This document shows, one piece after another, positions 1-64,000 of a stretch of DNA of 64,000 bases (its first letter is position 1; each line of letters begins with the position of its first letter). Source of the stretch: Candidatus Zixiibacteriota bacterium (GTDB taxonomy: Bacteria; Zixibacteria; MSB-5A5; DSPP01); contig JAKEHY010000022.1 of the NCBI GenBank assembly GCA_022614805.1, positions 1-64,000 of the forward strand, in the 5' to 3' direction. The notes under the pieces were generated by a model, which was not told the origin of the DNA, did not search any database, and worked only from the letters and a program-made list of their open reading frames with translations. The position numbers and the translations under genes are program-made.

Positions 1-63
1 ATGGGATCGAACCATCGACCTCCTGCTTAAAAGGCAGATGCTCTACCACTGAGCTACACCCCC
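1..63 (-). tRNA. tRNA-Lys (UUU), 3' end cut by window edge
   Basis: Read on the minus strand from 63, the sequence folds into a 7-nt acceptor arm (GGGGGTG), a D arm with GCTC/GAGC, an anticodon arm with loop CTTTTAA (anticodon UUU, plus-strand 29-31) and a T arm with loop TTCGATC. The last T-stem base, the 3' acceptor strand and any CCA lie before base 1. The anticodon reads AAA/AAG, so it is a lysine tRNA. Confidence 0.93.
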
Positions 64-456
64 AGTTGTAAACGGGAAAAACTTCCCGCCTGCAAGGGTT
101 TCAAAAACAGAACGCCTGCCCGAGTCTGTCAAAGGCAGGCCCGGGAGGGCCGAACTGAATATAGAGATGGAGCGATTGCCGTCAACTGCTTCCGCCTGTA
201 TTGTTCCCGAACCAAAGCCCGCGCGACCAGCGGCACTGGAAAATCCTTAAATGAGCCGGGCGGAATAAACTCCGCCGTCGGTCACACAAGGCCGGAAAAT
301 CATAAAAATAAAAGCAGTGCCAGAAGCGGCAGATTCAATTATATTCGCCGATACATATTAAGGAGGGGGTATCCCTCCTTTGGATTTTTACGTCGATATT
401 CCCATCGGCCCCTGCCGCTTCGGCTTGTGCCCGAACGGGATGGAAAGGAGGCCGGT
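64..456. other. Intergenic stretch, no gene recognised
   Basis: Nothing here reads as a convincing protein or RNA. The only clear structure is an inverted repeat at 360-380 (AAGGAGGG, 5-nt loop, CCCTCCTT) followed by a T-rich stretch, which could be a terminator or could mask a ribosome binding site. Confidence 0.5.
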
Positions 457-1047
457 TTGATTGAAATGGTTTGGGGAATGGCGGTTTTTGCCGTCACGAT
501 TGTTTATGCATCTTTTTTCGAATGGACGCTGCACCGGTTTTTGCTGCACCGGCCGCTCGGTTCTTTCGATTATCCCTTCCGAACCCACACCCTGACCCAT
601 CACCACATCTTCAACGCTTTCGACGGGTATCACCTGAAGGAAGAAGCGCATAAAGACAAAGTTCCGTTTGCCTGGTGGAACGCGCCGGTTTTAATCGGGC
701 TGCACACACCGGCGCTTTATTTTCTTGAAAAAGCGGCCGGTTTTCCGGTTTTGTGGCCGGGGGTGGCGGCGATGGCGGCCTACTACGCCGCGTACGAAAC
801 GTTTCACTGGGTGATGCACGTCCCCAAGGGTCGCTGGATTGAAAAAACCGCAGCTTTCCGTTTTTTGGACCGCCACCACCGCTTGCATCATCTTTTCCAG
901 TACAAAAATTTCAACGTGGTTTTGCCTTTGGCGGACGTTCTCCTTGGCACTTACATCGGAAAACGGGAGGACGCCTACGTCAAGCGGGTGCGGAAAATCG
1001 AGGTACCGGAGGAAGAAACGTCCGGCGTGGAAGCCGGGAAGCCCTGA
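457..1047 (+). CDS. Membrane fatty acid hydroxylase / sterol desaturase family protein
   Basis: Integral membrane di-iron oxygenase-type protein of about 196 aa. The His clusters expected for iron binding are visible: HRFLLH near the N-terminus, then THHHIF, then HWVMH, then RHHRLHH in the C-terminal third, separated by hydrophobic helices. Such enzymes hydroxylate lipid chains, carotenoids or sterol-like substrates with O2; the substrate cannot be read from the sequence. A strong Shine-Dalgarno (AAAGGAGG, 444-451) lies 5 nt before TTG 457; ATG 466 and GTG 427 are alternatives. The stop overlaps the start of the helicase gene by one base (TGATG), so the two are translationally coupled. Confidence 0.85.
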   Translation: MIEMVWGMAVFAVTIVYASFFEWTLHRFLLHRPLGSFDYPFRTHTLTHHHIFNAFDGYHLKEEAHKDKVPFAWWNAPVLIGLHTPALYFLEKAAGFPVLWPGVAAMAAYYAAYETFHWVMHVPKGRWIEKTAAFRFLDRHHRLHHLFQYKNFNVVLPLADVLLGTYIGKREDAYVKRVRKIEVPEEETSGVEAGKP

Positions 1048-2273
1048 TGCCTTTTGACGCCCTCGGGCTTTCCCCCAAGTTTGCCCCGCTTTATAAAAAG
1101 CACAATTTTGCCCAGCCGACGCCAATTCAAGCCCAGGCGATTCCGGCGGTACTATCCGGGCGGGACGTCATCGCTTCGGCCGAGACCGGTTCCGGCAAAA
1201 CGGCGGCCTTTCTTCTACCCATCATAACCAAACTGCTGGAGGAAAAGAAAACCGGCGGGACACGCGTTCTGGTTTTGGTTCCGACGCGGGAGCTGGCCTT
1301 GCAGGTGGACTCGGTCGCCAAACAGTTTGGCAAGCCGCTCGGAATTTCCTCTTTTCCGGTGTACGGCGGGGTCGGTTACGTTCCCCAAGAGGAGGCGTTA
1401 AAAGGCGGCGCGGACATCATCATCGCCACGCCGGGGCGGCTTTTGGACCACCACCAGCAGCATCACACCCGTTTCGAAAAGCTCTCCTTTCTCGTTTTGG
1501 ACGAGGCCGACCGGATGCTGGATATGGGGTTTTATCCGGACGTGCGGAGAATCGTCACCGCCCTGCCCAAAAAGCGCCAGACCCTTCTTTTTTCCGCCAC
1601 CATTTCGGAAGGGGTGGCCCGTTTGGCCCAACAGCATTTGACCGACCCGGTGCGGGTCTCCGTACAGCACGAACAGCCGACCGTCTTGCCGGTGGGAATC
1701 ACTCACGCCATCTATCCCGTACGGCAGGAACGGAAAACCGATTTGCTCTTGCACCTTTTGGCACAGGCTAAGATGCCCTCGGTTTTGATTTTCACCCGCA
1801 CCAAGCATCGAGCGGAGCGGCTGGCCCGGCGGTTGCTGCAGGAAGGATACGGGGTCGGGCTTTTGCACGGCGACCGGACGCAGGGACAGCGGGTGGCCGC
1901 GCTGGAAGGCTTTCGCCGGGGGAAATTTCAACTCCTGGTGGCGACCGACATTGCCGCACGGGGGCTCGACGTGGAAAAAATCTCCCACGTCATCAACTAC
2001 GATTTACCCTCCACGCCGGAAGATTACATCCACCGGGTGGGGCGGACGGCCCGGATGCTGGCAAAGGGGGATGCCTTCAGCCTGGTCTCCCTGCAGGAGT
2101 TGGGGCAGCTTTCGGATATCGAAATGGCTCTCGGGGAAGCTTTGCCGCGCGTGATGCTGCCAGATTTTGACGGCGGGGAAATTCCCTTCGTTTCGCGGCT
2201 CAAGAAAGAGCCCCCCAAAAGCACCGAGCCGTTCGGCAGAGCCGCAAGGCCGCGTCCAAGACGTTTGCGGTAG
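1047..2273 (+). CDS. DEAD-box ATP-dependent RNA helicase (RhlE-like)
   Basis: 408-aa DEAD-box RNA helicase core, likely unwinding structured RNA in ribosome assembly or decay. All family motifs are present in order: Q motif (PTPIQ, about 25-29), Walker A AETGSGKT (45-52), PTRELALQ, TPGRLLD, DEAD followed by RMLDMGF, SAT, then in the second RecA domain ATDIAARGLDV and HRVGRTAR. The C-terminal tail is short and basic, closest in layout to RhlE proteins. It starts on the last base of the upstream hydroxylase stop. Its own TAG stop (2271-2273) is the TAG inside the head of a palindromic GTAGGGG element, so the present C-terminus (RPRPRRLR) may have been set by that element's insertion. Confidence 0.95.
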   Translation: MPFDALGLSPKFAPLYKKHNFAQPTPIQAQAIPAVLSGRDVIASAETGSGKTAAFLLPIITKLLEEKKTGGTRVLVLVPTRELALQVDSVAKQFGKPLGISSFPVYGGVGYVPQEEALKGGADIIIATPGRLLDHHQQHHTRFEKLSFLVLDEADRMLDMGFYPDVRRIVTALPKKRQTLLFSATISEGVARLAQQHLTDPVRVSVQHEQPTVLPVGITHAIYPVRQERKTDLLLHLLAQAKMPSVLIFTRTKHRAERLARRLLQEGYGVGLLHGDRTQGQRVAALEGFRRGKFQLLVATDIAARGLDVEKISHVINYDLPSTPEDYIHRVGRTARMLAKGDAFSLVSLQELGQLSDIEMALGEALPRVMLPDFDGGEIPFVSRLKKEPPKSTEPFGRAARPRPRRLR

Positions 2274-2379
2274 GGGCGGTTCGCGAACCGCCCGCCATGA
2301 AGTTGTGTCGGGAGTTACTCCCGACACAGGCGTAGCGGAGGTCTTTAGACCTCCACAAATGGAAGCCCGAAGGCTTCCG
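2270..2379. repeat. Cluster of three palindromic elements after the helicase gene
   Basis: Three adjacent inverted repeats: a GTAGGGG-headed palindrome (2270-2293, arms GGCGGTTCG/CGAACCGCC), a second with arms GTCGGGAGT/ACTCCCGAC (2304-2328), and a third built on GTAGCGGAGGTC/GACCTCC plus a GGAAGCC/GGCTTCC hairpin (2332-2379). The third type recurs at 2587-2638. Confidence 0.8.
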
Positions 2380-2415
2380 CCGCATGCTGTCGTTAAAACG
2401 GGCCCCAATTAGGGC

Positions 2416-2444
2416 TTGACCTTTTCGATTAAAAGGGGTAAAAT
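2416..2444 (+). promoter_or_regulatory. Sigma70-type promoter of the thi4 riboswitch transcript
   Basis: TTGACC (2416-2421), a 17-nt spacer, then TAAAAT (2439-2444). The predicted start near 2451 falls exactly at the 5' edge of the TPP aptamer, which supports the assignment. Confidence 0.75.
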
Positions 2445-2448
2445 ATCA

Positions 2449-2530
2449 AAGACAGGGGTGGCCCGGGAGAAACCGGGCCTGAGAAAGACCCTTAGAACCT
2501 GATCTGGGTAATGCCAGCGTAGGGATAAAA
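2449..2530 (+). ncRNA. TPP riboswitch (THI element) aptamer
   Basis: Contains the conserved thiamin pyrophosphate aptamer blocks in order: GGGGTG, CTGAGA, ACCCTTAGAACCTGATCTGG, TAATGCCAGCGTAGGGA. A GC stem (CCCGG/CCGGG) replaces the variable P3 arm. It lies between a good promoter and the Thi4-type thiazole synthase gene, so ligand binding should lower expression of thiamin synthesis, as in other THI-box genes. Confidence 0.95.
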
Positions 2531-2580
2531 GCCGCACCTCCAAGTTGGGGTAAACCAGAATGGGGGTGCGGTTTGCGTTT
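2531..2580 (+). terminator. Hairpin downstream of the TPP aptamer, likely expression platform
   Basis: CCGCACCTCC (2532-2541) pairs with GGGGGTGCGG (2562-2571), followed by TTTGCGTTT. The stem is strong but the T tract is broken by GCG, so it may terminate inefficiently. Its place just after the aptamer suggests it is the regulated attenuator. Confidence 0.55.
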
Positions 2581-2586
2581 GGTGGT

Positions 2587-2638
2587 GTAGCGGAGGTCTT
2601 CAGACCTCCACGTTGGAAACCTGACGGCTTTCGCTACA
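2587..2638. repeat. Palindromic element, second copy of the GTAGCGGAGGTC type
   Basis: Starts GTAGCGGAGGTC, pairs with GACCTCC, and ends with a degenerate second arm and CGCTACA that can close back on the TGTAGCG at the left edge. It matches the element at 2332-2379 with substitutions and lies in the leader between the riboswitch hairpin and the thi4 start codon. Confidence 0.7.
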
Positions 2639-2693
2639 CAAAAAAGAACAACGGTTGAAACGAAATCAAAAACCCCTTAATGGAGGAGGAAAA

Positions 2694-3575
2694 ATGAACC
2701 GTTTTGCCCCCGTCTCCGAAGGCCAGGTAACCCGGGCCATCGTGGACAAGTGGTATAAGGAATTCACCGACCATATCCACACCGATGTCATCATCATCGG
2801 CGCCGGCCCGTCCGGGTTGGTGGCTGGAAGGCGTTTGGCCCAGGCCGGGAAGAAAGTTTTAATCGTCGAGGCCAACAACTATCTTGGTGGCGGCTTCTGG
2901 ATTGGCGGCTACTTTATGAACGGCGTCACCGTCCGCCGCCCGGCCGAAAAGATTCTGGACGAAATCGGCTGCCCGTACGAGGAGGCCTCCGAAGGGCTGT
3001 ACATCGCCTCCGGGCCGCACGCCTGCTCCAAACTGATTGCCGCCGCCTGCGACGCCGGCGTAAAAATCATCAATCTGACCAAGTTTGACGACGTGGTCCT
3101 GCGCGAAAACAACCGGGTCGCCGGCGCGGTCATCAACTGGACGCCGGTGTACGCCCTGCCGCGCGCCATCACCTGCGTGGACCCGGTGGCGCTGGAATCC
3201 GAGTTGGTCATCGACGCCTCCGGCCACGATGCGGTAGTCGTCGAGGCGTTGGCCAAGCGCGGCATCATTTCCAACAAAACCTATTCCGGAATGTGGGTCG
3301 AAAAGTCGGAAGACCTCGTGGTGGAAAACACCGTCGAGGTTCACCCCGGCCTGATTGTTGCCGGCGTGGCCGTCTGCACGGTCTTTCAAGTGCCCCGGAT
3401 GGGCCCGACTTTCGGCGCAATGCTCGCCTCCGGCGAGCGGGCGGCGGAGATCGCCCTGCAGAAGCTGGGAACGAAGAAGCACGCTTTCAACGGCAACGGC
3501 CAGAAGGCCAATGGTTCGACCAAGCTCACCACGGGCGGCAAGAAAACCGCCAAGGCCAAGCTGGTCACGGCGTAG
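2694..3575 (+). CDS. thi4: Thi4-family thiazole synthase (ADP-thiazole biosynthesis)
   Basis: 293-aa NAD-dependent thiazole-forming enzyme of the thiamin pathway. A Rossmann dinucleotide fold begins with [10 protein letters not shown] (33-42); the family blocks LGGGFWIGG, the region before DP, ATGHDA-like ASGHDA, and the C-terminal MGPTFGAM are present. The residue two before the conserved Asp-Pro is Cys161 (TCVDP). Archaeal sulfide-using enzymes have His there, whereas yeast and plant enzymes have the Cys that donates sulfur once per molecule. The start is ATG 2694 behind GGAGGAGG; an in-frame TTG at 2655 has no such site. Control by the upstream TPP riboswitch fits the function. The TAG stop lies in a GTAGGGG element, and the Lys/Ala/Gly-rich tail before it is not conserved in the family. 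Confidence 0.92.
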
Positions 3576-3622
3576 GGGTGAATCTTGTATTCACCCTCGT
3601 AGGGGCACGGCGTGCCGTGCCC
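3572..3622. repeat. Two adjacent GTAGGGG palindromes after thi4
   Basis: Element 3572-3596 has arms GGGTGAAT/ATTCACCC and supplies the thi4 stop codon TAG at 3573-3575. Element 3599-3622 has arms GGGCACGG/CCGTGCCC. A degenerate CCCTCTCC-type hairpin follows at about 3628-3645. Confidence 0.8.
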
Positions 3623-3875
3623 ACCTCCCTCTCCTTTCGGAGTGGCCAGCCCGAGGCGCAGCCTCAAGCTAAGGTCAGGGATAGAGGCAGATGTCAAACA
3701 AAAAAGGCGGCTTGAAACACCGCTTTTTTGTTGTCGACTTAACGGTCTCATCCGCCGATAATAAAAAGGCAACCGATTTTGCTTGCGCACCGGCTGCACC
3801 GATTGGTACATTAGACGCGAAACTAATTTCGCCGCGGTTGGTTTTCTGCGGTATAAAAGACTGTAAGGAGGGAAT
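3623..3875. terminator. Terminator hairpin at 3700-3732 in the gap before the lipoprotein gene
   Basis: Six A, then GGCGG, a loop, CCG, then CTTTTTTG (3700-3732): a strong intrinsic terminator shape that can work on both strands, with one bulged G. The rest of the gap (3733-3866) holds no gene I recognise; TATAAA at about 3852 may be a -10 box for the lipoprotein gene. Confidence 0.6.
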
Positions 3876-4682
3876 ATGAAAGCGATTAAAGTTTTTGCGT
3901 TCTTGACGCTGGCGGCTTTCTTCCTGTTCGGCTGCGGTAAAAGCGACCAGGACCAGCAAGCGGGCAGCGAGCAAAACCAGCCTTTGGACGAGTCGTTCGG
4001 ACAATCCACCACCGGACAGCCCGGCACGGCCTCGGAGACCAAACCGGCCGAAACCAAACCGGCGCCGGCAAAGACGGTGGAAAAGAAAACTCCCCCCAAG
4101 CCGAAGCTGGTGAAGGTTACGATTCCTTCCGGCACGCCCTTGAAAATCACGCTGAACGACACCCTCCAGACGAACGTGAACCAGACCGGCGACGCCTTTA
4201 CGGGCGTTCTGGCCGAGCCGGTGGAACTGGAAGGAAAAGTTCTGATTCCGGAAGGCTCCCTCTGTTCCGGCGTCATCACCAAACTGGTTAAAGGCGGCAC
4301 CTTGAAAACCTCTCCCGAGATTGCCTTTATCGTCACGGAAGTGACCACCCCCAAAGGCAAAACCTATGCGGTGGAAGTGGACACGATTTATAAAAAAGGG
4401 AAATCGCACACCGGACGCGAGGTGGGGATGATTGGCGGCGGCGCCGCGGCGGGAGCGGTCATCGGGGGAATCTTAGGCAAGAAAAAGGGGGCCGCAATCG
4501 GTGCGGTCGCCGGAGCGGCAGCCGGAACGGGTGCAGCGGCGGCCACGGGACGGGAAAACCTGGTCTATCCGGCCGGGCTGACCTTGACCTTCAATCTGCA
4601 AAAGCCGGTGACCGTGTCGGTTCCGGAGCGGGAACTGACTCCCCCCACTTTCGAAACCAAAAAGGAAGCTTCCGGCTACTGA
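3876..4682 (+). CDS. Glycine-zipper lipoprotein
   Basis: 268-aa predicted lipoprotein. A short basic start and hydrophobic stretch end in the lipobox LFGC, so Cys20 would be lipidated. A Thr/Pro/Lys-rich linker (about 35-85) leads to a beta-rich domain, followed by a Gly/Ala-rich segment (about 187-220, GGGAAAGAVIGGILG repeated as GAAIGAVAGAAAG) typical of glycine-zipper outer-membrane proteins, and a short C-terminal beta stretch. Start ATG 3876 follows GGAGGG. The role is probably envelope structural; I cannot say more. It converges on the LON-domain gene with a shared terminator between. Confidence 0.8.
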   Translation: MKAIKVFAFLTLAAFFLFGCGKSDQDQQAGSEQNQPLDESFGQSTTGQPGTASETKPAETKPAPAKTVEKKTPPKPKLVKVTIPSGTPLKITLNDTLQTNVNQTGDAFTGVLAEPVELEGKVLIPEGSLCSGVITKLVKGGTLKTSPEIAFIVTEVTTPKGKTYAVEVDTIYKKGKSHTGREVGMIGGGAAAGAVIGGILGKKKGAAIGAVAGAAAGTGAAAATGRENLVYPAGLTLTFNLQKPVTVSVPERELTPPTFETKKEASGY

Positions 4683-4697
4683 TACAAGCTCAAAGAT

Positions 4698-4766
4698 GGT
4701 CGGGAGCTCCGCTCCCGACCCGGATGCGAAAAAGCCCCGTTTCGAATTTTCGAGACGGGGCTTTTT
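4698..4766. terminator. Bidirectional terminator between convergent genes
   Basis: A5 GCCCCGT ... ACGGGGC T5 at 4729-4766 forms an intrinsic terminator with A and T tracts on both sides, so it can serve the lipoprotein gene (plus) and the LON-domain gene (minus). A further palindrome, GGTCGGGAGC/GCTCCCGACC, sits at 4698-4720 and matches the arms of the one at 2304-2328. Confidence 0.8.
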
Positions 4767-5409
4767 AATTTTCCGGAAAACTTTTGGGAATCTCTTCGAG
4801 GATGAAGCGGGTGCGCTCCTCCACGAACAGCTTGCGCGCCAGTTTCAACCGCTCCTCCACCGTTTCCGATTCCAGCAGCTGTTGTTTGGTGGTCATTGGG
4901 GCGTTCAAAAGATGGGAGGCCAGAAACGAAAACCGGAGCGGGTCGTTGGGAAAACGAAAGGGGAAAACCGGCTCCAGCGAGAAAATGGAGGCCAGCTGCA
5001 CGAAATCGGAAAGCACCAGCCGCAAAATCTGGTCGGTCAAAAGAGCGGCGTTCCGGTCCCCGTCCAGTTCCGGCAAAAAAACCACCTCGGCGGAAAGGTG
5101 CGGCGCCGGCTCCAGAAGCTTGGCGATTTTGAACCGTCTTTGGCCGGAAACGATGATGGAGAGCTGCCCGTCGTCCAGCCGCTCGGCCTTGATGATTTTC
5201 GCCTCCGTGCCGACCTCGAAGGGTACTGCCGGCGGCCCCGCTTCCTCCCCTTCTTTGATTAGCACCACGCCAAAATTTCCGCTCCCCGCCAGGCACTCCC
5301 CTATCATCTTCTTGTAGCGCGGCTCAAAGATGCGCAAAGGCAGGGGCATCCCCGGAAAAAGAACGGTCTTCAGCGGAAAAATCGGCAGAATCACGGCTTT
5401 TGATTTCAT
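4765..5409 (-). CDS. LON N-terminal (substrate-binding) domain protein
   Basis: 214-aa stand-alone LON substrate-binding domain with no ATPase or protease part. The family pattern is clear at the N-terminus: LPIFPLKTVLFPGMPLPLRIFEPRY, shortened here to its anchors FPL..VLFPG..LPL.IFE.RY, then G.F.V.LIK, and the VSGQRRF block near residue 90. Such proteins are common in bacteria and are thought to bind unfolded clients or act in proteostasis; the exact role is unknown. Start ATG 5409. On the minus strand a TATAAT box lies about 20 nt upstream but I see no good -35. Its 3' end overlaps the bidirectional terminator. Confidence 0.88.
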   Translation of the reverse strand: MKSKAVILPIFPLKTVLFPGMPLPLRIFEPRYKKMIGECLAGSGNFGVVLIKEGEEAGPPAVPFEVGTEAKIIKAERLDDGQLSIIVSGQRRFKIAKLLEPAPHLSAEVVFLPELDGDRNAALLTDQILRLVLSDFVQLASIFSLEPVFPFRFPNDPLRFSFLASHLLNAPMTTKQQLLESETVEERLKLARKLFVEERTRFILEEIPKSFPEN

Positions 5410-5773
5410 GATTTGGTCACCCCATCCTATTATACGTTATCGGAAGCCGTAAAAATTACAGTCTCTTAAGAGAGGCCCGTTCCCTTTCTCCATTTAATGG
5501 AAAGGGGTCAGGGGGCTTGCCCCGACCTGTTCCGAAGCGTGCCGAGGAAGCGTGGTCGAGGGGTGAGGTGTATTCCGTAGGGGCGAACCTTGCTTGCGGT
5601 GAGCGTAGCCGAATCCGTGTTCGCCCGTAGGGGCACTGCCTGCCGTGCCCTTATAAATGGAAAACGAAACTCCGCAAGATTCGGGTTGTTTGCGCTCCCA
5701 AAAATCTTTCCTTTATAGCCGTATGCTGTATGTAGCGGAAAAATTAGACCGTATATTACCGAAAGGAAAGGTT
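5410..5773. repeat. Palindrome-rich gap between the LON gene and the ada-like gene
   Basis: Three inverted repeats: a CCCTTTCtCCATT/AATGGAAAGGG hairpin (5482-5507), a GTAGGGGCGAAC element with an enlarged loop (5577-5626), and a GTAGGGGCA element (5627-5650). A TATATT box at 5752-5757 is the likely -10 of the next gene. No protein gene is seen in 5410-5773. Confidence 0.7.
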
Positions 5774-6646
5774 ATGGAAACTATGACCAATGGATACCCC
5801 CGGCTCTCGGAAGATTACAAGCGGATGGAGCGGGCTATTTTGTATCTGGAAGAGAACTATTCCCGACAGCCGAGTCTGAAGGAGATTGCCGCAAGCGTCC
5901 ATTTGAGTGAGTTTCACTTTCAACGGATCTTCACTCGCTGGGCCGGAGTCAGCCCCAAAAAGTTTATGCAGTTTCTGACCCTCGATTATGCCAAAAAGCT
6001 TCTGGAGGAGTCGAGAAGCGTTTTGGACGCCACTTACGAAGCCGGTCTTTCCAGCCCCGGCCGGCTGCACGATTTGTTTGTGAACATCGAAGCGGTTACC
6101 CCCGGCGAATTCAAGCAAAAGGGAGCCGGGTTGACCATTACCTACGGCATTCATCCCTCTCCCTTCGGCGAGTGCCTTTTGGCCGTGACCGACCGGGGCA
6201 TCTGCGGGCTTTCGTTTATCGAAAACGGAAGCTCGAAAAAGGCCCTGCAGTATCTCCGTGACAATTGGCCCAACGCCCAAATTACTGAAAACCGGAAAGC
6301 GACTACACCGTTTATCGAAAAAATCTTCGGCGGCGCAAAGCAAAACGGACAGCCCTTGAAACTTTTTCTGAAAGGCACCAACTTTCAGATAAAAGTCTGG
6401 GAGGCGCTCCTGAAAATCCCGGCCGGGTGCGTGGCTTCCTACGAAGACATCGCCGCCCGGATAGGCCGACCGACCGCCTCCCGCGCCGTCGGCACGGCCG
6501 TGGCCAACAACCACATTGCCTATCTTATCCCCTGCCACCGGGTCATTCAGAAAATCGGCGCCTTTGGCAACTACCGCTGGGGCGCCCCCAGAAAGAAGGC
6601 GATGCTGGTCTGGGAATCGGCAAAAAGAGATGCCGTAGGGGTTTGA
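5774..6646 (+). CDS. AraC-type HTH fused to methylated-DNA--protein-cysteine methyltransferase (Ada-like)
   Basis: 290-aa two-part DNA repair and regulatory protein. Residues about 15-105 form an AraC/XylS helix-turn-helix pair (IAASVHLSEFHFQRIFTRWAG, shortened: IAA.VHLS.FHFQRIF). Residues about 115-285 are an O6-alkylguanine-DNA alkyltransferase with the active-site motif PCHRV, acceptor Cys254, preceded by the ASYEDIA recognition helix. It removes alkyl groups from guanine irreversibly. Unlike E. coli Ada it lacks the N-terminal zinc methylphosphotriester domain, so the damage sensor that converts Ada to an activator is absent. Start ATG 5774 has AAGGAAAGG upstream; the in-frame ATG 5657 is weaker. 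The stop TGA falls within a GTAGGGG palindrome. Confidence 0.93.
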   Translation: METMTNGYPRLSEDYKRMERAILYLEENYSRQPSLKEIAASVHLSEFHFQRIFTRWAGVSPKKFMQFLTLDYAKKLLEESRSVLDATYEAGLSSPGRLHDLFVNIEAVTPGEFKQKGAGLTITYGIHPSPFGECLLAVTDRGICGLSFIENGSSKKALQYLRDNWPNAQITENRKATTPFIEKIFGGAKQNGQPLKLFLKGTNFQIKVWEALLKIPAGCVASYEDIAARIGRPTASRAVGTAVANNHIAYLIPCHRVIQKIGAFGNYRWGAPRKKAMLVWESAKRDAVGV

Positions 6647-6715
6647 TTTATCAAACCCTTTCACGTAGGGGCGAATCTTGTGTTCGCCCTTCCCTCTCCA
6701 CGGAATGGAGAGGGA
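6635..6715. repeat. Three palindromes between the ada-like and DUF1203 genes
   Basis: GTAGGGGTTTGAT.. (6635-6658, overlapping the end of the ada-like gene), GTAGGGGCGAATC.. (6665-6689), and a TCCCTCTCCA/TGGAGAGGGA hairpin (6691-6715). The second and third are directly adjacent, as at 49093-49144. Confidence 0.8.
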
Positions 6716-6732
6716 ACGAAAAGGAGAACAAT

Positions 6733-7212
6733 ATGACCAAATTCAAAATAGTCCCATTATCGAAAGAATTTGCCGACCGAATCCGCATGTCAAGAAAAGA
6801 CGAATTCGGCAATGAGGTGATGGAGCAGATGGCCACCGGCTACGGCCCCTGCCGGGTCTCCCTTGCTCCCTTTGTGCCGGGAACCGACCGGCGCTTGGTC
6901 TTCAGCCATTCGCCGTTCGAAAAGCAGAACGCCTACAACCAGAACGGCCCCATCTTCATCCACGCCAAAGAGGTGGAACCATACGGCGATGTACACCGCT
7001 TCCCTCCGGCCATAAAAGCCGACCCGGAAAACTTTCCGCTAACTTTGATTGGCTACAACCAGGACCAGCGGATGGTGTTTACGAAACTGGTGAGAGACTC
7101 CGACGTGGACGAGCTTATCGTCCGGGTTTTCGAGGAAAATCCCAAGGTGGAATTCCTCCACGCCCGCAACGCCGAAGCCGGCTGTTTTATCTGCAAAATC
7201 GAACGGGTTTAA
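6733..7212 (+). CDS. DUF1203 family protein
   Basis: 159-aa soluble protein of the DUF1203 family, function unknown. Features of the family: a YGPCR block near residue 38, a short SPF motif near 61, a GPIFIH segment near 74, and a C-terminal FLHARN..GC.FC..R.-like end (here HARNAEAGCFICKI). The conserved His and Cys residues could bind a metal; that is inference. ATG 6733 follows AAGGAG (6721-6726) with good spacing; the long in-frame upstream extension overlaps the ada-like gene and the repeats and is not used. A GTAGGGG palindrome follows the stop at once. Confidence 0.85.
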   Translation: MTKFKIVPLSKEFADRIRMSRKDEFGNEVMEQMATGYGPCRVSLAPFVPGTDRRLVFSHSPFEKQNAYNQNGPIFIHAKEVEPYGDVHRFPPAIKADPENFPLTLIGYNQDQRMVFTKLVRDSDVDELIVRVFEENPKVEFLHARNAEAGCFICKIERV

Positions 7213-7214
7213 TC

Positions 7215-7242
7215 GTAGGGGTTTGATTAATCAAACCCCTAC
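7215..7242. repeat. Perfect GTAGGGG palindrome, twin of the copy inside 30849-30876
   Basis: 28-bp perfect palindrome starting GTAGGGGTTTGAT and ending with its mirror CCCCTAC. The same 28 bases recur exactly at 30849-30876, there within a coding frame. Confidence 0.9.
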
Positions 7243-7286
7243 CCACATTTGACCATCCTTTTCCGTATATTCTAACGGAAGGTTTT

Positions 7287-8003
7287 ATGAAAAAGGTCTT
7301 AATAGTTCTAATCGGTCTCCTCATCCCCCTAACATTCACTTCTTTGGCTACTTCAAATGAGCTTGCAGGTCAAGTGACTGATAAGACTACAGGTTTTCCG
7401 ATAGCTGGGGCTAACGTACACCTTTGGAAAGACGGGAAAACTCCTTATTACCCCACTGTTACCGATTCTCAAGGTAAATTTTCGATAAAAAACATTACAG
7501 AAGGCAGCTATGGCATTACAATTTTTCATCCAAGCTATGTCAAAAAAATAGTTCAAAAAGTTAAAATTAGACCAAATCGGCCTATCAATTTACCTCGTGC
7601 TCAACTGGTCTTGGAACCCATTCAGTTTGAGTTTATTGAAATAGAGAAACAATCATTTGGTAATAGCAAAATAATGGGAAGGGTGTTAGACAAGAAAACA
7701 AAAGATCCTCTAATTGGTGCCAGAGTCCGTTTGTTTTTGCCAGATGGAACACGCACTAAGATAGGTGCAATATGCGATGTCAAGGGTAAGTTTCTAATCC
7801 TAAATGTTTCTCCCAGAATGTATCATATTGACATTCGCTACGGGCCAACTTACGATGAGCAACAAATTAGAAATGTTAAAGTCGAGTCAGGCCGGGCTTA
7901 TACCATCGGAACCATTTTCTTGAATGAAAGTTTTTTTGAGGGCGATACCGTTATTGTCCGCGGTCATTATATAAATATAAAACAAAAGAAGCGGCTCTTT
8001 TGA
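7287..8003 (+). CDS. Secreted protein with two carboxypeptidase-regulatory-like (Ig-fold) domains
   Basis: 238-aa exported protein. An N-terminal signal peptide (about 1-24, MKK then a Leu/Ile-rich core) is followed by two repeats of a CarboxypepD_reg/TonB-plug-associated type beta-sandwich: G.V.DKTTG.PI.GA.V..W..G...Y at about 29-75 and G.V.DKKTKDPLIGA.V.L..PDG at about 130-180, each with a D..GKF.I.N motif. These domains are usually structural or ligand-binding modules on surface proteins. Codon use is clearly AT-rich compared with its neighbours, a hint of recent acquisition. Start ATG 7287 with GGAAGG upstream. No enzyme domain is seen. Confidence 0.8.
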   Translation: MKKVLIVLIGLLIPLTFTSLATSNELAGQVTDKTTGFPIAGANVHLWKDGKTPYYPTVTDSQGKFSIKNITEGSYGITIFHPSYVKKIVQKVKIRPNRPINLPRAQLVLEPIQFEFIEIEKQSFGNSKIMGRVLDKKTKDPLIGARVRLFLPDGTRTKIGAICDVKGKFLILNVSPRMYHIDIRYGPTYDEQQIRNVKVESGRAYTIGTIFLNESFFEGDTVIVRGHYINIKQKKRLF

Positions 8004-8025
8004 ACCGCCTCCTTCGTTTGACCAA

Positions 8026-8056
8026 CCCCCTTTCCGTTTCGGGAAGGGGGCTTTTA
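8026..8056 (+). terminator. Intrinsic terminator after the AT-rich secreted gene
   Basis: CCCCCTTTCC pairs with GGGAAGGGGG (8026-8050) followed by CTTTTAATT. Confidence 0.8.
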
Positions 8057-8063
8057 ATTCTAA

Positions 8064-8091
8064 TTGACCATTTTCCTTTCGATTGTATATT
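8064..8091 (+). promoter_or_regulatory. Promoter of secDF
   Basis: TTGACC (8064-8069), 16-nt spacer, TATATT (8086-8091), about 58 nt before the secD start codon. Confidence 0.6.
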
Positions 8092-8149
8092 GACCGCTTA
8101 TGTTTTTGGTAAATAACGGGGCAGACCTGCCGGCAAAAAGGAGCGACTG

Positions 8150-9754
8150 ATGCGCGGACGCTATATGTGGATGCTCATTCTGACCGGCGCTTTGACGGTG
8201 GCGGCCGCGATTTCCCTTTTTCCCACCTTCAAGGTCTGGACGATGTCGGCGGAGGAAAAAGTCAAGCTGGTCGATAATCCGGATTACATCAACACCGAAA
8301 GAAAGTCCATCAAGCTGGGGCTGGATTTGCGCGGGGGGATGCGCGTGGTGATGGAAGTGGACAAATCCAAACTTACCCCGGCCGAAGCGGCCGATGCCGT
8401 CGACCGGGCCCTGGAAATCATCCGCAACCGGGTGGACAAGTTCGGCGTGGCCGAGCCCTTGATTCAAAAGCAGGGAAAAGACAGAATCGTGGTGGAGCTT
8501 CCCGGCATCACCGACCGCGCCCGCGCCACCGCCTTAATCGGCCAGACCGCCCAGCTGGAGTTCAAGCTTTTGGAACCGGCCGAAAACCTGCAGGGGATTA
8601 CCGACCGCTTTGACCGCGCCCTGGAGCCCCAGAAACCGGCGGAAGCCAAACCGAAGCCCAAGCCGGCAACCGACATTTTCGGCAAAACCCAGGACACCCT
8701 CGCCGCCGAAGAGCCGACGGAAAAACCGTTTTCCACCTACCTGCAGGCCACCGGCGGCTACTTTTTCGTCCAACCGGAAGACGTCCCCCGGGTGCGGGAA
8801 CTTGTGGCCAAACCGGAGGTGCAGGCCCAAGTTCCTCCCGACGTGGAAATTTTGTGGTCCTCCAAGAACGAAACCTCCGAAGGCCGTCCGCTGGCGGGGC
8901 TCTATTTCGCAAAAAAACAGGTCGAACTCTCCGGAAAATATTTGACCTTTGCGCGCGAAAACCGCGACCCCCAAACCGGCGGGCCGATTGTGGAATTTGA
9001 ACTGAACCGGGAAGGGGCCCGCATTTTCCGGCGCCTGACCGGCGCCAATATCGGCAAGCCCTTGGCCATTATCCTGGACGGCAAGGTGGTTTCCGCCCCC
9101 GTCGTTCAGAATCAGATTACCAATCGGGGCCAGATTACGTTGGGTGGGGCCGGCACGATGGAAGAAGCCCACGACTTGGCCATCATTTTAAGAGCCGGCG
9201 CTCTCCCCGCCCCGGTTAAAATCATCGAGTCGAGTGTCATCGGGCCTTCGCTCGGAGCCGACTCGATTGAGAAAGGAAAACTCTCCGCCGTCATCGGCAT
9301 CAGCCTGGTTTTTTTGTTTATGTCGGTCTATTACCGCCTTTCCGGTCTCATCGCCAGCATTGGGATGCTGTTGAATTTCGTCTTCCTGGTCGCCATCCTC
9401 GCTTCATTGGGGCTGACCTTGACCCTCCCGGGCATCGCCGGAATCATTCTGACGATGGGGATGTCGGTCGATTCCAACGTTTTGATATTTGAACGCATCC
9501 GGGAAGAAATGCGCGCCGGCAAAACCGTTCGGGCCGCCATCGATGCCGGCTACAAGCGGGCGATGCTGACCATCATCGACTCGCACGTCACTACGCTGAT
9601 AACCGCTTTGATTCTTTTCATCTTCGGCACCGGCCCGGTCAAGGGGTTCGCCGTTTCCCTCTCCTGGGGGATTGTCATTAGCCTCTACACAGCGGTGCTG
9701 GTCACCCGCGCCATTTTTGAAATCCGTAAGGAATATCAGACCTTGAGCATTTGA
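8150..9754 (+). CDS. secD: Protein translocase subunit SecD
   Basis: 534-aa inner-membrane subunit of the SecDF complex, which uses proton flow to pull proteins out of the SecYEG channel on the periplasmic side. N-terminal membrane helix (about 7-25), the signature GLDLRGG (about 57-63), a large periplasmic region with the first P1 head, and five C-terminal helices including the SecD/F hallmark SVDSNVLIFERIREE. A Pro/Lys-rich insert (about 160-185) lengthens the periplasmic part. ATG 8150 follows AAGGAG. secF begins 7 nt after the stop, so they form one operon. Confidence 0.97.
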   Translation: MRGRYMWMLILTGALTVAAAISLFPTFKVWTMSAEEKVKLVDNPDYINTERKSIKLGLDLRGGMRVVMEVDKSKLTPAEAADAVDRALEIIRNRVDKFGVAEPLIQKQGKDRIVVELPGITDRARATALIGQTAQLEFKLLEPAENLQGITDRFDRALEPQKPAEAKPKPKPATDIFGKTQDTLAAEEPTEKPFSTYLQATGGYFFVQPEDVPRVRELVAKPEVQAQVPPDVEILWSSKNETSEGRPLAGLYFAKKQVELSGKYLTFARENRDPQTGGPIVEFELNREGARIFRRLTGANIGKPLAIILDGKVVSAPVVQNQITNRGQITLGGAGTMEEAHDLAIILRAGALPAPVKIIESSVIGPSLGADSIEKGKLSAVIGISLVFLFMSVYYRLSGLIASIGMLLNFVFLVAILASLGLTLTLPGIAGIILTMGMSVDSNVLIFERIREEMRAGKTVRAAIDAGYKRAMLTIIDSHVTTLITALILFIFGTGPVKGFAVSLSWGIVISLYTAVLVTRAIFEIRKEYQTLSI

Positions 9755-9761
9755 AGAAATT

Positions 9762-10685
9762 ATGTTCGAAATAATACCCCAAACCAACATAAATTTTACC
9801 GGCCGCCGCAAGCTGGCCTTCGGTCTCTCCGGTCTTTTTCTCCTGTTGGGGCTGGCGGCGTTCGTGGCCATTATGGTCGGTAAAGCCAACATGGGGTTGG
9901 ACTTTTCCGGCGGCACGATGATTCAGGGAAATTTTGAAAAACCGGTCACTGTGGCCAAGGTGCGGGAAGCGCTTTCGGCCACCGGCCACGGCGACGCCGA
10001 AATACAGGAGCTGGTGGGCCACATCAAGCCAAACTCCTACAGCATCCGGGTCAAAGGCACCGTTTCCGAATTGGGAAAAGTCGATTCGCTCCTCACAGGC
10101 GCCCTGGCCCAAGCCTTTCCGGACAACCCTTTCCATCTGGACTCCAGTCACGAGGTCGGCCCGGCCATCGGGAAACTCCTGCGCAAACAGGCCTCGCTGG
10201 CGGTGCTCTATTCGATGATTGGAATTTTGATTTACATCTGGCTTCGGTTCGATTTCCGCGTCGGGGTGACCGCCACCATCGGCACCTTTCACGACGTCTT
10301 GGCCGTTCTGGGGGTAATTTTTGTCCTGCAAAAGGAAATAACTCTTTTGATAGTCACCGCCCTTTTGACCGTGGCGGGCTATTCGTTGAGCGACAAAGTG
10401 GTGGTTTTCGACCGGGTTCGGGAAAACCTGAAGCTGTACCGCAAGAAGGGGGAATTCGAGACCCTGCTCAACACCTCCATCAACGAGGTACTCTCCCGCA
10501 CCTTCATCACCTCGACGGGCGTTTTAATCACGTTGGTCGTTCTCTACATTTTCGGAAGCAGCGTGATACGGGATTTTGCTTTGGCGATGTTTTTGGGGGT
10601 GCTGGTCGGCACCTATTCCTCCATCTTTCTTTCCAGCGGGATTATGCTGGAATGGGAAAACCGCTCTCCCAAGCGGTTTAAATAG
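9762..10685 (+). CDS. secF: Protein translocase subunit SecF
   Basis: 307-aa partner of SecD. The first membrane helix (about 19-39) is followed by the family signature MGLDFSGGT, a periplasmic domain, then five helices with the conserved SLSDKVVVFDRVREN segment that mirrors the SecD motif. Length is normal for the family. It lies 7 nt after secD. The gene ends 40 nt from the convergent end of the first GT-C gene, with no strong terminator in between. Confidence 0.97.
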   Translation: MFEIIPQTNINFTGRRKLAFGLSGLFLLLGLAAFVAIMVGKANMGLDFSGGTMIQGNFEKPVTVAKVREALSATGHGDAEIQELVGHIKPNSYSIRVKGTVSELGKVDSLLTGALAQAFPDNPFHLDSSHEVGPAIGKLLRKQASLAVLYSMIGILIYIWLRFDFRVGVTATIGTFHDVLAVLGVIFVLQKEITLLIVTALLTVAGYSLSDKVVVFDRVRENLKLYRKKGEFETLLNTSINEVLSRTFITSTGVLITLVVLYIFGSSVIRDFALAMFLGVLVGTYSSIFLSSGIMLEWENRSPKRFK

Positions 10686-10725
10686 CCGGTCTTCCGGTTC
10701 AGAGGATGTCGCTTTAAGTTTCCCT

Positions 10726-12318
10726 TCAATTCAGCAAAGGAACCGGTCCCCAGCGCCGGTACAAGCTTCGGTCTTGCCAGCCTTCAATCATATGACGAAA
10801 GGGGGTTTTCCCTCCGGGGGGCGGGTGCAAGCCATCCGCCGAGATTTCCAGTAAAACAACGTTGTTGGCGGGATAGACGATTCCCTGCACCATATCTGCA
10901 ATTACCAAAAGACTTTCAGCCGCCGGGCCGAAATACGGCCCGAAAATCCCTCCCAGATAGCCGGGATTGTCCAGAAGCCAGCGGATTTTTCTTCTGTAAA
11001 TATATTCCAACCCCTTCTTTTTTTTGTAGTAGGGCAAAACTTCATTGTTCACCAATCCGTCCAGGTTTATGACCTTCCGGTCGGTGAAATACTGCAGGTA
11101 GCCGGAATTGAAAACCCCCACCCGGTCGCCGGGCGGAATTTTGTGGTTTATGATTTCAAGCATTACCTTCGACCGGTCGGCGATGCGGAACTTCCACTCG
11201 GTGATAGACAATCCGGCCGCCAACAAAGCCAGAACCGCCCCTGCCCCGACGAGGTAGCGGGGGGTTTTTCCCAGGGCCAGAGCCATGAGCGGCAGGGTCA
11301 AAACGAAGGCCGCCTGGGGGTACCAAAACCGGAGCGACCAACGGAACAGAACGTGAAAGAGAAGAAAAAGGCCGGCGCCGGCCAAAGTCCACAAAAGGGG
11401 CCGGTATTGGGAGGGTCGTTGGCCCAGCCGAAAAAGCAAAACACCCCCCAGAACAAGACTTAAAACCCAGTTGCCATAGTGAAAGGCGTTCTCGGCGAAG
11501 GTGTGAAAAAACAATTTCGCCAGAAACGGAATAAGGGCGGCCGAGAAAAAGGTGTGGAATTCGTTCAAATACTGCTGATGGTAATGAAAAGAGTACGCCA
11601 TGCCGGAAGTTTGCACGACCGACCCGAAGGTCAAAAAATTATAGACCAGCCAGGGGAAAACCAACAGGCTGGCGACGGCTCCCGCCCGGAAAAGGGAGTC
11701 AAAGTTCCGGTTTTGCCACAAAAGAAAGACAAACAGGCTCCCCACCGCAAAAATATTGTCGGTGCGGGAAAGCAGGGCCAGGCCGCTCGTCCCTCCGAGA
11801 TAAAACCAGCCGGTTTTCAACCATTCGGCGCTGGCCCGAACCGACAGGTAAACCAGAAAAGCCAAAAAAAAGTTATTCTGCGCGGTCTCCAGCCCGTTCA
11901 TCGTGTGCACCAGCCCGTACGGATTGACCAAATAAAAAGCGGCCGTCCAAAAACCCGCCTTTTCCCGGCCCAACTTTGCCAGGGTTCGATAAATCAAAAA
12001 AGCCGCCGCCGTATCGAAGAAGGCGGAGAGGGTCAAAACCAGATGAATGCCAAACCAGGGGAAATTCTTGAAGAAAAGGTAAACGGGGGTTATGACGAAC
12101 AGCCAGAGCGGGTGGAAACCGTTCGTAAGGGTGATGCCGTCGGCGGAAAGGATTCCCCGGTCCGCCAGGTTTCGGGCTATGGTAAAATAGTAGTAAGCAT
12201 CGTCGGAAACCAGGTAAAACAGATATTTTTCCGGCAACCAGGCCAAAACCAGCCGGACCAGCAAACCGACAGAAAAAAGATACACCACCGGTTTGGGTAT
12301 GGACTTCAGGCTCAACAC
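10726..12318 (-). CDS. GT-C type membrane glycosyltransferase paralog 1
   Basis: 530-aa polytopic membrane protein with the layout of a GT-C fold (dolichyl-phosphate-mannose / ArnT-like) transferase: about ten hydrophobic helices followed by a soluble C-terminal domain. The first large loop has Asp-Asp (39-40) in SDDAYYYF, the usual place of the catalytic Asp, then TNGFHPLWLF. The C-terminal part carries DRVGVFNSGYLQYFTDRKVINLDG in shortened form: GVFNSGYLQYF..., VINLDGLVNNE. Such enzymes move a sugar from a polyprenyl-phosphate donor to a protein or lipid on the outer face; the acceptor is unknown. Start GTG 12318, no clear ribosome site. It is the last of four tandem paralogs and follows an internal terminator (12393-12424). 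Confidence 0.8.
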   Translation of the reverse strand: MLSLKSIPKPVVYLFSVGLLVRLVLAWLPEKYLFYLVSDDAYYYFTIARNLADRGILSADGITLTNGFHPLWLFVITPVYLFFKNFPWFGIHLVLTLSAFFDTAAAFLIYRTLAKLGREKAGFWTAAFYLVNPYGLVHTMNGLETAQNNFFLAFLVYLSVRASAEWLKTGWFYLGGTSGLALLSRTDNIFAVGSLFVFLLWQNRNFDSLFRAGAVASLLVFPWLVYNFLTFGSVVQTSGMAYSFHYHQQYLNEFHTFFSAALIPFLAKLFFHTFAENAFHYGNWVLSLVLGGVLLFRLGQRPSQYRPLLWTLAGAGLFLLFHVLFRWSLRFWYPQAAFVLTLPLMALALGKTPRYLVGAGAVLALLAAGLSITEWKFRIADRSKVMLEIINHKIPPGDRVGVFNSGYLQYFTDRKVINLDGLVNNEVLPYYKKKKGLEYIYRRKIRWLLDNPGYLGGIFGPYFGPAAESLLVIADMVQGIVYPANNVVLLEISADGLHPPPGGKTPFRHMIEGWQDRSLYRRWGPVPLLN

Positions 12319-12392
12319 TCACGCAAATTAAGCCGCGCCCCAACCCCGTCAAGCCTGCTTAGTCTGGCAATTTCACCTCCGGCCAAAAAACG

Positions 12393-12424
12393 AAAAAAGG
12401 CGGGGTTATTCCCGCCCTAATTTT
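12393..12424 (-). terminator. Minus-strand terminator between GT-C paralogs 2 and 1
   Basis: On the minus strand GGGCGGG, AATAA loop, CCCCGCC, then TTTTTT. It should end transcripts from the three upstream paralogs, so paralog 1 probably has its own promoter. Confidence 0.75.
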
Positions 12425-12485
12425 CGTCCTGAATGAACTTATGAACCGTTCCAAGCCGGCGCTATGTTTCCCAAAAAGGCCCGCT

Positions 12486-14090
12486 CTACGGACCCAAAAA
12501 GGGCAATGGCGCCCAGTTGGGCTGGGCCGCCCGCTCCCGCCAAGGCCCCATCAACTGGCCGAAGGAGATGGCCCCTTCCGGCAAAATTACCGGACCCTCT
12601 ATAAATACTCGGATTATAAAAACGTTGTTGCCGGGGTAACTGATGTTCAACTGGCCGTCGACGCCCACCAAAAGGCTGTCGGCGGCCGGCCCGAAGTACT
12701 GGCCGAAAATCCCCCACAAATATTGCTGTGTATCCACCAGCCAGCGGATGTTCCGAAAGCGGAAGTATTCCCACCCTTTTCGCTCTTGGTAATACCGCAA
12801 AACCTCGTTGTTCACGAGCCCGTCCAAGTTAATCACTTTCTTATCGGTGAAATACTGCAGGTAGCCGGAATTGAAAACCCCCACCCGGTCGGCCGCCGGA
12901 GTTCTCTCCTCAATCATTTTCAGCATAACCTTCGAGCGGTCGGCGATGCGGAAGGGCCATTTCCAAACCCACCAGCCGCTCAAAGCGAGAGAAGCAACAA
13001 CCACAAACCCGACCCAATACCGGCGAACGCTCTCCAGAGCGAGGAGCACGACCGGTAGGGTTAAAACAAAGACTGCCTGCGGATACCAAGGGCGCATCGA
13101 CCACCGGACGAAAAGATGAACACCCAAAAAAAGGGCGCCGCCGGCCAAAGTCCACAAAAGCGGCCGGTAACGGGCCGGCCAGCTTTTGAGCCGGAAGGCC
13201 AAGACAACGGCAATAATTATTGTCAGAACCCAATTGCCGTAGTGAAAGGCACTTTCGGCAAACGAATAGAGGCTCTGCCGCAAAAGGTAGGGAAGCAGAG
13301 TCGGGGAAAAATAGGTTTTGTAGCTGTTCAGGTACAGCTGATGATAATGCCAGGGATAGGCCGAGCCGGAGGTTTGCACCACCGTTCCGAAAGAGATTAA
13401 ATTATAGACCAGCCAGGGGGCTACAAGCAAGACTGCTGGAGCGGCAACTTTGAGAATCGTTTGCACGCTCCGTTCCCGCCAAAAGAGGTAGGCCAGAAGG
13501 GCCAAGACGGGAAAGATGTTGTCCGTGCGGGCAAGCAGGGCCAAACCGATGACTGTCCCCAGAACCGGCCAGCCCCGCGCGAGCCACTGGGAGGTGGCCC
13601 CGAACGAAAGGTAAGCCAAAAGGGCCAGAAAAAAACTGTTCAAAGCCGTTTCCAGCCCGTTCATCGAATGCAGGATGCCAAACGGATGGAGCCAGAAGAA
13701 TGCAGCCCCCCACAGCCCCAACCCCGGCTTGCCCAATTTTTCGAGCGTACGGTAAATCAAAAAGCCGGCCGCCGTATCGAAAAGGGCGGAAACCGTCAAA
13801 ACAAGGTGAATGGAAAACCAGTGGTAACTTCCAAACAGGCTGAAAATCGGAGTGATTAAAAAAAGCCAAAGGGGATGAAAGCCGTTGGTCAGGGTAATGC
13901 CGTCGGCCGAGAGCATCCCGTGGTTGCCCAAATTGCGGGCAATGGTGAAATAGTAGTAGGCATCATCGGAAACTAAGTAAAACAGATATTTTTCCGGCAG
14001 CCAGGCCAGCCCGAGCCGTATCAAAAGCCCCACCAAAAGCAAATACGTCAGCTTTCTGTTCCCCCACTCCCTCGAAAACCCGAAATTCAT
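12486..14090 (-). CDS. GT-C type membrane glycosyltransferase paralog 2
   Basis: 534-aa polytopic membrane protein, strongly similar along its whole length to the other three members of this array. SDDAYYYFTIARNL with TNGFHPLWLF in the first loop, ARTDNIFPVLALL in mid-protein, a W.Y.Q..F.LTLP helix, and the C-terminal GVFNSGYLQYFTDKKVINLD region (20 residues) are all kept. Likely a polyprenyl-phosphate-sugar transferase at the outer face of the inner membrane. ATG 14090 lies only 6 nt after a TATATT box (minus strand 14102-14097), suggesting a leaderless transcript, although the upstream paralog ends only 30 nt away and read-through is equally possible. Confidence 0.8.
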   Translation of the reverse strand: MNFGFSREWGNRKLTYLLLVGLLIRLGLAWLPEKYLFYLVSDDAYYYFTIARNLGNHGMLSADGITLTNGFHPLWLFLITPIFSLFGSYHWFSIHLVLTVSALFDTAAGFLIYRTLEKLGKPGLGLWGAAFFWLHPFGILHSMNGLETALNSFFLALLAYLSFGATSQWLARGWPVLGTVIGLALLARTDNIFPVLALLAYLFWRERSVQTILKVAAPAVLLVAPWLVYNLISFGTVVQTSGSAYPWHYHQLYLNSYKTYFSPTLLPYLLRQSLYSFAESAFHYGNWVLTIIIAVVLAFRLKSWPARYRPLLWTLAGGALFLGVHLFVRWSMRPWYPQAVFVLTLPVVLLALESVRRYWVGFVVVASLALSGWWVWKWPFRIADRSKVMLKMIEERTPAADRVGVFNSGYLQYFTDKKVINLDGLVNNEVLRYYQERKGWEYFRFRNIRWLVDTQQYLWGIFGQYFGPAADSLLVGVDGQLNISYPGNNVFIIRVFIEGPVILPEGAISFGQLMGPWRERAAQPNWAPLPFLGP

Positions 14091-14120
14091 TTTTTGAATA
14101 TATTCGTTTGCAATGAAGGT

Positions 14121-15710
14121 TTACTGTCTTTTTCCCACAAACGGTATTGGAACGGAGCCATACGCGGGGGATTCAGGTTCTCGTTGGATGGGTATTACTC
14201 GTCCGGGCGGCGGACGCAGCGTGTCCGGCAGCACCGCCAAAAGCCAGACGCTGTTCACGGGGTTATAGGGGTCGGGAACTTCCGCGACGTAGGCCAAAGA
14301 ACTTTCCGCCTCGGCTCCCAAGTAGGGGCCAAAGATACGGGTGAAAAAAAGCGGAAAATCAACCATCCATTTAATCTCCCGGTGGCGCAGGTAGTCCAAT
14401 CCTTTTTTCTGCTTGTAATAGGCCAGCACTTCATTGTTCACCAGTCCATCCAGGTTGATAACCTTTTGGTCGCTCAAATATTGCCACAGACCGGAATTAT
14501 AGGCCCCCACCCGCTCGCCAGGCGGAATGTCTTGATTAATGACGTCCGCCATCCGGCGCATATTTTTGATTTTCTGATAAAAAACGGGCGACCAGACCTG
14601 GGCCCCGGACAGGCACACAACCAGAAAGGCGCCCGCCGCCAAAAGTTTCCGGTTCATTTTTTCCAGGGCCAGCGCCACAATGGGCAGGGTTAAAACGAAG
14701 GCCGATTGCAAATACCAGGGCCGCACCGACCAGCGCAAAAAAATGTGAAAAGCGGCGAAGAGGGCCGAAGCCGCCACGGTCCACAAAAGCGGCCGGAAGC
14801 GCTCCGGCGACCGCTTGAATTGAAAAAGCAAAATTCCTGCGAGAGCGACCGCAAAAATCCAACTTCCATAATGATAGGCGTTTTGCACAAAGGTGAAAAA
14901 GGCCGACTTCAGCAAATGCGTCAAAAGGGGGAAAGAAAAATAACTCCCGTAGAGGCCCAAATACTGCTGGCGGTAATGCCAAGGATAGGCCGTTCCCGAT
15001 GTTTGAACGACGGAACCAAACTGCAGATAGTTGTAAACCAGCCACGGCAAAACGAGAAATGTTGCCGTCCCCACGCTTTTGGCCAGGGAAGAAAAATCCC
15101 GATGGCGCCATGAAAGATAACCGAGCAAAACGCCGACGATAAGCACGTTGTCCGTTCGGGAAAGCAAGGCCAGCCCCAAAACGGCGCCGAAGGACAACCA
15201 ACCGGTCTTCAACCACGCCGGCGAAGCCTTCAGCGAAAGGTAAACCAAAAGGGCCAAAAAGAAATTATTCTGGGCGATTTCCAGCCCGTCCATCGTGTGC
15301 TGCAGGCTGTAGGGATTTACCAGGTAAAAAGCCGTCGCCCAGAATCCCAAATCCGGTTTGCCCAACTTTTCCACGGTCTTGTAAATCAGAAAGGCCGCCG
15401 CCGTGTCAAAAACCGCCGAAACGGTCAAAACCAAATGAATGCTGAACCAATGATGGGAGTGAAAAAGCGCGTAGATGGGCGTAATGACAAATAGCCAGAG
15501 CGGATGAAAACCGTTGGTTTGGGTGATGCCGTCGGCGGAAAGAAGTCCGCGGGTTACCAGATTTCGGGCCACCGAGTAATAATAGTAGGCGTCGTCATAC
15601 ACCACGTACAATAGATATTCTTCCGGCAGCCAGGCGAGAGTCAGCCGGACGAGTAATCCCAGAAAAAAAAGATAGACCGCCTTCCGCGGAAAAGATTTTA
15701 TAGTCGTCAT
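14121..15710 (-). CDS. GT-C type membrane glycosyltransferase paralog 3
   Basis: 529-aa membrane protein of the same array. The first loop reads YDDAYYYYSVARNL then TNGFHPLWLF; the C-terminal soluble part has AYNSGLWQYLSDQKVINLDG, a diverged form of the block in the other copies (GLWQYLSD in place of GYLQYFTD), so this is the most divergent member in that region. ATG 15710 is preceded by AGGGGT at good spacing; 12 extra codons upstream are open but have no ribosome site. Function as for its paralogs; differing acceptor or donor choice is possible. Confidence 0.8.
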   Translation of the reverse strand: MTTIKSFPRKAVYLFFLGLLVRLTLAWLPEEYLLYVVYDDAYYYYSVARNLVTRGLLSADGITQTNGFHPLWLFVITPIYALFHSHHWFSIHLVLTVSAVFDTAAAFLIYKTVEKLGKPDLGFWATAFYLVNPYSLQHTMDGLEIAQNNFFLALLVYLSLKASPAWLKTGWLSFGAVLGLALLSRTDNVLIVGVLLGYLSWRHRDFSSLAKSVGTATFLVLPWLVYNYLQFGSVVQTSGTAYPWHYRQQYLGLYGSYFSFPLLTHLLKSAFFTFVQNAYHYGSWIFAVALAGILLFQFKRSPERFRPLLWTVAASALFAAFHIFLRWSVRPWYLQSAFVLTLPIVALALEKMNRKLLAAGAFLVVCLSGAQVWSPVFYQKIKNMRRMADVINQDIPPGERVGAYNSGLWQYLSDQKVINLDGLVNNEVLAYYKQKKGLDYLRHREIKWMVDFPLFFTRIFGPYLGAEAESSLAYVAEVPDPYNPVNSVWLLAVLPDTLRPPPGRVIPIQREPESPAYGSVPIPFVGKRQ

Positions 15711-15874
15711 GTTACCCCTGGTCCCCGCAGCCAATCGTCCTCCCAATCATCGGCTTGATTCTCGCGAACTTTGTTCTCCGAGGGCTACGGCGTACCCTGA
15801 TACGCTCGAAGGCCTTCTCGGAAAACGGCAAAAATCACGCCCATTTGTCCGCTCAAAGCGGCCGACCAAAACTT

Positions 15875-17506
15875 CTACTTTTGGGGCGGGCCGATGGCCT
15901 TTGAATACTTCTTTGGGAAAAATTGGAATCCTCCCCAATTCCGGGAAGCAGGCCTGGTTTTCCAAACCTCTATAAGCTTCGCAAACAACGTTTTTTTCTC
16001 AGGCGGGAGGGGGACGCTATCCAACTGCACCTGGGCCACGATAACGGTATTCCCTCTATAAACAATATTCGGAACGACATAGGCAAGGGCCAGGGAGTCT
16101 TTAACCCCCGGACCGAAATAAGACCCGAAAATCCCGCCCAGAAAAAGAGGAGTATCCATAATCCAGCGGACCCGCTCCTTGCGCAAATACGCCAGCCCTT
16201 CTTTTACTTCATAGTAGGGAATAATTTCATTGTTAACCACCCCGTCCAAGTTTAACACTCTCCGGTCGGTAAAATACTGCAAATATCCAGAGTTAAAGGC
16301 TCCCACGCGGTCCCCCGGAGGGATGCGACGATTGATTATATCCAGCATCAAAGGATAGCGGTCAATCATTTGAAAGGGACAAACCCACACCACCCAAGCC
16401 CCCAACGCCAAAGCCGCCACTCCCCCCAAGGCAATCCACTTGGGGTTCAGTTTCTCCAAAGCCAGCGCTACCAAGGGCAGCGTCAAAACAAATATCGCTT
16501 GAGGATACCACAACCGCCAGGTCCAGCGAACTAGAATGTGAAATGCGGCAAACAAGGCGGCGCCCGCCAAGGTCCAGGCCAGGGGCCGAAACGCGCCGGG
16601 CCGTCTTAACATCTGACGAGCCAAAACGGCCGATAGCAAAAGAGTCAACACCCAGTTGCCATAGTGATAGGCATTCAGGACAAAACTTTCATAGGCGACC
16701 CGCAAAAGATGGGGAATCAAAGCCCACCGCCAATAGCTGCTATGTTCGCTCAAATATTGCTGGTGATGGTGAAAGGAGGGAAAGGCTCCCGCCGAAGTTT
16801 GCAGGACGGTCCCGAAGGTGAAGAAATTGAAGACCAACCAGGGCAAAACCAAAAGCGAAGCCACTGCGGCAATTCGAAGTACCGGGACAAACGCTCTTTC
16901 CCTCCAGAAAAAATACCCGCACAGGGCTCCCACGACGAATACGTTATCCGTGCGCGAAAGCAAGGCAAACCCGCACATCGTTCCCAGTACCGGCCAGCCG
17001 GTTTTAAGCCAATCCGACGTGGCTCGCACGGAAAGATAAACCAAGACAGCCAGAAGGAAACTATTCTGGGCCGTCTCCAGCCCGTTCATCGTATGCAACA
17101 GGCCGTACGGATTGAAAAGATAAAAGGCCGCCGCCCAGAACCCGGCCCGCTTCCGCCCCAACCGCTCCAGGGTTTTGTAAATAAACCAAGCGGCCGCCGT
17201 ATCAAACACGGCCGAGAAGGCAACGGCCCATCGGACGCAAACCCACAGACTCCCTTGAAAAATGAAAAAAATCGGGATAAGGACAAAAAGCCACAGCGGA
17301 TGAAAGCCGTTGGTCAGATGAAATCCGTCTACCGACAACATCCCCCGGCTGGTCAAGTTTTTGGCGACGGCAAAGTAATAGTAGGCATCGTCGTAGATGA
17401 CGTAGAAAAGATACCGCTCCGGCAACAAGGCCAGAATTAGGCGAAACACAAAGCCACAAATAAAAAGGTACAACAGCCTCTTGGGGATAGAGCTTAGGGG
17501 CGCCAC
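15875..17506 (-). CDS. GT-C type membrane glycosyltransferase paralog 4
   Basis: About 543 aa, first gene of the minus-strand array. It keeps YDDAYYYFAVAKNL, TNGFHPLWLF, SRTDNVFVVGAL, a long membrane region and the C-terminal AFNSGYLQYFTDRRVLNLDG block (20 residues). The start is uncertain: the frame is open to a TTG at 17590, but alignment with the paralogs places the start at GTG 17506 just before the first membrane helix. It is divergently arranged to the DUF4159 gene. A 164-nt gap without a visible terminator separates it from paralog 3. Confidence 0.78.
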   Translation of the reverse strand: MAPLSSIPKRLLYLFICGFVFRLILALLPERYLFYVIYDDAYYYFAVAKNLTSRGMLSVDGFHLTNGFHPLWLFVLIPIFFIFQGSLWVCVRWAVAFSAVFDTAAAWFIYKTLERLGRKRAGFWAAAFYLFNPYGLLHTMNGLETAQNSFLLAVLVYLSVRATSDWLKTGWPVLGTMCGFALLSRTDNVFVVGALCGYFFWRERAFVPVLRIAAVASLLVLPWLVFNFFTFGTVLQTSAGAFPSFHHHQQYLSEHSSYWRWALIPHLLRVAYESFVLNAYHYGNWVLTLLLSAVLARQMLRRPGAFRPLAWTLAGAALFAAFHILVRWTWRLWYPQAIFVLTLPLVALALEKLNPKWIALGGVAALALGAWVVWVCPFQMIDRYPLMLDIINRRIPPGDRVGAFNSGYLQYFTDRRVLNLDGVVNNEIIPYYEVKEGLAYLRKERVRWIMDTPLFLGGIFGSYFGPGVKDSLALAYVVPNIVYRGNTVIVAQVQLDSVPLPPEKKTLFAKLIEVWKTRPASRNWGGFQFFPKKYSKAIGPPQK

Positions 17507-17595
17507 CGGCCCAAGATTGCCTTGCGTCCCTTCGCCGTCAAGTCCACCCTCAATCCCTTGCAGAAAGAAAAAGCGAGGCAACCCCAACAAAACCC

Positions 17596-17612
17596 GTTAT
17601 ACTAAGTATAAC
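17596..17612. promoter_or_regulatory. Inverted repeat in the divergent promoter region
   Basis: GTTATAC, 3-nt spacer TAA, GTATAAC: perfect 7-bp arms. It contains TATACT and TATAAC, either of which could be a -10 box for the DUF4159 gene at 17616. It may be an operator or only a symmetrical promoter. Confidence 0.4.
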
Positions 17613-17615
17613 TGT

Positions 17616-18362
17616 ATGATGGCAAAGGGGAGATACGGTCTGATTCTCGCAGGGGTCCTTTTGCCGGTGCTTTTGCCGGCCGCTTCCAAGACCCAGGAAA
17701 GCCGGTCTCCCGGTCTTTTCACCATTGCCCGCCTGAAGTACGGCGGCGGGGGGGACTGGTACTGGGGACCTTCGGCCCTCCCCAATCTCTTGACTTTTAT
17801 CCGGCAGAACGCCAACGTCAAAACGGCGACCGATGAAGCCCGGGTGGCTATAGCGGACGACAACTTCTTTTCCCACCCTTTTCTTTTTATGACCGGGCAC
17901 GGCAACGTCCGCTTTACTGACGAGGAAGTCCGCCGGTTGAGAACTTTTTTAACCAGAGGCGGGTTTTTGCTGGCCAACGATTCCTACGGCCTGGACAAAG
18001 CCTTCCGGCGGGAAATGAAAAAAGTTTTTCCGGAAGAAGAACTGGTGGAACTCCCTTTCCACCATCCGATTTATCATTGTTTTTACGACTTCCCCAACGG
18101 ACTGCCCAAAGTCCACCAGCACGATGCTAACCCCCCCAAGGGGTATGGAATTTTCTACAAAAACCGGCTGGTCGTTTTCTACGCCTACGAGGCCGACATT
18201 GGAGATGGGTGGGAGGACCCGGCCGTCTACAACGACCCGCCGGAAAAGCATCTGGCCGCCTTGAAAATGGGTGCCAATGTGGTGCTGTACGCTTTAACGG
18301 GAAAAACCGAGAAAGTCAAAGACCTGGGGCAAAGTCGGAAGGTTGAAGGGACGTCAAAATGA
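17616..18362 (+). CDS. DUF4159 domain protein, exported
   Basis: About 248 aa with a signal peptide (to about residue 28) and a DUF4159 domain: FTIARLKYGGGGDWYWG at the start of the domain, a TGHGNVRFTDEE.RRLRTFL segment, and GGFLLANDSYG. This family has a flavodoxin/class I amidotransferase-like fold and occurs near MoxR/DUF58/DUF4175 genes in many bacteria; no reaction is known. Two adjacent ATG codons (17616, 17619) are possible starts and no ribosome site is seen. It overlaps the DUF4175 gene by four bases (ATGA), so the pair is coupled. Confidence 0.85.
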   Translation: MMAKGRYGLILAGVLLPVLLPAASKTQESRSPGLFTIARLKYGGGGDWYWGPSALPNLLTFIRQNANVKTATDEARVAIADDNFFSHPFLFMTGHGNVRFTDEEVRRLRTFLTRGGFLLANDSYGLDKAFRREMKKVFPEEELVELPFHHPIYHCFYDFPNGLPKVHQHDANPPKGYGIFYKNRLVVFYAYEADIGDGWEDPAVYNDPPEKHLAALKMGANVVLYALTGKTEKVKDLGQSRKVEGTSK

Positions 18363-21300
18363 GCGAACGCTATTTATCCGAACTGGCGGCCAGACTGTGG
18401 GCCCTTTATAAAAAGGAACGCAATCTCTCCGCCTTGCAGGGTGTTTTCCTCTTGGCAACGCTCTGGGCCTCCCTTTTCGTTTTTGGCTTTCTTTTATCCT
18501 TGATTTTCGTCACCACCGGCTGGGCCAAGTTTCTGTTCCTGGCCGGGGCGGCCGGCAGCCTGGTTGTGGCGGGCCGCTTTCTCCTCCTTCCGAGCATCAG
18601 AAAACCGAGCGCTCCCCTTTTGGCCAAAAAAGCGGAGGCCGGTTTCCCGGAGTTGGAAGACCGGCTGATTTCCGCTTTCGAGCTGGCCCCCTGCCTGCAA
18701 AATCCCAGGGGCTTTTCCCCCCAATTGGTCGAAGCGGTCATCGGCGAGGCGTATCAAAAAGCATCCGGCAAGGATTTCACCCGTCTGGTTGACCGCCGGC
18801 CATTGAAAAAAGCGGCCCGCACCGCCATCCTTTCTTTCTTAGTGACGGGGCTCCTCTCGCTCGCTTCTTGGCCCGTCTTCAAACTGACCTTGACGGCCTT
18901 GGCCCATCCCTTCTCCTCCGTTGAAGAGGTGCTCCCCTACCAGCTTTTTGCAAAGCCGGAAGGAGGCAAGGTGCCCAGGATGAAGGACTTGGAAGTCCGG
19001 CTTTTCGCCGTCGGAAAAAATTTGCCCGGGAAAAGCACCCTCCACTACCGCTATGAAGGGGGCAGCTGGCACCCGGTGGCGTTGAAGCTGGAAAAGACCA
19101 AGGGAGGTTTGAGTCCGGTTGCGGCCGAATCCGCCCGGGCTGCCTATGTTTTCAAGGAGCTCCGCCGCGACATCGAATTCTATTTCGCCTCCAGCCGCGC
19201 TAAGACCAAAAGCTATCGGGTGGAAGTGGTGGACGTTCCCTACCTCACCCACCTGCGTGCCAGCGTCAGATTCCCCGCCTACACCGGCCTGCCGGTGCGG
19301 GAAGGAACCGACAACGACGGCAACATCGGCGCATTGACCGGCAGCAAAGTTACCTTGAGCTTCGAGGCCCAAAAGCCCCTGAAAGATGCCCGATTGGTTT
19401 TTGGCGACGGCAAAACCCTCCCGGCCAGGGTGGAGAACCGAAAAGGAGCGGTCGAATTTGCGCTGACCCAAGCCGGCCGCTACAAAGTGGTGGTGGTCGA
19501 CCGGGACGGTAACGCCAACGTCGACCCAATCGAATACGAAATCCGCCTCCTTCCGGACGAGGTCCCGCAGGTGGAAATCACACAACCGGGCGCCGACCGG
19601 GACTTGACCGAACAACTGCTCGAGACTTTGACCATTGAGGCCAAAGACGACTTCGGCTTCTCCGCGCTCAAACTTTTCTTCGCCATCACCTCCGAACGCG
19701 CACCCGAGCGGAAGAAATTCCTGAATCTTGCGATACCCGAGGCCGCTGGGAACGGGTTTGTTCTGGGCTATGGATGGGACCTTTCCGGCTTGCGCTTGAA
19801 TCCGGGGGACGTCGTCTCCTACTATGCGGAGGCGGCCGACAACGACCGGATCTCCGGCCCGAAAAAGGCCCAAAGTCAGACCTACCGCTTCCGGCTGCCG
19901 AGCCTGGACGAAATGATTGCCGAAGCGGCCCAAAACACCGAAGAAAATCTGGGCGTACTGGCAGAGGCCGCCGCCCGGCAGAAAGAAATTCTGGAAAAAT
20001 TCAAACAAAAATCAAAGGAGCTTTTGCAGTCCGGCAAGCTGGACTGGGAAACCAAAAAGCAGCTGGGAGAACTGGCGCAAAAGCAATCGGAAATGGAGGG
20101 GCAGCTGGCCCGGATGGAAAAGGCCTTCGCCGAGAACCTGGAGAAGATGCAGGAAAATCAATTGCTGAACCAGGAGCTGGCGGAGAAAATGCAGGAGTTG
20201 GCCGAGCTCTGGGAAAAAGTGGCCACGCCGGAGATGAAGGAGCGAATGAAAAAGCTCACCGAGGCGCTGGAAAAATTGGACCCGGAGCTTCTCCAGCGGG
20301 CCCTGGAGGAGTTGAACCTGACCCAGGAACAGATTTTGAAAAACCTGGAGCGCTCCATCGAGCTTTTGAAGCGGATGGCCTTGGAGCAGAAAATGGACGC
20401 CCTTTTGAAGCAGGCCGAACGAGTGCTGGAAGAGCAAAGGAAAGCGAACAAAGAAGCGGAAGGCCAGCCCCAAAAGCCCGCTTCCGAACTGGCTCAAATG
20501 GAAAAAAAAGTGAAAGAGGACCTGGAAAAGCTCGAAAAGAAGGCCGCCGAGTTGAAAAAGGAGTTGGACGAAAAGCCGCTTTTCGACCCGGCCGCCTCCG
20601 ATAAACTGACTGGCGCCCCCTCCCAATCCGGCGCCAAAGAAAAAGTGGCTGAAACCGTCACCAACTTCGCCGCCGGCCGAAAAAAGGAAGGGGAAAAGTC
20701 CGGAGCCGAAGCAGAAGACCGCCTGGAACAAATGCTGTCGGATATGCGGGCTGCCAAGGAGCGGCTGGACCAGTCCGAAAAGGACAAAATGTTGGCGGAA
20801 ATGAACCAACGCTTAAACGACTTGTTGACCCTTTCCGAACGTCAGGAGGAATTATCCAAAAAACTGGAAGAGCGTTCGCGGGTGGAGGGAGCCAGTTTCA
20901 ACGAAACGGCCCAGGAGCAAAAGGAACTGGCCGAACAGGCCCAGAAAGTTTCCGCCGAGATTGAAAAGCTGGCCAAAAAAACGCTCTTTCTTGCACCCGA
21001 AAAAAACGCTCCTTCGTCCCAATGCCTGAACAGCATGAACCAGGCCGTCCGCAACCTGAACGGCCGCAATCCGACGGGAGCCATCCAGAATCAAAAAGAG
21101 GCCTACTACCAGTTGAACCAGGCCGCCCGCCAGATGGTGGAATCGATGAAGCAGTGCCAGTCCGGCCAAACTGGCTCCGGAATGAAGGAAACGATGCAAA
21201 AAATGCAGGGGATGTGCGATAAGCAGGGAGGAATCAACGCCGAATCGGAGAAGCTGATGCAGGGTAGGGGGGAAAAGCCGACGCTCTCTCCCGAAGAGCT

Positions 21301-21745
21301 GGGGGCCTACGGCCGTCTGCGGGTGCAGGAACGGGAAATCCAGCGGGACTTGGACGAACTTAGACGCCAGTATCAGGAGCGCAAAAACGTTTTGGGCCGG
21401 CTGGATGAACTCGCCACCGACTTCGACAAGTTGGTAGAAGAAATGGAGCGCGGGCCGGCCGAAGGGTTGTTGAAAAGACAGGCCCGCGTTCTGAACCGGA
21501 TGCTGGATTTCCAGCGCTCCTTGCAAACGCAACGGGAAGAGGAGCGCCGAAAGGCCCAGAAAGCGGTCGACGTTTTCCACCTTTCACCCGCGGATGTGAG
21601 CCCGGATGCCGGTTGGCGGGCGGCCGAAATGGAAAGCCGGTTGAAGAAGTTTCTCGAAGAGCCCCATCCCCCCGAGTACCAGGAGGCCGTGCGCGACTAT
21701 TTCGAGGCGCTCAAGTCCCAGAACCTGCTTGCTCCCGACCGGTAG
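18359..21745 (+). CDS. DUF4175 family protein, large membrane-anchored coiled-coil protein
   Basis: 1128 aa. Two or three membrane helices near the N-terminus (about 23-75 and 140-165) anchor a region of beta-sandwich character (about 190-490) and then a very long Glu/Lys/Gln-rich coiled coil (about 515-1075) with many EK and LEEL-type heptads. This is the DUF4175 layout; the family is of unknown function and usually lies with DUF4159 and MoxR/VWA genes. Here the MoxR and VWA partners are missing from the surroundings. A probable job is a mechanical or scaffolding role spanning the periplasm, which is inference. Coupled by ATGA overlap to DUF4159 upstream; the TPR gene follows after 7 nt. Confidence 0.85.
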   Translation: MSERYLSELAARLWALYKKERNLSALQGVFLLATLWASLFVFGFLLSLIFVTTGWAKFLFLAGAAGSLVVAGRFLLLPSIRKPSAPLLAKKAEAGFPELEDRLISAFELAPCLQNPRGFSPQLVEAVIGEAYQKASGKDFTRLVDRRPLKKAARTAILSFLVTGLLSLASWPVFKLTLTALAHPFSSVEEVLPYQLFAKPEGGKVPRMKDLEVRLFAVGKNLPGKSTLHYRYEGGSWHPVALKLEKTKGGLSPVAAESARAAYVFKELRRDIEFYFASSRAKTKSYRVEVVDVPYLTHLRASVRFPAYTGLPVREGTDNDGNIGALTGSKVTLSFEAQKPLKDARLVFGDGKTLPARVENRKGAVEFALTQAGRYKVVVVDRDGNANVDPIEYEIRLLPDEVPQVEITQPGADRDLTEQLLETLTIEAKDDFGFSALKLFFAITSERAPERKKFLNLAIPEAAGNGFVLGYGWDLSGLRLNPGDVVSYYAEAADNDRISGPKKAQSQTYRFRLPSLDEMIAEAAQNTEENLGVLAEAAARQKEILEKFKQKSKELLQSGKLDWETKKQLGELAQKQSEMEGQLARMEKAFAENLEKMQENQLLNQELAEKMQELAELWEKVATPEMKERMKKLTEALEKLDPELLQRALEELNLTQEQILKNLERSIELLKRMALEQKMDALLKQAERVLEEQRKANKEAEGQPQKPASELAQMEKKVKEDLEKLEKKAAELKKELDEKPLFDPAASDKLTGAPSQSGAKEKVAETVTNFAAGRKKEGEKSGAEAEDRLEQMLSDMRAAKERLDQSEKDKMLAEMNQRLNDLLTLSERQEELSKKLEERSRVEGASFNETAQEQKELAEQAQKVSAEIEKLAKKTLFLAPEKNAPSSQCLNSMNQAVRNLNGRNPTGAIQNQKEAYYQLNQAARQMVESMKQCQSGQTGSGMKETMQKMQGMCDKQGGINAESEKLMQGRGEKPTLSPEELGAYGRLRVQEREIQRDLDELRRQYQERKNVLGRLDELATDFDKLVEEMERGPAEGLLKRQARVLNRMLDFQRSLQTQREEERRKAQKAVDVFHLSPADVSPDAGWRAAEMESRLKKFLEEPHPPEYQEAVRDYFEALKSQNLLAPDR

Positions 21746-21752
21746 CGCCCGA

Positions 21753-23555
21753 ATGAAAAAGATTGTAGGGGGACTTATTCTCCTTTCTGGGTTGTCTGCC
21801 TCCTGGGCGCAAACCCAAACCTTTACTCCGCCGGCCCTGGAGCAGCAACTTGCGAGGGTGGAAAACTATCTTTTCAACGACGAGTATGAGAAGGCCGCCC
21901 TTCTGGCCGAGCGGTTATACCCGGAGCACAAAACTAACCGGCGTCTCTACGGTCTGCTTAAGTCCGCCTACCTGGGACTGAAAGAGTTCGTCAAACTGGA
22001 GGGCTTGATGGCCGAACAGCTGGCACTCTCCCCCACAAACAAAGAGCTTTATTTGGACCAGCTGGAAATTCATTTGCGTCAGGGCGCTCCCGAAAAAGCG
22101 GAGGCGGCAGCCAAAACGTATCTGACCTTGGCGGCCAAGGACACCCTTTCCTATCTGAACCTGGCCAACCGCTATCTGGCCGCCGGCTACGCCGAAGAGG
22201 CGATAAAAATATACCAGTCCGCCCGCAAAACCCTTCTCCAGCCGGCCCTTTTCGCTTCCTCGCTGGCGGAAACCTATCGCTCCCTGCGCCGCTGGCGGGA
22301 GGCGTTGGAAGAATACCTGAACGGGCTGGCGGCCGAACCGGCCAACGGCTCCATTTTGCCGCGCTTGACCTCCCTTATGGGGGACCTGCCTGCCGACGAC
22401 CCCGCCATCGGCCCGTTTTTAGACCAGCTCTTGGCCAAAAAACCTTCCCCCCTGCATTACCGGCTGAAAGGGGAGTGGGAACTGCGGCAAGGGCATTACG
22501 ACGGGGCGCTGGCCGCCTACGAGGAAGCCGACCGCCGCGGGGAGAGGGATGGACGCTTGCTTTTGGAGCTGGCCCGCAAAATCAGTTTAACGAACCCGGA
22601 AAAAATGACCTCCCTGTCGGCCAGCTATGAAAGAAGGTATGCCCGAAGCCCCGAGCTGCCGCAGCTATACTTTCTTCTGGCCCGGGCTCAAACCCGGCTC
22701 GGAGATTTTTGGGCCGCCCGCGCCACCTACGAAAAAATCCTGGCAACCACCCCGCTGGCGAATGACAAGGTTCAGGCCAACTTCGAGCTGGCCGGGCTGA
22801 TGTTGGATGGCCTCGACCGCCCGGAGTCGGCTTTGGTTTTCATCGAAAAAGTCGGGGACCTTTTCCCGACGGTAAAGGGTCCGGCCTCGCTTCTGCGGGC
22901 CAAGGCCCTGGCCGCCCTGGACCGGTTTGAGGAAGCCCGGCAGCTGCTCTCCCAAATCTCCGGTCAGAGCCCCGCCTGGAGGGAAGAGACCGCCTTTCTT
23001 ACAGCCGAGTGGGATTTTTACTTTTTGAACTTTGCCGAAGCGGAAAGAAAATACACCGCCCTTTTGGACGCCTTCCCGCGCGGCGAGCGGGCCAACGACG
23101 CTTTGCGCCGGCTGGCGCTTTTGAAGAACTTTGGATTGTCGAAGGAATCTTCCCTGTCCCTGTTCGCCCTATTCCTCAAAAATTTGGCCCAATTTAACGA
23201 GAAAGAAGCGGCCGTTCGGATGGCCGGCCTGGAAGGGGCATCGCCGGACCTGGCGGCCGAGGCCAATTACAGTTGGGGAATTTATCTTTCGGGCAAAAAA
23301 CGGCTGCCGGAAGCCGAATCCGCTTTTACGAAAATAAAAACGGTTTATGCCAAAACGCCGCAGGCGCCGCTCGCTTTGGAAAAGTTGGGTGAGCTGGCCG
23401 AAGCCTCCCGGCGACCGGAGGCGGCCAAAAGCCAGTACGAAACGGTCTTGGAAAGCTACCCGGACGCCGTAAACGCGGAGAGCGTGCGCGGCAAACTGCG
23501 CCGCCTGCGGGAGCGTACGCCGGAAAAACCCCAAAAAACGGAAGGGAAAAGCTAA
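21753..23555 (+). CDS. Exported TPR-repeat protein
   Basis: 600 aa. Signal peptide MKKIVGGLILLSGLSASWAQ (1-20), then helical tetratricopeptide-type repeats along the whole length (for example around 40-75, 110-150, 160-195, 275-330, 430-470, 540-590), including AxEAxxxY and A...YE.IL patterns. No catalytic domain. It is probably a periplasmic scaffold that works with the DUF4159 and DUF4175 proteins encoded just upstream; the start lies 7 nt after the DUF4175 stop. ATG 21753 is chosen because it opens directly into the signal peptide. Its stop overlaps the convergent small membrane gene by four bases. Confidence 0.85.
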   Translation: MKKIVGGLILLSGLSASWAQTQTFTPPALEQQLARVENYLFNDEYEKAALLAERLYPEHKTNRRLYGLLKSAYLGLKEFVKLEGLMAEQLALSPTNKELYLDQLEIHLRQGAPEKAEAAAKTYLTLAAKDTLSYLNLANRYLAAGYAEEAIKIYQSARKTLLQPALFASSLAETYRSLRRWREALEEYLNGLAAEPANGSILPRLTSLMGDLPADDPAIGPFLDQLLAKKPSPLHYRLKGEWELRQGHYDGALAAYEEADRRGERDGRLLLELARKISLTNPEKMTSLSASYERRYARSPELPQLYFLLARAQTRLGDFWAARATYEKILATTPLANDKVQANFELAGLMLDGLDRPESALVFIEKVGDLFPTVKGPASLLRAKALAALDRFEEARQLLSQISGQSPAWREETAFLTAEWDFYFLNFAEAERKYTALLDAFPRGERANDALRRLALLKNFGLSKESSLSLFALFLKNLAQFNEKEAAVRMAGLEGASPDLAAEANYSWGIYLSGKKRLPEAESAFTKIKTVYAKTPQAPLALEKLGELAEASRRPEAAKSQYETVLESYPDAVNAESVRGKLRRLRERTPEKPQKTEGKS

Positions 23556-23818
23556 GAGGAGACGCTTTCCCGCCGGGTGGTTTTCCCGTGGCCGGGGTGG
23601 CGCAGGGTCAAAAGCTCGTCCTCCAGCTGTTTAATCCGCTCCATATACCCCTCCACCGTGCGGAGTTTGATTTTGGTGGTGGTCCGGATTAAAAGCCCCA
23701 ACGAAACCAGCATAAACAAAACCGAATTGACCTGCCGGAAAATTTCGCCGTAGTTGAACAGGGAATCCATAAAAGCCAGAACTCCCAGAACGAACAAAAC
23801 GGCGCACCAGACTAACAT
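23552..23818 (-). CDS. Small membrane protein with cytoplasmic coiled tail
   Basis: 88 aa, no family recognised. Two hydrophobic helices (about 2-17 and 30-46) are followed by a polar helix with heptads (YMERIKQLEDELLTL, about 57-71) and a basic tail. An excellent ribosome site, AAGGAGGGGGT, lies just before ATG 23818, which makes it a real gene despite the size. It converges with the TPR gene, overlapping stop to stop, and diverges from the DUF2723 gene. Confidence 0.75.
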   Translation of the reverse strand: MLVWCAVLFVLGVLAFMDSLFNYGEIFRQVNSVLFMLVSLGLLIRTTTKIKLRTVEGYMERIKQLEDELLTLRHPGHGKTTRRESVSS

Positions 23819-23911
23819 ACCCCCTCCTTTTTATTCCTTGACAAACAATTTCCCCCTTCCTAACCTTTGCCTTCTATGTATCGACCGCCAAACAGGAAAG
23901 GTTAACGCATC

Positions 23912-26521
23912 CTGGACAAAGAGAAATTGCTTCGCCGGGGATTAGGGGCTTTTGTTTTGGCCGCTGCACTCGCGGCCTACGGGAGAACTGTCGCCCCCAC
24001 GGTATCCTTCTGGGATTGCGGCGAATTCATCGCCGCCGCCGCCAGTTTGGGCATTCCCCATCCCCCCGGCGCGCCGCTGTACGTGCTGATTGGGCGGATT
24101 TTCACCCTGCTGCCGCTGGGGGCCGATGTCGGCCACCGCGTTAACCTGATTTCCGTTATCACGTCGGGTTTCACCGGGCTGGTGGGGTATCTAATTGTTC
24201 TCAAACTGTTCGAGCTTTGGAGCTTCGGTGAAAGCCGATTCTGGAAGTACCTGGGAGCTTCCTCGGGGGCCTTGATTATGGCTTTCTCCAGCACCTTCTG
24301 GTCTTCCGCCGTCGAAGCGGAGGTGTACGGCTTGTCGATGTTTTTGATGTTGTTGTTGATTTACCTCACTCTTTGCTGGTACGAGATACGGCAAGCCGCG
24401 CTAAAACCGACCCCCGGGCGAACCGCGCCGACCCCGGAAAACGGTATCCATCCCGACCGCTATCTCATTTTGATTTACTACGTCGGCCTTCTTTCGGTGG
24501 CCGTGCATATGACCACCTTCCTGGTAATGCCTCTGATTTTTTCTTTCGTACTCTGGGCCGACCCCCAGAAACGCTCCGATTTCCGTTTCTGGGTCGCCGG
24601 CGGCTCGCTTTTGATTATTTTGGCCGTGGTCGAACCCTTTCTCATTGCCGCCGGCCTGACCCTTTTGGTTAGCGGCATTGTTTACTTCCTCTACGGCCGC
24701 AAGATCGCTCCCTGGCGGCTTTCCTTTCTGCTTGCGGCCTTCGGGCTTTTGGGTTTCTCTTCTCAACTATATATCCCCATTCGCTCCCTGCAAAATCCCC
24801 CCATAGACGAGAACAACCCGGAAAATTGGGACCGTTTCAACGATTTTCTGGAGCGCAAGCAGTACGGGCAGGAAAACATGCTCGTCCGGGCTTTGACCCG
24901 CCGGGGGAAATGGGAAAGCCAGCTCGGCCGCTACCCCCGGATGGGCTTTTGGGGTTTCTTCGAGAAACAGTACGGCAGGGGAGGTTGGGCTTTTGCGCCG
25001 ATTTTCCTAATTGGCCTGGCTGGATTGTTCTTGCCCTTCAAACGGGACAAAAAAAGCGCCCTTTTCCTTTTAGCCATTGCCCTGGCCGGCACGGTCGGGC
25101 TGGTTTTTTATATGAACTTCGCCGACGGCACCCGGATGGACAGCTACGGCGAGGCCGGGCTGGAGGTGCGCGACCGGGATTATTTTTGGACTCCCGGCTT
25201 TGTGGTTTTCTCCCTGGCCGTCGGCGCCGGTCTGGGTTTTTTGGGGAGCTTGCTTTCAGCCGAAGGAGCCCGCCGGAGGTTGAACTCTTCCCTGCGCACG
25301 GCGCTCGCGGGGCTGGTGGTGCTGGCAGCGGTGGCAATCCCGGCTTCGGCCTTTAAGACTAATTCCATCCGTAATTCCCGAGCCGGCAACTTCCTGCCGT
25401 ACGATTACGCCTACAACCTGTTGGCTTCGTGCGATAAAGATGCCCTCCTTTTTACCAATGGCGACAACGACACTTTCCCTCTCTGGTGCCTGCAAGAGGC
25501 CTACGGCTTCCGCAAGGACGTCCGGGTCATAAACTTGAGCCTGATTAACACCGATTGGTACATTCTGCAGCTGAAAAACCAGATGGGGGTGCCGATTTCA
25601 TTGGCCGACAGCCAGATTGCAATGAAAGAGCTTCCTCTGCCGGGAACCGGTCAGACTTTTCCCCGGCCGGAGCATCCCTATTTTGACCGGCGACGCGGTC
25701 TTTCCCATTACCTGATGCCCATCCAGCTGGAAGACCAACTCTTGCGCGTGCAGGATTTTATGGTCGAAGAGGTCGTCTTGACCAACGATTTCAAATACCC
25801 CCTCTTTTTCTCCCGTACGGTCCCGGGCTCGGCCCGCGTCGGTCTGGACGCCAATTTGACGACCGAAGCGATGGTTTTGCGGCTCGTTCCGGAAAGAAGG
25901 GAAAACCGCTTTGATTTTGAACGCACCGAAAAGCTGTTGTGGGAGCTCTTTCGTTTCCGGAACTTTGCCAACCCGGAAATCACACTGGACGACAACGACG
26001 TCGGAATGATGATTGTCTATCCGGAAGTGGCCCTCGAGCTGTACGAGAAACACCTCCAAAAAAAGGATTCCTCCGATGCCTGGAAGCATCTCGAACGCTC
26101 CGCCGAAAAATTCCCCTTCTATCCCCGCGCCGCGGTCACGCTTCACAATTATTATAAATCCAGGGGAGAAACCGAAAAAGCAAAACAGGTGGCCGAACGT
26201 TCCCGCCTGCATCTCGAACGGGCGGCCCGCCGCTCGGAAGACAATCCGCTCTGGTGGATGTTTTTGTCCAACCTGTACCAGCTGGAGGGAAAAAAACCGG
26301 AGGCCTATCGGGCCATCCGGACCGCTTGGGAGTTGAACCGCGCGGAGGATTACATCTTCCGCACCTACCTCCAGTATGCCCTGGCGGACCGGCGGACCGA
26401 CCTCGTCGTCCAGCTGGCCAACGATTGGCTGGAAAATCATCCTGACGACCCATTCGCCCGGCAGGTTTTGACCCAGTTCGGCGGTCTCCCCCCTCGGCTG
26501 CCGGCTTTGCCGTCCCAATAA
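23912..26521 (+). CDS. DUF2723 membrane glycosyltransferase with C-terminal TPR-like region
   Basis: About 869 aa. The N-terminal half is a DUF2723 (GT-C-like, protein O-mannosyltransferase related) membrane domain: RTVAPTVSFWDCGEFIAAA near residue 25-45, with the acidic DCGE in the first loop, PHPPGAPLY, then many helices. The middle has the family's FTNGDNDTFPLWCLQE (about 510). The last 170 residues are helical and TPR-like. Likely transfers sugars to exported proteins. The start is odd: the frame begins after a stop at 23903 and contains no ATG or GTG before the domain. CTG 23912 gives DKEKLLRRGLG and sits 11 nt after AGGAAAGG; TTG 23927 is the first conventional alternative. Confidence 0.85.
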   Translation: MDKEKLLRRGLGAFVLAAALAAYGRTVAPTVSFWDCGEFIAAAASLGIPHPPGAPLYVLIGRIFTLLPLGADVGHRVNLISVITSGFTGLVGYLIVLKLFELWSFGESRFWKYLGASSGALIMAFSSTFWSSAVEAEVYGLSMFLMLLLIYLTLCWYEIRQAALKPTPGRTAPTPENGIHPDRYLILIYYVGLLSVAVHMTTFLVMPLIFSFVLWADPQKRSDFRFWVAGGSLLIILAVVEPFLIAAGLTLLVSGIVYFLYGRKIAPWRLSFLLAAFGLLGFSSQLYIPIRSLQNPPIDENNPENWDRFNDFLERKQYGQENMLVRALTRRGKWESQLGRYPRMGFWGFFEKQYGRGGWAFAPIFLIGLAGLFLPFKRDKKSALFLLAIALAGTVGLVFYMNFADGTRMDSYGEAGLEVRDRDYFWTPGFVVFSLAVGAGLGFLGSLLSAEGARRRLNSSLRTALAGLVVLAAVAIPASAFKTNSIRNSRAGNFLPYDYAYNLLASCDKDALLFTNGDNDTFPLWCLQEAYGFRKDVRVINLSLINTDWYILQLKNQMGVPISLADSQIAMKELPLPGTGQTFPRPEHPYFDRRRGLSHYLMPIQLEDQLLRVQDFMVEEVVLTNDFKYPLFFSRTVPGSARVGLDANLTTEAMVLRLVPERRENRFDFERTEKLLWELFRFRNFANPEITLDDNDVGMMIVYPEVALELYEKHLQKKDSSDAWKHLERSAEKFPFYPRAAVTLHNYYKSRGETEKAKQVAERSRLHLERAARRSEDNPLWWMFLSNLYQLEGKKPEAYRAIRTAWELNRAEDYIFRTYLQYALADRRTDLVVQLANDWLENHPDDPFARQVLTQFGGLPPRLPALPSQ

Positions 26522-26614
26522 GCAGGAATGCGCGAAAACCGGGAGTCGGAACGGACGGCCCCTTTTCCGCATTTTCTCTAAGGAAGGAATGAAGCCTAAC
26601 GGAGTGGAGTCTCA

Positions 26615-27499
26615 ATGACCTTTCTGGCCATCGTCTTGATGTGCCTTATCTGGGGCTTGACCTGGGTGGCGATAAAAATCGGGCTGGAGGACCTTCCCCC
26701 CTTTCTTTCCGCCGGTGTCCGTTTCGTCATCGCTTCCGCGCTCCTTTGGCCGGCCATCCTCCTTCGCCGGGTTCCCCTTCCAAAAACCTGGCCGGAACTG
26801 CGCAGCATTTTAGTTCCGGGATTCTATTTCTACTCCATAAACTATGCCTTGGTCTATTGGGGAGAGCAGTTCATCGGCGCCGGTCTGGCCGCCATACTTT
26901 TTGCTTCCATCCCGTTTGTAGTCGCCCTTATGGCCCACTATATGCTCGTCAATGAAAAAATAACCTATTCCAAGCTGTTGGGCCTGTCCGTCGGTTTTAT
27001 CGGAATCGTCGTAGTATTTTACGGCGGCCTGCACTTCGGCCCGAAAAGTTACTGGGGCATGCTGGCACTTTTAGGTTGCAGTCTTTCCTGCGCCTACGCC
27101 AATATCTTGGTCAAGCGTGACCTGCATCATACCGACCCGATGCTCGCCACGGCCATTCAGATGACTTTGGGGGCCGTCTCTCTTTTGGGCTTTGGAATGC
27201 TGGCCGAAAGTTGGAAAAATTTCCATTTAACCCCCCGGGCGGTCGGCTCCCTTTTATACCTTTCCATCTTCGGTTCGGCGGTCGCCTTTAGTCTCTACTT
27301 TTGGGCTCTGAAAAAAACCGAAGCGACCAAACTCTCCTCAATCGCCTTCGTGACCCCCTTAGTCGCCCTCGTGGGGGGGCATTTGATTTTGGACGAACCG
27401 GTATCTGGACGGCTGGCCGCCGGCTCTTTATTGGTATTGGCGGGGATTTTGATAATCAACTACTTCCCGGCGCTCAAAAGGAGACCTCCCGCTACTTAA
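26615..27499 (+). CDS. EamA/DMT family transporter
   Basis: 294-aa inner-membrane transporter with ten predicted helices in two EamA repeats (about 3-140 and 150-285). The first repeat opens with the usual IWGLTWVAIKIGL and the second ends with LDEPVSGRLAAGSLLVLAGI. Members export amino acids, nucleobases or other metabolites; the substrate cannot be told from sequence. ATG 26615 has a GGAG a short distance upstream. The TAA stop overlaps the convergent patatin-Omp85 gene stop by four bases. Confidence 0.9.
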   Translation: MTFLAIVLMCLIWGLTWVAIKIGLEDLPPFLSAGVRFVIASALLWPAILLRRVPLPKTWPELRSILVPGFYFYSINYALVYWGEQFIGAGLAAILFASIPFVVALMAHYMLVNEKITYSKLLGLSVGFIGIVVVFYGGLHFGPKSYWGMLALLGCSLSCAYANILVKRDLHHTDPMLATAIQMTLGAVSLLGFGMLAESWKNFHLTPRAVGSLLYLSIFGSAVAFSLYFWALKKTEATKLSSIAFVTPLVALVGGHLILDEPVSGRLAAGSLLVLAGILIINYFPALKRRPPAT

Positions 27500-30078
27500 A
27501 AATCGTAGCCGACCGAAAAATAAAATCGCCTCCCGTCCAGGTTGGAATGCGCCCAGCCGACGCCCGCCGGCCCGATGGGGGTGGCGATTTCGAGTTCTCC
27601 CAGAACGCCGTAAAAGAAATTCCGCAGGTCAAACTCTTCCGCCGCAGTCCAGCGCTTCTGCAAATCCCAGCGAATGGAAGAATAGACGGACCCCCAAAGC
27701 CTTGCGCGCAGGCCGGTGCCGAGGACTAAAAACTGCCGGGCCACGAACCCGCGCGCCGGACTTCCGGCAAAAAAGTCTTTTCCGCCCAGCCGGAAAAACT
27801 CCGGCTCCGGCAGGGCGCCGGAGGAAAGCCCGGCGCTGACCTGCGGCTCGAAAAAAAGCCGCTTCCCGACCGGCAGAAAATGGGAAAAAAAGGCCTGGGC
27901 TTTCCGATAGTTCAAATTTCCCCCCAAAAAGTCGGAGGCGGTGGAAAGCGTGACTACGTTGTAGGCCCCCCGCCGGGGAAAGGGGTTTTGGTCGCGCGTA
28001 TCCACCACGGAGCGAAGTGAAAGGGAGCGGAGTTTGTAAAGCTGCCCGTTGTACGTTTCGTGGCCGTAAACGAAATTCTCCGCCCGGACCTCGAGCGAAA
28101 CGGCCCCCAGACGGTAAATCTGCTGCCCCAAGGACCAGAAAGCCCCCCAGCGCCTCTCCCGGTAGGGCCGAAAAACCTCAAAATCGGAGTAGCTTCGCCA
28201 GCGCTCCCGGTACAAAAAGGCTCCCAGCCGCGAGGTGAGATAGGTTTTGAAAATACGGTCGGTTTTCAAAGCCGCCTCATACAGCTGCCGGCGCACCCCG
28301 TACTGCAGGCGGGTCTTGAACTCGGTGCCGGTGCCGAACAAATTGCCGTCCAGAAAATCGACGAACCCTTCCGATTCGAAATCGGTCTGGTAATGCGCTC
28401 CCAGCCGCACTTGCTCATAGTTTTTTTCCTTCAGCACCAGTTTCAAAACCGGCCCGCCTGCCCCTGGTTCCAAAAGGGCTGAAACCCGTTCAAAAAGCCC
28501 GGTGGCATACACGTCGGTGACGCCGCGGGCGACTTTTTCCGGGCTGAAGAGCATCCCCTCCCGTAGGGGAAAATTCTGCATCACCACCCAGCTTTTCGTG
28601 CGCCGGTTTCCTTCCAGGGCCACCCGTTCGATTTTCGCCTCCCGAAGATGGAACGTCAGCCGGCCCGATGCCTCCAGCCACTCCGGCCGGGGACTTTCCA
28701 AAAGGTTGAAGCCGCGCCCCCGATATTTTTCCTCCAATTTTTGACACGCTCCCGAAAGCTGGCGGTAATTCAGCCTCCCGCCCGGCGGCAGGGAAACGAT
28801 GGCCGCCAGTTCGGCGGCGGAAAAAACCGTGTTCCCGCTGAAAGCCACTTCCCTTACCGCCGGCGCCTCCACGCCCCGCACGCTCAAAATTCTTTTCGCC
28901 GAATCATACTCCGCCGAAAGGCGCGCATACACCCCGCTCGCCAGAAGCGAATCGAGCCGTTCCACCAGCCCGTCAATCGAAAGAGATTCGGAAGCCGGAA
29001 GGGACAACGCTTTTTCCATTTCTTCCGTCGACTCAACCCGGTTCACATGGATTTTTCCGGCGGCGACCGGCGTACGTTTTCCCAAAAGTTGTAAGATGCC
29101 CTCTTTCTTCCCCAAGGCCGCCCGGTATCCCAGCTCATAAAGCCGGGTGGCCAGCGCGAAATCACGGGAACTAAAAGTGCTCAAATCCGGCACGATGACC
29201 AAATCGGCCGCCGCCAGTTCCTTTCTTTTCCTTTCCAGTGTCAATATGGTGGTGGCCTGGTCAATCACATCGAGGGGCGTTTGCAACTCCCCCGCCTTCA
29301 AAAGGGAAGCGGAGGTGTTGACGGCGATGACGAAATCCGCCCCCATTTTTCTTGTCAGCCCCACCGGGACGGGAACCAAAAGCCCGCCGTCCACCAAAAG
29401 CCTTCCCCCCTTTTCCAAAGGAACGAAAGCCAAGGGGGCCCCCAAGGTGGCCCGCAGCGCTTCCGCCAAATCTCCGGAGGAGAAAATCACCGTGTCGCCG
29501 GAAAGCAAATCCACCGAAAGCGTGCGAAAGGGAACCGGTAGCCGGTCAAAGTCAAAGCCGGCCTTCAAATTGACCGCCGCGGTAAGGTCGGTGAAAAGAT
29601 TGGAAACCTTCTGCCCGGAGGTCACCGCCAGCGGAATGTCCGGCTTCAAACCCTCAAACCGGATGGAGAGAAAATGACTTTCGTTCCCCTCCTTTTGAGT
29701 GGAAAAAAGGGTGCTGCGCCTGGGACGGTCGCGGAAAAGCTCCCCCCAGTCGATTCCCATCACAATCCGCTCCAGTTCCTGCGGGGAGTAGCCGCAGGCG
29801 TAAAGTCCCCCAATAACGCCTCCAATCGAGGTTCCGGCGACAGCGTCCACTCGGACGCCCATTTCCTCCAACGCCCTCAAAACGCCGATTTGAGCGAACC
29901 CGCGCGCCCCACCCCCCGAAAGCGCCAGGCCGACTTTGGGCCCACGGGAACGGCCGTCGAGCACTTCTCTGAAATTATCAACCCCCACGCTCCGGTCGTA
30001 ATGAAATGAAGCGGAAAAAACGGGCGAGCAAACGAAAAACCCGAAGATAACCAGGCGGCCTAAGTGTCGTTGGTCCAT
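27496..30078 (-). CDS. Patatin-like phospholipase fused to POTRA and Omp85 barrel (PlpD-like, type Vd)
   Basis: 860 aa in three parts. Signal peptide (1-23). Patatin hydrolase about 45-330 with the oxyanion loop GGGARG (55-60), nucleophile Ser84 in GTSIG, and Asp230 in the DGG motif; the catalytic Ser/Asp dyad is complete. POTRA-type domains about 365-585 (for example VREVAFSGNTVFSAAEL and IERVALEGNRRTKSWVV). A 16-strand Omp85-type beta-barrel to the C-terminus ends in Phe (SVGYDF), as outer-membrane proteins do. Such proteins act as lipases that secrete or display their own passenger. ATG 30078 starts the signal peptide; 47 more open codons upstream lack one. The stop overlaps the EamA stop. 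Confidence 0.93.
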   Translation of the reverse strand: MDQRHLGRLVIFGFFVCSPVFSASFHYDRSVGVDNFREVLDGRSRGPKVGLALSGGGARGFAQIGVLRALEEMGVRVDAVAGTSIGGVIGGLYACGYSPQELERIVMGIDWGELFRDRPRRSTLFSTQKEGNESHFLSIRFEGLKPDIPLAVTSGQKVSNLFTDLTAAVNLKAGFDFDRLPVPFRTLSVDLLSGDTVIFSSGDLAEALRATLGAPLAFVPLEKGGRLLVDGGLLVPVPVGLTRKMGADFVIAVNTSASLLKAGELQTPLDVIDQATTILTLERKRKELAAADLVIVPDLSTFSSRDFALATRLYELGYRAALGKKEGILQLLGKRTPVAAGKIHVNRVESTEEMEKALSLPASESLSIDGLVERLDSLLASGVYARLSAEYDSAKRILSVRGVEAPAVREVAFSGNTVFSAAELAAIVSLPPGGRLNYRQLSGACQKLEEKYRGRGFNLLESPRPEWLEASGRLTFHLREAKIERVALEGNRRTKSWVVMQNFPLREGMLFSPEKVARGVTDVYATGLFERVSALLEPGAGGPVLKLVLKEKNYEQVRLGAHYQTDFESEGFVDFLDGNLFGTGTEFKTRLQYGVRRQLYEAALKTDRIFKTYLTSRLGAFLYRERWRSYSDFEVFRPYRERRWGAFWSLGQQIYRLGAVSLEVRAENFVYGHETYNGQLYKLRSLSLRSVVDTRDQNPFPRRGAYNVVTLSTASDFLGGNLNYRKAQAFFSHFLPVGKRLFFEPQVSAGLSSGALPEPEFFRLGGKDFFAGSPARGFVARQFLVLGTGLRARLWGSVYSSIRWDLQKRWTAAEEFDLRNFFYGVLGELEIATPIGPAGVGWAHSNLDGRRFYFSVGYDF

Positions 30079-30262
30079 AAGTAAACCTAAATAATTTCGT
30101 TTTCCGCTAAAAAAGCAAGCCCGGTCGGTCCCTGTCTGGGGAGGGAGTCGGGCTAAACGGTTCCGTGTTTTAACACGACCACGGCAGCCGCGGCTTTGGT
30201 CGCGGAAAATAACTGGCACTGACGGGTCAACTGCCAGGAATACAAATTCGTATATTCTCCCC

Positions 30263-31033
30263 GTGGCGACCCGAAAACAAAAGAAAGTGCTTCGTCAAGC
30301 TCTTTTCAAGAAAACCCGCAAAAAGGCAAATTTCTTCGTGGTGGAAGGGGAACGCCACCTTTCCGAGCTTTTGCAGAGCGACTGGAAAATCCTTAAAATC
30401 TTCGCTACGCCGCAAAAAGCGAAAAAAATAAAATCGCTGATTCCCTTGGAAAGCGCCGCGGAAGTGGAAGAAATCTCCTCGAAGAAATTGACTGAACTGG
30501 CCCAAACCGAAACCCCGTCCGGCGTTTTGGCGCTGGTGGAAAAGCGAAGCTTTGCGTTGGATGCGGTGGCGGCCGAAAAAAGGGTTCTGATTTTGGACAA
30601 CCTGCGCGACCCGGGCAACGTCGGCACGCTCTTGCGCACGGCCCGTTCACTCGGCTGGAGCGGGGTCGTGCTATTGAAAGGCACCGTCGAACTGTATTCT
30701 CCCAAAGTCGTCCGCTCCACCGCCGGCGCCCTGTTTCACCTGAAAATTGTCGAAGGCATCACCGCCGGAGAAACCCTAAACATCCTTAAAAAAGTTGGTT
30801 TCACCGTTTGGGTTGCCGATTCCCATTCCGGCGTTCCTCCGGAAGCGTGTAGGGGTTTGATTAATCAAACCCCTACAAAATTGGCCCTGGTCATCGGCAG
30901 CGAAGCTTCCGGCGTGTCACAAGCGCTGTTGTCCCAAGCGGACCAATTCGTCAGAATCCCTCTTTCCGAAGGGGCGGAAAGCCTGAACGCCTCCGTCTCC
31001 GGCGGAATTTTGATGTGCCTGTTGCGAACGTAA
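30263..31033 (+). CDS. SpoU/TrmH-family RNA 2'-O-methyltransferase carrying an in-frame palindromic insert
   Basis: 256-aa RNA ribose methyltransferase of the SpoU class. N-terminal substrate-binding domain (about 5-90), then the knotted SpoU domain with LDNLRDPGNVGTLLRTA (motif 1, about 112-128), KGTVELYSPKVVRSTAG, LALVIGSEASGVS (motif 2) and IPL...ESLNASVSGGIL (motif 3). Codons 196-205 are encoded by a 28-bp GTAGGGG palindrome identical to 7215-7242, adding about ten residues (CRGLINQTPT) before motif 2 without breaking the frame. Start GTG 30263 is 6 nt after TATATT and has no ribosome site, which suggests a leaderless message. Confidence 0.92.
   Translation: MATRKQKKVLRQALFKKTRKKANFFVVEGERHLSELLQSDWKILKIFATPQKAKKIKSLIPLESAAEVEEISSKKLTELAQTETPSGVLALVEKRSFALDAVAAEKRVLILDNLRDPGNVGTLLRTARSLGWSGVVLLKGTVELYSPKVVRSTAGALFHLKIVEGITAGETLNILKKVGFTVWVADSHSGVPPEACRGLINQTPTKLALVIGSEASGVSQALLSQADQFVRIPLSEGAESLNASVSGGILMCLLRT
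30849..30876. repeat. GTAGGGG palindrome inside the SpoU-type methyltransferase frame
   Basis: Perfect 28-bp palindrome, base for base the same as 7215-7242. It is read in frame as part of the methyltransferase gene with no stop codon, unlike most other copies, whose head gives TAG. Confidence 0.95.
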
Positions 31034-31037
31034 CCTT

Positions 31038-31697
31038 TTAAAGGTTCCTCGGAGGGAAATTCCCTTGCGTCTCTTTTCTCCTCGCCAGTATCGGTTTCAG
31101 GTGGTGGTGAAGATACCAGGCGATGCCCAAAAGTATCAATACCGCCACGGCGTAGTCGAATTTGTGCAGGTACTGCCCGATGGTGTTCCAGTTCTGCCCC
31201 AGTTTTACGCCGATGTAGGTTAAAAGCCAGCACCAGGGAATGGCGCCGATGAAGGAGTAAATGGCAAACGGCCAGAACTTCATCCGGGAAATGCCGGCCG
31301 GCAGGGAAATGAAGGTTCGGACAATGGGGAGCATCCGGGAGATGAACACGGCGGCATTGCCGAAGCGGGCGAAAAACCGGTCGGCGTTGTTCAAGTCCCG
31401 TTCGGAGAAGAGAATGTACTTTCCCCACCGGATGACTGCCGGCCGCCCGCCGTGGTAGCCAATCCAGTAGGTGGCGACCGAACCGATTAAGTTGCCGAAG
31501 GCCCCCGCCAAAGTCGCCCCCCAGATGGAAAAGCGTCCCTCGTGAACCAGAAACCCGGCAAACGGCATTATTATTTCCGACGGCAGGGGAATGCAGGCCG
31601 ACTCAATGGCCATAAACAAACAGACGATGGGATAGCCGCCGGCGGAAATGGCCGAGGTGACCCACCCGGCCAATACTTCCAGAATTTTCGTTATCAT
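31038..31697 (-). CDS. DedA family membrane protein
   Basis: 219-aa inner-membrane protein of the DedA/VTT (SNARE-associated) family, proposed lipid scramblases or flippases such as undecaprenyl-phosphate translocators. Family marks: ESACIPLPSEIIMPFAGF (about 32-49), GAFGNLIGS.ATYWIGYHGGR, and FISRMLPIVRTFISLPAG (about 117-134) with the conserved Arg and Pro. ATG 31697 overlaps the CorC/HlyC stop by four bases (ATGA) and has GGAAG upstream, so the two are coupled. It converges with the methyltransferase gene, whose stop is 4 nt away. Confidence 0.93.
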   Translation of the reverse strand: MITKILEVLAGWVTSAISAGGYPIVCLFMAIESACIPLPSEIIMPFAGFLVHEGRFSIWGATLAGAFGNLIGSVATYWIGYHGGRPAVIRWGKYILFSERDLNNADRFFARFGNAAVFISRMLPIVRTFISLPAGISRMKFWPFAIYSFIGAIPWCWLLTYIGVKLGQNWNTIGQYLHKFDYAVAVLILLGIAWYLHHHLKPILARRKETQGNFPPRNL

Positions 31698-32977
31698 TTC
31701 TTCCTTTCTACTTCAAGGATGAGCAACCGGTGCCCCCGTTTCTCTTTGACGGTGAATTCCAGCTCCCGGTACGAAATTTTTTCCTCCACGGAGGGAATCC
31801 GCCCCAACTGGTCGATTAAAAATCCTCCCAGCGTTTCATATTCCTCGCTGGGGAGGGAAGCTCCAAAAATGGAATTGAATTTCTCCGGCCGCATCCGCGC
31901 CGTCACGGTGGCCCGATTCGTATCCTGCCAGAGGATTTCCTCCCGCTCGGCGTCGTACTCGTCCTGAATTTCCCCCACGATTTCTTCGATGATGTCCTCG
32001 AGGGTAATCAGCCCGGCGGTCCCCCCGTACTCGTCCAGAACGATGGCCAGATGAATTTGTTTGCGCTGGAAATCGGCCAACAGCTCCCGCACTTTTTTGG
32101 TTTCCGGCACGAAGTAGGGCGGGCGCAGTATGTCTTCCAGAATCACCAGCTCGGCGTTCAAAAGCAGGTTGATGATGTCCTTGGTGTGGATGATTCCGAC
32201 GACATGGTCCAAATCCCCCCTGTAAACCGGGACCCGCGAGTATCCCTCTTCCGCCACGAACTGCAAAAGCTTTTGTCTCGGGGTGGAGATTTCGATGGCC
32301 ACGATATCCGTCCGGGGGGTCATCGCCTTTTTGACCGGCGTGTCGGTGAACTGGAAAACGGAGTAAATCATCGCCTCCTCCATTTTCTCGAAGATCCCCA
32401 GCCGGCTCCCTTCCGAAACGAGATGTTTGATTTCCTCCTCCGTCACGAACGGCGCTTTGGCCTCTTCCTTAAAGCCCAGAAGTTTTAAAATTGCACGCGT
32501 GGAGGCGGTCAAAAGCTTGACCGCCGGGAGCGCGAAAAGATAGAACAACTGCACCGGCCGGGCCACCTGCATGGCGAACCGTTCCGGGTGATACAAGGCC
32601 AGCATCTTGGGCAAAAGCTCGCCAAAGAGGAGCGAAAGAAAGGAGATGGCCAAAGCCACGAGTCCGATGGCTACCGTTTTGGTGACGCCGGAGATGGGGG
32701 CCGCCAGCCGGGTTTCCAGCTCTTCGATTACGGTGGCCCCCCCCAAAACACCCGCCAGCATCCCGACCAAGGTGATGGCCACCTGCACGGTGGCCAAAAA
32801 CTTGCCGGGGTCCTCCTGCAGCTGCAAGACCCGTTTGGCGTTGACGTCCCCTTTATTGGCAGCCGAGCGCAGCCGCGCCCGCCGGGCCGAAACCAGGGAA
32901 ATTTCGGCGGCGGCAAAAAAGCCGTTCACCAACACCAAACCGACGATAATGACGATCTCGAGAAGAACGGATTCCAT
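31694..32977 (-). CDS. CNNM/CorC-HlyC family protein (hemolysin-type, CBS domains)
   Basis: 427 aa. N-terminal CNNM membrane domain (about 1-190) opening with VNGFFAAAEISLVSARR, a pair of CBS domains (about 205-325; MTPRTDIVAIE, then VGIIHTKDIINLL and VLDEYGGTAGLITLEDIIEEIVGEI, of which DEYGGTAGLITLED is the family hallmark), and a C-terminal CorC_HlyC domain (about 345-425). Relatives handle Mg2+ or other divalent cations. It is coupled to DedA downstream and lies 53 nt after the P-type ATPase, so the three form a probable membrane/ion operon. Confidence 0.95.
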   Translation of the reverse strand: MESVLLEIVIIVGLVLVNGFFAAAEISLVSARRARLRSAANKGDVNAKRVLQLQEDPGKFLATVQVAITLVGMLAGVLGGATVIEELETRLAAPISGVTKTVAIGLVALAISFLSLLFGELLPKMLALYHPERFAMQVARPVQLFYLFALPAVKLLTASTRAILKLLGFKEEAKAPFVTEEEIKHLVSEGSRLGIFEKMEEAMIYSVFQFTDTPVKKAMTPRTDIVAIEISTPRQKLLQFVAEEGYSRVPVYRGDLDHVVGIIHTKDIINLLLNAELVILEDILRPPYFVPETKKVRELLADFQRKQIHLAIVLDEYGGTAGLITLEDIIEEIVGEIQDEYDAEREEILWQDTNRATVTARMRPEKFNSIFGASLPSEEYETLGGFLIDQLGRIPSVEEKISYRELEFTVKEKRGHRLLILEVERKK

Positions 32978-33030
32978 TCCAAGGGATAATAAAAAAATCC
33001 CCGCCCCCCGGCACAGCTTTTTTTAACCCC

Positions 33031-35535
33031 CTATGAGTTTTGGGCAGTGGAAACCTTTAAGTTTCCACCTTTCTTGCGGCGCCTAAAATACAAAACCCCT
33101 TCCACCAAGAAGGTCGAAAAGAGGGCCACGGCTAAAACCTTCAGCCAGTCCTGGAAATGGATGGGGGCCAACTGCATCGCTTGGGCCATCGGGGGTAAGT
33201 AGATGAAAGACAATAGCACACTTATGGTTAGAACCCTTGTTATCCAGAAAAAGTGGTTTTTCAAAGCGATGGTCACACCCTTTCGCGAAAGCTCGATGGT
33301 CACGAGAAAGACTTCCGCAATGACAAGACTAGCGACCGCCATCCCGCGAGCCCCGGCGGCCAATGCGCCGGAAGCCAGTTCATACCAGTACAACCCCAAA
33401 ACCGCCAGCCCGATGGAAAGTCCGGTCAATACCGAAATGGTCAGTTCCGAAGCCGGCAGAATGGGGCGGTTCGGGTCAAGCGGCGGCTTTTTCATCGCTT
33501 CCGGGTCTCCTCTGTCGGCCTCAAAAACCAAAGCGACGGTCGGATGCATAATCAGCTCCAGCCAGATGATGACCACTGGTAAAAGCAAGAGGGGCAAACC
33601 TAAAAGGGGCACGGCTACTGCCAGAAAAACAATCGGCGTATGGAAGGTGATAAGGTAGCGGAAGGCCTTTTCAATTTTGGAAAAAATCTGCCGCCCCTCC
33701 TTCACCGCCTCCACAATGGTCTGAAAGTTGTCGTCCAAAAGCACCATCGTGGCCGCCTCCCGGGCCACTTCCGTGCCGCGCACTCCCATCGCCACACCGA
33801 TGTGTGCTTCCTTCAAAGCCAGGGCATCATTGATGCCGTCGCCGGTCATCGCCACGATTTCCCCCCGCTTTTTCAATGCCGCCACCAGCCGGTGCTTGTG
33901 ATGGGGCAAAACACGGGCGAAGATGTTGGCTCGTGAAGCCCGGCGGGAAAATTCCTCCTCATTCAACTTTTCCAGTTCTAGTCCGGTCACAATCTGGTCA
34001 TCCTCGTGCTCCAACCCAACCGTTTCGGCGATATGGTGGGCTGTCAAGGGATGGTCGCCGGTGACCATAACCACCCGAACTCCTGCCTGGCGGCATTCGG
34101 CAGCCGCGCGAGCTACCTCCGGCCTTGGCGGGTCAGAAAAACCCACCACCCCGAGGCAGGCCAGATGCCTTTCGTTTTCCTCCCGGCTTTCGGAAAAAAC
34201 CGGAAGTTGTCCAAAGGCAACGGCAATCACCCGCATTCCGGTGTTCGCCAGCTTTTCATTCTCTTCTTGAAGTTTTTTCCTCCCTTCGCCATTCCCCTCG
34301 CACCGTGCCAGAATCCCCTCAACGGCCCCCTTGGCGCAGATGACAAACCCGCCGGCGGAGCTCCGCCAGACGTGGGACATATACTTTCCCTTGACATTGA
34401 AGGGATAATCCCGCACCAGCTTCCACTCGTCAAAAATTTCCTTCGGTTCAATGCCGTGTTCCCGGGCATGGGCGACCAACTCTTTTTCCAATTGGTCGGT
34501 CGGATTGGGCTCGCAGGCCATAACGATGGTCTTCCAGAAAAGCTCGTCATTCTCCCCTTCCGGATGTTCTGCCACCGTAAGCTTTCCTTCCGTCAAGGTC
34601 CCGGTTTTGTCGGCGCAGATGACGGTGGTTGCCCCCAAGGTTTCGACGCCGGCCATCCGCCGAATCAATGTTTTTTTTCGGGCCAGTCGGAAAACCCCCA
34701 TCGTCAAATACAAGGTAAAAACGACCGGAAACTCTTCCGGCACGGCGGCGATCGCCAAACTGACGGCGAAGAGAAACGACCTCCCCCAGCCGGAACCCCG
34801 GTAAAACTCGATGGCAAAAACCAGAAGACAGACAAAAACCGCCCAAGCCAAAAGCCGAACCACCAGTCGGTCGATTTTTTTCTGCAGGGGGGTGCGCTCT
34901 TCTTTGATTTCGGTCAGAAGGTGGCCGATTTGACCGTAACGAGTTTCTCTCCCCGTTGCCGTAACGTGGGCTTTCCCCTGTCCCGACAGAACCGATGTTC
35001 CCGCATACACGTTGGATGATTCCATGCCGGACGAATCCTTCGGTACGGGAATCGACTCTCCGGTCAAAGGAGATTCATCCATTTCGACATTGTTGGACTC
35101 CGCAAGCACGCCGTCCACCGGCAAAATGTCCCCTTCTTTCATAACTAAGACATCTCCCGGCACCAACGTTTCGGACTGGACAACTTTTTCGACGCCATCC
35201 CGGACGACGAGGGCGGTCGGGGCGGTCAACTCCCGAATTTTCTTCAACGCCCGGCCCGTGCGCGCCTCCAAGGCCAAATCAACTGCGAGTATGGGAACGA
35301 TGGAACCGACCAAGACCCAGCCGTCGCGGATTTCGCCCAACAGGAAATAGACCAAAGCGGCCAAAAGCAAAAGCAGAACCATCGGGTCGGCCAAACTTTT
35401 CAGCCCGTGTAAAAGCGCGGCAAACGGCGATTTGGGAATGAGAATGTTCGGCCCGAATTTCAAAAGTTGCTTTTTGGCCTCGTTGGAAGAAAGCCCAATA
35501 CGGGGATCGGTCTCGAAAAGAAGCGTATCCGCCAT
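33031..35535 (-). CDS. Cation-transporting P-type ATPase (P2 type)
   Basis: 834-aa ion pump. Domains: N-terminal cation ATPase domain (about 5-60), actuator with TGES (about 158), phosphorylation site DKTGTLTEG with Asp309, nucleotide-binding domain with KGAVEGIL, and hinge MTGDGINDALALKEAHIGVAMG, here as TGDGINDALALKEA. Membrane helix 4 carries PEEFP where Ca2+ pumps have PEGLP, so ion choice is unclear; Ca2+, Mn2+ or another cation is possible. It has its own promoter (TTGACA, 17 nt, TAATTA) ending 8 nt before ATG 35535, consistent with a leaderless transcript. Confidence 0.93.
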   Translation of the reverse strand: MADTLLFETDPRIGLSSNEAKKQLLKFGPNILIPKSPFAALLHGLKSLADPMVLLLLLAALVYFLLGEIRDGWVLVGSIVPILAVDLALEARTGRALKKIRELTAPTALVVRDGVEKVVQSETLVPGDVLVMKEGDILPVDGVLAESNNVEMDESPLTGESIPVPKDSSGMESSNVYAGTSVLSGQGKAHVTATGRETRYGQIGHLLTEIKEERTPLQKKIDRLVVRLLAWAVFVCLLVFAIEFYRGSGWGRSFLFAVSLAIAAVPEEFPVVFTLYLTMGVFRLARKKTLIRRMAGVETLGATTVICADKTGTLTEGKLTVAEHPEGENDELFWKTIVMACEPNPTDQLEKELVAHAREHGIEPKEIFDEWKLVRDYPFNVKGKYMSHVWRSSAGGFVICAKGAVEGILARCEGNGEGRKKLQEENEKLANTGMRVIAVAFGQLPVFSESREENERHLACLGVVGFSDPPRPEVARAAAECRQAGVRVVMVTGDHPLTAHHIAETVGLEHEDDQIVTGLELEKLNEEEFSRRASRANIFARVLPHHKHRLVAALKKRGEIVAMTGDGINDALALKEAHIGVAMGVRGTEVAREAATMVLLDDNFQTIVEAVKEGRQIFSKIEKAFRYLITFHTPIVFLAVAVPLLGLPLLLLPVVIIWLELIMHPTVALVFEADRGDPEAMKKPPLDPNRPILPASELTISVLTGLSIGLAVLGLYWYELASGALAAGARGMAVASLVIAEVFLVTIELSRKGVTIALKNHFFWITRVLTISVLLSFIYLPPMAQAMQLAPIHFQDWLKVLAVALFSTFLVEGVLYFRRRKKGGNLKVSTAQNS

Positions 35536-35543
35536 TGAAAAGC

Positions 35544-35572
35544 TAATTAGATATTAGCCGGAAGCTTGTCAA
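35544..35572 (-). promoter_or_regulatory. Promoter of the P-type ATPase gene
   Basis: On the minus strand TTGACA (35572-35567), a 17-nt spacer and TAATTA (35549-35544). The start codon comes 8 nt after the -10 box, about where transcription should begin. Confidence 0.65.
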
Positions 35573-35608
35573 GAAAAAGCTTGCGGCTTCGATCAAGAAC
35601 TGCCAAGG

Positions 35609-35635
35609 TTGACTTTTACAATCAATTTTTAGATT
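35609..35635 (+). promoter_or_regulatory. Promoter of the DUF502 gene
   Basis: TTGACT (35609-35614), 15-nt spacer, TAGATT (35630-35635); GTG 35645 follows after 9 nt with no ribosome site. It is back to back with the ATPase promoter. Confidence 0.4.
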
Positions 35636-35644
35636 TTCGCCCGA

Positions 35645-36292
35645 GTGGAAAAATCGGGTTTAAGCCGACGGATTTTTGAAAAAATACGCCGGCTGTTTTT
35701 GGCCGGGCTTTTGGTGGTCGTTCCCATCATCGTCACCTTTCTCATTTTGCGCCTCTTGTTCCGCGCCGTCGACGGGCTTTTGGCTCCGGTTATAACCCAG
35801 TTGACCGGCCGCGACCTGCCTGGCATCGGGCTTTTGGCCACCATCGTAATCGTATTTTTGGCCGGTTTTTTCATCTCCTCCGTTTTCGGCTCGCGGCTCT
35901 ATTCCATAGGAGAAGTTTTGTTCATCAAAACCCCCTTGGTGCGCACGGTCTATGGCGGCGCAAAACAGCTGATGGAGTCCATGTTTTTGCCCACGGGAAA
36001 AGCCTTCAAACAGGTGGTCCTGGTCGAATACCCCCGAAAAAACGGCTGGGCTATCGGCTTTGTCGGCGGCGAGTTGGTCGTAAACGGAAAACCCCTGATT
36101 TCGGTATTCGTTCCCTCCACCCCTACCCCTTTCACCGGCTTTGTGATCAACTATCCGTCGGAAGAAGTCATCCCGCTTTCGATTTCGGTGGAGGAAGGGG
36201 TAAAATTCGTCGTCTCCGGCGGCATTGTGGCGCCGGAGAAACTGAAAGCGGCCGGCGCGGGGCCGGTGGAACCTTTGGGAAAATTGGCGTGA
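35645..36292 (+). CDS. DUF502 family membrane protein
   Basis: 215 aa with two membrane helices (about 17-40 and 60-82) and a soluble C-terminal domain. Family marks: GLLVVVPIIVTFLILR, then PGIGLL..I.IVFL.GFF, P.VRTVYGGAKQLME, and VFVPSTPTPFTGFV, the last being the most characteristic DUF502 segment. Function unknown; plant homologs (COV1-like) affect membrane trafficking. GTG 35645 lies just after a promoter-like element. The stop overlaps the GTG start of the EIIA-CBS gene by four bases (GTGA). Confidence 0.88.
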   Translation: MEKSGLSRRIFEKIRRLFLAGLLVVVPIIVTFLILRLLFRAVDGLLAPVITQLTGRDLPGIGLLATIVIVFLAGFFISSVFGSRLYSIGEVLFIKTPLVRTVYGGAKQLMESMFLPTGKAFKQVVLVEYPRKNGWAIGFVGGELVVNGKPLISVFVPSTPTPFTGFVINYPSEEVIPLSISVEEGVKFVVSGGIVAPEKLKAAGAGPVEPLGKLA

Positions 36293-37191
36293 AATTGGGC
36301 GACCTCTTGAGTCCGGAACTGGTCCTCTGCAACCTTTCCGCCTCCACCAAAAAAGAGGCGATTGCCGAGATGTTGAAAAAAATCGGCGAAAGGTACGACC
36401 ATCTGGACACCGATTTGCTTTTGGAATCGGTGATGGAGCGGGAGGAGGTGGAGCCGACCAACCTGGGACGGGGTTTTGCCTTTCCCCATTCCCGCACGGA
36501 AGCGGTGAAGGAGATGATTTTCTCCCTGGCCATCTCGCGGGCCGGCGTTCCCGACAAAACCCCGGACCAAAAACCGGTCAACGTGATATGTCTGTTTCTG
36601 ACTCCCCGCAATATGACCCGGCTTTACTTGCAGGCTTTTTCCGCCCTCGCCACCTTCGCCCGCAAGCCGGGCACTTTGGAGATGATTCTGTCCGCAAAAA
36701 CGGTTCCCGAACTCATCGCCGTTTTCTCCAAAAGCGGCATTCTGGTTCGGCGGGAACTGGTGGCCAGGGATATAATGCACCGAAATCTGATAACGGTCCC
36801 GCCGGAAGCGACCCTGAAAGAGATTGCCAATCTGCTCTTTAAGCATAAAATTCCGGGAATGCCGGTGGTGGACAAAGCCGGCCGGGTGTTGGGTGAGGTG
36901 ACCGAAAAGGAATTGATTACGGCGGCGGTTTCACCCGAATACCGCAAGGCCAAAAAGACCAAAAAGATTCTGCCCGACCCGTTTGAAACGCTGGTTTCCA
37001 AGGAGGACGACATCACGGCGCGCGACTTGATGTCCAAAAAATTCGTGACCGCTTCGGAGGCAATGCCCGTGACCGAACTGGCTTACCGGATGCTGGACAA
37101 CAACGTCCGCCGGGTGGAAATTTTAAAGAACGGCAAACTGGTCGGCATCGTCCTCCGCTCCGATATCGTCGGCAAAATCATCCGCGGGTGA
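36289..37191 (+). CDS. PTS EIIA-like domain fused to two CBS domains
   Basis: 300 aa. Residues about 1-150 form a fructose/nitrogen-type EIIA domain with the phospho-accepting His67 in FAFPHSRT. Residues about 158-300 hold a CBS pair (VARDIMHRNLITVPPEATL; ITARDLMSKKFVTASEAM). No other PTS component is seen in the window, so this is probably a regulatory sensor rather than a sugar transporter part. Start GTG 36289 overlaps the DUF502 stop and the putative exchanger follows, so it may control those membrane proteins in response to nucleotides or phosphorylation; that link is inference. Confidence 0.9.
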   Translation: MKLGDLLSPELVLCNLSASTKKEAIAEMLKKIGERYDHLDTDLLLESVMEREEVEPTNLGRGFAFPHSRTEAVKEMIFSLAISRAGVPDKTPDQKPVNVICLFLTPRNMTRLYLQAFSALATFARKPGTLEMILSAKTVPELIAVFSKSGILVRRELVARDIMHRNLITVPPEATLKEIANLLFKHKIPGMPVVDKAGRVLGEVTEKELITAAVSPEYRKAKKTKKILPDPFETLVSKEDDITARDLMSKKFVTASEAMPVTELAYRMLDNNVRRVEILKNGKLVGIVLRSDIVGKIIRG

Positions 37192-37198
37192 GGGGACC

Positions 37199-38383
37199 AT
37201 AAAAGCGCTCTACAAGCTCCAATCCCTGGCCATCTTTACCGCTACGGAATCGCACGCCCAAGCTTGGTCGGCCTTCTATACCTTTCCATCCATCGTCTTT
37301 GCCGCCATTTTGATTGCCTGGGGGGCCGAATCGGCCCAGGTGATTGTTTCGCAGGGGCTGGCTTTGGCCGTTCTGGCTTGGTTGCAGACCTCCCCGGAGT
37401 TTATGGTGGAGGGGGTCATTGCTTGGCAGCAGGATATCAGTTTGATGACTGCCAATTTCACCGGTGCTTTGCGGCTTTTGGTCGGCTTTGCCTGGCCGAT
37501 GGTCTACTTCACCGCCTTCTTCAGCGGCCGCAAAAAGGGGCTGAATTACGAAATCAAATTGGACGGCGAAGATTCCGCCCCGGTGGTCGGCATTCTGCTC
37601 CCCGCCTGCTACGTCCTTTTCATCGCCACCAAGGCCTCCCTCAACCTAATCGACGCCGGCGTGTTGTTGGCGCTGTACGGCGCCTACCTTTTCGTTTTGA
37701 ACCGCTTTCCGGCCAAGCATGAAGACCACGCCGCCGATATGGAGAGAATCCCCCGCTGGATTCTGTCCCATCGCAAGCCGGTGCGCAACATCCTCATTCT
37801 TTCCTGCTTCGTGGTCGGAGGAACGTTGGTTATTCTTCTGGCCGAGCCGTTTGTGGAGAGTTTGAAGGCGCTGGCCCTGGTTTTGGGCGTACAGACCTAC
37901 TTTTTCGTGCAATGGGTGGCGCCGTTTCTGTCCGAGTTCCCGGAGTTCGTTTCCGCCTTTTACTGGGCTCGCACGGTGAAAAAAGCGGCAATGTCCTTGA
38001 TGAACACGGTCTCCTCCGTGATTGCCGAGCTGACCTTGCTGGTGGCCTTGATTCCCATCGTATACTCCTTTTCTCGCGGCGAGGTCTCCTCCGTTCCGTT
38101 CGATTACGAGCACCGGCTGGAAATTTATTTGACCGTTGTCCAGTCACTCCTCGGTTTTCTATTTCTGGTCAATATGCGCTTCAGTTTTTACGAAGCGGTC
38201 GGACTTTTTTCCCTCTGGTTTTTCCAGTTTCTTTTCCCGCATACCCACCGGGAAGTGATTCTGGTTTACCTTTTCTGGATATTGATTGAAACGATTAAGA
38301 TTTTTCTGGGCCGCCGTAGGCTGGCCGCCTTTCCCATCTTTTTCGAACTCTGGCGGAAACATATTCTGAAAAGTCACAACTAA
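37199..38383 (+). CDS. Sodium/calcium exchanger superfamily membrane protein, non-standard start
   Basis: About 394 aa, polytopic, with two inverted repeat regions typical of the Na/Ca exchanger superfamily: LQTSPEFMVEGVIAW (about 64-78) and FLSEFPEFVSAFYWARTVKKA (about 243-263), each with the P-E-F/acid pattern of alpha repeats. Probably a cation:proton or cation:sodium antiporter. The protein-like frame begins ahead of the first standard start (TTG 37310): KALYKLQSLAIFTATESHAQAW is encoded between 37202 and 37267. The only codon placed properly behind the ribosome site GAGGGG (37190-37195) is ATA 37199. Third gene of the DUF502/EIIA-CBS operon. Confidence 0.82.
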   Translation: MKALYKLQSLAIFTATESHAQAWSAFYTFPSIVFAAILIAWGAESAQVIVSQGLALAVLAWLQTSPEFMVEGVIAWQQDISLMTANFTGALRLLVGFAWPMVYFTAFFSGRKKGLNYEIKLDGEDSAPVVGILLPACYVLFIATKASLNLIDAGVLLALYGAYLFVLNRFPAKHEDHAADMERIPRWILSHRKPVRNILILSCFVVGGTLVILLAEPFVESLKALALVLGVQTYFFVQWVAPFLSEFPEFVSAFYWARTVKKAAMSLMNTVSSVIAELTLLVALIPIVYSFSRGEVSSVPFDYEHRLEIYLTVVQSLLGFLFLVNMRFSFYEAVGLFSLWFFQFLFPHTHREVILVYLFWILIETIKIFLGRRRLAAFPIFFELWRKHILKSHN

Positions 38384-39151
38384 CCCCCTCTTTCATACCC
38401 CGAACCTTCTGTCGAAATTGTACGTCCGGTCCCCAACGGATGAGCCGGGTCGTAAAGGGAAACCGTCAGGAACAGATTGCTTATGACCTCAATCAGCTGT
38501 ATTGTTGCCAGACAAAGGCAACAGACTATGCGATGGCTGGCGCAGTCATTGACCCCATTATCCGGCTCCCACCTTTGGCCGCGGTCTCAATCCCTCTCCT
38601 TACGGGGAGGAAATAAAGTCGGCGGCTGGCGGTTGGAGGGGAGCTTGATGAAGAGGTTTTCCAATGGGAAACTCCCGGTTTCAAGGTTGACCGGCACTTT
38701 TTTCGCCGAATTTGGTTCAATTCGGCGGAAATTCGCCGACAGCCCGAAGGGGAAACCTGCTTTTCGGTCGCTAAGACATTGATTCAAAATGAATTAGCGC
38801 GGTTTGAGGCGAATGGAAACCAGGCACGATTTTTGTCTACTTTCCTTCGGGTAAACGTGTGTAGAGAGCCGGTATTTTCGAGAAATGTTACGCTTGGCTG
38901 TGTGCTTGCCGTGACTTCAAGTCAATCCACCCGGCAAGTCGGATTGACCTTCCCGGTCATTCCCGTGCAGGGAGATTCAACGACAGGGAAAAGTTGAAGG
39001 TAAGGGCCAGATTCTCTCCACAAACACTCCAAAGTCCAATGTAAACCATTTTTTCGGTCCCGGACAGCCGGCACATAGTTTTTCCAACAACCACTCGAAA
39101 GCCCGCCTCAAAGGAGGGTTTATACTCTTCGGCGTTGGACGTTTAATAAGA
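38384..39151. other. Long gap with a possible degraded gene
   Basis: No intact gene is recognised. One plus-strand frame is open from ATG 38440 to the TGA at about 38997 except for one TAA (see separate entry). A 9-bp inverted repeat (CGCCGAATT, 6-nt spacer, AATTCGGCG) lies at 38704-38727. Confidence 0.5.
38440..38997 (+). pseudogene. Possible broken gene with one internal TAA
   Basis: Frame of about 185 codons from ATG 38440, interrupted only by TAA at 38614-38616. The translation looks protein-like on both sides (for example QIAYDLNQLYCCQTKATDYA before, and KTLIQNELARFEANGNQARF after) but I recognise no family. It could be a decayed gene, a gene with a sequencing error, or chance. Confidence 0.25.
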
Positions 39152-41509
39152 ATGCAACAAGATATACGAGGAAAACCGGCGCTAACGATACTTCTCATCC
39201 TGCTGTCAGCTTCACCCGGCTTTGCCTTCCAGCCGCTTTTTGACACTTGGATGAGCTATGATGTAGGGAGTAGTCCTTACTATACCTGCGCGGCCGATTT
39301 GGACGGGGACGGGGACCCGGATTTGGCCGTGGCAATTAGTGGCAGCCACTCCGTTTCAATCTTGAAGAACAGCGGGGACGGGACTCTTGCCGCCAAAGTT
39401 GACTACGGAACCGGGGGCGGCCCTCGCTTTGTTTTTGCTTCCGATTTGGATGGGGACGGGGATTCGGATTTGGCCGTGGCGAATTATGGCAGCAAAAACG
39501 TCTCGGTCTTGAAAAACAACGGGGACGGGACTTTTGCCGCCAAAGTTGACTATGGAACCGGAGGTGGCCCTACCTCCGTTTTCTCCGCCGATTTGGACGG
39601 GGACGGCGATGGGGATTTGGCCGTTGCGAATTACGATAGCAACACCATCTCGGTCTTGAAAAACAACGGGGACGGGACTTTTTCCCCCAAGATTGATTAC
39701 GGGCTCGGGGGCCACCCCCTCTCTGTTATCGCCTCCGATTTGGACGGGGACGGGGATTTAGATTTGGCCGAGGTGAACGACCGCGGCCTCACCGTTTTTG
39801 ACGACAGCGTCTCGGTCTTGAAAAACAACGGCGATGGGACTTTTGCTCCCAAGATTAAATACGGAACCGGGAGCGGCCCTTCCTCCGTCTTTGCCTCCGA
39901 TTTGGATGGGGACGGAGATTCGGATCTGGCCGTGGCGAATTTTAACGGCAACAGCGTCTCGGTCTTAAAAAATAACGGCGACGGGACTTTTGCCGCCAGG
40001 CGCGACTACGGGGCAGGGAGAGGCCCGCGCTCCGTTTTTGCCTCCGACTTGGATGGGGACGGGGATTTGGATCTGGCCGTGGCAAATTTTACCAGCAACA
40101 CCATCTCGGTTTTGAAAAACATCGGAGACGGCACTTTTGCCGCCAAATTTGACTATGGAACCGGGGGAGGCCCGCGCTCCGTTTTTGCCTCCGATTTGGA
40201 CAGGGACGGGGATTTGGATTTGGCCGTGGCGAATTTTAACAGCAACAGCGTCTCGGCTCTGAAGAACAACGGGGACGGGACTCTTGCCGTCAACGATGAC
40301 TACGGGGTGGGAAGCGGCCCTACCTCCGTATTAGCCTCCGATTTGGACGGGGACGGGGATGGCGACTTGGCCGTGGTCAATCAGGGCGGCAGCAACGTAT
40401 CGGTCCTGAAGAACAACGGGGACGGGGCTTTTGGCGCCAAGTTTGACTACGGCGTGGGAAACTTCCCGAGCGACGTCTTCGCCTCCGATTTGGACGGGGA
40501 CGGGGATGGTGACCTGGCCGTGGCCAATCAGGGCGGCAGCAACGTATCGGTCCTGAAGAACAACGGGGACGGAACTTTCGCCGCCAAAGTTGACTACGGC
40601 GTGGGAAGTTTCCCGAGTGACATCTTCGCCTCCGATTTGGACGGCGACGGGGATTGGGATTTGGCCGTGGCCAATCTGGCAGGCAACACCGTGTCGGTCT
40701 TGAAGAACAACGGGGACGGGACTTTTGCCGCCAACGATGAATACGGTGTAGGAAGCGGTCCTATTTCTGTTTTTGCCTCCGATTTGGATGGAGATGGGGA
40801 CCGGGATTTGGCCGTGGCAAATTACATCAACAACACCGTCTCGGTATCGAAAAACAACGGGGACGGAACTTTCGCCGCCAAACTTGACTACGGAGCCGGG
40901 TTAAGCCCCATCTCTGTTTTTGCCTCCGATTTGGACGGCGACGGAGATCGGGATTTGGCCGTGGGAAACGTTGATGGCGACAACATTTCGGTTTTGGAAA
41001 ACAACGGGGACGGAACTTTCGCCGCCAAACTTGACTACGGAACCGGGTTAAGCCCCACCTCCGTTTTTGCCTCCGATTTGGACGGGGACGGAGATCAGGA
41101 TTTAGTCGTAGCAAACAGTAAAGCCAGCGCCGTCTCGGTCTTGGAGAACAAAGGGGACGGAACTTTTGCCGTCAAGGTTGACTACGGAACCGGGTTAAGC
41201 CCTACCTCCGTTTTTGCCTCCGATTTGGACGGGGACGGGGACCGGGATTTGGTTGTGACAAAGACTAATAGCGACACAGTTTCGGTTTTAAGAAACCTGT
41301 CTGATATCTGCGCAATCGATAGAGGAGACATGAATGACGACGGCGGCTTGTCGCTGACGGATATAGTCATAATGTTAAACTGCGTGTTTCTGGAAGAGGG
41401 AAACTGCGGCCCCTGCTTGGCCGACGTCAACTGCAGCGCGAACTTGTCTGCGGCTGATGTCGTGTGGGAAATTTACGCCGTGTTCTCGAAAATTCCATTT
41501 CCATGCTGA
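39152..41509 (+). CDS. Secreted FG-GAP/VCBS repeat protein with dockerin-like C-terminus
   Basis: 785 aa. Signal peptide (1-25, ending SPGFAF). Fourteen repeats of about 49 residues (about 45-720), each with the Ca-binding loop DLDGDGDxDLAVAN and SVLKNNGDGTFAAK.DYG; together they should fold as a seven-bladed beta-propeller or two. The C-terminus (about 722-785) is a dockerin-like pair of EF-hand-type loops: DMNDDGGLSLTD and DVNCSANLSAAD, with Cys in NCGPC and VNC. Other C-termini of this type occur at 43925-44130 and 45325-45510. Likely surface or extracellular, Ca-dependent. The tandem units are nearly identical in DNA as well. ATG 39152 lacks a ribosome site. Confidence 0.88.
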   Translation: MQQDIRGKPALTILLILLSASPGFAFQPLFDTWMSYDVGSSPYYTCAADLDGDGDPDLAVAISGSHSVSILKNSGDGTLAAKVDYGTGGGPRFVFASDLDGDGDSDLAVANYGSKNVSVLKNNGDGTFAAKVDYGTGGGPTSVFSADLDGDGDGDLAVANYDSNTISVLKNNGDGTFSPKIDYGLGGHPLSVIASDLDGDGDLDLAEVNDRGLTVFDDSVSVLKNNGDGTFAPKIKYGTGSGPSSVFASDLDGDGDSDLAVANFNGNSVSVLKNNGDGTFAARRDYGAGRGPRSVFASDLDGDGDLDLAVANFTSNTISVLKNIGDGTFAAKFDYGTGGGPRSVFASDLDRDGDLDLAVANFNSNSVSALKNNGDGTLAVNDDYGVGSGPTSVLASDLDGDGDGDLAVVNQGGSNVSVLKNNGDGAFGAKFDYGVGNFPSDVFASDLDGDGDGDLAVANQGGSNVSVLKNNGDGTFAAKVDYGVGSFPSDIFASDLDGDGDWDLAVANLAGNTVSVLKNNGDGTFAANDEYGVGSGPISVFASDLDGDGDRDLAVANYINNTVSVSKNNGDGTFAAKLDYGAGLSPISVFASDLDGDGDRDLAVGNVDGDNISVLENNGDGTFAAKLDYGTGLSPTSVFASDLDGDGDQDLVVANSKASAVSVLENKGDGTFAVKVDYGTGLSPTSVFASDLDGDGDRDLVVTKTNSDTVSVLRNLSDICAIDRGDMNDDGGLSLTDIVIMLNCVFLEEGNCGPCLADVNCSANLSAADVVWEIYAVFSKIPFPC
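39285..41290. repeat. Fourteen direct tandem repeats of about 147 bp within the FG-GAP gene
   Basis: Each unit encodes one FG-GAP blade and carries GATTTGGACGGGGACGGGGA with few changes. High DNA identity between units (for example the two around 40330-40600) suggests recent unit duplication or conversion. Confidence 0.85.
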
Positions 41510-41713
41510 AGTGGAAGAGATACGCTATCCCCAGCTTTGACGAAACAAAGGCTGCGACGGCCTGCCGTATATTATCCGATTGAATGGCAAGGGGTTGCGG
41601 CGCGGTTCGATTTTTTAAACTTTTTTGGGCAAATTTGCGTTAAATTATAGTTGAAGGCCCGGGTGGAGCTTTGAATTAAACCGGAAAAACCTTCAGGAGG
41701 TAGATAAACGAAA

Positions 41714-42568
41714 ATGAACTCGTTCAAAACATTCTTTCTTTTCACCCTTTTGACCCTGCTTTTGGTGGCGATTGGCGGCTACTTCGGCGGCCAGCAGGGA
41801 ATGATATTCGCCTTTGTCTTTGCCGGGCTCTTGAACTTTTTCGCCTACTGGTTTTCAGACAAGATGGCTTTGGCGATGTACGGGGCCAAAAAAGTGGAGG
41901 AAGCCGACCTTCCCCAAACCGAAAAGGACCGGCTTGTGCGCATCACCCGCGAACTGGCCCAATCGGCCCGTTTGCCGATGCCCAAGGTGTATGTCATTCC
42001 CTCCCCCCAGCCGAACGCTTTTGCCACCGGCCGGAACCCCGAGCACGCTTCTGTGGCGGCGACGAAGGGGATCCTGCAGCTTTTGAGTGACGACGAGTTG
42101 GCCGGGGTGATGGCCCATGAGCTGGCCCACGTCAAAAACCGCGATATTCTGATTGCCAGCGTGGCCGCCACCATCGCCGGGGCGATTATGATTTTGTCCC
42201 GAAGCGCGATGTTCTTCGGCGGCGGCCGGGACAACAACCGCGGCGGCAATCCCATCGTGATGATTTTGCTTCTGATTCTGGCTCCGATTGCGGCAATGCT
42301 CGTGCAGATGGCGATTTCCCGGCAGCGCGAATTCGGAGCGGATGAGGGAGGAGCCAGAATTTCGCACAAGCCTTTGGCCCTGGCCGAGGCGTTGAAGAAG
42401 CTGCACAGCGGGGTCCAACGCCTGCCGATGCAAAACGCCAACCCCGCCACCGCCCATATGTTCATCGTCGCCCCCTTTTCCGGCAAGCAGGCGTTGAGAC
42501 TTTTCTCCACTCACCCGCCCGTGGAAGAGCGCATTGCCCGGCTGTATGAGTTGGCCAAGCATATGTAA
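41714..42568 (+). CDS. htpX: HtpX-type zinc metalloprotease
   Basis: 284-aa inner-membrane M48 protease that degrades misfolded membrane proteins. Two N-terminal helices (about 7-25, 30-50), zinc motif HELAH (135-139), two further helices (about 145-165, 178-200), and the third zinc ligand Glu in [13 protein letters not shown]. Other family blocks [20 protein letters not shown] and [11 protein letters not shown] are intact. ATG 41714 follows AGGAGGT at good spacing. A possible promoter (TTGGGC, 15 nt, TATAGT at 41646-41651) lies upstream, and a strong terminator follows. It sits between two secreted dockerin-like protein genes, but a functional tie is not evident. Confidence 0.95.
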
Positions 42569-42578
42569 CACCGTCAGC

Positions 42579-42600
42579 AGGCGAAATTAATTTCGCCTAC
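42579..42600. repeat. Palindrome related to the GTAGGGG family
   Basis: On the minus strand it reads GTAGGCGAAATTAATTTCGCC; arms AGGCGAAA/TTTCGCCT are perfect. The head is GTAGGCG instead of GTAGGGG. It lies just after the htpX stop. Confidence 0.6.
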
Positions 42601-42605
42601 AGAGG

Positions 42606-42638
42606 AAAAAAGCGGGCCGCAAGGCCCGCTTTTTTATT
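42606..42638 (+). terminator. Terminator of htpX
   Basis: A6 GCGGGCC, GCAA loop, GGCCCGC T6: strong intrinsic terminator, usable in both directions. Confidence 0.9.
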
Positions 42639-42782
42639 GGGTAAAATCTCTTCAAACGCTCTCCTAAATCGCAACGTATGAATAATCGAAAGACAACAAT
42701 TGGGAAAACAGCAAAAAAAGTACTAAGTCCATAGGGAGGTATCATTAAGCCTTTTTGCCAAAAAGTCGCTCAAGAGCGTTCA

Positions 42783-44684
42783 TTGCTTCTGGTTGCGGCT
42801 AATGAAAAGAGAACTGCGAAAAACTTCAGTTGTGGGCTTTGGGGTTTGAAAGGGGGATGTAAAAGGTTACATTTCCTATACCTGCTTTTCTTCCTTTTGG
42901 CAAGCACGGCATTTGGAACAGAGCGGGACGGGATAAAAGTGTTGTCTGAAGGAATCGGTAGTCCCCGGTTTGTCTCCCTTCGCAGTCTGGCAGCGGCCGC
43001 CGATAGCTGCGATACCATAAATTATGCCTGCAATCTCACCTTTTTCCATCCGGTTCCGGACGGCTTTGGGAACATTGAAGAAGGGATGCGTTTTGATAAT
43101 GCCGGGCCAAACCCGGTATCGTTGAAACGGGTGCAGGTTCTGCTTTACAACTGGCCGGGCAGTTCCACGGACACCACCAGCAATTGCGTGATAAACGTTT
43201 ACGCAAATGCCAGCCCGGACAGCATCCCGGGGGCGCTTTTGGGCAGCATTACCATTCCGAATCACGTTCTTATCGGTGCCAACTGGCCCCCTAACGGCGT
43301 CCTTCAGGTGGGGGTCGATTTTTCGCCAAACAATCTTACCTTCGACCCCAACGCCCGCTACCATATCGGCGTGGAGTCAAACGGTCCCGGGGAACTTAAC
43401 GTGCTTTTGGATAACGGAAATCCTTGTGCTTCCAATCGGTGGGTGGAGGAGGATGCCTTCGGCTGGCATGTGGTAAACGGGGCCTTTCCGGGCAATCCCT
43501 ATAACGTGCACATTTACGCGGAAGCCTGTGCGGCCAACCCCAATCAGCCGCCCGTAATTGTCAACTGCCCACCTGTCGATACGGTCAACCTTGGTGAAAC
43601 TGTTACTTATCAATTTCAAGCCCAAGATGACGGCCTTCCCGGCGGGCCGCTAATCTGGCGGAAACTGTATGGGCCGGGTTCATTGGATTCACTTACAGGG
43701 CAGTTTTTTTGGATACCCCAAGTTGAAGATGCGAGATTTGGTGCAGTGGAAGTGGCAGTTAACGATGGGGAGTTGTTTTCCGAGCCCTGTTGGGCTTTTT
43801 TCGACCTTAAAATAGACGACTGCAACCAAAATGGTATAGCCGACTCTATTGACATCGGAACTGGGACAAGCCGGGACTGCGATACGTCTGGGATACCGGA
43901 CGAGTGTGAATTTAGATTTGTCGCGGGGGATGTGGATTCTTCGTCACAGGTTGACCTCGCAGATGTTCAATATCTGGCGGATTACATTTTTAAATCGGGG
44001 CTCTGTCCGGATGGGAGTGGCTACAGTGGCGACGTAAATTGCTCGCGGTCGGTAGGTCTGGCAGACGTAGTTTACCTTGCAAAATACGTCTTCCAGGGCG
44101 GTCCTGAACCCTGTGATGCTTGCCAAATCGCCTACCCGACGTTGGCCGGTCTTTGCCTCGGCTATCAAGATAAATCAACGCTGTATTTAGACCCCATAGA
44201 CACCGGGCCAAGTGGCCAGAATATTGACATTACAGTCGACGACGACTTCTACGTCTTCCAAGGTGCCCACGAATTCACAAATGTTAAAGAGCTGATAGAA
44301 GCAATTTGCAAAAAGAAGGAGAAGCTAAAACGTCAAATCAGAGTTCTGGTAGATACCCATGGGATAAAGGAAGGCGGGACCATATTAGTCGGGACCGCCG
44401 AACCCAAAGATGCGAAAGGTGGGACTGGTGATAATGGCGACTTTGCCGGTGTCACTAAGCTTGATAAAGACAACGCCCAAGCTTTTGCCGACAAGATAAA
44501 GGACAAAGTGGAGACTATAACCTTCGTTGCCTGCAATGCTGCCAAAGGGGAAGACGGAGCGGCACTCCTGGAAGCGATGGGTAGCGCAGAACTCACGGTA
44601 TGGATGTTTGATGGGGTGGTCTGTAGCAGCGCCAAAGGTTTCGCCCCTGAAAAAGATTCAAATATGAAGTGTGATGCGGACTAA
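42783..44684 (+). CDS. Secreted modular protein: dockerin-like pair plus putative clan CD-like His/Cys domain
   Basis: Up to 633 aa. After a signal peptide (hydrophobic core about 29-42, cleavage near AFG) come a beta-rich region (about 70-250), an Ig/cadherin-like domain (PPVIVNCPPVDTVNLGETVT onward, about 257-345), a thrombospondin-3-like Ca segment (DCNQNGIADSIDI, IPDECEF), a dockerin-like pair (GDVDSSSQVDLAD, GDVNCSRSVGLAD, about 382-445), and a C-terminal domain of about 180 residues. In the latter, strand-His IRVLVDTHG (His codon 44358-44360) and strand-Cys ITFVACNAAKGEDGAALLEA (Cys codon 44532-44534) match the order and spacing of caspase/CHAT/DUF4347-like folds. Start unresolved: TTG 42783 or 42846; the strong site AGGGAGGT (42733-42740) precedes only ATC/ATT in this frame. 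Confidence 0.75.
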   Translation: MLLVAANEKRTAKNFSCGLWGLKGGCKRLHFLYLLFFLLASTAFGTERDGIKVLSEGIGSPRFVSLRSLAAAADSCDTINYACNLTFFHPVPDGFGNIEEGMRFDNAGPNPVSLKRVQVLLYNWPGSSTDTTSNCVINVYANASPDSIPGALLGSITIPNHVLIGANWPPNGVLQVGVDFSPNNLTFDPNARYHIGVESNGPGELNVLLDNGNPCASNRWVEEDAFGWHVVNGAFPGNPYNVHIYAEACAANPNQPPVIVNCPPVDTVNLGETVTYQFQAQDDGLPGGPLIWRKLYGPGSLDSLTGQFFWIPQVEDARFGAVEVAVNDGELFSEPCWAFFDLKIDDCNQNGIADSIDIGTGTSRDCDTSGIPDECEFRFVAGDVDSSSQVDLADVQYLADYIFKSGLCPDGSGYSGDVNCSRSVGLADVVYLAKYVFQGGPEPCDACQIAYPTLAGLCLGYQDKSTLYLDPIDTGPSGQNIDITVDDDFYVFQGAHEFTNVKELIEAICKKKEKLKRQIRVLVDTHGIKEGGTILVGTAEPKDAKGGTGDNGDFAGVTKLDKDNAQAFADKIKDKVETITFVACNAAKGEDGAALLEAMGSAELTVWMFDGVVCSSAKGFAPEKDSNMKCDAD

Positions 44685-44764
44685 CAGTGCACTCGACGTA
44701 CCGACGTGGCATGGGGCCACCGACAAATGGCTAATGGTCACGTGTGCCTAAGAAGGTGGGGATA

Positions 44765-45523
44765 ATGAGACTATCCAGAGTAGCTGCGATGATGGCATTG
44801 AGTTTGGGGTTAGTGGAAGTTCCCTGTAAAGCCCAAAGCGCGATTGATACGGTTCGGTTTACGGATGTCTCCTTCTTCGATAGCACGGTAGAGTGGAATA
44901 TCTGCGATGCCTCCTCCGGAGTCGTTTCGGTATCTTTGTATAATGATGAATGGCTTGCAGGGATTGTGGTACCCTTTCAGTTTAGCGACACAATCGTTAA
45001 TATAGATTCTATTTCTTTCGCGGCATCGCGCGTTTCAAGCTCTTTGGGTCCAACTGGCACTCTCCTTCCTGACCTCCGAAGTGGTATCATCGGTTTTGTT
45101 GATATTAATCCGCCCGAGTTCGATAGCCTTGCCCCAGGGGACGGATTGATAGCGAGAATTTACTTTACTCAAAGGTCTGGCGTCGGAAACTTTCCAAGTA
45201 CAATTGGTATCGACACAACGGCCTCACTTAACGCGGCCGCACTGGAGGTCGTTACGCCCGAACCACTAGCGAGTACCGTGGTGTCGAAACCCGCATTCAT
45301 TCATCCGGTAGCCTTCAGGGGCGATATGAACGCCAGCGGCAATTATTCGGCCGCCGACATCGTTGCGGAAATCAACTGCGTCTTCTCTCAAACGGGAAAT
45401 TGCTACTTCTGCTATGCAGACATCAACTGCAGTGGAAACTTGTCCGCGGCGGACATCGTGCTTTTGATTGGCCGGGTCTTTAACGAAGTGTGCGGCCCCA
45501 CCTGGTGCGGCCCCTGCCCGTAG
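44765..45523 (+). CDS. Secreted protein with cohesin-like domain and dockerin-like C-terminus
   Basis: 252 aa. Signal peptide (about 1-24). Residues about 35-175 look like a cohesin-type beta-sandwich: VSVSLYNDEWLAGIVVPFQF early, GIIGFVDINPPEFDSLAPGDGLIARIYFTQ late, which is the N-terminal V.V.L.N...L.G..F..., and the C-terminal G.I.F......I..GDG.I..I.F pattern of cohesins. The last 65 residues are a dockerin-like pair (GDMNASGNYSAADIV; ADINCSGNLSAADIV) with Cys in NCYFCYADINC, as in the two genes before it. ATG 44765 follows AAGGTGGGG; GTG 44744 is an alternative. Ends in a Cys-rich tail (CGPTWCGPCP). Low GC compared with the flanks. Confidence 0.75.
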   Translation: MRLSRVAAMMALSLGLVEVPCKAQSAIDTVRFTDVSFFDSTVEWNICDASSGVVSVSLYNDEWLAGIVVPFQFSDTIVNIDSISFAASRVSSSLGPTGTLLPDLRSGIIGFVDINPPEFDSLAPGDGLIARIYFTQRSGVGNFPSTIGIDTTASLNAAALEVVTPEPLASTVVSKPAFIHPVAFRGDMNASGNYSAADIVAEINCVFSQTGNCYFCYADINCSGNLSAADIVLLIGRVFNEVCGPTWCGPCP

Positions 45524-45581
45524 CTTCGGCCACCTGCATCGCTAAAGACAAAAGGGCAACGAGGAGGCCGGTTTTTTTCAT
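45480..45581 (-). CDS. Short signal-peptide-like reading frame, probably a remnant
   Basis: 33 codons from ATG 45581, sharing ATGA with the stop of the zinc-ribbon frame upstream. It starts as a signal peptide (MKKTGLLVALLSLAMQ) and then runs antisense into the end of the cohesin-like gene before stopping. It may be the truncated 5' end of a lost secreted-protein gene; it may also be chance. Confidence 0.2.
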   Translation of the reverse strand: MKKTGLLVALLSLAMQVAEATGRGRTRWGRTLR

Positions 45582-45703
45582 TTCCGTTCTTTTCTGATTT
45601 TCTGAAAGCGGATTTTTCCGCAGGAAGGACATTTCCACTTCCGGTTTTTGTGGAAACTTCGCCGCTCCTCCCGCATCGGCCCTCCGCAGCGCGGGCAGGT
45701 CAT
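45578..45703 (-). CDS. Small zinc-ribbon protein
   Basis: 41 aa. Two Cys pairs, CPRC at residues 3-6 and CPSC at 25-28, with GG and GK after them, form a classic zinc ribbon (CPxCGG ... WKCPSCGK); the rest is basic (FQKIRKERK), so nucleic-acid binding is likely. No ribosome site is seen before ATG 45703, and a GTAGGGG palindrome lies 13 nt upstream. It follows the five-gene membrane module on the same strand. Too short for most gene finders, but the metal-binding pattern is hard to get by chance. Confidence 0.55.
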   Translation of the reverse strand: MTCPRCGGPMREERRSFHKNRKWKCPSCGKIRFQKIRKERK

Positions 45704-45715
45704 TGGATTGCAATT

Positions 45716-45743
45716 GTAGGGGCGGTTCGTGAACCGCCCTTAC
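45716..45743. repeat. GTAGGGG palindrome between the zinc-ribbon gene and the membrane module
   Basis: 28 bp, GTAGGGGCGGTTCG then mirror arm with one mismatch (CCCTTAC). Arm sequence close to that of the copy at 2270-2293. Confidence 0.85.
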
Positions 45744-45761
45744 ACAAAAAAAAGAAAAAGC

Positions 45762-46355
45762 TCACTTTATTAGTCCAAGAAAATCCCCAAAGAGAAATTC
45801 CAGCCGTCCAATCAACAAAGAAATGCGGGACATCACCGTGTTGCCAAAGGTGGCGCCGAAGAAAATCATCAAATACCAGGTGCCGATGGTGGCCAGCTTC
45901 CCCCACCAGCCCTTATGCTCACGGGAGAAGAAAAAGTAAACGAGGGTCGTTATGACTCCAACAAGGATGAAAATGTTGGCGGCTGAATTGAGCGGTTTCA
46001 TGGTGGCCGAGAGTTGAACCAGAATGCGGGCTTGCAGAAGGGCCGGAACGGCGACCCCGGCACCCGCGCCGATGATTAATGCCAGAGGAATCCGGGAGGC
46101 GGGGCGGGTTTTTTCGGTCAAACGGCCCAGGATAAGAATTATCAAAATGAATGGAACAACCACCCACCAGTCCCCGGCTTGTAACGGCTCCAAAACCTTC
46201 GGAACGAGCGTTCCCTGGACGGCAATCACGGTAAAATAACCGGCGGAAAGCCCCACCAAAAGATGCTCGGCCAAGCGGAAGAAAGGATTTTCGCGATAGA
46301 GGAAGCTGAAAATGGCCAAAGTGAGAATGGCGGCGGCGAAATTCCCGGCCGTCAT
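45762..46355 (-). CDS. Uncharacterised membrane protein, last gene of five-gene module
   Basis: 197 aa with about six hydrophobic helices and no recognised family. A short segment with YRENPFFRLAEHLLVGLSAGY (about 20-40) separates helices 1 and 2. No catalytic motif. ATG 46355 follows GGAGAAAG and shares ATGA with the stop of the preceding gene; six more codons upstream are open but unneeded. A structural membrane subunit working with the four genes upstream is the likely role. Confidence 0.75.
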   Translation of the reverse strand: MTAGNFAAAILTLAIFSFLYRENPFFRLAEHLLVGLSAGYFTVIAVQGTLVPKVLEPLQAGDWWVVVPFILIILILGRLTEKTRPASRIPLALIIGAGAGVAVPALLQARILVQLSATMKPLNSAANIFILVGVITTLVYFFFSREHKGWWGKLATIGTWYLMIFFGATFGNTVMSRISLLIGRLEFLFGDFLGLIK

Positions 46356-47149
46356 TTCTTTCTCCCCCACCAATAAGCCGCGTTTCCCCCCAGAATCAAG
46401 AGTAAAATCACGGCGTGCGCCATCGATTGGGCGTCCATGCTGCGGATGGCCGCTCCCGGTTTGTCCAAGAGCCGTTCGTAGTCGGCCGCCCCCTTTAGAC
46501 CGTTGACCAGCCCCGAGAGCTGGCCGGAGGCGTAAAGGGGCATATAGCTGGCGACCATCACGGCCGTCAGCATGGCGGACACCCGCGCGTGGTAGCGGGT
46601 GTAGGCGTAATCCACCCAGGCATATCCCAGATCCCCGTCCGCCACCGAAACCACCAGGGCGATTTGAGAATAGTTGAAAACCTCTTTTAAGAGCGGAAGC
46701 TCGGAAGTGGTTTTACCGTAATAGTCGCGTGGAAAAACGTTGGTTATGCTTTCTCCCATACCTAAAATGGCTGCCTGAAACTGCGGGCGGAAGCCCAAAA
46801 AAACCCAATCCTGGCCGTATTTTTTTCCGTATTCCTCCGCCACGAGCGACAAAACCTGGTTGCCGATGGCCGTTCCTTCGGCAAAAAGGGACAATCCGAT
46901 GATTTTGACGTCGCGGGAAAAAAGATGGCGCGCCAGGACGGTGGCCAGGGGGCGCACTTCGGCAACGGTGGAGGCTTCGTGGTCAAAGGAAACCATCACC
47001 ACCGAACCGGCCGGGATGGAGTCGATCAAGGCCTTGAACTTTACCGCCTCCGGCGATACCCGGTCGGAAATGTTCAAAGGATGCAAAAGCGGAAAAGTGA
47101 CGGCGGCAAAAACGGCCAAAAAAGCGAACGCGCGGCGCGGCAGTCTCAT
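46352..47149 (-). CDS. Uncharacterised membrane-anchored protein of five-gene module
   Basis: 265 aa. One N-terminal hydrophobic helix (about 6-23) and one C-terminal helix (about 243-260) flank a soluble alpha/beta region: SIPAGSVVMVSFDHEAS near 44-60, GLSLFAEGTAIG near 84-95 and WVFLGFRPQ near 114, the look of a periplasmic Rossmann-like domain. I know no family name for it. It overlaps both neighbours by four bases. Confidence 0.75.
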   Translation of the reverse strand: MRLPRRAFAFLAVFAAVTFPLLHPLNISDRVSPEAVKFKALIDSIPAGSVVMVSFDHEASTVAEVRPLATVLARHLFSRDVKIIGLSLFAEGTAIGNQVLSLVAEEYGKKYGQDWVFLGFRPQFQAAILGMGESITNVFPRDYYGKTTSELPLLKEVFNYSQIALVVSVADGDLGYAWVDYAYTRYHARVSAMLTAVMVASYMPLYASGQLSGLVNGLKGAADYERLLDKPGAAIRSMDAQSMAHAVILLLILGGNAAYWWGRKK

Positions 47150-47643
47150 ACCCGGCCGGAGGCCATCCCGCTCTCCTTGGAAGGGAGGTAGGTGTAGTGA
47201 AAATGCACGGCCTTCCAGCCCGTAGGGGTCGAACGGAAAAGCTCGGATGCCTTGCCGGAGCGCTCGAAAGGCTTCTCCCCCATTTTTCCTTTTTCGATGA
47301 AATGATAGGTCGCCAGAACCCAGCCCCCCTCCCAGGCGGTGAACTTTTCCTGCAGGACGGAGCGCTCATCCAGGGTGGCCTCGTCAAAAAAGTTCTCCAA
47401 AAGGGCAATGAAGTTCCGTTTGTTGTCGATGCGGTAGGGGGAATCCAGAAAGGCGGAGAAATCGTCCGCCAGGGCCGCCGAAATGACCTTCAGCTCCTTG
47501 GCCCGGTAAGCGCCGGAGAGGGAAAAAACGAGATTTTTTACGTCTTCCGTCTCCTTTTCATGCTTCGGCCCTTTTTGCTTCAAAAGCAAATAGGCCAGAT
47601 ACCCGGATAAAAGCGCGAATAGAACGACTAAAATCCAGCTCAT
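47146..47643 (-). CDS. Membrane-anchored SnoaL/NTF2-like protein of five-gene module
   Basis: 165 aa. An N-terminal helix (about 3-20) anchors a soluble domain (about 38-150) with the NTF2/SnoaL-like plan: long helix, DDFSAFLDSPYRIDNKRNFIALLENFF, then strands ending TPTGWKAVHFHYTYLP. Such folds serve as binding pockets or small enzymes; no active site is evident. Overlaps neighbours by four bases on both sides, which suggests production in fixed ratio with the other module proteins. Confidence 0.7.
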   Translation of the reverse strand: MSWILVVLFALLSGYLAYLLLKQKGPKHEKETEDVKNLVFSLSGAYRAKELKVISAALADDFSAFLDSPYRIDNKRNFIALLENFFDEATLDERSVLQEKFTAWEGGWVLATYHFIEKGKMGEKPFERSGKASELFRSTPTGWKAVHFHYTYLPSKESGMASGRV

Positions 47644-48254
47644 ACTTTCCTCCCGAAAAAGCCCCGTTCAATTCCTAAAATCACCCGCAGCGAGGTCGCC
47701 ACGGAACCCAGCCCGATGCCGATGAGTATCCCCCGGCGGGCCGCCACGCTGGGGATGTCCAAAAGGGCCTGGGACCAGGCCGGAAAATCAAAATAAAGTT
47801 TGGTGCCGATGGGAACCCGCCCCAGCATCACGATGGCCGCCGAGACCAGAAGCAAAAATGCCGGCAGCGAGCGGGCCCGGAAGCCGCGGAAGGCGGCCGA
47901 GGCGACAAAGAAGGCCAGAAGCGAAAAGACGGTGGACTGCATCGGCACCTGCATATTGTTAAAGAGCCAGAAAAAAACCGAGCTCTCTCCCGTCCCCCAA
48001 AAGGCGGCCACGGGCATAGCCACAAGACCGGCAACCGTAACCAGACTGTATCCCCAGCCGGAGCTTAGCGTGCTCACCTTTCTCAAGTGTTGCAAACCCA
48101 GGGCGATGACCCCGACTAAAAGCGAGGAAAGATAAATCACCTGCATCCAGTCCAGCACTTTCCGATACGCCCCCCCCACAACCGGAATGAAAAACTGAAA
48201 GAGCATAAAAACCCCGAAGCTCAAGGTTATCCAGAAAACCAGTCGCCGGGTCAT
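47640..48254 (-). CDS. Uncharacterised polytopic membrane protein of five-gene module
   Basis: 204 aa, about six membrane helices (for example 8-26, 38-56, 70-88, 105-125, 130-147, 178-192). The helices are joined by short basic loops such as RGFRARSLP. No family recognised. Coupled by four-base overlaps to the DUF6754-like gene upstream and the NTF2-like gene downstream. Confidence 0.75.
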   Translation of the reverse strand: MTRRLVFWITLSFGVFMLFQFFIPVVGGAYRKVLDWMQVIYLSSLLVGVIALGLQHLRKVSTLSSGWGYSLVTVAGLVAMPVAAFWGTGESSVFFWLFNNMQVPMQSTVFSLLAFFVASAAFRGFRARSLPAFLLLVSAAIVMLGRVPIGTKLYFDFPAWSQALLDIPSVAARRGILIGIGLGSVATSLRVILGIERGFFGRKV

Positions 48255-49027
48255 AGGCGGGAGGCCAGGTTAAAGGTGGTGAAAGTCGCCAGGATGGCGC
48301 CGACCAGCAAAAGCAGAATCACGGCCGCCTTCAGCCAGTCCTGGGCGACGATGGAACCCAACACCTCCTGGTCGCCGGAAAGGGAACCCCCGGCGGCGAA
48401 GAGCTCCTCCCCTATCAGCGTGTAGTCGCAGGCGACCAGAAAGAAAGCCAGTTGGATGGTGGAATCGGTGGCGGCGATTTGGATGGCCCCCTGGGCAAAG
48501 CCGGTTTCGGCTAAAATGAGCGACTCCCCCTCAAAGGTGCCGAAATACAAAGTAGCCGCCGGCTTCAAGCGCTCCATCAAGCCGGAGGCGTGGGCCGTGT
48601 AGCCAAACTGGCTTTTGGTGACGAAGAAAACGTTTTCCGGTTTGTACGCTTCGGGGTGCCCGGCCTTGCTGGCAGCTTCCGAGACTACTTCCTGCGCCAC
48701 GGTGGCGACCACCGGGTCGTTGTTGGGATAAAAAAGCGGCGTGCCGTACTGGGCGGTCTTGTAGGCCACTTCGCCAAGGACGGACAAAGCCGCCAAAGTC
48801 GCCATCCGGTCGATTTCCCCCGTGCCGGAAGTGAAAAAGACAGGTTTTCCCATTTCGGTCGCCCGGCCGATGGCCTCCTCGATGGCCGAAGCGCCGGGCA
48901 GGGCGCGGATTTTGAAGCTTTTCCCCTTTCGTTTCAAAAGAAAAACCCCAAGGAGAGCAGCCGCAACGCACAGGAACGCAATTAAAACCGGTATTTTTTC
49001 GGCGGGCAACCAGATGAGGGTGTTCAT
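48251..49027 (-). CDS. DUF6754-like membrane protein, first gene of five-gene module
   Basis: 258 aa. An N-terminal helix (about 12-30) and C-terminal helix (about 233-252) flank a soluble domain with GASAIEEAIGRATEMGKPVFFTSGTG (about 45-70, key residues EAIGRATEMGKPVFF) and FYPNNDPVVATVAQEVV. The EAIGRATEMG segment resembles DUF6754 proteins, a family without known function; I am fairly but not fully sure of that name. ATG 49027 is chosen because it opens into the first helix. A GTAGGGG composite repeat lies between this gene and the divergent ABC transporter gene. Confidence 0.75.
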   Translation of the reverse strand: MNTLIWLPAEKIPVLIAFLCVAAALLGVFLLKRKGKSFKIRALPGASAIEEAIGRATEMGKPVFFTSGTGEIDRMATLAALSVLGEVAYKTAQYGTPLFYPNNDPVVATVAQEVVSEAASKAGHPEAYKPENVFFVTKSQFGYTAHASGLMERLKPAATLYFGTFEGESLILAETGFAQGAIQIAATDSTIQLAFFLVACDYTLIGEELFAAGGSLSGDQEVLGSIVAQDWLKAAVILLLLVGAILATFTTFNLASRL

Positions 49028-49092
49028 CGGTTGGCCGTAAGCTACGCCCGCCAAAACTTTTGTCAAGGAAAAACCTCGCGTCTGCGTTTTTT

Positions 49093-49144
49093 GTAGGGGC
49101 CCAACACCGTTGTGCCCGTCCCTCTCCACGGTGTGGAAAGGGAC
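49093..49144. repeat. Composite palindrome: GTAGGGG element plus CCCTCTCC hairpin
   Basis: GTAGGGGCCCAACAC..TGTGCCC (49093-49117) directly followed by GTCCCTCTCCAC/GTGGAAAGGGAC (49118-49144), the same pairing as at 6665-6715. It lies in a divergent promoter region rather than after a stop codon. Confidence 0.8.
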
Positions 49145-49165
49145 CGCCGGGTGAGGCGATTAAAG

Positions 49166-49196
49166 TTGACATTGAAGCAGCGCAAGATTTTATTCT
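49166..49196 (+). promoter_or_regulatory. Promoter of the sugar ABC transporter operon
   Basis: TTGACA (49166-49171) with TTTATT 17 nt on (49189-49194) or TATTCT 19 nt on (49191-49196). ATG 49202 follows after 5-7 nt with no ribosome site, which suggests a leaderless first gene. Confidence 0.55.
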
Positions 49197-49201
49197 CGCC
49201 G

Positions 49202-50410
49202 ATGCGAAACTTCGCTCTCTTCGCGATACTTCTGATTTCCTCCTGTTCCAAAAGAGAGACCGGCACTCTGACTTGGTGGCAGTTCTGGACCGACCCGCAG
49301 ACCAAGCCGCTCGTAGCCGAGCTCGTCGTCAAATTTGAAAAAGAAAACCCCGGCGCCAAAGTGGAGGTGACCGACCTGACCTGGGCCGATGGGCACGAAA
49401 AAATCACGGTCGCCTTTTCCGCCGGCCAGCCGCCGGACGTTTTAGAGCTCGGGTCGGACTGGATTTACGAATACGCCTCCAACAAGCTTCTTCTCAATCT
49501 AACTTCCAAGACTGACAGCTTGAAAAAGGATTTGGTATTCTGGCAACCCGCGCTGCTGGGGGAAAAAACTTTCGCCGTTCCCTGGATTTTGGGAACCCGG
49601 GTGATGTTTTACAACCTCAACCTGCTAAAAAAGGCCGGGCTGGACGATGTGCCGGCCGCCTGGAACCAGCTGGCGCAACTGAACCAAAAAATGGCAAAAT
49701 TCAAACCGAAAACTTATGGTTTCGGAGCCAACGCTTCCGAGCGCCACCGCTTGTACAAAAAGTTTCTCCCTTTCTTCTGGAGCGCCGGAGCCCGGATTTT
49801 TTCGGCCGATGGCAAAATCTGCCTGCTCAACTCGCCGGAAGGGGTAAAAGCGCTGGAATATTACGCCGACTTGTGCCAGGATGCCTTGCTGGCCACGCAG
49901 GCCAATCTGGACGACGCCTTTCTGCAGGGAAAAGTGGCGGGGGTGATTTCCGGCGATTGGCTGCTGAAAAAGTTGAAAAATGCGCCCCCGAAATTCGATT
50001 ATACGACCGATTTGATGCCTTCATCCGACGGGAAACTGCCGAACCGGACCTCCTTCGCCGGCGGCGAATTTCTGGCCGTTCCCGCCAAGTCAAAGAAAAG
50101 GGAGCTGGCCTGGCGATTCGTGCAGTTTTTGGTGCGGCCGGACAATCAGGTCTATTTTTGTCGGAACGCCGTGATACCGACCCCTTCTTCTGTGGCCGCG
50201 CAGGCGGATACCTTTTTCCTTTCCGACCCCAATTACAGAACCTTTATCGAGCAGCTGCAGCTGGCCCAGAGCCCCCCTCCCCACCCTCACTGGGTGGAAA
50301 TCGAGCAGGCCATTGAAGAAGCGGTGGAGCAGGCGATGTACAAGAAAAAAACGCCCAAAGCAGCGTTGGATGAAGCCGCCAACAAAATAAACGCTCTTTT
50401 ACGAACTTAA
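49202..50410 (+). CDS. Sugar ABC transporter substrate-binding lipoprotein
   Basis: 402 aa, family 1 extracellular solute-binding protein (MalE/UgpB type). Lipobox LISSC puts the lipidated Cys near residue 15. Family blocks follow: LTWWQFWTDPQTKPLVAELVVKFEKENP, VTDLTWADGHEKI.VAFSAGQPPDVLELGSDW, GTRVMFYNLNLLKKAGLDDVPAAWNQL and GGEFLAVPAKSKKRELAWRFVQFL, quoted here as PPDVLELGSDW, MFYNLNLLKKAGL and WRFVQFL. Binds a sugar or sugar phosphate outside the inner membrane and hands it to the two permeases encoded downstream. ATG 49202 opens directly into the signal sequence. Confidence 0.92.
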   Translation: MRNFALFAILLISSCSKRETGTLTWWQFWTDPQTKPLVAELVVKFEKENPGAKVEVTDLTWADGHEKITVAFSAGQPPDVLELGSDWIYEYASNKLLLNLTSKTDSLKKDLVFWQPALLGEKTFAVPWILGTRVMFYNLNLLKKAGLDDVPAAWNQLAQLNQKMAKFKPKTYGFGANASERHRLYKKFLPFFWSAGARIFSADGKICLLNSPEGVKALEYYADLCQDALLATQANLDDAFLQGKVAGVISGDWLLKKLKNAPPKFDYTTDLMPSSDGKLPNRTSFAGGEFLAVPAKSKKRELAWRFVQFLVRPDNQVYFCRNAVIPTPSSVAAQADTFFLSDPNYRTFIEQLQLAQSPPPHPHWVEIEQAIEEAVEQAMYKKKTPKAALDEAANKINALLRT

Positions 50411-50421
50411 GGGAGGCACGT

Positions 50422-50763
50422 ATGGAGAACGGCGTAAAGTACAGAAATATGTGGGCGCAAGTGGGTTTGGTCATCATCACTTTGGGGATTTACGTCTTCT
50501 ACTGGTTTTATCAAACCGCCAAGGAGCTGAAGTTCCTTGCCAACGACCCGAACGCCAGCCCCGGCTTGTGGACGGTCCTGCTTTTTATTCCCTTCGGCGC
50601 CCTTTATTCCTACTACAAGTATGGGGAGCTTTTTCAGGCGGTCAGCGCGGAAAAACTGAACCGCTGGATAATTTTTATCTTGTGGATTGTCTTTTCGCCG
50701 GCGGTCTGGTTCATCGTGCAGACGGAGCTTAACCGCCGGGCCACCTATAACCGTCCCAGTTAG
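50422..50763 (+). CDS. DUF4234 family small membrane protein
   Basis: 113 aa, three hydrophobic helices (about 11-31, 46-64, 80-100). Family traits are the opening TLGIYVFYWFYQTAKEL (about 20-36) and the central SPGLW..LLF.P. The DUF4234 family has no known job. ATG 50422 follows GGGAGG. It is inserted between the substrate-binding protein and permease genes of a sugar transporter, a place where no extra subunit is usual, and may assist or regulate the transporter. Confidence 0.85.
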   Translation: MENGVKYRNMWAQVGLVIITLGIYVFYWFYQTAKELKFLANDPNASPGLWTVLLFIPFGALYSYYKYGELFQAVSAEKLNRWIIFILWIVFSPAVWFIVQTELNRRATYNRPS

Positions 50764-50769
50764 CCTTTG

Positions 50770-51657
50770 ATGGCCCAAACCAAGGCCGGATTTCTTCTTC
50801 CCCTCCCCTGGACGCTGACCCTTCTTGTCATCTGGATATTCCCCCTGCTTTGGTCACTGGTGCTGGCCTTTGCGGATTACAACCTCCTCTCGGGAGAGTT
50901 GGAATGGATTGGCACGGAGAACTTCAAAAGACTTTTCAGCGACCCGAACTTCCTGCAGGCGCTTAAAAACACCTTCGTTTTCGTAATAGGCACCCTCCCC
51001 TTCACCACCCTTTTCGCCCTGCTTCTGGCGATGGCCCTAAACCGGCCGGTCTGGGGGAAGAATTTCTTTAAGGCTGCCTTTTTCATCCCCACCATCACTT
51101 CGCTGGTGGTGGTAGCCCTGATATTCACCCAGCTTTATTCGGAGGGAAGCTGGCTGTACCGATTTTTAGGACGATTCTTCAATCTCCCATCCGGCGGGTT
51201 CTTGCTTTCGGAAAAAGCTGCCTTGCCCTCGATAATGATAATGGATATCTGGGCCGCCATCGGCTATTACATCCTGCTTTTCTTGGTCGCCCTGCAAAAC
51301 GTGCCGCAGGAGCTGTACGAAGCGGCCCGTGTGGAGGGGGCCGGCCCCTGGCAGACCTTCTGGGCGGTCACTTTTCCCTCCATCAAGCCGATGCTTTTTT
51401 TCATCGTCACCCTGAACACTATCAAATCGTTCCAGGTATTTACCGAGGTTTTCGTAATGACCAAGGGGGGCCCGCTCGGCTCGACGGCAACCGCCGTCTA
51501 TTTCATCTACGAGGAGGGGCTGCACCGCTTCAAAATGGGCTACGCCTCGGCCGCCGCCTATCTTCTGTTTGGAATAATAGCCCTCTTTTCCTATTTCCTG
51601 TTTAAGAGTTTCAAATCGGAAGCGGAGGTCTTGACTCCGGCACAGACGAAGGCTTGA
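50770..51657 (+). CDS. Sugar ABC transporter permease, MalF/UgpA type
   Basis: 295-aa inner-membrane permease with six helices. The EAA loop that docks the ATPase is clear: YEAARVEGAGPWQTFWAVTFP (about 182-202; core EAARVEGAG). Starts 6 nt after DUF4234. The stop TGA overlaps the ATG of the second permease by one base. It forms a heterodimer channel with that protein. Confidence 0.93.
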   Translation: MAQTKAGFLLPLPWTLTLLVIWIFPLLWSLVLAFADYNLLSGELEWIGTENFKRLFSDPNFLQALKNTFVFVIGTLPFTTLFALLLAMALNRPVWGKNFFKAAFFIPTITSLVVVALIFTQLYSEGSWLYRFLGRFFNLPSGGFLLSEKAALPSIMIMDIWAAIGYYILLFLVALQNVPQELYEAARVEGAGPWQTFWAVTFPSIKPMLFFIVTLNTIKSFQVFTEVFVMTKGGPLGSTATAVYFIYEEGLHRFKMGYASAAAYLLFGIIALFSYFLFKSFKSEAEVLTPAQTKA

Positions 51658-52430
51658 TGCGCTCCTCCCTCCTTCCGACTTTTCTGCTCCTGACCATCCT
51701 TGCCATAATTTTCCTTTTCCCTTTCTTCTGGATGTTTTACGTCGCCTGCTCCCCCGGCTGGACGCTGGATAACTTCAGAGACGTGCTGGGGCAAAAGATT
51801 TTTTCGCGGGCCTTTCTGAATTCGGTTTTCGTCACCGGCGTGATAACGCTCGGTAATCTGGTCTTTGCCCTGCTCGCCGGTTATGGTCTCGCCCGCTATT
51901 CTTCCCTCTCCAATCGATTTCTGTTCGTCTCGATTCTGGCCGTTCTGGCCGTGCCGACGCACGTGGTGATAATCCCTCTTTTCCTATTGGTCCGAAGCCT
52001 CGGCTGGTACGACACCTACTGGGCTTTGATTATTCCCTTTCTCGTTTCCCCCCTCGGGATTTTGCTTTTGCGGCAGTACATCCTTTCGCTGCCGGTGGAA
52101 CTGGAGGAAGCCGCCCGGCTGGATGGCGCGGGAGAATTACGAATCATCTTCTCCATCGTTGCCCCACTGGCCAAGCCGGCCCTGGCGGCTCTGGCGATTC
52201 AATCTTTCTGGGTCAACTGGAACAATTTCCTCTTTCCCTTCCTGTTCACATCATCGGAGAACCTCCGAGTCCTGCCCGTGGCCTTGGCAATGTATCAAAG
52301 CTATCAGGCCATCGACTGGCCCCATCTGTTTGCCGCCTCGGCCGTGGCCACCATCCCGGTCCTTTTGGTTTTTATGGTTTTGCAGAAACAGATTATTGCC
52401 GGGCTGACCGCCGGCGCGCTGAAACAATGA
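51657..52430 (+). CDS. Sugar ABC transporter permease, MalG/UgpE type
   Basis: 257-aa second permease with six helices and the EAA loop EEAARLDGAGELRIIFSIVAPL (core EAARLDGAG, about 151-159). Overlaps the first permease gene by one base (TGATG). No ATP-binding subunit follows; the operon ends at a convergent palindrome, so the ATPase must be encoded elsewhere, as is common for MsmK/UgpC-type shared ATPases. Confidence 0.93.
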   Translation: MRSSLLPTFLLLTILAIIFLFPFFWMFYVACSPGWTLDNFRDVLGQKIFSRAFLNSVFVTGVITLGNLVFALLAGYGLARYSSLSNRFLFVSILAVLAVPTHVVIIPLFLLVRSLGWYDTYWALIIPFLVSPLGILLLRQYILSLPVELEEAARLDGAGELRIIFSIVAPLAKPALAALAIQSFWVNWNNFLFPFLFTSSENLRVLPVALAMYQSYQAIDWPHLFAASAVATIPVLLVFMVLQKQIIAGLTAGALKQ

Positions 52431-52453
52431 CTCCTAAATAAAATCGTAGAGGG

Positions 52454-52480
52454 GTAGGGGCTCAATATATCGAGCCCTAC
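52454..52480. repeat. GTAGGGG palindrome overlapping the amidase stop codon
   Basis: GTAGGGGCTC, AATATAT core, GAGCCCTAC. On the minus strand its GTAG head gives the TAG stop of the amidase gene. It also lies 24 nt after the permease stop, so it could act as terminator for both convergent genes. Confidence 0.85.
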
Positions 52481-54342
52481 TTCTTGGTGCTCAACCGCAA
52501 ATAATCGGCAATCCCGTCCGCAATCGCCTTCGCCGCTTTTTTGTGAAACTGTTTGGAGCGGAGCATCTCCTCCTGCCGGGGAATCATCATAAAGACCGCC
52601 TCACACAAAATGGCGGGATACTGGGGCGGGCGGACGACGACGAAGTTGCCGAAATATAACCCCTGGTCCCGCAGGCGCGTGGCTTTCAATAGCTGCCGAT
52701 GGACGGCGCGGGCCAACTCTTGGGAATGAACGTGATAGTAATAGACCGAGGTGCCGTTGTTGACGAACGGGTTCACGCCATCCGGGTGGGCGTTGTTGTG
52801 GATGGAAACGAACAGGTCGGCTTCGGCCGCTTTGGCAATCTGGGGGCGGTCGTACAGGGCAACCGCTTCGGTCCCCTTGCGGGTCAAAACCACCTTCGCC
52901 CTCCGGCTTTCCAATATCTTTTTTAATTCCAGGGCAATCAACAAATTCGCCTCCCGTTCCTCCAACCCGGTCGGCCCTTTGGCGCCGGTCTCGGCGGGGG
53001 TGTTGGTGTGTCCCGCATCCACCGCGATGGTAAGCCCTTTCAGCCAGGCCCCCTTGGCGGGCGGCTTTTTGACCAGAAACACGAGGTTGTTCCCCTCAAA
53101 GAAGGCATCGTAGCCCCACAAAGCCGCCGAACGCAAATCGACGTCGGCCCGAAAAATGTCCGTTTCCGGCTGGGACCAGCGGACGTTCCGAATCAGGTCG
53201 GTGGCATTATCGTAGCGAATCCAGTCGGCCCGGGTTTGGGCGCCGAAGACAAAAAGGGAAAGCCGGGCCAAAACGGGGTCCTCCTCCACCCGAAAGGCCA
53301 TTTTGCGGGAAGTGGTGAAGACGATTTTCACCCATTTGGTGCTGTCGTAGGTGCGTATGTAAGAAACCGAACCGGGCGGAAGAACGCTTCCCGGCGGCAG
53401 CTCGGTTACCAGCGTATCCGGCGCCCAGACCGACTGTGTTTCCGCCAATTTGAGCTTGACGTAACGCCCAATCCGGGCGGAAAGGTAGGCGCGGATTCCC
53501 TTCGGCTGAAAGACGGCGACGTAGCCCGCATTGGGGGCGCTGCGCAGAACCGAAACGGAATCATCCAGTTCGGCCACCCTCGGAACGAGCGGGTTCCAGA
53601 CGGTAAGCGTCGCCCGCAAGGTCTCGGCGGCACAGCGGGTCATACTGGCCAGGCCGACAACGGGAGGGAAAAGACGGGGCTCCATTTGCGGAAGGAGGCA
53701 GCCGGTATCGCTTTTGGTCAGGTAAACGGCAATCCGGGAACCCTCCAACTTTTTTTCCGGCACCCGCAGGACTCCGGTGTAAAAGCCGGAGCCGGTGGAC
53801 TCCGGCAGATTTCCTTCTCCCAAAAGGACGTTCCCGGAATCATTTCGAGATGGCAGGACCGTCTCGGCCATGGGAAACTCCCCCTCCAGGCCGGCAACGG
53901 TGAAAAATGCGGAAAGCCCGGGCGTGCCCGAAAAAGAGAGGGTGACCAGTTCCCCCGGATAGGTGAAAATCGAATCGGTCGGCGTGCTGGAGCCATAGCG
54001 GATGGCCAAACTGTCGGGCGGTATCGGCCGGGGCTTGGGGGAAACGAAAACCGGCCAATCGAACGCGACTTTTTGACCGTTCTTCTCCGCTTCCAGCCGG
54101 TAATAAAAATTTCCTTCCGCCACCGGCAGAAAAGCCAAAAACCCGCCGGTTTTATAAACTTCGACCGGCGTGCCGTTGATGGTCAGTTTGGCGCCGGGGG
54201 TAACCGAGCCGAAAATGAAGTTGGAATCGACCGGTGGAATGACCTGCATCGTTTCGGGATAAACGACTTTAATGAGCAATTCTTCGGCGTGAAGTGGAAC
54301 ACAAAAAAGAATCGCCCCAAAGAGAAAAACATGCTTTTTCAT
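52477..54342 (-). CDS. N-acetylmuramoyl-L-alanine amidase (Amidase_3), exported
   Basis: 621 aa. Signal peptide (1-19, MKKHVFLFGAILFCVPLHA). Long N-terminal beta-rich region of about 400 residues, including an AMIN-like segment, probably for wall or septum binding. Catalytic Amidase_3 domain about 430-615: zinc ligands His in VDAGH, Glu in EEREANLL and His in FVSIHNNA, and the catalytic Glu in LCEAVFMM. Cleaves the bond between MurNAc and L-Ala in murein. Last gene of the wall-peptide operon, overlapping the epimerase stop by four bases. Its stop lies in a palindromic element. Confidence 0.93.
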   Translation of the reverse strand: MKKHVFLFGAILFCVPLHAEELLIKVVYPETMQVIPPVDSNFIFGSVTPGAKLTINGTPVEVYKTGGFLAFLPVAEGNFYYRLEAEKNGQKVAFDWPVFVSPKPRPIPPDSLAIRYGSSTPTDSIFTYPGELVTLSFSGTPGLSAFFTVAGLEGEFPMAETVLPSRNDSGNVLLGEGNLPESTGSGFYTGVLRVPEKKLEGSRIAVYLTKSDTGCLLPQMEPRLFPPVVGLASMTRCAAETLRATLTVWNPLVPRVAELDDSVSVLRSAPNAGYVAVFQPKGIRAYLSARIGRYVKLKLAETQSVWAPDTLVTELPPGSVLPPGSVSYIRTYDSTKWVKIVFTTSRKMAFRVEEDPVLARLSLFVFGAQTRADWIRYDNATDLIRNVRWSQPETDIFRADVDLRSAALWGYDAFFEGNNLVFLVKKPPAKGAWLKGLTIAVDAGHTNTPAETGAKGPTGLEEREANLLIALELKKILESRRAKVVLTRKGTEAVALYDRPQIAKAAEADLFVSIHNNAHPDGVNPFVNNGTSVYYYHVHSQELARAVHRQLLKATRLRDQGLYFGNFVVVRPPQYPAILCEAVFMMIPRQEEMLRSKQFHKKAAKAIADGIADYLRLSTKK

Positions 54343-55340
54343 TTCCGGCTCACTCCCAGCCCAAAGCCGGTGGGGAGCTGCCAGCTTCCGGCGGAAAGAA
54401 CCAACCCTTCATATGGGTCGTTGGTGACCAAAAGATTCCCATCCAGGTCAATATAATCGCAAACCGAAGCGAAATGACAGCCGGCGGCGATGCCGACTGT
54501 GGATTCCACCATACAGCCCAGCATCACCCCCATCCCCATACCCCGGGCCAGATAGGCGGCCTCCAGAGCCGGCTTGATGCCTCCCATTTTCTGGATTTTC
54601 AAAACCACGCCGGCGACCAATCCTTTGAACTTCTTTAAATCCTCGGCCGTGATTGCCGATTCATCCACCCAGACGGGCAAAGCCGCTTGCCTGGACAATT
54701 GACGATACCCCTCAAAGTCATCCTTGGCCAGCGGTTGTTCGACAAACTCGACCCCCAATTTTTTCAGCTCTTTTATTTTTTCCACGGCCTCGTCCAATTT
54801 CCACCCCCCGTTGGCATCGACGCGGATGGCTTGAGTGCTAACCCGGCGAACGGTTTCGACCCGCTCCAGGTCCCCTTCCACCCCCACTTTCAGTTTCAAA
54901 GCCGAAAATTCGGAAGCCTCTTTGGCCCGCGCCGCCATCTCTTCGGGGGAGGCCAAGGCAATCGTCATCGAGGTTTTAATGGCCGCCGGTTTGGAAAGGC
55001 CGAGAAAAGCATAAAGCGGGCGGCCGAGCGACCGGGCCGAATGGTCGAGCAGGGCCATCTCGAGTGCGGCTTGGGCCGATTTGACGCCGCCGGCCAGCTC
55101 TTCGACCAGACGGCGGTTTTTCTCGAAGGCATAAGGATTTTCCGAGAGTTTTCCCTCCGCCTGTTCAAAGACGGCAAGGACTTTTTCGCGCGTTTCGCCG
55201 TAATAAGCGGAATACGAAGCCTCGCCGACCCCTTGGCCGAAGCGAACGAAGATGGTTTTCCGCTCCTCGATGACGGAACGGGAAATGCGGAAGGGATATT
55301 TAAGTTTGAGCGGGAAGGATTCCCATTCCAACTGCTTCAC
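54339..55340 (-). CDS. L-Ala-D/L-Glu (dipeptide) epimerase, enolase superfamily
   Basis: 333 aa. Converts L-Ala-D-Glu from murein peptides to L-Ala-L-Glu so that it can be degraded. Enolase-superfamily marks: capping domain 1-115, then general acid/base Lys pair KLKVG (about 148-152) and LKIQKMGG, metal ligands Asp in VDANGGW (about 174), Glu in VEQPL and Asp in VDES (about 222), and the specificity motif GCMVES near 274. Order and spacing agree with YkfB/YcjG proteins. Overlaps the LD-carboxypeptidase stop and the amidase start by four bases each. Confidence 0.93.
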   Translation of the reverse strand: MKQLEWESFPLKLKYPFRISRSVIEERKTIFVRFGQGVGEASYSAYYGETREKVLAVFEQAEGKLSENPYAFEKNRRLVEELAGGVKSAQAALEMALLDHSARSLGRPLYAFLGLSKPAAIKTSMTIALASPEEMAARAKEASEFSALKLKVGVEGDLERVETVRRVSTQAIRVDANGGWKLDEAVEKIKELKKLGVEFVEQPLAKDDFEGYRQLSRQAALPVWVDESAITAEDLKKFKGLVAGVVLKIQKMGGIKPALEAAYLARGMGMGVMLGCMVESTVGIAAGCHFASVCDYIDLDGNLLVTNDPYEGLVLSAGSWQLPTGFGLGVSRK

Positions 55341-56263
55341 ACCACTCCCCCTTCTTGTAAAATCAAGCTCCCCTTTCCGGAGTCCAGGACGGCTTGAACC
55401 CCCAATGGTAGGGTGAATATGTTGCCGGAATGTCCGAAGGGAAAACCGAGCGCCACCGGAAAGGGCGCCCGGCCGAAGAAGTCCTCAAAAATTCTTCTCA
55501 AAGGCATCCGGACGCCGGGTCGCGGCGACCGCTCGCAATCCTTGAAATCGGCCAATATCAAACCGGCTATCTGGTCGAATACCCTGGCCAGGCGAAGCTG
55601 GGCCAAATAGCCGTCGATGCGGTGCGGGTATTCCCCGACATCTTCGAGAAAGAGAATCGCTCCCTTGAAAGAAGGCTGGTAGGGCGTGCCGAAAAGCTTG
55701 ACGATTAAAGACAAATTCCCCCCCAGAAGCGGCCCGGCCGCAACTCCGCGACGCATAAATCGGGGCCGCAGATTTTTTGGAAAGGGAACTTTGCCAGCGG
55801 GCATTTTGGAGGAAAGCATACGCAGCAGATTCTGCCGGTTATAGGCCGTGCCGAAATCGGCCGCCATCGGGCCGTGAAAAGAAGACAAGCCGGTCTTTTT
55901 GTAAAGGGCCAGGTGTATGGCGGTGATGTCCGAAAAACCGACGAAAATTTTGGGGTGCCGGTGGACGAAATCAAAATCGATTTTATCCAGCATACGCAAG
56001 GCGCCGTAACCGCCCCGGGCGCAGATTACGGCATCCACTTCGGGGTCGGCAAAGGCCCGGTTGAAAAGCCGGGCCCGCACAAAGTCCGGCCCGGAAAGGA
56101 AGCCGTATTTCTGTTTTGGGGATAAAAAAAGCCTGACCTTAAAACCGGTTTTTGCGAGCCATTTCAACCCCCGTCGCAGCCGGGCGTCCTTTGCCCATGA
56201 GGAAGGCGCGATGATGCCGATGGTGGCGCCGGGAAAAAGAGCCTTGGGCTTTAATAATTTCAT
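55337..56263 (-). CDS. LD-carboxypeptidase (S66 family)
   Basis: 308 aa. Serine peptidase that removes the terminal D-Ala from murein tetrapeptides during recycling. N-terminal PGATIGIIAPSSW, then CARGGYGALRMLD, nucleophile Ser in VGFSDITAIH (about 110), Glu in FLEDVGE (about 208) and His in GHSGN (about 278) complete the S66 triad. Coupled to NlpC upstream and to the epimerase downstream by ATGA overlaps. In Bacillus the same trio (YkfA, YkfB, YkfC) forms an operon. Confidence 0.93.
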   Translation of the reverse strand: MKLLKPKALFPGATIGIIAPSSWAKDARLRRGLKWLAKTGFKVRLFLSPKQKYGFLSGPDFVRARLFNRAFADPEVDAVICARGGYGALRMLDKIDFDFVHRHPKIFVGFSDITAIHLALYKKTGLSSFHGPMAADFGTAYNRQNLLRMLSSKMPAGKVPFPKNLRPRFMRRGVAAGPLLGGNLSLIVKLFGTPYQPSFKGAILFLEDVGEYPHRIDGYLAQLRLARVFDQIAGLILADFKDCERSPRPGVRMPLRRIFEDFFGRAPFPVALGFPFGHSGNIFTLPLGVQAVLDSGKGSLILQEGGVV

Positions 56264-57024
56264 ACGATCCGCTTGACACAGGTCAGCTTCTCGATAACCG
56301 GATTGTAATTCTTGTCCGATTTTCGGATGGAGTCCAGCGTTACGCCGCCCCCGCGCAAATTGGCGTGCAGGATTTTATTCCGGCCGGCAAAGAGGGCCAC
56401 GTGGCCGGGGAAAAAGAAAAAATCCCCCGGCTTGGCTTTTTCGACAGGAATTTCCTCTCCGATTTTTATCTGTTGAGATGTATCGCGGGGAATCTTCTTG
56501 CCGAAATAGTCAAACAGAGTGAACAAAAAGCCGGAGCAGTCGAATCCGAAGGGGGAAATGCCGCCCCAGAGATACGGAGTTCCGAAAAACTCCATCCCTT
56601 TCCTTGTTAAATCTCCAATGGAAAAACGAACCTTATCGGGTTCAATTAACCCCTCCTTCTTGACCCACCCCAAAATTTTTTCATTGGAGCCGGCCGAAAC
56701 CCAGCTTCCGGATTGACGGAATGCTCGAACGCGCGTATTGAAAGTTAAAACCGAGATTTTCATTTTACGGTCGGCGGCGTAAACGGGCAAAAATGGGACT
56801 TTAACTTTCAAGTTTTTGTCTGAAACGGGCATTGAAGCCGGGTAAATCAGATGTTTTTTTTGCATCCAACCAGTATAGCCGTCCGGAAGTACAGCTGAAA
56901 TATGGTCATCTCTTTCCTCCCCCAATTCGACGGGGGTGTTGAATAATGCCTGACTCACCCGCTCCGACCGGAAGCTCGGCTCCCGCCGCAAATCGGCGAC
57001 CGGTATGTTCACTACTCCGCGCAT
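56260..57024 (-). CDS. NlpC/P60 endopeptidase with SH3-like domains (YkfC-like)
   Basis: 254 aa. Two SH3-type domains (about 1-60 and 65-130) precede a C40 peptidase domain: catalytic Cys in FDCSGF (about 165), His in GHVALF (about 208) and the third polar residue in LHANLRG (about 219). Such enzymes cut gamma-D-Glu-meso-Dap bonds in muropeptides. No signal peptide is seen, which fits a cytoplasmic recycling role like YkfC. ATG 57024 shares a base with the racemase stop (TAATG). Confidence 0.93.
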   Translation of the reverse strand: MRGVVNIPVADLRREPSFRSERVSQALFNTPVELGEERDDHISAVLPDGYTGWMQKKHLIYPASMPVSDKNLKVKVPFLPVYAADRKMKISVLTFNTRVRAFRQSGSWVSAGSNEKILGWVKKEGLIEPDKVRFSIGDLTRKGMEFFGTPYLWGGISPFGFDCSGFLFTLFDYFGKKIPRDTSQQIKIGEEIPVEKAKPGDFFFFPGHVALFAGRNKILHANLRGGGVTLDSIRKSDKNYNPVIEKLTCVKRIV

Positions 57025-58187
57025 TATGCGAATCCCAATTTACGCGCCATCTTGCCGGTGTATTCAATGGGCAAACGGACCCCCATTCTCGTGATAATTT
57101 CGTAGGGCGAAGTCCCAATCCAGCCCGCCAAATCCTCTGCGGTTATTTTTTCCGCTCCCATCTCTCCCATTAAAACCACCCGGTCGCCGGCCCGCACCCT
57201 TGGAACTTCGGTAACGTCGACCATTATGGCATCCATTGCAATCCGTCCCACCACCGGGGCCCGTTTCCCCCGCACCAAAACCCACCCCTTGTTTCCCAGA
57301 TGCCGGGGATAGCCGTCCGAAAACCCGAGTGGAAGGGTGGCGATAAGCCGTTCACTTGACGCCCCAAATTCCCGCCCGTAGCCGACCGTCTCCCCAGGCC
57401 CGATGGTTTTCAACTGGGCAATCCGGCTCTCCAAAAACATCACCGGTTTGGCCGGCAGGGAGCCTCCCGCTGCCGTCCGGGAAGGATAGCCGAAAAGCAA
57501 AACGCCGACCCGCACTAGATTGAAATACCCCTCCGGCAAATCCAGAACCGCGCCGCTGTTGGCCAGACTGGTGTAGCGGGGATAAATTCCGGCCTTCTCG
57601 AAAAGTGCCCGAGCATCCTTCAATCGCTGAACCTGCAGTCGGGCGAATTCAATGTCCTCTTCGCTGGCGGTCGCGAGATGGGAGGAAAGCTCCCACAGTA
57701 GAGCCCCCCGGTGACGTAAAAGGGATTGAGTCAGGCGCACGGCCTCCTCCGCCGAAACTCCGTATCGGTTCAAACCGGTCTCGATTTTAACCGCAAACGG
57801 GATTCTCTTTCGGCGCAGTTTTTTGGAGGCCCGGACGTACGCCCGGGCGAATTTCTCGTCGATTACGGTCGGAATCAAATCGTGGCGGACAAAAAACTCC
57901 GCCCGTTCGGGGAAATCGGGATATAAAACGGAAATCGGAACGTCGATTCCGGTCTTGCGCAAAACGATTCCCTCCTCGACCAGGGCCACGCCGAGGAAAT
58001 TTGCACCGGCAACCAGGGCCGCCTTCGCCACTGGCAGAGCCCCGTGACCGTAACCGTCCGCCTTGACCACGGCCATCAAACCAACTTCCCGGCCGAGCCG
58101 TTTTTTGAGCAAACGGACGTTTTGCGCCAGCCGGTCCAGGTCAATTTTCAAAAAACTCGGCCGGAGGAAGCGGTTCTTTCTCTCCAT
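57024..58187 (-). CDS. alr: Alanine racemase
   Basis: 387-aa PLP enzyme that interconverts L- and D-alanine for murein. PLP-binding Lys42 lies in VVKADGYGHG; the catalytic Tyr is in VGYGREF; the second domain has VGRIAMDAIMVDVT, whose MD motif orders the active site. ATG 58187 is used: it overlaps the DacB stop by one base, and the ten extra upstream codons lack a ribosome site. Its location among murein recycling genes suggests it returns D-Ala freed by the carboxypeptidases to the L form. Confidence 0.96.
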   Translation of the reverse strand: MERKNRFLRPSFLKIDLDRLAQNVRLLKKRLGREVGLMAVVKADGYGHGALPVAKAALVAGANFLGVALVEEGIVLRKTGIDVPISVLYPDFPERAEFFVRHDLIPTVIDEKFARAYVRASKKLRRKRIPFAVKIETGLNRYGVSAEEAVRLTQSLLRHRGALLWELSSHLATASEEDIEFARLQVQRLKDARALFEKAGIYPRYTSLANSGAVLDLPEGYFNLVRVGVLLFGYPSRTAAGGSLPAKPVMFLESRIAQLKTIGPGETVGYGREFGASSERLIATLPLGFSDGYPRHLGNKGWVLVRGKRAPVVGRIAMDAIMVDVTEVPRVRAGDRVVLMGEMGAEKITAEDLAGWIGTSPYEIITRMGVRLPIEYTGKMARKLGFA

Positions 58188-59623
58188 TACGGAAGCTGGC
58201 GGGCCGCCGCCAGGCAAAGCCGGTCCACGGCGTCATCGATGGTGCGGATGTTCAGTTTCCGTCCGTTGACCAGAACCGAAAAGCAGTACAGCTTGCCGCT
58301 TTGGGATTTGAAGTAACCGGAAAGCGTGCGGGCGCCGGAAATCCAGCCGGTCTTGACCCGGAAGTTGTCGGAAAGGGCATCCCCTTTTTTCCGGTTTTTC
58401 ACGGACTTGTCCAATCCCGGAATGGCCATCGATTCGTAGTAATGGGAAAAGTGAGGGGAGTCATACATATTCCGCAACAGCTTGATAAAGCCGGCCGCCG
58501 TAAAGCGGTTTTTGGCCGAAAGCCCGCTGCCGTCCACCAGATAGAAATCCCCCGTGGAAAGCCCGGCGTTCAGCAGAAAATTGCGCACAGCCTCCAATCC
58601 GGCGTCGAAACTTCCCTTCCCTTCGATTTCCTTCCCCAGCGTGCGCACCAACTGCTCGGCGTAAAAGTTCTGGCTGTTCTTGTTGACCACTTTGAGAATG
58701 TTGGCAAGCGGGTCGGAGCGCCAGACGAACAGTTTTTTTAAGCTATCCTCAACCAGCCCCGATTTTTCCCAGTACATCGCGCCAGAGGCCACCGGAATCC
58801 CCTTCCGTTTCCAGATTTCCCGGGCGGTGTGGGCCAGATAAAAAGCCGGCTCGTGCACGGAAACGTAATCCGTCCGGCCGGTATCGGAAATCGGGATTCT
58901 GCCGAAGAAAGTGACCGTGTTGGTTCCCGGCTTGCGGCGGTAATCCTCGTCTAACGTGTATTTGCTCCTCCGCGGCCCGGTGCGGGAACGGTTGACGGCC
59001 TTCAGGTAGCCGAAATCCGGCTCCAGAATGATGCGGGCCGGCGCCCCTACCTTTCGCGCGGGATAAAACCGCACAAAAACGCAGTTGTCTTCAAAGGATA
59101 AAGCCGACGTCTGGGCCGCATACCAGAAGGAAAGTTCGCGGGCCGGCCAGCTTTCCACCAGGTTTGGCCCCTCAAAATAGCGGTTGTCCAAAACGAGGCG
59201 GCCGATTTTTTTGACCCCCCGCGCGGCCAAAGAATCGGCCCAGAATTCCAGGATTTCGTAAGGAGACGGCCGGTCCCGCCCGGAGATGGAGGGGTCCCCC
59301 GTGCCCCGGATGATCAGAACGGAGACGGAGGAATCTCCTTCTTCTTCCCTTTTGACCCAAAAGGAGGTCTCAAAGCGGAAATCCGGTTTCAGATAATGCA
59401 GGGCCGCCGCCGAGGTGGCCAGCTTGGCGTTGGAGGCGGGAATCAAGGGAACGGTCAGGTTTTTGGAATAGACCGAAACCCCTTCCGAAAGGGAATAGAA
59501 GGCGGCCGCGACTTTGGCCGTCCGGAAGGTGGCGGAGGAGAAAATGGTGTCGGCCAAAGCCGAAAAGCTCTGGGCCTTGAGCTCTCCCGTTATCAAAAGG
59601 AAGGCAAAAAGAAGTTTTCTCAA
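58187..59623 (-). CDS. D-alanyl-D-alanine carboxypeptidase/endopeptidase (PBP4, DacB type)
   Basis: 478 aa, S13 peptidase of the periplasm. Signal peptide from TTG 59623 (MRKLLFAFLLITGELKAQ). Penicillin-binding motifs: SNAK (PASNAKLATSAAAL, about 63-66), SQN (NKNSQNFYAEQL) and KTG (FRVKTGWISGARTLSG). The S13-type insert between the first two motifs is present. It trims D-Ala or cuts cross-links. TTG 59623 overlaps the aminotransferase stop by four bases, so it fits the coupling seen in the rest of this operon. Confidence 0.93.
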   Translation of the reverse strand: MRKLLFAFLLITGELKAQSFSALADTIFSSATFRTAKVAAAFYSLSEGVSVYSKNLTVPLIPASNAKLATSAAALHYLKPDFRFETSFWVKREEEGDSSVSVLIIRGTGDPSISGRDRPSPYEILEFWADSLAARGVKKIGRLVLDNRYFEGPNLVESWPARELSFWYAAQTSALSFEDNCVFVRFYPARKVGAPARIILEPDFGYLKAVNRSRTGPRRSKYTLDEDYRRKPGTNTVTFFGRIPISDTGRTDYVSVHEPAFYLAHTAREIWKRKGIPVASGAMYWEKSGLVEDSLKKLFVWRSDPLANILKVVNKNSQNFYAEQLVRTLGKEIEGKGSFDAGLEAVRNFLLNAGLSTGDFYLVDGSGLSAKNRFTAAGFIKLLRNMYDSPHFSHYYESMAIPGLDKSVKNRKKGDALSDNFRVKTGWISGARTLSGYFKSQSGKLYCFSVLVNGRKLNIRTIDDAVDRLCLAAARQLP

Positions 59624-60798
59624 ACTTTTTCGAGGGCGGTTTTGATTTTCTCCAAAGCCCGGCAAATGTTTTCCTGCGAATTGGCGTAGGAGAAACGGAT
59701 GTATCCTTCGCCGAATCGTCCGAAGGCGGTTCCGGAAAGACAGGCGACCCCGGCCCCTTCCAATAAGTAATCGGCCATTTCCCTGGAAGATTTGCCGAAT
59801 TTTTTTATGGAGGGAAACACGTAAAAAGCCCCCTGCGGCTCCGTGATCGAAAGACGCGGAATTTGCTTCAGGCCGGAAACGATTAGGTCCCGCCGGGCTT
59901 TGAACTCCGCCACCATCTTATCCACCTCATCCTGCGGGCCGGAGAGAGCCGCTTCAATGGCTTTCTGCCCGAAGCCGGAGGTGCAGGAAAAATCGTTGAT
60001 GGCCAGTTTGGTGACCGCCTGCGCCAACGCATCCGGCATTGCGCCAAATCCCAGCCGCCAGCCGGTCATCGCGTACGCCTTGGACATTCCGTCCAGAACG
60101 ATGGTGCGTTCCGCCATTCCGGGAAAGGAAGCGATGGAAATATGCGTTCCGCTGTACAAGCCGCGCGAATAAATCTCATCCGACAGAACCCAGATATCCT
60201 CCCGGTTTTTGATGACCTCAAAAATTCCCTCCAACTCTTTTTTACCCAAAACCGTGCCGGTCGGATTGTGCGGGGAGTTTAGAATCAGCATTCGGGTTTT
60301 ATTGGTGAGTAACTTTTTCAACCTCTCCCCCTCCATTCGGAAGCCGTTCTGCTCCTCAAGTGGATACGGCACGGCTTTGCCGCCGACGAAGTTGACCGCC
60401 GACTCGTAGATGGGGAACCCCGGGTTGGGATAAATCACCTCGTTCCCCGTTTCAATCAAAGCCAGAATCGATAAAAACATAATCGGCTTGGCTCCCGGGG
60501 TGATCACAATGTTTTCCGGCTTAAAGGGGACGCCTATTTTTTTGGAGAGATGGTCGGCAACGACTTTCCGAACTTCCGGCAGCCCCGCCGCCGGAGTGTA
60601 GTGGGTAAAGCCGGCATCCATCGCCTTTTGAGCGGCCTTGCGGATGAACTCCGGCGTGTCGAAATCCGGCTCCCCGATTTCGAGATGGATGATTTCCCTT
60701 CCGGAGGCTTCCAAGGCCCGCGCCCGCGCCAGAACTTCAAAAGCGGTCTCCGTTCCCAGCCGGGACATCCGTTCGGCTAATCGCAGCTTGGCTCCCAA
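59620..60798 (-). CDS. Class I/II PLP-dependent aminotransferase
   Basis: 392 aa, aspartate/alanine aminotransferase fold type I. PLP Lys is in MSKAYAMTGWRLGF (Lys about 242), with EIGEPDFDTP near 41, SPHNPTG near 174 and SDEIYS near 206, and the C-terminal Arg in YIRFSYA. It is probably used to process alanine or glutamate from wall peptides given its company, but aspartate or another substrate is possible. Start TTG 60798 follows GGAGAG. It lies 18 nt after the CPBP protease gene. Confidence 0.93.
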   Translation of the reverse strand: MGAKLRLAERMSRLGTETAFEVLARARALEASGREIIHLEIGEPDFDTPEFIRKAAQKAMDAGFTHYTPAAGLPEVRKVVADHLSKKIGVPFKPENIVITPGAKPIMFLSILALIETGNEVIYPNPGFPIYESAVNFVGGKAVPYPLEEQNGFRMEGERLKKLLTNKTRMLILNSPHNPTGTVLGKKELEGIFEVIKNREDIWVLSDEIYSRGLYSGTHISIASFPGMAERTIVLDGMSKAYAMTGWRLGFGAMPDALAQAVTKLAINDFSCTSGFGQKAIEAALSGPQDEVDKMVAEFKARRDLIVSGLKQIPRLSITEPQGAFYVFPSIKKFGKSSREMADYLLEGAGVACLSGTAFGRFGEGYIRFSYANSQENICRALEKIKTALEKV

Positions 60799-60816
60799 GG
60801 TCTCTCCATCTCTTCC

Positions 60817-61701
60817 TTACGCCGTTGCGGCCGGCCCGGTTGCCGGGAGCCGGTCTCGCATCCTCCAGAAGATATAGCCGGCTATAATGGACACAATAGC
60901 CAAAGCCGCTCCGAACTCATCGATGAAATACTTCGTTTTGCCAGTATCCGCCGTCAGGGGGGTGAAGATCTCCTGCACGAAAAGGTTATGGCTGGCGTGT
61001 AAAAATGCTCCCGTCCATAAGTTTCCTGACTTCAACCGCATCCATGCAAAAATGAAGCTCATTCCCAAAACCATGACCGTAAAACAAAATAAACGATACC
61101 AGGTTGGCGTGTATGTGTTGTATTTCAGAAATAGTAAAAGTGGATAATGCCACATTGCCCATACAGTACCGCTAAGCAAAGCTGTCGTAGTAAAAGACGT
61201 GGCCTTTGCCAGCTCTGGTACCAAAAAACCCCGCCACCCGATTTCTTCTCCCAAAGCAAAACCGGTGTTACGGATGATGCCAAGCGTTCCCGTTAAAATC
61301 ACCATTAAAAATAGGACCAAACCGGCCGGCAACCCTTCCCAGCGGAAATCCTGCACCGCGGACTGCACGAACTCCGGATTGTAGAATCCTCCCAATCCAG
61401 AGAGCCAGACCGCCAGGTATGCAACCAGTGCGTAGGCCAATGGAATTAGATAGCTGGCAATTTGATATTTTGTCTTTCCCCATCCCCAACCCAGTTCGGA
61501 AATGCTTTTTCCGCACAATTTGCAGGTAATTAATGCCGCCACGCCGGGGCACCACATAAGCCCAAGAACATAGTTTATCCGCCCAGAGGCGCCAGAACCA
61601 GTTGTGCTAATTAATAAATAATAAAAAACTGCACTAAGCCCAAAGTTGATAAGAAGAAAAATTAAGATCCTTTTCCAAATTATCTTGTTCGTTTCCTCCA
61701 T
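60817..61701 (-). CDS. CPBP family intramembrane metalloprotease
   Basis: 294 aa, about eight membrane helices. The Abi/CPBP motifs are complete: EEIGWRGFL (about 156-164) with the catalytic Glu pair, WAMWHYPLL with His, and GAFLHASHN with His. This family includes Rce1-like prenyl proteases and immunity proteins. Codon use is more AT-rich than in the genes around it, hinting at a different origin. It starts the minus-strand transcript that runs into the wall-peptide operon. ATG 61701 is preceded by GGGGA. Confidence 0.9.
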   Translation of the reverse strand: MEETNKIIWKRILIFLLINFGLSAVFYYLLISTTGSGASGRINYVLGLMWCPGVAALITCKLCGKSISELGWGWGKTKYQIASYLIPLAYALVAYLAVWLSGLGGFYNPEFVQSAVQDFRWEGLPAGLVLFLMVILTGTLGIIRNTGFALGEEIGWRGFLVPELAKATSFTTTALLSGTVWAMWHYPLLLFLKYNTYTPTWYRLFCFTVMVLGMSFIFAWMRLKSGNLWTGAFLHASHNLFVQEIFTPLTADTGKTKYFIDEFGAALAIVSIIAGYIFWRMRDRLPATGPAATA

Positions 61702-61721
61702 CGGTTCCCCTCCGTCACGCT

Positions 61722-61750
61722 AAAAAAAATACCCCGCTCAAGGACGGGGC
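61722..61750 (-). terminator. Terminator of the transketolase operon
   Basis: On the minus strand GCCCCG, 8-nt loop, CGGGGT, then ATTTTTTTT. Confidence 0.85.
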
Positions 61751-61784
61751 TGCCTTCACGATTATCCACGGGCCTCAACTTCTC

Positions 61785-61831
61785 CTGTCCCCCTTGACAA
61801 GGGGGACAGACCCCGACTCACAGTCGGGGTC
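61785..61831. repeat. Two palindromes after the transketolase genes
   Basis: CTGTCCCCCTTG with its mirror (61785-61809, perfect) followed by ACCCCGACT/AGTCGGGGT (61810-61831). Similar motifs are seen in the gap at 5500-5520. Confidence 0.75.
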
Positions 61832-61860
61832 AGGGGGTCTAAGAATCGTTCGCCGATAAA

Positions 61861-62826
61861 CTACTTCCCATTCCCCCTGTGGTCTCTTCGCCGCAAGGCC
61901 TTTCTGGCTTTTTCGACGATATTGGTCGATTTCATCCCGAAGGCGACCAAAAGCTCCTCCGGCTTGCCGGACTGGCCGAACCGGTCCCACATCGCCACCA
62001 TCTCCACCGGCACGGGATGGTACCAGGCGGTAACCTGCGCCACGGCCGCGCCCAGCCCGCCGTAGATTTGGTGCTCCTCGGCCGTGACCAGAGAGCCGCA
62101 GTCACGCGCGGCCTGGATGATAATTCCCTCGTCCAGTGGCTTGAGTGTATGCATATTGATGACCCGCGCCTCCACTCTGTCTTCGCGCGCCAGAACCTCC
62201 GCCGCTTCCAATGCCTCATAAACCATAATCCCGCAGCCGATAATGGCCAAATCCTTCCCCTCCCGCATCACCAGCGCTTTGCCGAACTCAAAGGGAGTAT
62301 TCTCGTCCGTGACGACCGGCACGTCCTCCCGCCCCATCCGCAGATAGCAGGGCCCCCAAATCTCCGCTATCGCCAAAGTCGCCTTCTTGGTTTCCCAATA
62401 ATCGCACGGGCAAACCACCTTCATATTCGGCAGCGAGCGCATAATGGCGAACTCTTCCAAGGCCTGATGGGTGGCGCCGTCCGGCCCCACCGAAATTCCG
62501 CCGTGCGCCCCGCCGATTTTGACGTTCAGGTTGGAATAACAGGTGGTCACCCGAATCATATCCAAATCCCGGCAGGCGGCAAAAGCGCCGTAGGTGGCGA
62601 AAAAAGGAATTTTGCCGGTGAGGGAAAGCCCCGCCGCCACGTTGGACATATTCTGCTCCGCCACCCCCATCTGGAAAAAGCGCTGGGGAAATTTCTGGGC
62701 GAAAAAGTGCACCATCGTGGAGGAGGCCAAATCGCCGACTAAAACCACGACGTTCGGATTGGTCTCCCCCAGCTCCGCCAAGGCATGTCCGAACCCTTCG
62801 CGGGTTTTTTTCATTTGCACAGGCAT
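61861..62826 (-). CDS. Transketolase, C-terminal subunit
   Basis: 321 aa. Holds the pyrimidine-binding and C-terminal domains of a split transketolase of the pentose phosphate pathway. Marks: VVLVGDL near 27, then FFQMGVAEQNMSNVAAGLSL with the Glu that activates TPP, FATYGAFAACR, and GGAHGGISVGPDGATHQ. ATG 62826 shares a base with the stop of the N-terminal subunit (TAATG), so the subunits are coupled. Such two-gene forms are common in archaea, Thermotogae and candidate phyla. Confidence 0.93.
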   Translation of the reverse strand: MPVQMKKTREGFGHALAELGETNPNVVVLVGDLASSTMVHFFAQKFPQRFFQMGVAEQNMSNVAAGLSLTGKIPFFATYGAFAACRDLDMIRVTTCYSNLNVKIGGAHGGISVGPDGATHQALEEFAIMRSLPNMKVVCPCDYWETKKATLAIAEIWGPCYLRMGREDVPVVTDENTPFEFGKALVMREGKDLAIIGCGIMVYEALEAAEVLAREDRVEARVINMHTLKPLDEGIIIQAARDCGSLVTAEEHQIYGGLGAAVAQVTAWYHPVPVEMVAMWDRFGQSGKPEELLVAFGMKSTNIVEKARKALRRRDHRGNGK

Positions 62827-63734
62827 TAAGCCAGAACTCCCGCCGGCTTTTGCGGATACGCCGGCTCGGTGGAAGTTGCCAGATGATTGTGCCACTCGTC
62901 AAAAGTGGTGCCGAGTTCGGCCAATGCTTTCTCCGCCTGCTCTTTCGTAGGCGGCTTGCCGTGCCACTCGTATTTATCGTGCATAAAGGAAACCCCCTGC
63001 CCCATTATGGTATGGGCCAGAATAACGGTCGGCTTCCCCTTGGTATGGCGGGCTTCATCCAAAGCCCCCAGGATTTCCTCAAAGTTGTGCCCGTCCACTT
63101 CGATGACGTGCCAGCGAAAGGCCCGGTATTTATCCGCCAGGGGAGAGATTCCCATTATATCCTCCACCCGGCCGTCGATTTGGGCCTGGTTGTAGTCGAT
63201 GAGGCCGCAGAGATTATCCAATTTGTAATGTCCGGCCGACATCGCCGCCTCCCAGATGGCCCCTTCCTGCTGTTCCCCGTCGGACATTAAAGCATAGATG
63301 CGGCGGGAATGGCCGTCCAGACGGGAACCGAGCGCCGCGCCGACGGCAATCGAAAGCCCCTGGCCGAGCGAGCCGGAGGAAACCTCCACGCCGGGGGTGT
63401 CGAGGGAAGAAGGATGTCCCTGCAAATGCCCGTCGAATTGGCGGAATTTGAGCAGGTCGCATTTCGGGAAAAAACCGGCCTCGGCCAAAAGCGAATAATG
63501 GACGGGGGTGACGTGGCCGAAAGACCAGAACCACATATCCCGCCCCTCCCACTTGGGATGGCGCGGGTCAAAGGTCAATTCGTGAAAAAACAAAGTTGTG
63601 CCGACGTCGGCAAAGGAAAGCGGCCCGCCGGTATGCCCCGATTTGGCCGGCACCAGCATCGTGATGATATCCCGCCGGATTTCCAGCGCCTTCTGCTTCA
63701 GTTCGAGTATCGAAAGATTATACGGATTCGCCAA
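62826..63734 (-). CDS. Transketolase, N-terminal subunit
   Basis: 302 aa. Holds the diphosphate-binding domain: SGHTGGPLSFADV near 32, FGHVTPVHYSLLAEAG, SSGSLGQGLSIAVG, and the TPP/Mg motif SDGEQQEGAIWEAA ... DYNQAQIDG (Gly of the usual GDG is Ser here). With the C-terminal subunit it transfers two-carbon ketol units between sugar phosphates. TTG 63734 follows AAAAGGAG. A GTAGGGG palindrome lies 24 nt upstream of the start. Confidence 0.93.
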   Translation of the reverse strand: MANPYNLSILELKQKALEIRRDIITMLVPAKSGHTGGPLSFADVGTTLFFHELTFDPRHPKWEGRDMWFWSFGHVTPVHYSLLAEAGFFPKCDLLKFRQFDGHLQGHPSSLDTPGVEVSSGSLGQGLSIAVGAALGSRLDGHSRRIYALMSDGEQQEGAIWEAAMSAGHYKLDNLCGLIDYNQAQIDGRVEDIMGISPLADKYRAFRWHVIEVDGHNFEEILGALDEARHTKGKPTVILAHTIMGQGVSFMHDKYEWHGKPPTKEQAEKALAELGTTFDEWHNHLATSTEPAYPQKPAGVLA

Positions 63735-64000
63735 AGCTGCTCCTTTTCGCCATCACTGTAGGGGCACAATATATTGTGCCCTTGCCATTCCAAAAACGGG
63801 CAATATACCTTGCCTCCCTTTGCTGTCAAATCCTCTCACCCTCTCAAGATAATAATTTTAAAAATGCAATCCAAGCCCCATTTGTGAAAAAAATCACAGA
63901 GGGAAGATTGTCCCCAACAATGAATCATAAAATTTGGATTAAAAAGATTGTCCATCGTTTCTCAGCAACCCGATGCGACTTTAACACGACTGAAAATGAA
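63735..64000. other. Intergenic end of window with a palindrome and a possible gene start
   Basis: GTAGGGGCACAAT..ATTGTGCCC palindrome at 63758-63781. The rest is AT-rich; GATTGTCC occurs twice (63905-63912 and 63948-63955). A frame from ATG 63920 is open to the window edge (27 codons) behind GAGGGAAG, but is too short to judge. Confidence 0.4.

Follow-up and report, generated by a model that had tools for sequence, protein, structure and literature searches.

P1 and P3, two of three secreted proteins encoded within a few kilobases of each other, probably belong to a genome-wide, non-cellulosomal system in which Sec-exported dockerin proteins would plug into a small number of cohesins. Their genes lie in the window analysed here, a stretch of 64,000 nucleotides on contig C20 of a Candidatus Zixiibacteriota genome (2.56 Mb, 93% complete). 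The earlier note on this DNA had proposed a cohesin-dockerin-like system outside the cellulosome, and that reading was largely right, as judged from the identities of the modules and from their co-occurrence across the phylum. The features are as follows.

39152..41509, + strand: P1, secreted FG-GAP beta-propeller protein with a C-terminal dockerin, 785 aa (ORF)
41321..41506, + strand: P1 dockerin module, main type (genome HMM, AF2, structural matches)
41714-42568, between the P1 and P2 genes: HtpX/M48 membrane protease gene
42783..44684, + strand: P2, secreted protein with an internal dockerin, family unknown, 633 aa (ORF, TTG start)
43923..44114, + strand: P2 internal dockerin module (genome HMM, 53 bits)
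44765..45523, + strand: P3, secreted protein with signal peptide, cohesin and dockerin (ORF)
44864..45268, + strand: P3 cohesin module (profile match, Foldseek, VIA-align)
45317..45508, + strand: P3 dockerin module, main type (genome HMM, 90 bits)

P1 carries the FG-GAP propeller that had been suggested as a partner in the system; the Pfam search identified 13 FG-GAP_3 stretches (E 3e-116), and a hydrophobicity scan located the N-terminal hydrophobic segment MQQDIRGKPALTILLILLSASPGFAFQ. Besides the dockerin module, the Pfam search assigned no other family to P2. The start of P3 is placed at 44765, on the ATG in front of the signal peptide. Counted from there, the gene lies 80 bp downstream of P2 in the same orientation; from the longer GTG frame, the distance is 60 bp. 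The HtpX protease was considered as a member of the system and rejected, being a conserved housekeeping protease that has no dockerin.

The tails of P1 and P3 are type-I-like dockerins. The AF2 model of the P1 tail (pLDDT 85.3) retrieved dockerin chains in the first 35 rows of the Foldseek search, and its best VIA-align superposition was with 4dh2_D (Z 11.3, rmsd 1.4 over 63 aa). The possibility that the tail is itself a type IX tail was rejected, given that it is a dockerin by fold. A dockerin HMM was seeded with the modules of P1, P2 and P3 and refined in rounds on the stretches around its matches in the genome; it scored P1 at 93 bits, P3 at 90 bits and P2 at 53 bits. With the Pfam Dockerin_1 model (PF00404, cut-off 22.9), P3 reached 19.3 bits in one search and 22.5 in another, P2 reached 10.7, and P1 was not listed; the same model matched 29 places in the genome, 26 of them above the cut-off. 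Calcium ligands of type I dockerins occupy positions 1, 3, 5, 9 and 12 (PMC4582956), and most of the 54 modules recovered in the genome show the calcium-loop pattern G-D-x-N-x-D-G-x-x-S/T-x-x-D in each of their two repeats.

Not all of the window modules are of the same kind. The earlier note had ascribed a shared two-loop tail with a common cysteine pattern to all three proteins; the description fits P1 and P3, which have INC..GNCxxC..DxNC..C in common (the P1 tail contains five cysteines and ends in PFPC directly at the stop), and fails for P2. The P2 module is followed by 189 residues, lacks both the helix-1 cysteine and the pattern of the other two, and has Leu-Ala at positions 10-11 of both repeats, in place of Ala-Ala or Gly-Ala. 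At these positions P3 has Ala-Ala in both repeats, and P1 has Leu-Thr in repeat 1 and Ala-Ala in repeat 2. Because the P2 module is internal, is devoid of the helix-1 cysteine and carries Leu-Ala at the contact positions, it is a dockerin of a different recognition type, atypical of the genome-wide set of which P1 and P3 are typical. A weak phmmer match (E 0.038) links it to a solved dockerin pair, 8x39, which contains a double-dockerin module.

The middle domain of P3 is a cohesin, as judged from its modelled fold and its family profile. The earlier note had named this domain as a cohesin and its fold as the point at which the reading could fail. When the model was compared with known structures, the top 19 Foldseek rows were all cohesin-bearing chains (best, the 5lxv_A cohesin, E 4.7e-4), and VIA-align gave Z 10.5 and rmsd 2.9 over 124 aa with 6kgc_A, a Clostridium acetobutylicum cohesin; the model itself is of low confidence (pLDDT 51.7, from a five-sequence alignment). 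P3 has no Pfam cohesin match, its direct search against PDB sequences produced none, and a scan of genome contigs with the P3 sequence alone found no relatives. A profile of 23 P3-family members matched a single PDB entry, 2xdh, a non-cellulosomal cohesin from Archaeoglobus (E 0.17), and two of ten P3-family relatives passed the Pfam Cohesin cut-off (PF00963, 24.1), namely L092 with 30.5 bits and L074 with 27.0 bits. Alignments of diverse cohesins proved too variable for pattern scans, and a three-sequence subset was used instead, which hit four loci, of which three carry the name Zixiibacteriota. Where records name their source, the relatives of the P3 cohesin come from Candidatus Zixiibacteriota MAGs. 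The cohesin-like domains of C15 and L063 are linked to the P3 family by weak profile matches.

In the genome search for further cysteine-containing tails that had been proposed with the note, the iterated HMM found at least 54 dockerin-bearing ORFs spread over many contigs. The three window genes are, therefore, not a self-contained unit. In 50 of the 54 ORFs the module lies within 15 residues of the C-terminus, and the end is often PFPC. Signal peptides were called in 41 of the 54 by a crude hydrophobicity scan, several of the frames being truncated. Beta-propellers, Ig-like domains and peptidases (S8, M4, M6, C11) predominate among the Pfam families listed for dockerin-bearing proteins; a PhoD phosphatase and one GSDH domain also occur, and no glycoside hydrolase is among them. 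The listing covers all but the three lowest-ranked families in each of two sets.

Profile searches identified four P3-family cohesins in the genome, on contigs C5, C20 (P3 itself), C25 and C33. The C5 and C33 proteins each bear a type IX C-terminal tail (Por_Secre_tail), a family with 35 matches in the genome, which also encodes an SprA homologue of 2193 aa scoring above the cut-off. The use of cohesin and dockerin here appears to be linked to type IX tails. The C25 protein is a free single cohesin with a lysine-rich end. P3 has no Por_Secre_tail. Next to the C5 and C25 cohesin genes, dockerin modules are encoded less than 1 kb away. Each of the four proteins with a P3-type cohesin has a single copy of it, and no multi-cohesin scaffoldin with a CBM was found; PF00963 matched two places, one per protein and both below its cut-off. 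This count covers the P3-type and PF00963 searches, which divergent cohesins (candidate family D) could have escaped. By the features tested, the system is not a cellulosome.

The four main cysteines of the tail co-vary as two pairs. In the genome carrying the window, the helix-1 and linker cysteines are both present in 35 tails and both missing in 13, with 6 mixed (p 2e-7), and the same pairing is seen in the tails of a second genome of the genus, G001 (p 9e-4). The loop-2 and C-terminal cysteines, counted in strict columns, are both present in 47 tails, both missing in 5 and mixed in 2; with looser windows the pairing has p 2e-4, and all of these p-values overstate independence because the tails are related. 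Almost all G001 tails have both loop-2 and C-terminal cysteines, so the second pair is uninformative there. The natural reading of this co-variation, which comes from sequence comparison, is that it implies two disulfides, one putatively joining the helix-1 and linker cysteines and the other the loop-2 and C-terminal cysteines.

The two modules go together throughout the phylum. The survey covered 110 Candidatus Zixiibacteriota genomes with a completeness of 80% or more. The P3-type cohesin and the dockerin are both present in 105 of them and both missing from 4; 1 has a dockerin only (one marginal match) and none has a cohesin only. The hypergeometric chance of this co-occurrence, 106/C(110,5), is about 9e-7; because the module-free genomes fall in only two families, the pattern amounts to at most about two independent losses. 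No relevant paper naming both Zixibacteria and dockerin was found in the open literature searched.

Comparison with G001 bears on what the tails bind. G001 has three P3-family cohesins and retains the counterparts of C5, C25 and C33. The absence of a P3 orthologue from G001 suggests that P3 is an adaptor specific to its lineage. As in the window genome, the C5 and C25 cohesin genes of G001 adjoin dockerin genes. Type-I dockerin recognition has been assigned to positions 10, 11, 17, 18 and 22 (PMC4582956), of which 10 and 11 are also given by PMC8063739; the numbering starts at the glycine that precedes the first calcium ligand. We compared 54 tails of the window genome with 33 of G001 over 62 alignment columns. 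The column that differs most is position 10 of repeat 2, which is A/G in the window genome and P in G001, and recognition positions 10, 17 or 18 account for five of the six columns with the strongest differences (hypergeometric p 2e-4). The A/G to P difference, a notation for the window genome versus G001 that implies no ancestral direction, is present at repeat-2 position 10 in 14 of 20 reciprocal-best ortholog pairs, and the reverse in none. At repeat-1 position 10, about 9-10 of the 20 pairs are switched and none in reverse; in one pair, L056/L138, two dockerins are present and the wrong one entered the repeat-1 comparison. The background rate of A/G to P in the non-dockerin parts of twelve ortholog pairs is 15/1144 (1.3%). 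The concerted switch at position 10 indicates presumptive co-evolution of the tails with a shared receptor.

One could envision instead that the contact residues are uniform because gene conversion has homogenised the paralogous tails of each genome. The tails of one genome are indeed very alike, and some are in tandem arrays, but the differences cluster at contact positions and are not module-wide, and some pairs (L020/L147, L013/L116) have switched position 10 yet keep idiosyncratic linker or helix residues. We think that gene conversion is quite improbable as the explanation.

If the tails did co-evolve with a receptor, then the question is which cohesin it might be. Between the two genomes the C33 cohesin domain has hardly changed, so that it probably does not receive the switched tails, and C5 and C25 are the more likely candidates. 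A related alternative is that the tails are bound mainly by C5 and C25, and that the P3 cohesin serves another class of dockerin, for example the Leu-Ala type of P2. The gene neighborhoods of C5 and C25, which recur in G001, would fit such a division, as would the species-specific, diverged P3 cohesin and the location of P2, with its unusual dockerin, just upstream of P3. The P3 cohesin is, however, of the same family as those of C5, C25 and C33, and we regard the division as possible but doubtful.

We favor a model in which a Gram-negative Zixibacteriota bacterium would export more than 50 proteins by Sec, each ending in a calcium-loop dockerin that is probably braced by two disulfides. This cargo would plug into a handful of secreted cohesins, the binding and the pairing of partners being inferred, and the type IX tails of the C5 and C33 proteins may anchor cohesins at what would be the cell surface. 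P3, with a cohesin at one end and a dockerin at the other, could extend the assembly as an adaptor. Alternatively, P3 might bind itself head to tail, its own dockerin entering its own cohesin, and form a fibre in place of an adaptor for cargo. Its single cohesin and single dockerin, with main-type recognition residues in both repeats, would permit this. In adaptor scaffoldins that have both a cohesin and a dockerin, the two specificities usually differ. A self-binding P3 runs against this split, and we consider it distinctly unlikely.

A further reading, which we rate as rather unlikely, is that the dockerin serves as an in-trans ticket for export or surface retention, with type IX-tailed cohesins carrying or holding the cargo and the secretome being re-keyed in concert within the genus. 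The concerted re-keying would follow in this case because dozens of unlinked cargo genes share few receptors. The earlier note had also raised the possibility that the tails act solely as sorting signals; in its present form, this holds that the C-terminal module is a signal for export sorting or processing, analogous to a type IX tail, and binds no cohesin. In favor of such a signal, unrelated cargo proteins carry a single module each, nearly always at the very C-terminus, and among the ORFs from the relatives none combines the module with a type IX tail. Against it, the module is predicted to fold as a type-I dockerin, the cohesin-contact positions shift in concert between species, cohesins co-occur with the module throughout the phylum, the P2 module is internal, and a type IX system with tails of its own is already encoded in the genome. 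A pure sorting signal is, in our judgment, highly unlikely.

In a plug-in system of dockerin cargo and few cohesins, as favored here, a cohesin-dockerin kit that occurs in 105 of the 110 genomes sampled from a single uncultured phylum would label dozens of secreted proteins in each cell. Congeners in which one contact residue differs in parallel across many unlinked genes would constitute a natural experiment on the re-keying of an interface across a whole network, and the cysteine-braced tails, if confirmed, would provide new orthogonal, oxidation-stable parts for protein assembly.

Cohesin-dockerin pairing is usually seen as cellulosome machinery, and the non-cellulosomal cases are scattered. 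Such systems had nevertheless been described before this one. The planctosome, a hypothetical system of the freshwater Planctomycetes Nemodlikiaceae, is likewise non-cellulosomal, with dockerin-bearing peptidases, an adaptor having a dockerin and a cohesin in the same layout as P3, and a cohesin-bearing anchor protein, according to the portion of its description that we draw on (PMC6461901). By the same portion, the anchor is a lamin-tail/P-domain protein, in contrast with the type IX tails found here; the components are few compared with at least 54 dockerins; and cysteine bracing, a putative feature of the present tails, is not mentioned (PMC6461901). The cellulosome-like complex of Candidatus Stygibacter (Cloacimonadota) is also Gram-negative with C-terminal dockerins, which are on secreted peptidases and glycosidases, and its scaffoldin is anchored by a type IX C-terminal domain, a parallel to the tails of C5 and C33 (PMC8542988). 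That scaffoldin is one protein of 3,755 aa with tandem cohesins and CBMs (PMC8542988), whereas the P3-type cohesins occur one per protein, and no glycoside hydrolase or CBM is among the cargo families listed here. ANME archaea similarly have many dockerin proteins unrelated to cellulose, but in an S-layer context, with scaffoldins of up to five cohesins and ABC substrate-binding cargo (PMC9012536). In comparison with the clostridial type-I pairs (PDB 6kgc, 4dh2, 1ohz), no cellulases, CBMs or multi-cohesin scaffoldin of the P3 family were found here, and the tail has four paired cysteines. The folds of both modules and the calcium-ligand positions are alike, and in the clostridial pairs, as in this system, the recognition positions are uniform within a species and differ between species.

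Tandem arrays of secreted proteins that combine a shared domain with a dockerin occur at two places in the same genome:

L016:3312-9736, contig C25, first array
L024:4172-6722, contig C18, second array

The domain common to both arrays spans ~170 aa ('DPRDSVILESK..TNKDSL'). Alignment with the cohesin family by hhalign gave a 72% probability of relation, over a short stretch only, and on this basis the array proteins may be divergent cohesin-dockerin proteins. Two neighbouring proteins of contig C15 combine weak Pfam Cohesin matches with type IX (Por_Secre_tail) C-termini:

L030:1645-6885, first protein, also with a dockerin-like stretch
L030:7062-7961, second protein

A second specificity class is perhaps present here.

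The dockerin tail of the FG-GAP protein P1 (window 41321-41506) and approximately one-third of the other tails have an additional linker cysteine (CxxC). Because the resulting total, five, is odd, one cysteine lacks an obvious partner. A doubled dockerin was seen in the same-genus genome G001:

L138:1-1734, orthologue of L056:5386-7527; a G001-type dockerin follows one matching the own-genome tail

Between P1 and the secreted protein P2 lies a gene that is probably an unrelated neighbour:

41714-42568, same strand as both, HtpX-like M48 membrane protease

The C-terminal part of P2 (window 44139-44681), which had no Pfam match, contains both 'VLVDTHG' and 'ITFVACNAAKG', which recall the His/Cys dyad seen in cysteine peptidases of clan CD.
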